Position numbers and translations under genes: made by a program
Shown: positions 1 through 20,339 of the stretch, piece by piece
How the letters are laid out: every line of letters begins with the position of its first letter
How positions within the stretch are numbered: position 1 is the first letter of the stretch
NCBI GenBank assembly: GCA_943704415.1
Contig: CALSCO010000442.1
Location: 1 to 20,339, forward strand
Length of the DNA: 20,339 nucleotides
Source: Parvularia atlantis
Lineage: Eukaryota > Opisthokonta > Rotosphaerida
Direction: 5' to 3'
The notes under the pieces: generated by a model
What the model was told of the DNA's origin: nothing
What the model saw: only the letters and a program-made list of their open reading frames with translations
The model's database searches: none

Positions 1-1088
1 GGGGGGGCGGTTAAATGGCGCGTCCCCAGCGCGGCACCGCGGGGCACCTTCAGGTCGCGGATGCCGATGGTGCCGAGGAGCAGCGCGTGCTCGTCCAGCA
101 CGGCAAGGCCGCTCACGTTCTGCACCACGAAGGTCAGTCCCTGCACGCATCCCTACATTCGCCGGCACGCACGCTGTTCTTCATCAGCTGGAACGCCTGG
201 CTCACGCTGCTCTGCGACGAGATCGAGACGACGTGCTCCTTGGCCGTGTCCCACTGGATCGGCACGACCTTGTCCAGAGGCTGCGTGACCGCCGCGCCGA
301 GCTGTTGGCTGTGCTTGCTCAGGTACGCGATCAGTGCGGTCTGCGATAGGATCGCCTCGAGCCTTGCATGCGCGTGGGTGTGAGCATCTGCACTGTCGTG
401 CGCGAGCGCGCCACGCACGTGTTGAGGTCGTACGTCGTCGAGCCGTCCTTGAACACGAGCGAGCGGCGCACGTTGACCGCGCCGCCCATGGCCCTGATCG
501 CCGTGAGCAGCGTGTCGCTCGAATGCAGGTGGTGGAACGGGTTGCGCTTGCCAAAGTCTTCGCGTCGGCGGCCGTCAGCGCCTTGCCGCGCGCGCGAACG
601 GGCGCGCCGCACCAAAGATCTCTTCGATCGGCTTCTCGGTGAACAGCCTCTGCTTCTCGAGCAGTTCGGCCGCGCTCGGTGCCTTGAGGATCTCCTCGTC
701 GCTAAAGTTGCTGGCGATAAGGTTGACGATGTTGTGCATGTCCTGCGCGCACGGCTCAGCACGGTCGCGGCGCACACGGCGCACCGCACGCACTATGCTG
801 CCGACAAACTCGCTCGTCTGCGCGTTCCACACGGGCGCCGAGAGGATGTCGTGCTTCTCGAGCACCTGCGGCCGGCCCCCTGTTTTGTGAGCGATCTCGC
901 GCACTGCACAGGCCGCGCACCTTGAGCGCCTTGAGCACGTTGTCGCGGCTGTCGAGCACGACGACTCCGCCCATGTGGCCGCTCGGGCCCGCGTCCGGCA
1001 GGTTGGTCATCGACGCGCGGCGCCGCAGCGGCGGCAGGGCGTGGTGCACCGGCACCGCCTCGAGCCAAGCGGTGTCGAACGTCGACAT
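1..1088 (-). CDS. CBS-domain protein, SNF4/AMPK-gamma-like (3' end outside window)
   Basis: Exons, read leftwards: 1088-921, 865-794, 742-613, 557-419, 362-173, 119-48. They join in frame to 257 codons with no stop. CBS-type strands are visible: GGVVVLDSRDNVLKALK, then HDILSAPVW and EFVGSIDMHNIV; later ILSQTALIAYLSKHSQQLG; and last NVSGLAVLDEHALLLGTIG with GIRDLK. CBS modules are known to bind adenosine nucleotides and regulate kinases, channels or enzymes; the specific partner cannot be read here. The N-terminal RRRAS looks like a basic-directed kinase site (inference). Bases 1-47 either begin another intron (GTGCCC after Lys257) or continue the frame, so the end is unknown. The start ATG is the first one that leaves an uninterrupted CBS reading; it faces the SR-protein gene across 179 bp. 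All five introns are 51-56 nt. Confidence 0.85.
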
Positions 1089-1267
1089 CGAAAGTAAAAC
1101 CCGAGTTGTGGGCGTGCTGACGAGTAACGCTTCACTACCGTAGTAGAAGCAAAAGCATGAGCTGAAGGGATGCTGATGGTTGCGCAACGGACGATGCACC
1201 GCGCAAAGCATGAGCTCAACGTGCGCCGTACCCACCAATCGCACTGGTAGAAGCAAAGCACGAAGCC
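1089..1267. promoter_or_regulatory. Divergent intergenic region with repeated AAGCAAAGCATGA-type motifs
   Basis: This is the longest gene-free stretch between complete genes. It holds GTAGAAGC twice (1143-1150 and 1247-1254) and a GCAAAGCATGAGCT-like element three times: 1149-1163 with one extra A, 1203-1216 exact, and 1253-1263 diverged to GCAAAGCACGA. A CCAAT pentamer lies at 1235-1239. Divergent starts on both sides make this the likely shared promoter of the CBS and SR genes. No factor can be named for the repeated motif. Confidence 0.4.
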
Positions 1268-2566
1268 ATGGCGCGCGTGTACGTCGGCGGCCTGCCCGGC
1301 AACGTGCGCGAGCGCGACATCGAGGACCTCTTCTACAAGGTGCGCGGCTCCCAGACGTCCGCCCGCCCCGCCCGCTGGCCCGTGACGCCTGCGCGTCGGC
1401 AAGTTTGGCCGCATCCGCGGCATCGAGATCAAGTACGCCGCGCGCCCGCCCATCTTCGCCTTTGTCGAGTTCGACGACGAGCGCGACGCGGAGGAGGCCG
1501 TGCGCCGGCGCGACCGCTACCCGTTCGAGGGCGAGGTGCTGCGCGTCGAGATGGCGCGCGGCCGCGACCGGCGCAGCGGCGGCGGCGTGGGCGGCACGGG
1601 CACGCCGGGCCGCGGTGCCGTCGCCCCTGCCGCTTCTCTTTCCCCTTTCCCCGTGTGCTGACCGCCACGGTGACCTCAGTCGTGCGCCGCTCCGAGTACC
1701 GCGTCATTGTCACCAATCTGCCCGGCAGTGGCTCGTGGCAGGACCTCAAGGTGCGGGGACGCGCGCGCGGGGGTGGGGGTGGACGCGCACGGGGGACGTG
1801 GACTTGGACGTGGACGGGATGCGCGAGCCGGACCGCGGGCAGGGGCGGGAGACGTGTGCCGATCGGCCGTGGGGGATGCGCGAGCCGGACCGCGGGCAGG
1901 GGCGGGAGACGTGTGCCGATCGGCCATGAGCCACACGCTGCCGGACGCGGACGCGGACGCGGACGAAACCTCGCCTGGCACGCACGAACGAGCTCACGGT
2001 CGGACGCGTGCAGGACCATTTCCGCCGCGCCGGCGAGATCTGCTTCGCCGACGTCACCCGCGACGGCTTTGGTGTCGTCGAGTTTGAGCACAAGGACGAC
2101 ATGCGCTACGCGGTGCGTCCGCTACTGCCGCGTCATCGGTGCAGCTCACACGTTGTGCTCGCCGCAGATCGACAAGATGGACGAGACCACGTTCCGCTCG
2201 CACGAGGGTGACACAGCCGTGATCCGCGTCAAGGAGGTGCCGCCGCATTTGCCGTTGCTATCGCACGCTCACGCCGTCCGCACACAGGACGACGGCCGCC
2301 ACGGTGACATGTCGCAGCTCGGCCGCGGCGGCGGTGGCGGCGGCGGCGGCTTCAGCGGCGGCCGTGGCCGTGACCGCGACGACGATCGCGACCGCGACCG
2401 CGACCGTGACCGTGACCGCGACCGCGACCGCGACCGTGACCGTGACCGTGACCGTGACCGCCCTCGTGATGACGACCGCGACCGCGACCGCAACCGCGAC
2501 CGCCCGCGCGATGACGACCGTGACCGTGACGAGCCGCGTCGCGCCGAGCCCGAGCGCGTCGACTGA
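1268..2566 (+). CDS. SRSF1: SRSF1/SF2-like splicing factor with an Arg-Asp tail
   Basis: Exons 1268-1339, 1404-1614, 1680-1750, 2014-2112, 2168-2236 and 2288-2566 give 266 residues. RRM1 begins at once ([10 protein letters not shown], then [12 protein letters not shown], with RNP1-like FAFVEFDD). After a Gly-rich link comes the pseudo-RRM2 with the family signature SWQDLKD, followed by [14 protein letters not shown] and FRSHEG. These are diagnostic of the SF2/ASF type of SR protein, which binds exonic enhancers and recruits U1 snRNP and U2AF in the nucleus. The C-terminal third is a Gly run followed by dozens of Arg-Asp dipeptides; I see no Arg-Ser dipeptide there. Intron 3 (263 nt) splits the signature between SWQDLK and D. 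The start is the only ATG directly preceding RNP2. Loss of RS suggests independence from SR-kinase phosphorylation (inference). Confidence 0.92.
1751..2013 (+). other. Longest intron in the window (263 nt), with a 57-bp tandem duplication
   Basis: The intron begins GTGCGG and ends GTGCAG. It interrupts the SWQDLK|D motif of pseudo-RRM2, where homologues are continuous, so its intron status is secure. It is about five times longer than the typical intron here. It has no in-frame stop relative to exon 3 but changes the downstream frame by two bases. Confidence 0.85.
1816..1925 (+). repeat. 57-bp direct tandem repeat, two copies, intronic
   Basis: Copy 1 starts at 1816 and copy 2 at 1873. The first 53 bases of the unit are identical (GGGATGCGCGAGCCGGACCG onward to GATCGGCC) and then diverge. 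Perfect identity suggests a recent duplication. The period is 19 codons, but the reading that would translate it is not the RRM frame. Confidence 0.9.
2375..2540 (+). repeat. CGACCG/TGACCG hexanucleotide array encoding Arg-Asp repeats
   Basis: A coding simple-sequence array mixes CGACCG and TGACCG units, synonymous at the Arg codon (CGC/CGT), interrupted by RPRDDD and RNRD segments. The synonymous variation hints that the Arg-Asp peptide is under selection rather than being a purely slipped repeat (inference). It forms the tail of the SR protein. Confidence 0.85.
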
Positions 2567-2663
2567 GATAGAGCGCGCTGCGGCTTTTTTTCTGCTTAGC
2601 GTCAGCGAAGCCCGAAATCAATGTTTTCTGCTTCTGTGTCGGCGCACATGCACGCGGCGGCAC

Positions 2664-4786
2664 TCAGGTCGGGGTTTCGCGCGCCCACTCGCGCTGCATC
2701 CGCGCCGCGACGTGGTAGTCATCGTGCTCTGTGCGCTCGCTCTGCCACCGCGTAAGCCACCACAGCGCCGCTATTGCATGCTCTGCGCACCTCGCGCACG
2801 CGCTTGAAGCACTGCGGGCACGTGTAGGTCGACCCGGGCCGCTCGTCGTCCGGTCTCCTCACGACAGCGGGTGTCCCGCCGTCTTCCGCGCCGGATCCGG
2901 TCCGTTGGCGCTTGAAGTACCGAAACAGCGTCGTCGCACGCGCCTCGGGCGGGAGGCCGTCGTCAAACACGACCCGCACGGCCGGTGCGGGCTGGTGGAA
3001 CGTGGTGGCGTCAGGGAAAGCCGCCTCCTCGTGCTCGTCGGTATCGCCGTCGTCCGCCTCTGCCCGTGCCAGCTCCTCTGCTGCCTGTCCCCACGCGGCG
3101 TGCGCATCAGCCAAAGCAGCATTGGCGAGCAGCATCAGCAGCAGACCTGGTCCAGCTCAGCCTCGGCCCCGTCATCGTCGGCAGCACTGGGCCGCTCGAC
3201 TGCGCGGAAGAACGACTTGATATCGGCCGCGGGCTCGTACCCCGTCATCGCCGCAAAGCCGTGCGCCCCGAGCGCAAAGAAGCGGATCGGCAGCGGCTGC
3301 GCGCGACACGTCAGGCCCGTCCACGGCAGCGGAAGCAGGCAGTGCACGTTGCCGGCCGCGTGGTATAGCGACGTCGCGGCGCGGTTGATCGCCTGCAGCA
3401 CCGCGTCGGGCCGCCGCATGTTGGCCGGGAACGCGCATGACTTGGACCGCATCGGCGGGCCCTGGGCCTGGTAGTTGAGCTGCAGCGGTGACGTCAGGCG
3501 CAGCGCAACCGATTGACACGGCGGCTAGCGCGCCAGCAGCGTCTTCGGCCATCGCCCCGTGATGTCACTCTCGTCGGCGAGCCGCTGCGCCAGCTCGGAC
3601 GAGAGGATCTGCAGCCAGCGATAGGCGTCGTCGGCTTCGCGCACGACGTCAGCACACGTCGAGGCACCGTCTGCTCGCCGACGCACGCTTGTCGATGTTG
3701 ATGCGCTTGGCTGCCATCATGCTCTTTACGCCGACCTTGGGCTCGACTGCGGCAGCGCGCTAGTTGGGCGCGCACACGCCAGCGGGCATGTGCCGCACCC
3801 TTGCTATTGTCCACGCCGCGGCAGATGTTGTACAGCCACGCGCCCGACTCGGCACCGAACCGCTGCGCCAGCTCGGCCTCCGAGTACGCCCATAGGTCGC
3901 CCGCCTGCGCCGCCGCGCGTCAGCCAGCGACTGCGCCACGGTGTGCAGCGTGCCGTCACGACGTTGAGCGTCTGCACGACCTCGTCGCCCAGCTTGCCGC
4001 CGAGGAAGCGGATCTTGGTGAGCGGCGTCGCGCGCATAAAGTCGAGTACGGACGCCGCGGGCAGCACGGTCTGCGCTTGCACGCACGGTCAGGTGTACGG
4101 TCACGAAGAGCAGGCACACCTGTTGGTTCGGCTTGTGTAGCCCTGCCGCGAGCTTGGCCAGCGACTTGTTGTGCGCGATGCCTACGTTACCGTGAGCGTG
4201 CGGCCCCGTGTGCCAGCGCCGCGTACCCGCCGTGCTCGTGTAGCCGAGCTCCTCGCGCAGCGCTGTACGCACCTCGAGCGCGATCTTGGCGGCGAGGGTG
4301 AGGCGCATGTCGTCGACGGTGGCCTCTTCGGCGCGCAGCTGCTCGAGCCCGACGACGTGCCCGCACATTGACCAGTCCACGGCGACGGCTTGTCGCGCGT
4401 TCAGCGCCGTGGTTCGCGATCAGCACGGTCGCGTGCTCACCGCCGGCGTGGTACTCGGGCAGCGCGCCCAGCCGCCGGTCGACCTCGTCCGTCACGTCGG
4501 CGTACATCTCGTCGATGCTGGCCTTCTCTGCCGGCCGCGCACGCGCGTCATGCGCCGACGCTCCCGCGCGACACGTGCGCCACACCGACGAGCCGCGCCA
4601 TCCGCGAGAACAGCTTGAAGATCTTGGCGCTCTGTGTGCGCGTCCACCGCGTCACGGCCACGTCTCGACACGCCACGCGACGCGCCTCGGCGCGGTACGG
4701 GTCGAGCGAGACCTTGTGGCGATCGCGGTCGACGGTGTCGTGGTAGCGCCACTCGGTGTCGCCCTGGGCGCGCGTGCATTGGCCAT

Positions 4787-4821
<35 letters not shown>

Positions 4822-5180
4822 GCAGCAGCAGTGGCAGCATCGAAGGCGCGCCTCGCGGTACGTCGCGACGTGGACGAGGCGCAACTCGGGGCACTTTCTT
4901 TGCGCGTCGCCGGCCGTGTCAAAGCTGCGATCGCGGCGATGTCCGTGAGGCCGTCGGACGATGGCTGCGCGCACCGCTTGACGCCGAACGCGCGCGCCGC
5001 GTAGTTGACGGCGATGAGGCTGGACCACTGCACGACGGCTGCGTCGCGGGCGCGCACGCGCGATCAGCCCGGGCCACCGTCGATCAGCACGCTTCGCAAC
5101 CGAGCGGCTCGCTGCCGTCCAGCGCGAGCCGCTTCGACTCGACCTGAGGCGCACCAGCCGCGCATCAGCAGCCGCACGAC

Positions 5181-5227
<47 letters not shown>

Positions 5228-5323
5228 GCAGTGGCACGCAACCTGTGCGTAGAAGGCGTCCATGTCGACGTGCACGATGCACCGCGCGCGCTGCGACAGC
5301 GGCTGCTGCTGATGGTGGTGCAT
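2664..5323 (-). CDS. POLH: DNA polymerase eta (Y-family translesion polymerase)
   Basis: Sixteen exons, read leftwards: 5323-5243, 5143-5101, 5038-4975, 4924-4852, 4763-4677, 4631-4586, 4527-4441, 4388-4227, 4181-4120, 4070-3960, 3904-3799, 3746-3687, 3634-3534, 3479-3147, 3084-2791, 2726-2664. They join to 590 residues, near the size of Rad30. Palm motif HVDMDAFYAQ holds the first metal-binding Asp (Asp20); ASIDEMYADVT supplies Asp137 and Glu138. GIAHNKSLAKLAAGLHKPNQ, IRFLGGKLG and VKSMMAAKR are family landmarks of thumb and little finger. A C-terminal CPQC...HDDYH zinc finger (Cys561, Cys564, His571, His575) matches the ubiquitin-binding UBZ of Pol eta, with a short six-residue loop. It bypasses UV dimers at PCNA-ubiquitinated forks (family knowledge). 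Two introns use GC donors. An upstream in-frame ATG at 5389 is possible but less likely. Confidence 0.95.
3480..3533 (-). other. Probable GC-AG intron 13 of POLH
   Basis: Reading on past PKTLL meets an in-frame stop three codons later. No GT lies between the preceding exon and that stop. Splicing at CTG|GCGCGC with acceptor CTGCAG (54 nt, branch-like CCTGACG) gives PKTLL|LNYQAQGPP, as expected for the family's conserved segment. The donor differs from the common local GTGCGC by one base. Confidence 0.75.
4764..4851 (-). other. Probable GC-AG intron 4 of POLH, carrying a CTG repeat
   Basis: Donor GAG|GCGCGC and acceptor GCCCAG (88 nt) give LVHVATYRE|GDTEWRYHD, matching the conserved HVATY-x-EG stretch of fungal Pol eta. 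GT alternatives in the right phase exist only upstream and would delete part of that motif. The intron contains (CTG)11 on the gene strand. Confidence 0.7.
4787..4819 (+). repeat. (CAG)11 microsatellite, intronic
   Basis: Eleven perfect CAG units on the plus strand, flanked by imperfect units, lie within intron 4 of the polymerase gene, so they read as CTG in the transcript. Open frames through it (poly-Gln, poly-Ala, poly-Cys) are artefacts. Confidence 0.95.
5184..5225 (+). repeat. (CAG)14 microsatellite, intronic
   Basis: Fourteen perfect CAG units lie in intron 1 (5144-5242) of the polymerase gene, reading CTG in the transcript. It is the longest triplet array in the window and lies close to the donor site. 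The flank GCCACTGCCGCTG resembles the start of the repeat in intron 4. Confidence 0.95.
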
Positions 5324-5420
5324 CGGAGAGTCGTGCAACGTGCCCACAGTGCCGTGCGCGCGGCAAACAAGGACACACAAAGGATGCATCACTCGCCCAC
5401 GACCCCGACCCCGGGCCGGC

Positions 5421-7965
5421 TCAGAACATCTTGGTGCGCAGCATGTGGCGCGCCGTCGGCTCCTTGCGCTCCGGGTCGTACGAGAGCGAGTCGAGGAAGT
5501 CACAGTACTCGCCGCGGAAGCCCGACTCGGAGAAGCTCGCCGGCGTCGTCAGGCGCATGCTGACGTCGCCGGCCGCGCTGTACTGCGGCCACTGCGGCTG
5601 CTCGCTCGCACACGCATCAGCCTGGAGCACGCCCACAAAGGCAGCGCGCACCTGGCCGACCACGTTCGGGTTGCCCGTGCGCGCAAACGTGCCAAAGTAG
5701 TCGATCGTCGTGTCGGCCAGGCGCAGCTCGTCCGCTGGCAGCTGGAAAAAGATGGGCGCCGTGTTGAACACGAACGGCATATCCACGCCGTGGCACGAGT
5801 AGCCCACACAGCTGTGTCACGCGCCATCGCTCAGCCCGCGCACTTCACGCACGCGCGCGTCAACGCACTAGTCGTAGTTCGGGCCCCATCCGTCAAACGA
5901 CCATGGGTGATCAAAGATGTAGAGGAACGTCGGCGTCTGCGCAGCGTGCGTCGGTGCACTTGCGCCGCCCACGCGACCCGACGCACGTATTTCGCCAGCG
6001 CGCGCGCCACGTAGCGGTTCGGGCACGTGAAGACCAGGTCCGTGCCAAGCGTCCACATGAGCGGGCGCTGGTCGACGTCACCGGGCAGCGGCGGGTATAC
6101 CTCCTGCGCCAGCGTCGCATTCTCCTTGAAAACGACGCGTCTGTCCGGCAAACGTATCAGGCTGCGAGCTGTATCCAGCCGGCAGGACGCACGTCAACGC
6201 GATGTACTCGGCACGGCCGACGGGCTCGGACCAGCCCAGGTTGATGTAGAGAACGGTCTCCTCGCGCACGGTACCGACGATGATCGGCACGCGCGCAAAT
6301 TCACCGCGCATCATTAGGTTGAACGGCTGGTCGGCGATGTCGTCGCCGTCGACTGCGGGCATCGCTCAGCAGCGAGCGACGCACACACACACACACACGG
6401 CCGCACGCACCGGACGGCAGGAGCTGCATGAATGCCGAGATGGGCTCGTCGATCGGCAGGTAGCGCGTGGCGGCCTCCTGGCCGGCGATAATTTCGTCGG
6501 TCGTCTGCGCAGAAGTCAGACGCCTGTCCCGCGAGTCGTTGCCGGACGCACCAGCAGGTACAGGCACTCTGTGTCGGCGGCAGAGCAGCCGACGGCCTCC
6601 GCAAAACGGTCGGCCAACGCAAGCGCGTCCTACGTCGAGCGCGTCAGGTGCGACAAACGCGAAATGCACGGGCGCACCTCCTTGTTTGATGTGACGATCG
6701 TCATCGGGTCCGACTCAATGATCGCGCGGTGGAACAGGCCGCGCGAGTACTTGGAGACGAGGTGGTACGAGACCGAGCGCCCGCCGGCCGACTGGCCAAA
6801 GATCGTGACCTGGCACCGCCACGCACATGTGTCAGGCGGAGACCAGCAAGCTGAGCGCGCGCACCAGATTCGGGTTGCCACCAAAGCCCGCGATGTTGTC
6901 GCGCACCCACGTCAGCACCATGCGTTGGTCCTGCATGCCCAAGTTTTGCACGGCGCCGCCGCTGCAGTCGAGCGTTAGTCGGCGAGGAAGGCGCGGGGCA
7001 CACGCGGCGCACTTGATGCCGGGCGCGACCAGGTAGCCGAGCGCGCCGAGGCGGTACGCGGCTGTGACGACGATGACTGCGCGCGCACAGACGGTCAGGC
7101 ATGAGTTACAGGCTGCCAGGCGATCGCGCACCGTTGGTGCGGTTGGCCATGTAGAGCGACTCGTACAGCGTCTGCGCGCACGTGTCAGGCGACCACAAGC
7201 GAGGGGGGGCTGCGCGCGCGGCCGGCACACACGTTGGGCATGCCCTTGTCAAAATTGCCGCCGTGGAAGAAGACGAGCACGGACAGGTTGGCCTGCGCGC
7301 TGACGCGGCGCGGGGTGTAGACGTCTGCAAGCGGCGTGCGTGAGCGGCGATCGCGCGAGGATCTGCGCGCGTGCGACGAGCGCACTCAGGTACAGGCAGT
7401 CCTCGGAGATCTGCGCGCGGCGGCGGCGTCAGGGGCCGCCCAGGTAGGTGCGCACGCGACGCACCTTCTGCGGGCACGTGTGCGGCGGCAGGTCCTGCGC
7501 GCGCAGTCGCGTGAGCCACAGACATAGACAGAGCGCGCGCAGCGCACGATGCCGTCACGGCACTTCTGCGCGCAGCCAGCGGCGTAGTCGCGCGTCATCA
7601 TCGGGTCGGGGCTGCGTGGATCATCGTGTGAGCGCAGTCCGTCCGTTCACCACCGGGCGCGACGCACCCCCAGCTGCGCGGCGGCTGCGGCGGCTGCCAG
7701 CGTCCCTCGCGGCCGACGGGCTGCGCACCGAACCCCCCCGGTCAGCAGTCACGTGTGCGCAGGCGCGCCGCGCCGCGCACAGGCGCCGCGTACGGCACGC
7801 CGCGGAAGGCGCGGCCGAGGTCCCACGTCTCGCCCCACACGCTGCGCGTCCCCGTGAGCGTCCACCTCGTGTGCACGCGGGAGCGGAGCACGCACCGGCC
7901 GTACGCGGTCGTCGCGACCAGCTCCGGGTCGAGCACGAGCTGCGCGCGCGCCGCGACCGCGAGGC

Positions 7966-8001
<36 letters not shown>

Positions 8002-8035
8002 TCGCGGCACGTGACACGTGACCACCCCCCGCCAT
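5421..8035 (-). CDS. Secreted type-B carboxylesterase
   Basis: Seventeen exons, read leftwards: 8035-7896, 7841-7781, 7720-7668, 7611-7548, 7494-7465, 7410-7386, 7324-7233, 7171-7132, 7076-7013, 6961-6865, 6809-6678, 6629-6552, 6504-6411, 6352-6193, 6140-5987, 5936-5869, 5811-5421. They give 580 residues, normal for the family. Features are an N-terminal signal peptide with a Val11 core ending near [24 protein letters not shown]; the oxyanion-region FFHGGNF; nucleophile elbow GQSAGG (Ser229); the acid-loop VGTVREE (Glu354/355); and the catalytic [11 protein letters not shown] (His458). It should hydrolyse carboxylic esters outside the cell or in the secretory path; the substrate is not readable. 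All 16 introns are canonical GT-AG, 47-61 nt. Its ATG faces the topoisomerase gene across 35 bp. Confidence 0.95.
6381..6398 (+). repeat. CA/TG dinucleotide run in a carboxylesterase intron
   Basis: About nine CA units lie in intron 13 (6353-6410) of the esterase gene, reading as TG in the transcript. The run sits between donor and branch region and does not disturb the splice signals. Confidence 0.85.
7967..7999 (+). repeat. (GAC)11 microsatellite coding the signal-peptide core
   Basis: Eleven perfect GAC units on the plus strand read as GTC on the minus strand and encode Val11 in the hydrophobic core of the esterase signal peptide. Repeat-length changes would lengthen or shorten that core without changing the frame. 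Confidence 0.95.
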
Positions 8036-8070
8036 TGCTTTAAAGTGCGCGATTGAGACGGCGCGCAAGC
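8036..8070. promoter_or_regulatory. 35-bp divergent intergenic region with TTTAAA
   Basis: Only 35 bp separate the start codons of the esterase and topoisomerase genes. A self-complementary TTTAAA lies at 8039-8044, only 3 bp from the esterase ATG and 27 bp from the topoisomerase ATG. Core promoters and 5' leaders must overlap the opposite gene or be very short. Confidence 0.35.
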
Positions 8071-11000
8071 ATGCTGGCGAGGCTGCTCGCGCGTCGCACC
8101 TTCGCGACCGAGGCGGCGGCGGCGGCCACGGCGCGCGGAGGACGCAAGGTGAAGGGCGCCACTGCTGCGGTCGGCGCGGTGCACGAGCCCGGCAAGCAGC
8201 TGCTCGACATCCCAAAGCTCGACGATGTGCGCGCGCGCAGTGCGGTTGCAGCGTCGCTGACGCCAACGGCGCGCCGTGACCAAAGGCGTACGCGGCGGGC
8301 ACGGCCGAGCGCGGCAAATGCGTGCGCAAGAATGATCCCGCTCTTGCCCGCGTCCGATCTGCTCACTGGCTGCCGCGCAGACGCTCATCCTGACCGAGGG
8401 CGACTCGGCCAAGGTGCGCGCGCGTCTTGCACCCGTCGTCTATCTTGACGAGCGCAACGGCAGGCGCTCGCGATGGCCGGCCTGTCGGTGATCGGCCGCG
8501 ACTACTTTGGCGTGTTCCCGCTGCGCGGCAAGGTGCTCAACGTGCGCGACACGTCGCCGACACAGGTGCCCCGCGCCCGTAACTCGCAGCAGTCACCAGC
8601 TCGCTCATGGATCACGTGCAGATCGCCAACAACGCCGAGATCCAGGCCATCGCGCGCATCCTCGGCATCGACCCCGGCGACCCGCAGGCCCGCGTGCAGG
8701 ACGCGCGCTACGGATCGCTCATGATCATGACGGACCAGGTGCCGCCCGCACCAGCACAGACACGCACCGGTGGCTCAACGCGCGGCGCAACAGGACGACG
8801 ACGGCGCGCACATCAAGGGCCTTCTGCTCAACCTCGTGCAGCAGCTCTGGCCTGACCTGTTCCGCGCGCGCAACTTTTTGCAGGAGTTTGTGACGCCGCT
8901 GATCAAAGTCCGCCGGTGCGCCGCCTGCCGCCGCTGACGGTTTTGTGCGCCTGACGCGGACACGGCGCGCCGGCGGCAGGCGCTCGGAGGAGCACGCGTT
9001 CTTCTCGATCAGCGAGTACGAGCGCTGGCAGGCCGCAAATCGCCAGCAGGGCGGCAACTGGACCATCAAGTGTACGCGTTTTGCGCTCGTGGCCGTCGCG
9101 CGCTGACTGTGCCGTCGGCGCAGACTACAAGGGTCTGGGCACGTCGACCGCGCAGGAGGCCAAGGAGTACTTCAGCAACCTGCCCAAGCACCGCTTCCCG
9201 TTCTTGTACACGGGCAAGGCCGACGAAGAGCAGCTGGACATGGTCTTCAGCCGCCAGCGCAGCGACGACCGCAAGCGCTGGCTGCTGTCGTTCAGGTGCG
9301 CTACCGAATCGTCATGACGCCTGGCCTTGACACGCTGGCCAGCCCCGAGGCGTGGAAGCCGCTCGAACGCACGCCGACCCAGGCCGCGGCCGGCATTCCC
9401 GTCGGCGACTGTGCGTTTGCTCGCGCGGGCGTGCTCTGCGTAACGCACCATGCGCGCACAGTCCTCGGCCGCGACCTGATCAAATTCAGCCTCGCCGACA
9501 ATCAGCGCAGCATCCCGTTCTGGTGCGCGCGCGCATTGCCCGTCTCTGTGCATGGCACACGGCTGACGGCCGCTCAGCGTCGACGGCCTCAAGCCCTCGC
9601 AGCGCAAGGTGCTGTACGCGGCCTTCAAGCGCAACCTGCGCGCAGACATCAAGGTGTCGCAGTTTGCCGGCTACGTTGCGCAGATCAGCGCGTACCACCA
9701 CGGCGAGCAGTCGCTACACCACGTCGTGATCAACATGGCGCAGGTGCGTGGATGTGCGCTGCACACGCCTCCAACACGCCCGTACGCTCGCAGAACTACG
9801 TCGGCAGCAACAACATCAACCTGTTTGAGCCCTCGGGCCAGTTTGGCACGCGCCTCCAGAACGGCAAGGACGCGGCGTCGGCGCGCTACATCTTCACGCG
9901 CCTGAGCCCGCTCGCGCACGTGCTCTTCCCGCGCGCCGACGAGCCGCTGCTGCAGCAGGACGAGGAGGATGGGCAGGTGTGGCGCGCATGTTCGCCATCG
10001 CACCGCTCAGCCATAGTCGCAGCTCGTTGAGCCCAAGTACTACATCCCGATCATCCCGCTTGCGCTGGTCAACGGCACCGAGGGCATCGGCACGGGCTGG
10101 AGCACCTACGTACGTATGTTTGTGTCCTTGCGCACGCTGCGGCAAACGCTCGCTGCGCCAGATCCCGCCATTCAACCCGAGCGACGTGATCGCCAACATC
10201 CGCCGGCGCATCCGCAACGAGCCGCTCGCGGCGATGCACCCGTGGGTGCGCGGCTTCCGCGGCACGGTCGAGCGCTCGAGTGGGTCGTCATACCGCATGA
10301 GCGGCGTCGTCGAGCAGCTCGGTGCGCGCTGCCTCTCGCGCCCGCGTAAGCTGCTAAACTCCGTACGCAGACGAGCGCACGCTGTGCATCCGCGAGATCC
10401 CCACATCGGTCTCGATCGAGCAGTACAAGCAGCGCCTAGCCGGCATGGTCACGTCGGGCGCGATCGAGGACTTCAAGGAGTTCCACTCGGACCGCACCAT
10501 TGACTTCCGCGTCATTGTTACGCCCGAGCAGCTCGCCGTGCGTACGCGTGGGCGTGGGCGGTCGTCTGTGCTGCTCAGGGCCGTCTGCAGGCGCTCGGCA
10601 GGCAGGGCTCGCTGCTGGACGGCCTCGGCGTGGTCAACAACTTCACGACTGGCAACATGAACATGTTTGACCTGCAGCACCAAATCAAGCGGTGCGCAGC
10701 GCCACGTCTCAGCCGACGGCCTGCTGATCGCTGCGTGGCGCAGCTACAACGCGCCCGAAGCGATCCTCCAGGACTTCTTCCCCGTGCGCCTTCACCTGTA
10801 CGAGCGCCGCAAGGCCCTGCAGCTGCGCCAGCTCGAGGGCGAGATCCGGCGGCTCCAGCGGCGCCTTGCGTTCGTCAACGCGGTCGTCTCGGGCGAGCTG
10901 CGCATCCTCGGGCGCGCGCGCGCCGAGATGATGGCCGACCTGCAGCGCCTCGGCCTCGCGTCGGACGCGCCGAACGCGACACCAGCCGACGGTGAGGAGG

Positions 11001-11317
11001 CGATCACGCCCGAGTCGCTCATTGCCATGCCCGTGAGCGCTTTCCTGCGCGAGCGCATCGACGAGCTCGCGGCCGAGATCGCCGCCAAGACGGCACAGCT
11101 CGAGCAGCTGCGCGCTAAGGCGCCCGCGGACCTGTGGGACGAGGAGCTGAGCGCATTGCAGGCGGCCTGGGACGAGGACCTGGCCGCGTTCGAGCAGGCG
11201 CAGCAGGCCGAGGTGCGTGGCGTCGAGGCCAGCACGGACTCGCCCACGCGCACGGGCGCGGCGCGCGGTGCTAAGCCCGAGACGCGGCGCAAGCGCAAGA
11301 CGACGGAGAAGAACTGA
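8071..11317 (+). CDS. TOP2-like: ATPase-less type IIA DNA topoisomerase (cleavage core only)
   Basis: Seventeen exons: 8071-8226, 8286-8321, 8381-8413, 8464-8565, 8622-8738, 8794-8915, 8980-9071, 9124-9295, 9343-9410, 9462-9522, 9578-9743, 9794-9976, 10023-10109, 10162-10321, 10371-10537, 10579-10691, 10744-11317, giving 802 residues. TOPRIM is intact: LILTEGDSAK (Glu70) and MTDQDDDGAHIKG (Asp147, Asp149, Asp151). The winged-helix active site reads GTRLQNGKDAASARYIFT with Arg406-Tyr407 (codon 9887-9889). Tower and coiled-coil gate follow (GTEGIGTGWS, DLWDEEL), then a short basic tail containing RRKRK. Eukaryotic topo II carries about 400 residues of GHKL ATPase and transducer first; here only about 50 precede IPKLDD. 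The start MLARLLARRTFATEA resembles a mitochondrial presequence (inference); RRKRK could equally be an NLS. Upstream DNA is the opposite-strand esterase, leaving no room for ATPase exons. Confidence 0.95.
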
Positions 11318-11357
11318 GTGCTGTGCTCCGCCCGGTATTGCCGTGAAATGCCTCCAT

Positions 11358-12569
11358 CTACACCCGGCCCAGCGCCGCCACAAACAACGCGCTGGTGCCG
11401 CTGCGGCCGAGGTCGAGGCGGAGCACGTGCGGCTGGTCGCGGCTTGCGGTCGTCCCATCGAGGTGCAGCACGCACGCCGACGGCACGCCATCGCAGTCGA
11501 CCGTTGGCAGGGCCGGCAGCAGCACGGCGCGCGGCTCCGACGCGAGGAAGCGCGTGACAACGTCCTCGTTCTGCTGCCGCGAGAGCGCGCACGTACTGTA
11601 GACGAGGCGCCCGGCGTCGTCCATCAGTTCGAAGCCGCGTCGCAGCAGCGCGAGCTGAAGATTGGGCAGCGCCGCGAGCCGCGCCGGGTCCAGCGAGCGC
11701 TCGATGAAGGCCGTCCAGCCCTGCGCCGCGGCCTTGAGCATGTGCCGGAACGAGCCGTCGTGTGTGCACTCGGCGTCGACGAGCACGCGGTTGTAGCGTT
11801 GTCCCGTGCGCCGCCAGGCGCGTCGCAGCTGCTTTGGCGCGTCGAATGGGCGCGGCCCGTCCTCGACAGCTTCGTCCGCAGCGAGCGCACGGCCGGCCTG
11901 CTCCGGTGTCCCTCGCGAAGCGACTGGAGGCGCCTCGACCGCAAACGAGCGTCCGTCACCCAGGAACAGCCGCACGCGCGGCAGGCGCAGCCGGTGCACG
12001 AGCGTGCGGCACGCGGCAAGGCGCGCGCGGTCGGCGTCAACGCCGGTGACGGAGCCGTGCGGCGCGGCGAGATCGGCCATGAGCGCGAGCTTGGTGCCCG
12101 GCGCGGCGCACAGATCCAGACAGTCGTGGCCCTGCGCGCGCCGCACGCAATATCAGCAGCCGCCAAAGCGCACGTCAGCGGGCGCGCACGGGCTGCACGC
12201 GGAGACAGGCCACGGCGACGCCGCTGCTCGGGTCCATCGGCACGATGCGCCCCTCGCGGTACACGGCCGTGTGTGCCATGGCCACATCGGCGTGCAGCAG
12301 CGCGAAACGCGCCGGGAAGGGCGCAAGGCGCACGGCCGCGACGGCGCCGAGCTCGTCGCGCAGCATCGCCAAGGTCTCGTGCACATCGCAGCGCGGACGC
12401 ACCCTGCGGAGCACATGGTGTGAGCAGACGCCCTCGGCAGACCATTCGGCACACACCACAGCGCACGCGGCAGCTCGCGCGCCCGCAGCAGCAGCGCGGC
12501 GTAGTCGGCGGCCGCGGCGTCGTCGCCGAGCCAGGCATGCACGGGACCCGGCAGTGTCACCATTCGCAT
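11358..12569 (-). CDS. NOL1/NOP2/Sun-family RNA (cytosine-5) methyltransferase
   Basis: Exons, read leftwards: 12569-12457, 12403-12190, 12131-11358; 366 residues. After a helical N-terminus, EGRIVPMDPSS leads into SAM motif I CLDLCAAPGTK, then VTGVDADRARL, FLGDGRS, motif IV VLVDAECTHDGSFRH and motif VI RLVYSTCALSRQQNEDVV. The STC cysteine is the family nucleophile; motif IV has DAEC where most members have D-x-PC. The enzyme should transfer methyl from SAM to C5 of a cytosine in tRNA or rRNA; the target is unknown. Only two introns (53 and 58 nt), far fewer than its neighbours. It converges on the topoisomerase gene (40 bp) and diverges from the ESRP-like gene (43 bp). The start is the first ATG in frame; a second Met is two codons on. 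Confidence 0.9.
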
Positions 12570-12612
12570 CTGTTGGCCACACGCGCTGGCGCTGACCACT
12601 TTCTGCGAGGGC
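12570..12612. promoter_or_regulatory. 43-bp divergent intergenic region
   Basis: This separates the start codons of the NSUN and ESRP-like genes and must contain or overlap both promoters. I see no TATA or CCAAT box in it. Confidence 0.3.
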
Positions 12613-15504
12613 ATGGGCAAGCTTGGTGCGGCCGCTGTGGCCCTCTGTCGCTGGCTGTGCGACTGACGCGCGCGCGCGCAACGCTGTGCACTGCGTCGCA
12701 TACGCCCCGTCCGCAGGCGACGCAGACGTGCTGCTGCTGCTCAGCGTGGCCGCAAGCGTGCCGGCCGGCGAGCACGAGGTCGACGCGCTCTCGCTCGCCT
12801 ACGCCGTGTACGACGTCGAGACCGAGAAGGCGCTGCCCAAGGGCGTGCTGCACCTCAAGGCCGCGCCGGGCAGGTGCACGCACGTGATGTGTGGCACGGG
12901 CAGCGCGTGTGACACACTGCCGCAGCGACGTGTCGCAGCGCCTGGCCGCGCTCAACATCGACGCCAAGGAGCACCAGGCCCTCGCCGTGACGCTCGGCCA
13001 GGCGCTGACCGAGCTCGACCGCAAGCTCGAGCCCAAGCTGGCCGAAGGCGGCCAGCAGCGCACGTTTGCGATCGTGGTCGAGGTGCGGCGGTCGTCGTCG
13101 CTGGGGCTCCGACGGCTGACGGCTGACGGCCGCTGCCCGCAAGCGCTTCGCCGACGACATTGCGCGGTGCCTCGTGCCGATGGCGCAGCGGCACGGCGTG
13201 GCGCTGCCGGCGCGGTTCACGGGCGTGAGCGTGTACGACGCGTGCGAGCAAGTGATGCGCAGCCAGCAGCTGGATGCGGCGCCGGCGTCGGTGATGCGGG
13301 CGTGTGCAGGTGCTCGCGCGTCTTGTGTGCGCGCGCGCGCGGCGGGAGCGCGACGCTGACCGCGCGCGAGTACAGCGCTCGGCATCGAGGCGCTGACCGA
13401 GGCGACAAGTGGGCTGGACGTGTGCACGTACCTCGCGAGCATCGCGATCAAGCTCGGCCGCGCCGGTGCGTTGTCATCGCCAATCGCTGTTGCCGTAGTG
13501 CGGTCGCTGACGCGCGGCTGCGCGTGCAGGCTTTGTGCTTGTCGAGCCGCGCACAATCGATCTGCCCGTCACCAGTGTGGCACCGGCTGCCACGGAGGAG
13601 GTCGACTCGCCTGAGCACCAGGCGCGCGCGTCGTCTGTGCCGGCAGCCGCCGCCGTCGAGGCGCCACACGAGCCCACGCAAGTCGTTCGGCTGCGCGGCC
13701 TGCCGTGGAGGTGCAGCCAGGATGACATCAAGACCTTCTTCAGCAAGCTGGAGGTGGAGATCGATCAGGTGTGACCCCGTCAGCGGGCCATGAGCGCTTG
13801 TCTTGACGCGCGACGCGCCGCAGGTGCATTTTGACGTGAACCACAACGGCCGCTCAACGGGCGAGGCGTTTGTGCGCTTCTTAAGCCCTGGGCATGTCGA
13901 CCTTGCGCTGCAGCAGCACAAGCAGCCGATCGGCCCCGGAGGTCGCTACGTCGAGGTGATACGAGCGACAGAGGACGACATGGCGATCTCCATCCGACGT
14001 GCGCGGGACATGTATGGCCGCGTCTGCGGGCCGCCGTGTGTCGGGCTGGCTGAGACTCGTTCTCTGCGCACAGCCTGTCGCCGGGGCTGCGCGAGCCGCC
14101 GCCGACGCCGACCGTCGGCGTGGTCAAGATGCGCGGGCTCCCCTTCTCGGCCAACGAGGCTGCGATTGCGCAGTTCTTCGAGGGCCTGGAGATCCAGCGC
14201 GACGGCGTGCGTGCTCTGCGCGCGCACGCTCTTGTGCTTTATTTTTCACGCGAGAGACACGCAGATCCATCTGGCTCGCCACCCGGATGGCCGCCTCAAC
14301 GGCGAGGGCTTTGTCGAGTTTGTCAACCACAAGGACCTGGAGAAGGCGATGCAGAAGCAGCGGGTGCGTGCCCTGTGCTAGCCGTTTGCCGTGCGCACTG
14401 ACTGCCTGTGTGCGCAGGCCTCGATCGGCACACGCTACATCGAGCTGTTCCAGTGCACCGTCGACGTACGTGGCACGCGTGCGCGCGCGCTATTGCTTGG
14501 TCGATTGGCCGTGATGGTTGATTGGCGCGGGTCTCGGCTCGTGGGGTGGTCTTCGGCGGCGGGGCGGCGGCGGCACGGCACGGCGGCACGGCGGCACGGC
14601 TCGGTGGGATCGGGTAACGGTTTGTGCACACGCGTACGTCTGTGCTCGCTGGTGGTGGCTTGCGTTTGGTCGTGCAGGAGATGAACTATGCGCTGCGGCG
14701 TGCTGCGACGCCTGGATCGGCGACGGCCGCACCCTATGGTCCCTTCTGCGGGGCGGCGTGCTTGCTGTGCGAACCATCGATCTCACGTGCGTCCCGTCTG
14801 CGCCCACAGGCTACGGCGCGGCCGACAGCATGGGCTCGGGATACGGCGGGGCACCGGCGTACGGTGGTGGTCCAGGCTACGGCGGTGGTCCAGGCTACGG
14901 CGGCGGCCCGGTGTACGGTGGTGGCGGTGGCTACGGCAGCCCTGGACCGCGCGGCGGCTATGGCAGTGGCCCACCGCCAGTGATGTACCAGCAGCAGGGC
15001 TACATGGGTGGCGGCCCACCGATGATGCCCGAGCGGCAGCAGTACGGTGCGTGGTGTGCTCTGCGATGCTGGATGCGCAGCTGACGTGCGCGCGCAGGTC
15101 ATTCAGCCGCGGCAACGTTCAACGACGTTTTCCTGCGTCTGCGTGGCCTGCCATTCTCGGCGAGCGAGCAGGACGTGGTCAAGTTCTTCGTCGACCAGGC
15201 CGGTGTCATGCCAACGGGCATCGTGCTCACGCTCAACGCCCACGGCCGCAAAAGCGGCGACGGCTATGTGCAGTTCGAGCACGCCGAACAGGCGCGCCGT
15301 GGCCTCGCGCTGCATCGCGCATCACTCGGCGCGCGCTACGTCGAGGTCTTTCCGGCGTCGGCGGCCGAAGTCTCGACGGTGATGAGCTCGCAGTCGCAAA
15401 GTGCGTACGCGTCTGAGCGCGTCTTGGCCAGTCGGGCGGCTGATGTCAGCGCAGTCATGCCGCAGATGCCCACGGACGACTTCCGCAAGCGCCCGCGCTA
15501 CTAG
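12613..15504 (+). CDS. ESRP: ESRP/Fusilli-like RNA-binding splicing regulator with three qRRMs
   Basis: Thirteen exons: 12613-12625, 12717-12873, 12926-13082, 13144-13309, 13376-13465, 13530-13768, 13824-14011, 14074-14206, 14265-14363, 14418-14465, 14678-14738, 14810-15046, 15098-15504; 664 residues, close to animal ESRP. The first ~220 residues (ADVLLLLSVAAS, TFAIVVE, YLASIAIKLG) align in layout with the ESRP N-terminal nuclease-like fold. qRRM1 has VVRLRGLPW and GEAFVRF; qRRM2 has VVKMRGLPF, GEGFVEF and RYIELF; qRRM3 has LRLRGLPF, GDGYVQF and RYVEVF. qRRMs of the hnRNP F/H/ESRP group bind G-rich RNA. Between qRRM2 and qRRM3 lies a Gly-Tyr-Pro linker. The first exon is only 13 nt, so the start is the least certain part. 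Intron 10 (14466-14677, 212 nt) is long; the rest are 51-91 nt. Confidence 0.85.
14850..14945 (+). repeat. GGTGGTCCAGGCTACGGC-type coding repeat
   Basis: An 18-bp unit, GGTGGTCCAGGCTACGGC, is repeated with drift and encodes the GYGGGP linker between qRRM2 and qRRM3. Such Gly-Tyr segments are low-complexity regions that often drive condensate or hnRNP contacts (family knowledge). Confidence 0.8.
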
Positions 15505-15559
15505 ACGGCAGTAATGTGAGGCTGTGTGATGGCAAATGCAGTCGGGCGACTCGGAAGGC

Positions 15560-15572
15560 AAAAAAAAAAAAA
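15560..15572 (+). repeat. A13 homopolymer in the convergent 3' intergenic region
   Basis: Thirteen A on the plus strand (T13 in the minus-strand transcript) lie within the 69 bp between two convergent stop codons, directly after the coiled-coil gene's TAA. It may contribute to 3' end formation; no clear AATAAA is nearby. Confidence 0.8.
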
Positions 15573-15573
15573 C

Positions 15574-18500
15574 TTAGCTCGCTTCGGCGGGCAGCGAGTC
15601 TTGGTCTGCTGCAGCCGAGCCTCGCCGTTGGCGGTCTTGCTCCTCCAGCGCGAGCTCGAGCAGCGTGATCTTTTGCTGCATGCGCACACGTGTCAAGGGT
15701 CGTGCGCGCCGGGCTCATGACGCGCGACGCACCTTGAGCACCTCGTTCTTCGTCGCCATGTCCTCCAGGAGCGACTGCAGCCGGTGGTTGATCTCGTTGA
15801 CCCGGGCGACCTCGGTGGCCGTCGGCGTCTTGCGCATCCGCCCCGGCAGCAGGGCCAGGCGCGACGCGTGGGCGCTCGGGGCGGGCACGGAAGCCGCCTG
15901 CTCGTTGAAGATATAGCCCTGCAACAGCTCGGCCTTGGCCGCAAGTTCTGCGAGCGGTGCAGTGAGCGTACAAGCGGCTGCGCGAGCGGGGCGTGAGCGC
16001 ACCCTCCTCGGCAGACTTGAGGTGTGACTGGAGCGTGCGCAGCTGCTCCTCGAGCGACCAGTTTGCAGCCTGCAGCAGCGTGTCAGTGCGGGCACAACCG
16101 TCTTCATGCCGCGCACCTGCGTGTCGGCGAGCCGGCGGATGAGCGACTCGTTCTCGCGAGACAGCACGGTCGAGCTTGGCTCGTGCAGCGGCGACGGCGA
16201 GTGCACCGATATGCTGCTGCTGCGGTAGTCTGCCGAGCCGGGCTCAGCTCAGCCATCCACAGCGGGTGCGCGCACCGGACCCGTTGTCGCCGCGTAGCTG
16301 GCGCTCGAGCTGCTTTTGCAAGTCCCTGACCTGCGATCGCAGTTTCTCAGACGGCGCGCTGCATAGCATGTGGCGGCGCACCGTCGCGACCCACTTGCGC
16401 TCGGACGCCTTGCGCTCCGTATCCGAGTCGCTGAGCTGCTGCCGCAGCAATGCGACTTGCTCAACAAGCGCCGTACTAAAGTTGGCCGTGCGTGTACAGG
16501 TCAGGCCCGCACAGCATCCTCCTACGCCGCACCGCTCTTCGCTCAGCCGCTCGGCCTCCTCGCGCACAAACGTCAGCGCGGTCTCCATGGCTCCGCACTT
16601 GTCCTGCCGTGCCGTGATCATTAAGCACTGCGCGCGAGGCAGCCAGCCGACACGCACCAGCGCAGACTCTTGCGTCGTGCGCAGCGCGTCTAGCTCGGCC
16701 GTGTGCCCGTCGCGCAGCGCACGCAGCTGCTTGAGCTCGGCCTTGGCTTCGTGCTCGCGATTCAGGGCCTCGCTCAGCTGCTGCTGCCTGTGGTGGGTGT
16801 GCGTGTCATGCGCTGCAAAGCGGCGACAGTGCGCACAAACAGTTCAGTTAGCTGCTGCTCGCGGTCGTGCAGGCTGCGCTCGAGCATGGGCGTCTGCGCA
16901 AGCGTTTAGCGAGCACACGGCAAGGGGTGCAGCAGCGCGCCTTGGCCTCGATGCTGCGCAGCTCCTCATTGGCGTCACGCAGGCGCTGCAGCTCACTCTC
17001 AAGCGAAGCGACTTTGCTCACAAACGTGTCCACAGACGCGTTGGCCTGCTGCAGCTGCTCGGCCTGGCTACTCATGACGTCGCTGGCCTCGGCGAGCGCG
17101 GCCGTCTTGTCTGCCAGCTCCGTGAGGCACGCTTGGGCGGTCGGCTGTCAGCGGCAGTGCGCAGCCCGACAGTAGCGCACCCTGCAGCTCGCCAGTGTTG
17201 CGCGTGACCACCTCCTCGAGGTTGTCTGGCGCCGCACGTTAGCATGCTCAAACAGCGCGGCTCGCGCACGAACCGCGCTTGCCCGTCAGAGCCGCGATGT
17301 CCTCGTCGCGCCTCTTGATCGCGCGCTCGTGCTGCGCCCGCTGCTCGCGCAGCTGCCGCTCCTCGTCAGCCTGCGCGGCGCACGTGGTTGACACGGGGTT
17401 GGACAAAAGAAGCGAGAAGGCGCACCACTTGCATACGCAGCGCCTTCACCTCGGACATGAACCCGATGATGTTGGCGTCGAGCGCGGCGACCTGGCCCTC
17501 GAGGTCCGTCATCGATCTACACGCGTTGCACTCAGTGCAGCGCAAGCCGCGGTGCACCGACGCACGCACGCTTTCAGCGATGCGTTGTCGGCGCGCAGAT
17601 CAGCATTGGCTTGGTCGAGCTGTAGCACTTTGGCCTGCATGGCCTGTGCGAGCGTGTCAGCCGATCGCCGAAGCAGCAGGAGCGTGGGCAAGACAGACCT
17701 GGTGCGACTCGATGCTCGTCTGGTACGTCTCGAGCAGTGCCTGGTGCTTCTCGAGCAGGCGGTCGTGCGCACTCCGGACTGAGCTGATCTGCTGCGCGTC
17801 CTGGTCGACGTCTGTGCACTCGCTCAGTGCACTGGGCCATGTCAAGCGCAAGACTCGCACCCCTCATGCGTGCACGCATCGTGTCCAGCTCCTGTCTCAG
17901 CGCGGCATTGTGAGCCTCCGCCTCGGCAAGCCGCTGTACGGTGGTCAGGTGGGCGGCAAAAAGAGCGCGCAAGCAACGCGGCACCGTCTCCAGCTGCTGC
18001 TGGCCCCCCAGCTCCGCGCGCATCGCCTCCAGCGACGCCGTCAGTGCACCAATCTCCTGCACGGCTGCTTAGATCTTGCACGCTTGTGGCAGCACAGACG
18101 ACGCACCTGCTCTTTGGCCAGCTGCAGCTCGCGCTGTGCGACCTGCCCTGCCGCTGCCTGCTCACGCGCCTCCGCGAGCAACGCCTGCGTACTCCCGAGC
18201 GTCTCCTTGAGCTGGCGCAGCTCGGTGTCGAGCACGCGGCACAGCTGGGCAGCCTCTCCCTCGCTCGGCAGCGCCGCGAGCCGCTCAGAGCGCGACAGCT
18301 CTGTGACCTCGCGTTAGCAGATCGCCTGCGCTTCCAAGGTTAACTGCACCGCGCAGCGCGTCCAGGTCTATCCGCAGCTGCTGCGCCTGCGCACGCTCGA
18401 TCTGCAATACCTCCGTCTCCTGCTGCAGCTGCGCCGCTGTGCCGTCGAGCGCCGTCCGCATCTCGGCGCGCTCGGCCTCGGCTGCGACGTCGGTCGTTAT

Positions 18501-19034
18501 GCGTCCGCATCGACCGTTGTGCGCACGCACCGGCCGCAGCCCGCGCCCACGCCTCCTCCGCCTCGACCGTGGCGGTGCGCAGGCTGTGCTTGAGCGCCTC
18601 AAGCTGCTCCTGCGCCTGATCGCGTGCGCGCGTGTCACGAGAGGCCGATCAGCACGCACGCAGCACCTGCGTCTCTGCCAGCGCGTGCTCCGCCTTGAGC
18701 CGCTCGTTCTCCTCCAGCAGGTCCGTCACGGTCTTCTTGCCCTTGCGGAATAGGTTGAACGCTGGCGCGCCGGAGGCCGATCGATGAGCCCGACGCGGCT
18801 GGCGCCACAACGCACGGCGGCGAACGCGCCATCGTTCAGTTTGGTCTGGCGATCGAGCGCAGCGTTCTGCTTGCGCAGGTCCGACAGCTGTCCCTGCAGA
18901 TGCGTGATCTCTGCGTGCGCCGTGCGTGAGCCGTCCGTCAGCGCGCGGATGAAGAGGGCGCACGACGCCGCACCGTGCTGCGCACGCTCGAGCCGCGCCG
19001 TGACATCAGCCAGCATGGCCGCGTCCTCCGCCAT
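15574..19034 (-). CDS. Long coiled-coil protein of unknown function
   Basis: From the ATG at 19034 to TAA at 15574 about 21 exons join to roughly 810 residues. Nearly all is heptad-type coiled coil rich in Ala, Leu, Glu, Gln and Arg: ADVTARLERAQ at the start, LLEENERLKAEHALAETQ, LQIERAQAQQLRIDLDALR, KVASLESELQRLRDANEEL. A Ser-rich break (SSSISVHSPSPLHEPSS) near residue 660 looks like a phosphorylated linker, and the last ~100 residues (GRMRKTPTATEVARVNEINH, then LQSLLEDMATKNEVLK) look more conserved in style. I do not recognise the family; a tether or a Golgi, spindle or kinetochore scaffold are possibilities only. One intron (16894-16940) has a GC donor. An in-frame 51-nt segment before VRDLQKQ is treated as an intron but could be coding. 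Similar short exons elsewhere make boundaries approximate. Confidence 0.75.
16894..16940 (-). other. Probable GC-AG intron in the coiled-coil gene
   Basis: Donor AAG|GCGCGC, branch-like GCTAAAC and acceptor GCGCAG give RSIEAK|TPMLERSLHDREQQ, keeping the coiled-coil frame. The only GT before the branch would make a 25-nt intron. This is the third case with the same GCGCGC donor. Confidence 0.6.
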
Positions 19035-19135
19035 GCCTGCCGCTCGCCTGGCTGGCCGACGCGCCGATTGTGCGTTTTTGTTATCGGTGCTCTGTATGCC
19101 AGCGCGTTTCTGCGCTCTCAGTGCGCTCAGTGCGC
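19035..19135. other. Intergenic gap between two tandem minus-strand genes
   Basis: The gap holds the 3' region of the dehydrogenase gene and the promoter of the coiled-coil gene. Visible features are a T-rich patch near 19074-19082 and a repeated CAGTGCGCT at 19119-19127 and 19129-19137. Confidence 0.4.
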
Positions 19136-20339
19136 TCAGAGGTCGAGCTCGGCCTGAAGGTCCTTGAACGCGGCCTCGTAAGAGAACAGCTTGCGGTAGC
19201 CGAGCAGCTGCGCGATGCGGCGGCAGTCCGGGCGCACCTGCGGCGGCGGCGGTGGTGTCAGCCGTCAGTCATGCCACCACCACCACAAAGCGTGCCTTGG
19301 TCGTCTGGTAGAAGAGACCAGCACGGTTGAAGAGCAGGATGTCCCAGTTGAGCTTGCCCGCGCTGAACCAGTCGATGACGTGCGACGTGACGATGATCGG
19401 CCACGTCGACTGCGCGCATGTCGCGCGTCAGCTGCACACGCGCCGTGCGAGAGGCGAACGCACCCACTCGGGCAGGTATTGCACTTTCTTCGGTTTGTTC
19501 TTGCGGCGGCACGCGACGATGCGGTCCTGCAGGTCGTCAGTCGTCGCAAAGCCGTCGGGCTCCTCGCCGCCGTTGTCAATGAAGAAAGCCTGACCGCCGA
19601 GCACGTCCTGCAGCTCGAGTAGTTTCTGAGCGCACAGGCCGTGAGTGCGTGCATGTTTGTCACGCGCTGTGCGCACCTCAGCAGCGAGCTTGTGCCACAG
19701 CGCCCAATTCTTGCAGTAGACGAGCGTGCACGGGACCCGGCCCGGCGGCGTGTGCACAATCTCTGGCAGCTCAACCGAGCGCATGGTCTGCAGCTATTGA
19801 CGCGACGCTGTCAGCGAGTTAAAGTGGCGCTCGCGTTGTGCGCACCCGGTCTCCTGCTCCAAACGGCACAAACAGCCGCAGCGACACGGTCACGAGGCGG
19901 CCGCGGCCGTTAGCCTCCTGCACGCGCATTTCGGCGATGCTGTGCGCGCGCTCGTCAGCCGCTCGAGCGGCCGTCGCACAAGCGAGCGCACCGCTTCGTC
20001 TTGCCGTAGACCGTGTCGAGCTGTTCCGGGTCGACCGACGGAAAATCGGCATCCGTCCACCACGACTTGTCGCGTCCGCCCAGCGTCTGCGGCGACAGCA
20101 CGGCAGCCATTGAGCTGGTGTACCTGCGTGCGGTGTGAGCGTGCGAGCGGGACAGAGGCGCGACGCGCGACGCACACGAGGCGCTCGACGCCGAGGCGGA
20201 TGCACGCGTTGATGACATTGGTCGCACCGGTCACGTTCACGTCCTGACGCAGCAGCAGCAGCAGCAGCAGCAGCTGAGCGACGCAGCGCGCGCCGGACTG
20301 CGGTGCGCACCCAGAGGCGGTGCGCGCGGTACTTGTGGT
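19136..20339 (-). CDS. 3beta-HSD/ERG26-like NAD(P)-dependent dehydrogenase (5' end outside window)
   Basis: Exons, read leftwards: 20339-20311 (partial), 20243-20176, 20123-19992, 19939-19846, 19787-19677, 19625-19464, 19409-19287, 19237-19136; about 273 residues in the window. The family signs are DVNVTGATNVINAC, ERLVYTSSMAAV, the active-site TVYGKTKR (YxxxK), SLRLFVPFGAGDR, and GGQAFFIDNG, followed by a hydrophobic stretch (LPEWSTWPIIV) and the LLGYRKLFSYE end typical of the group. Members oxidise 3beta-hydroxysteroids; in fungi Erg26 removes the C4 carboxyl from sterol intermediates at the ER. The missing 5' part would carry the Gly-rich NAD-binding loop. Seven canonical introns of 49-67 nt. 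The exact substrate is uncertain because the middle diverges from Erg26. Confidence 0.85.
20250..20273 (+). repeat. (CAG)8 microsatellite, intronic
   Basis: Eight perfect CAG units lie inside the 67-nt intron at 20244-20310 of the dehydrogenase gene. They read as CTG in the transcript and sit immediately before the acceptor, so they replace the usual polypyrimidine region. Confidence 0.9.

Follow-up and report, generated by a model that had tools for sequence, protein, structure and literature searches.

The 20,339-bp contig analysed here, referred to throughout as the window, carries an intact-looking nuclear gene that encodes the DNA-cleavage core of a type IIA topoisomerase (TOP2), with a short leader in the place of the ATPase and transducer. 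It is unusual to find a conserved, precisely trimmed TOP2 core standing as a separate gene. We put at about even the chance that the product is a natural headless TOP2, in which the leader has replaced the ATPase and transducer, and which would probably be a paralogue, probably mitochondrial and slow-acting without ATP.

The window has a G+C content of 68% and contains spliceosomal introns. The TOP2 gene occupies 8071-11317 of the plus strand, and a model rebuilt independently, by manual reading of the three frames with a check by script, bore out the original prediction of 802 residues, 17 exons and 16 in-frame junctions. Exons 1-9 (8071-8226, 8286-8321, 8381-8413, 8464-8565, 8622-8738, 8794-8915, 8980-9071, 9124-9295 and 9343-9410) and exons 10-17 (9462-9522, 9578-9743, 9794-9976, 10023-10109, 10162-10321, 10371-10537, 10579-10691 and 10744-11317) were placed by frame, GT..AG borders and homology. 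All 16 introns are of the GT..AG type and measure 41-64 bp, the frame holds one terminal stop and none internally, and the GC fractions at codon positions 1, 2 and 3 are 0.66, 0.44 and 0.93.

Upstream, the gene stands head to head with a carboxylesterase gene of several exons on the minus strand (5421-8035). The esterase ATG lies at 8033-8035, so that 35 bp (8036-8070; 57% G+C, containing CTTTAAAG) separate the two starts. An intact esterase 35 bp away had been claimed, and the distance held exactly; as to intactness, the Pfam matches to PF00135 fall in the 3' part only (5421-5816 over the cut-off, 6078-6365 below it), the 5' end was read by eye, and Pfam gave nothing for its first ORF. The esterase start that faces the TOP2 start is signal-peptide-like and includes a stretch of 11 valines encoded by eleven consecutive GAC/GTC triplets (7967-7999, minus strand). 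Downstream, an NSUN-type RNA cytosine methyltransferase gene (11358-12152, minus strand) lies tail to tail with TOP2, and the coding ends are about 40 bp apart, indicating a compact genome. The region 2719-5548 (minus strand) has long trinucleotide runs and is possibly a DNA polymerase eta gene by its motifs VDMDAFYAQV, ASIDEMYADVT and AHNKSLAKLAAGLHKPNQQ; Pfam assigned no family to three of its ORFs. Regions 1214-2566 and 13794-15504 (both plus strand) encode RRM proteins that we take to be SRSF1-like, with an RD-rich tail, and hnRNP F/H-like; RRM_1 scored over the cut-off in three of five ORFs tested from these regions, below it in one and was absent from one. In all six gene regions compared, the presumed coding strand held more donor-like GTGCG/GTACG words than its complement, the excess ranging from slight (19 versus 16, region 2719-5400) to clear (32 versus 15, esterase), and this bias suggests one intron-dense architecture across the window.

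Pfam analysis of the 802-residue protein returned three families and no other at E<=0.001. The TOPRIM domain (residues 65-166; exons 3-6, 8381-8847) scored 33.1 bits against a cut-off of 23.1. It is followed by TOPRIM_C (PF16898; residues 180-313, 8887-9502), matched over positions 1-128 of 128, and by DNA_topoisoIV (PF00521; residues 315-747, 9506-11149), matched over positions 1-431 of 432. We take the PF00521 region to comprise the winged helix, tower and C-gate. The catalytic residues originally predicted to be kept were all found at their expected positions: E70 (codon 8396-8398), D147 (8733-8735), D149 (8794-8796) and D151 (8800-8802) within TOPRIM, and R406-Y407 (9884-9889), which carries the catalytic tyrosine as aligned to yeast Top2. 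The short basic tail contains RRKRK (residues 793-797, 11285-11299) and could serve as a nuclear signal or in DNA binding. The best PDB match, with E 3.5e-187, was a core structure of yeast Top2. In the alignment with yeast Top2 chain 4gfh, residues 43-685 pair with positions 422-1059, and a first aligned position of 422 places the protein start at the transducer/TOPRIM boundary. Alignment with the crystallised yeast core fragment 1bgw begins at position 14 of that fragment, and by this comparison the natural start lies close to the point at which crystallographers chose to cut.

Only 46 residues precede the IPKLDD segment, where about 50 had been estimated. An in-frame TAA at 8041-8043, upstream of the TOP2 ATG, makes an upstream extension of the protein impossible without an intron. 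An ATPase hidden further upstream in the window was considered and rejected, as it would require an intron of at least 8 kb against the 41-64 bp of the gene's 16 introns. Searches by Pfam, tblastn and HMM found no GHKL ATPase or transducer in the 20.3-kb window. Eleven relatives, full-length or cut at the 3' end, supplied an ATPase HMM, which gave no match among the 436 six-frame ORFs of at least 20 aa in the window (best E 6.8). Six-frame ORFs are cut by introns, which is why the control with a core HMM matters: it detected 11 window ORFs with E<0.01, which lie without exception in the TOP2 gene and cover exon 4 to exon 17, with exons 1-3 missed at that threshold. Likewise, when a full-length viral TOP2 was divided for tblastn, its ATPase half produced a best E of 5.8 in the window, and its core half found the window gene. 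For the 20.3-kb window, these results support the original prediction of a gene that encodes the cleavage core only, with no ATPase concealed upstream.

The replacement N-terminus (residues 1-46, 8071-8208, with MLARLLARRTFATEA at its start) is coding-like. Under the codon usage of the remainder of the gene, codons 1-46 scored +0.27 bits/codon, above 95% of plus-strand windows of the same length, and the other plus frames of the leader region scored -1.07 and -1.01 and the antisense frames -0.13, -0.28 and -1.30. A spurious N-terminus was ruled out by this codon bias. The core behind the leader is well conserved. Eight references whose core is complete or almost so share 119 invariant alignment columns, and the window protein keeps 109 of them (0.916); the same count for each reference, left out in turn, gave 109/126 (0.865) to 109/110 (0.991). 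The count omitted three comparison sequences that were aligned and are cut early at the 3' end (L006, L012 and L016) and three that were not aligned (L007, L013 and L015). Five of the ten differences (reference to window) are conservative (L125I, I184L, K263R, E304D and L528I) and five are not (S61R, Y131Q, L137A, N651R and Y703S). In the 445 columns shared with yeast Top2, human TOP2A, 6ca8 and a comparison protein from an Opitutaceae MAG (L005), identity to the window core is 53-57% (55% for yeast), and the four have 55-61% identity among themselves. By this alignment the window core appears slightly more diverged than these four, yet not a decaying copy. A decaying pseudogene was ruled out by the intact introns and the kept invariant columns.

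These data bear on the explanation that the gene is an artefact or a dead fragment, in which faulty assembly, or a recent rearrangement beside the esterase that cut off the 5' end, would have left a gene-like piece of TOP2. We consider this unlikely, although it deserves some weight, as the truncation point lies just 35 bp from the start of another gene. The coding bias of codons 1-46 speaks against it and means that any join would most likely be confined to the 35 bp between the two starts. No break in composition was seen at 8036, where the tetranucleotide correlation was 0.876 as compared with 0.804-0.884 at six other cuts, a comparison that would not reveal a join within one genome. The intact frame and 16 introns, together with the 109 of 119 invariant columns, likewise speak against it.

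Both ends of the protein bear on its destination. The N-terminus had been described as presequence-like, and the features named do exist: MLARLLARRTFATEA contains an R-T-F-A site, and the first 13 residues are free of acidic residues and include three arginines. Among random N-termini drawn from the core composition, 0.67% combined an R-x-[FYL]-[AS] site, 13 acid-free residues and three basic residues within the first 13. In shuffles of the leader's own 46 residues, each feature alone is ordinary (0.16, 0.38 and 0.36), because the leader is rich in alanine and arginine throughout. The strongest helical moment of the leader is also misplaced, lying away from the very start, which weakens the case for a presequence. 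The mitochondrial character of the N-terminus is thus suggestive only, and the RRKRK tail is a counter-hint that could point to the nucleus.

Type IIA enzymes can be divided between genes, and the window protein might be one part of a split enzyme whose GHKL ATPase and transducer, encoded by another gene, join the core in trans. Subunits join in trans in phage T4 topoisomerase and in topoisomerase VI. We compared the window gene with 16 loci (L001, L004-L016, L019 and L020) taken from viral and prokaryotic contig scans plus two phage records hand-picked from 2113 matching records; 13 of the 16 were collected by a TOPRIM motif pattern with no ATPase requirement, and the pairs L007/L010 and L013/L015 look like near-duplicates. 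ATPase and core share one ORF at 13 of the 16 loci (L019 included, and several cut at a contig end). At L013 and L015 the ATPase lies in the preceding ORF, and in Pseudomonas phage pf16 (L020) one ORF holds the ATPase and TOPRIM and a separate ORF the remainder. All 16 loci keep the ATPase joined to TOPRIM or at least to its beginning; none is split at the transducer/TOPRIM boundary, where the window protein begins, and none of the 16 is a natural ATPase-less relative.

The split-enzyme explanation can point to pf16 and to the two near-duplicate viral contigs with intein-like ends as proof that type IIA splitting occurs, and the conservation of the core approaches that of a housekeeping TOP2, which would be expected if this were the main TOP2 of the cell. 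On the other side stand the uniform continuity of the ATPase with the beginning of TOPRIM (16/16, with no transducer/TOPRIM cut), the failure to find an ATPase in the window and a 46-residue leader with no obvious docking domain. We regard a split enzyme as rather improbable, a little more so than an artefact.

Two arrangements among the comparison loci are described for their own sake. At L013 (2-5066) and L015 (8296-13528) the viral TOP2 is encoded in two ORFs split at EGD|SAS; the ATPase ORF ends with an intein-like N part and the core ORF starts with an intein-like C part ending in ISHN. Between the two ORFs is a third, which may encode an endonuclease. From these motifs we presume a split intein with a homing endonuclease. 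The contigs L004 (Cytophagaceae MAG) and L005 (Opitutaceae MAG), filed as bacterial, hold full-length TOP2-type ORFs of 1162 and 1159 aa, the latter 44% identical to the window core; these genes could be misbinned viral DNA, misbinned eukaryotic DNA or the outcome of transfer.

The original prediction held that strand passage by type IIA enzymes needs ATP-driven clamp closure. This premise is outdated, since it is contradicted for human TOP2B, which relaxes and decatenates DNA without its ATPase, with more cleavage (PMC10853770). The same 2023 study proposes that ATP guards against breaks rather than powering strand passage, and its Figure 6 draws an ATPase-less type II ancestor as hypothetical (PMC10853770). 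Headless hTOP2B, which retains the C-terminal domain, relaxed DNA without ATP to within a factor of about 4 of the full-length enzyme running on ATP; the hTOP2B core alone was weak and decatenated kDNA weakly, and in DMSO-free reactions relaxation by the hTOP2A core was undetectable (PMC10853770). Because ATPase-less hTOP2B passes strands, ATP-independent strand passage is the natural reading of the window protein, and a nick-only enzyme is not. The short tail of the window protein argues against easy extrapolation from headless hTOP2B. Such an enzyme could also be costly: in yeast, where the headless form and not the core was tested, it did not rescue top2-4, rad52- cells formed no colonies and recombination rose about 50-fold above that with full-length hTOP2B (PMC10853770). 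Substitution of hTOP2B R757 boosts ATP-free activity (PMC10853770). The matching site is Arg in the window protein (R338), Lys in yeast, Asn in L010 and Ser in L001, and the site matching hTOP2B K600 in the same numbering is Lys in the window protein (K186), so that neither site carries a known activating substitution. Here the numbering of the paper was taken as that of the 1626-residue chain, in which 757 is Arg and 600 is Lys; the Y821 of the paper does not fall on Tyr in this chain, which makes the K600 match less sure.

The increased breakage of headless hTOP2B raises the further idea of a nuclear break-making enzyme, in which the core would make regulated double-strand breaks or nicks instead of passing strands. 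The analogy is with Spo11, a descendant of the topoisomerase VI A subunit (PMC12203943). Both the in vitro breaks and the recombination in yeast would fit such a role (PMC10853770), as would the basic tail if it directs the protein to the nucleus. The analogy sits poorly with the C-gate region, which is needed for two-gate passage and fully kept, with an N-terminus that looks organellar rather than nuclear and with a window in which no meiotic gene was recognised, and we hold this role to be very improbable.

We return to the natural headless TOP2, for which the following mechanism may be proposed. The GHKL ATPase and transducer would have been swapped for a short leader at the domain boundary, and the complete two-gate core (TOPRIM, winged helix, tower and C-gate) retained with a short basic tail. 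The protein, if expressed, would most likely form the usual heart-shaped dimer and cleave the G-segment by means of Y407 and the TOPRIM metal site, and the T-segment would pass when the DNA-gate and C-gate open spontaneously. The expected activity is a slow ATP-free relaxation or decatenation, at the price of more frequent breaks. The protein shares its architecture with the hTOP2B constructs, and two-gate ATP-free passage is for that reason the most economical mechanism. It would probably act in mitochondria, as a paralogue beside a full-length nuclear TOP2 that we infer to be encoded elsewhere in the genome.

A stronger version of this proposal is that a eukaryote has evolved a dedicated ATP-independent mitochondrial type IIA enzyme by dropping the ATPase and transducer and gaining a presequence in their place. 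We offer it tentatively, as a possibility with the balance somewhat against it. If true, a living organism would encode the counterpart of an ATPase-less type II enzyme that others have postulated as ancestral and made as a construct. It is an open question why type II topoisomerases that do only energetically downhill work burn ATP. A natural ATPase-free enzyme with a conserved core would allow the idea of ATP as protection against breaks to be tested on a protein tuned by selection; it would reveal by what means breakage is limited when the ATPase is gone, and whether the small genome of an organelle can tolerate an enzyme of this kind.

Comparison with known systems sets the window protein apart from each of them in some respect. 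In phage T4-type topoisomerase II and the viral split TOP2 (L013, L015 and L020), the ATPase and catalytic-tyrosine parts also lie in different ORFs. The break in the viral split enzymes is located within TOPRIM or beyond it, with the ATPase ORF nearby, whereas in the window TOPRIM is whole and joined to the core and no ATPase was found. Second TOP2 enzymes with a mitochondrial address are known from red algae: those of two species are assigned to mitochondria in a table and that of Cyanidioschyzon merolae (CML330C) has been localised there, in each case as a second eukaryotic TOP2 beside the nuclear one (PMC4166229). The word ATPase is absent from the main text of that report, and the likeness concerns the mitochondrial assignment. 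According to a review, most algae except Chlorophyta have a mitochondrial Top2, and a truncated bovine mitochondrial Top2beta lacks the C-terminal domain, the opposite end of the protein (PMC6514783). Judged by titles and the beginnings of abstracts, the matches listed in the open-access literature included no natural ATPase-less eukaryotic TOP2, and PMC10853770 alone among them treats an ATPase-less eukaryotic TOP2. Set against ordinary eukaryotic TOP2, the window protein has no GHKL ATPase or transducer and has a short unrelated leader and a short C-terminal tail, and it shares the complete TOPRIM, TOPRIM_C and gyrase-A-like core with the active-site E, DxDxD and R-Y. The engineered headless and core forms of hTOP2B are laboratory constructs, and the window protein is an encoded gene product with a leader of its own, known from its DNA; in domain content the two are the same, and they begin at nearly the same point (PMC10853770).
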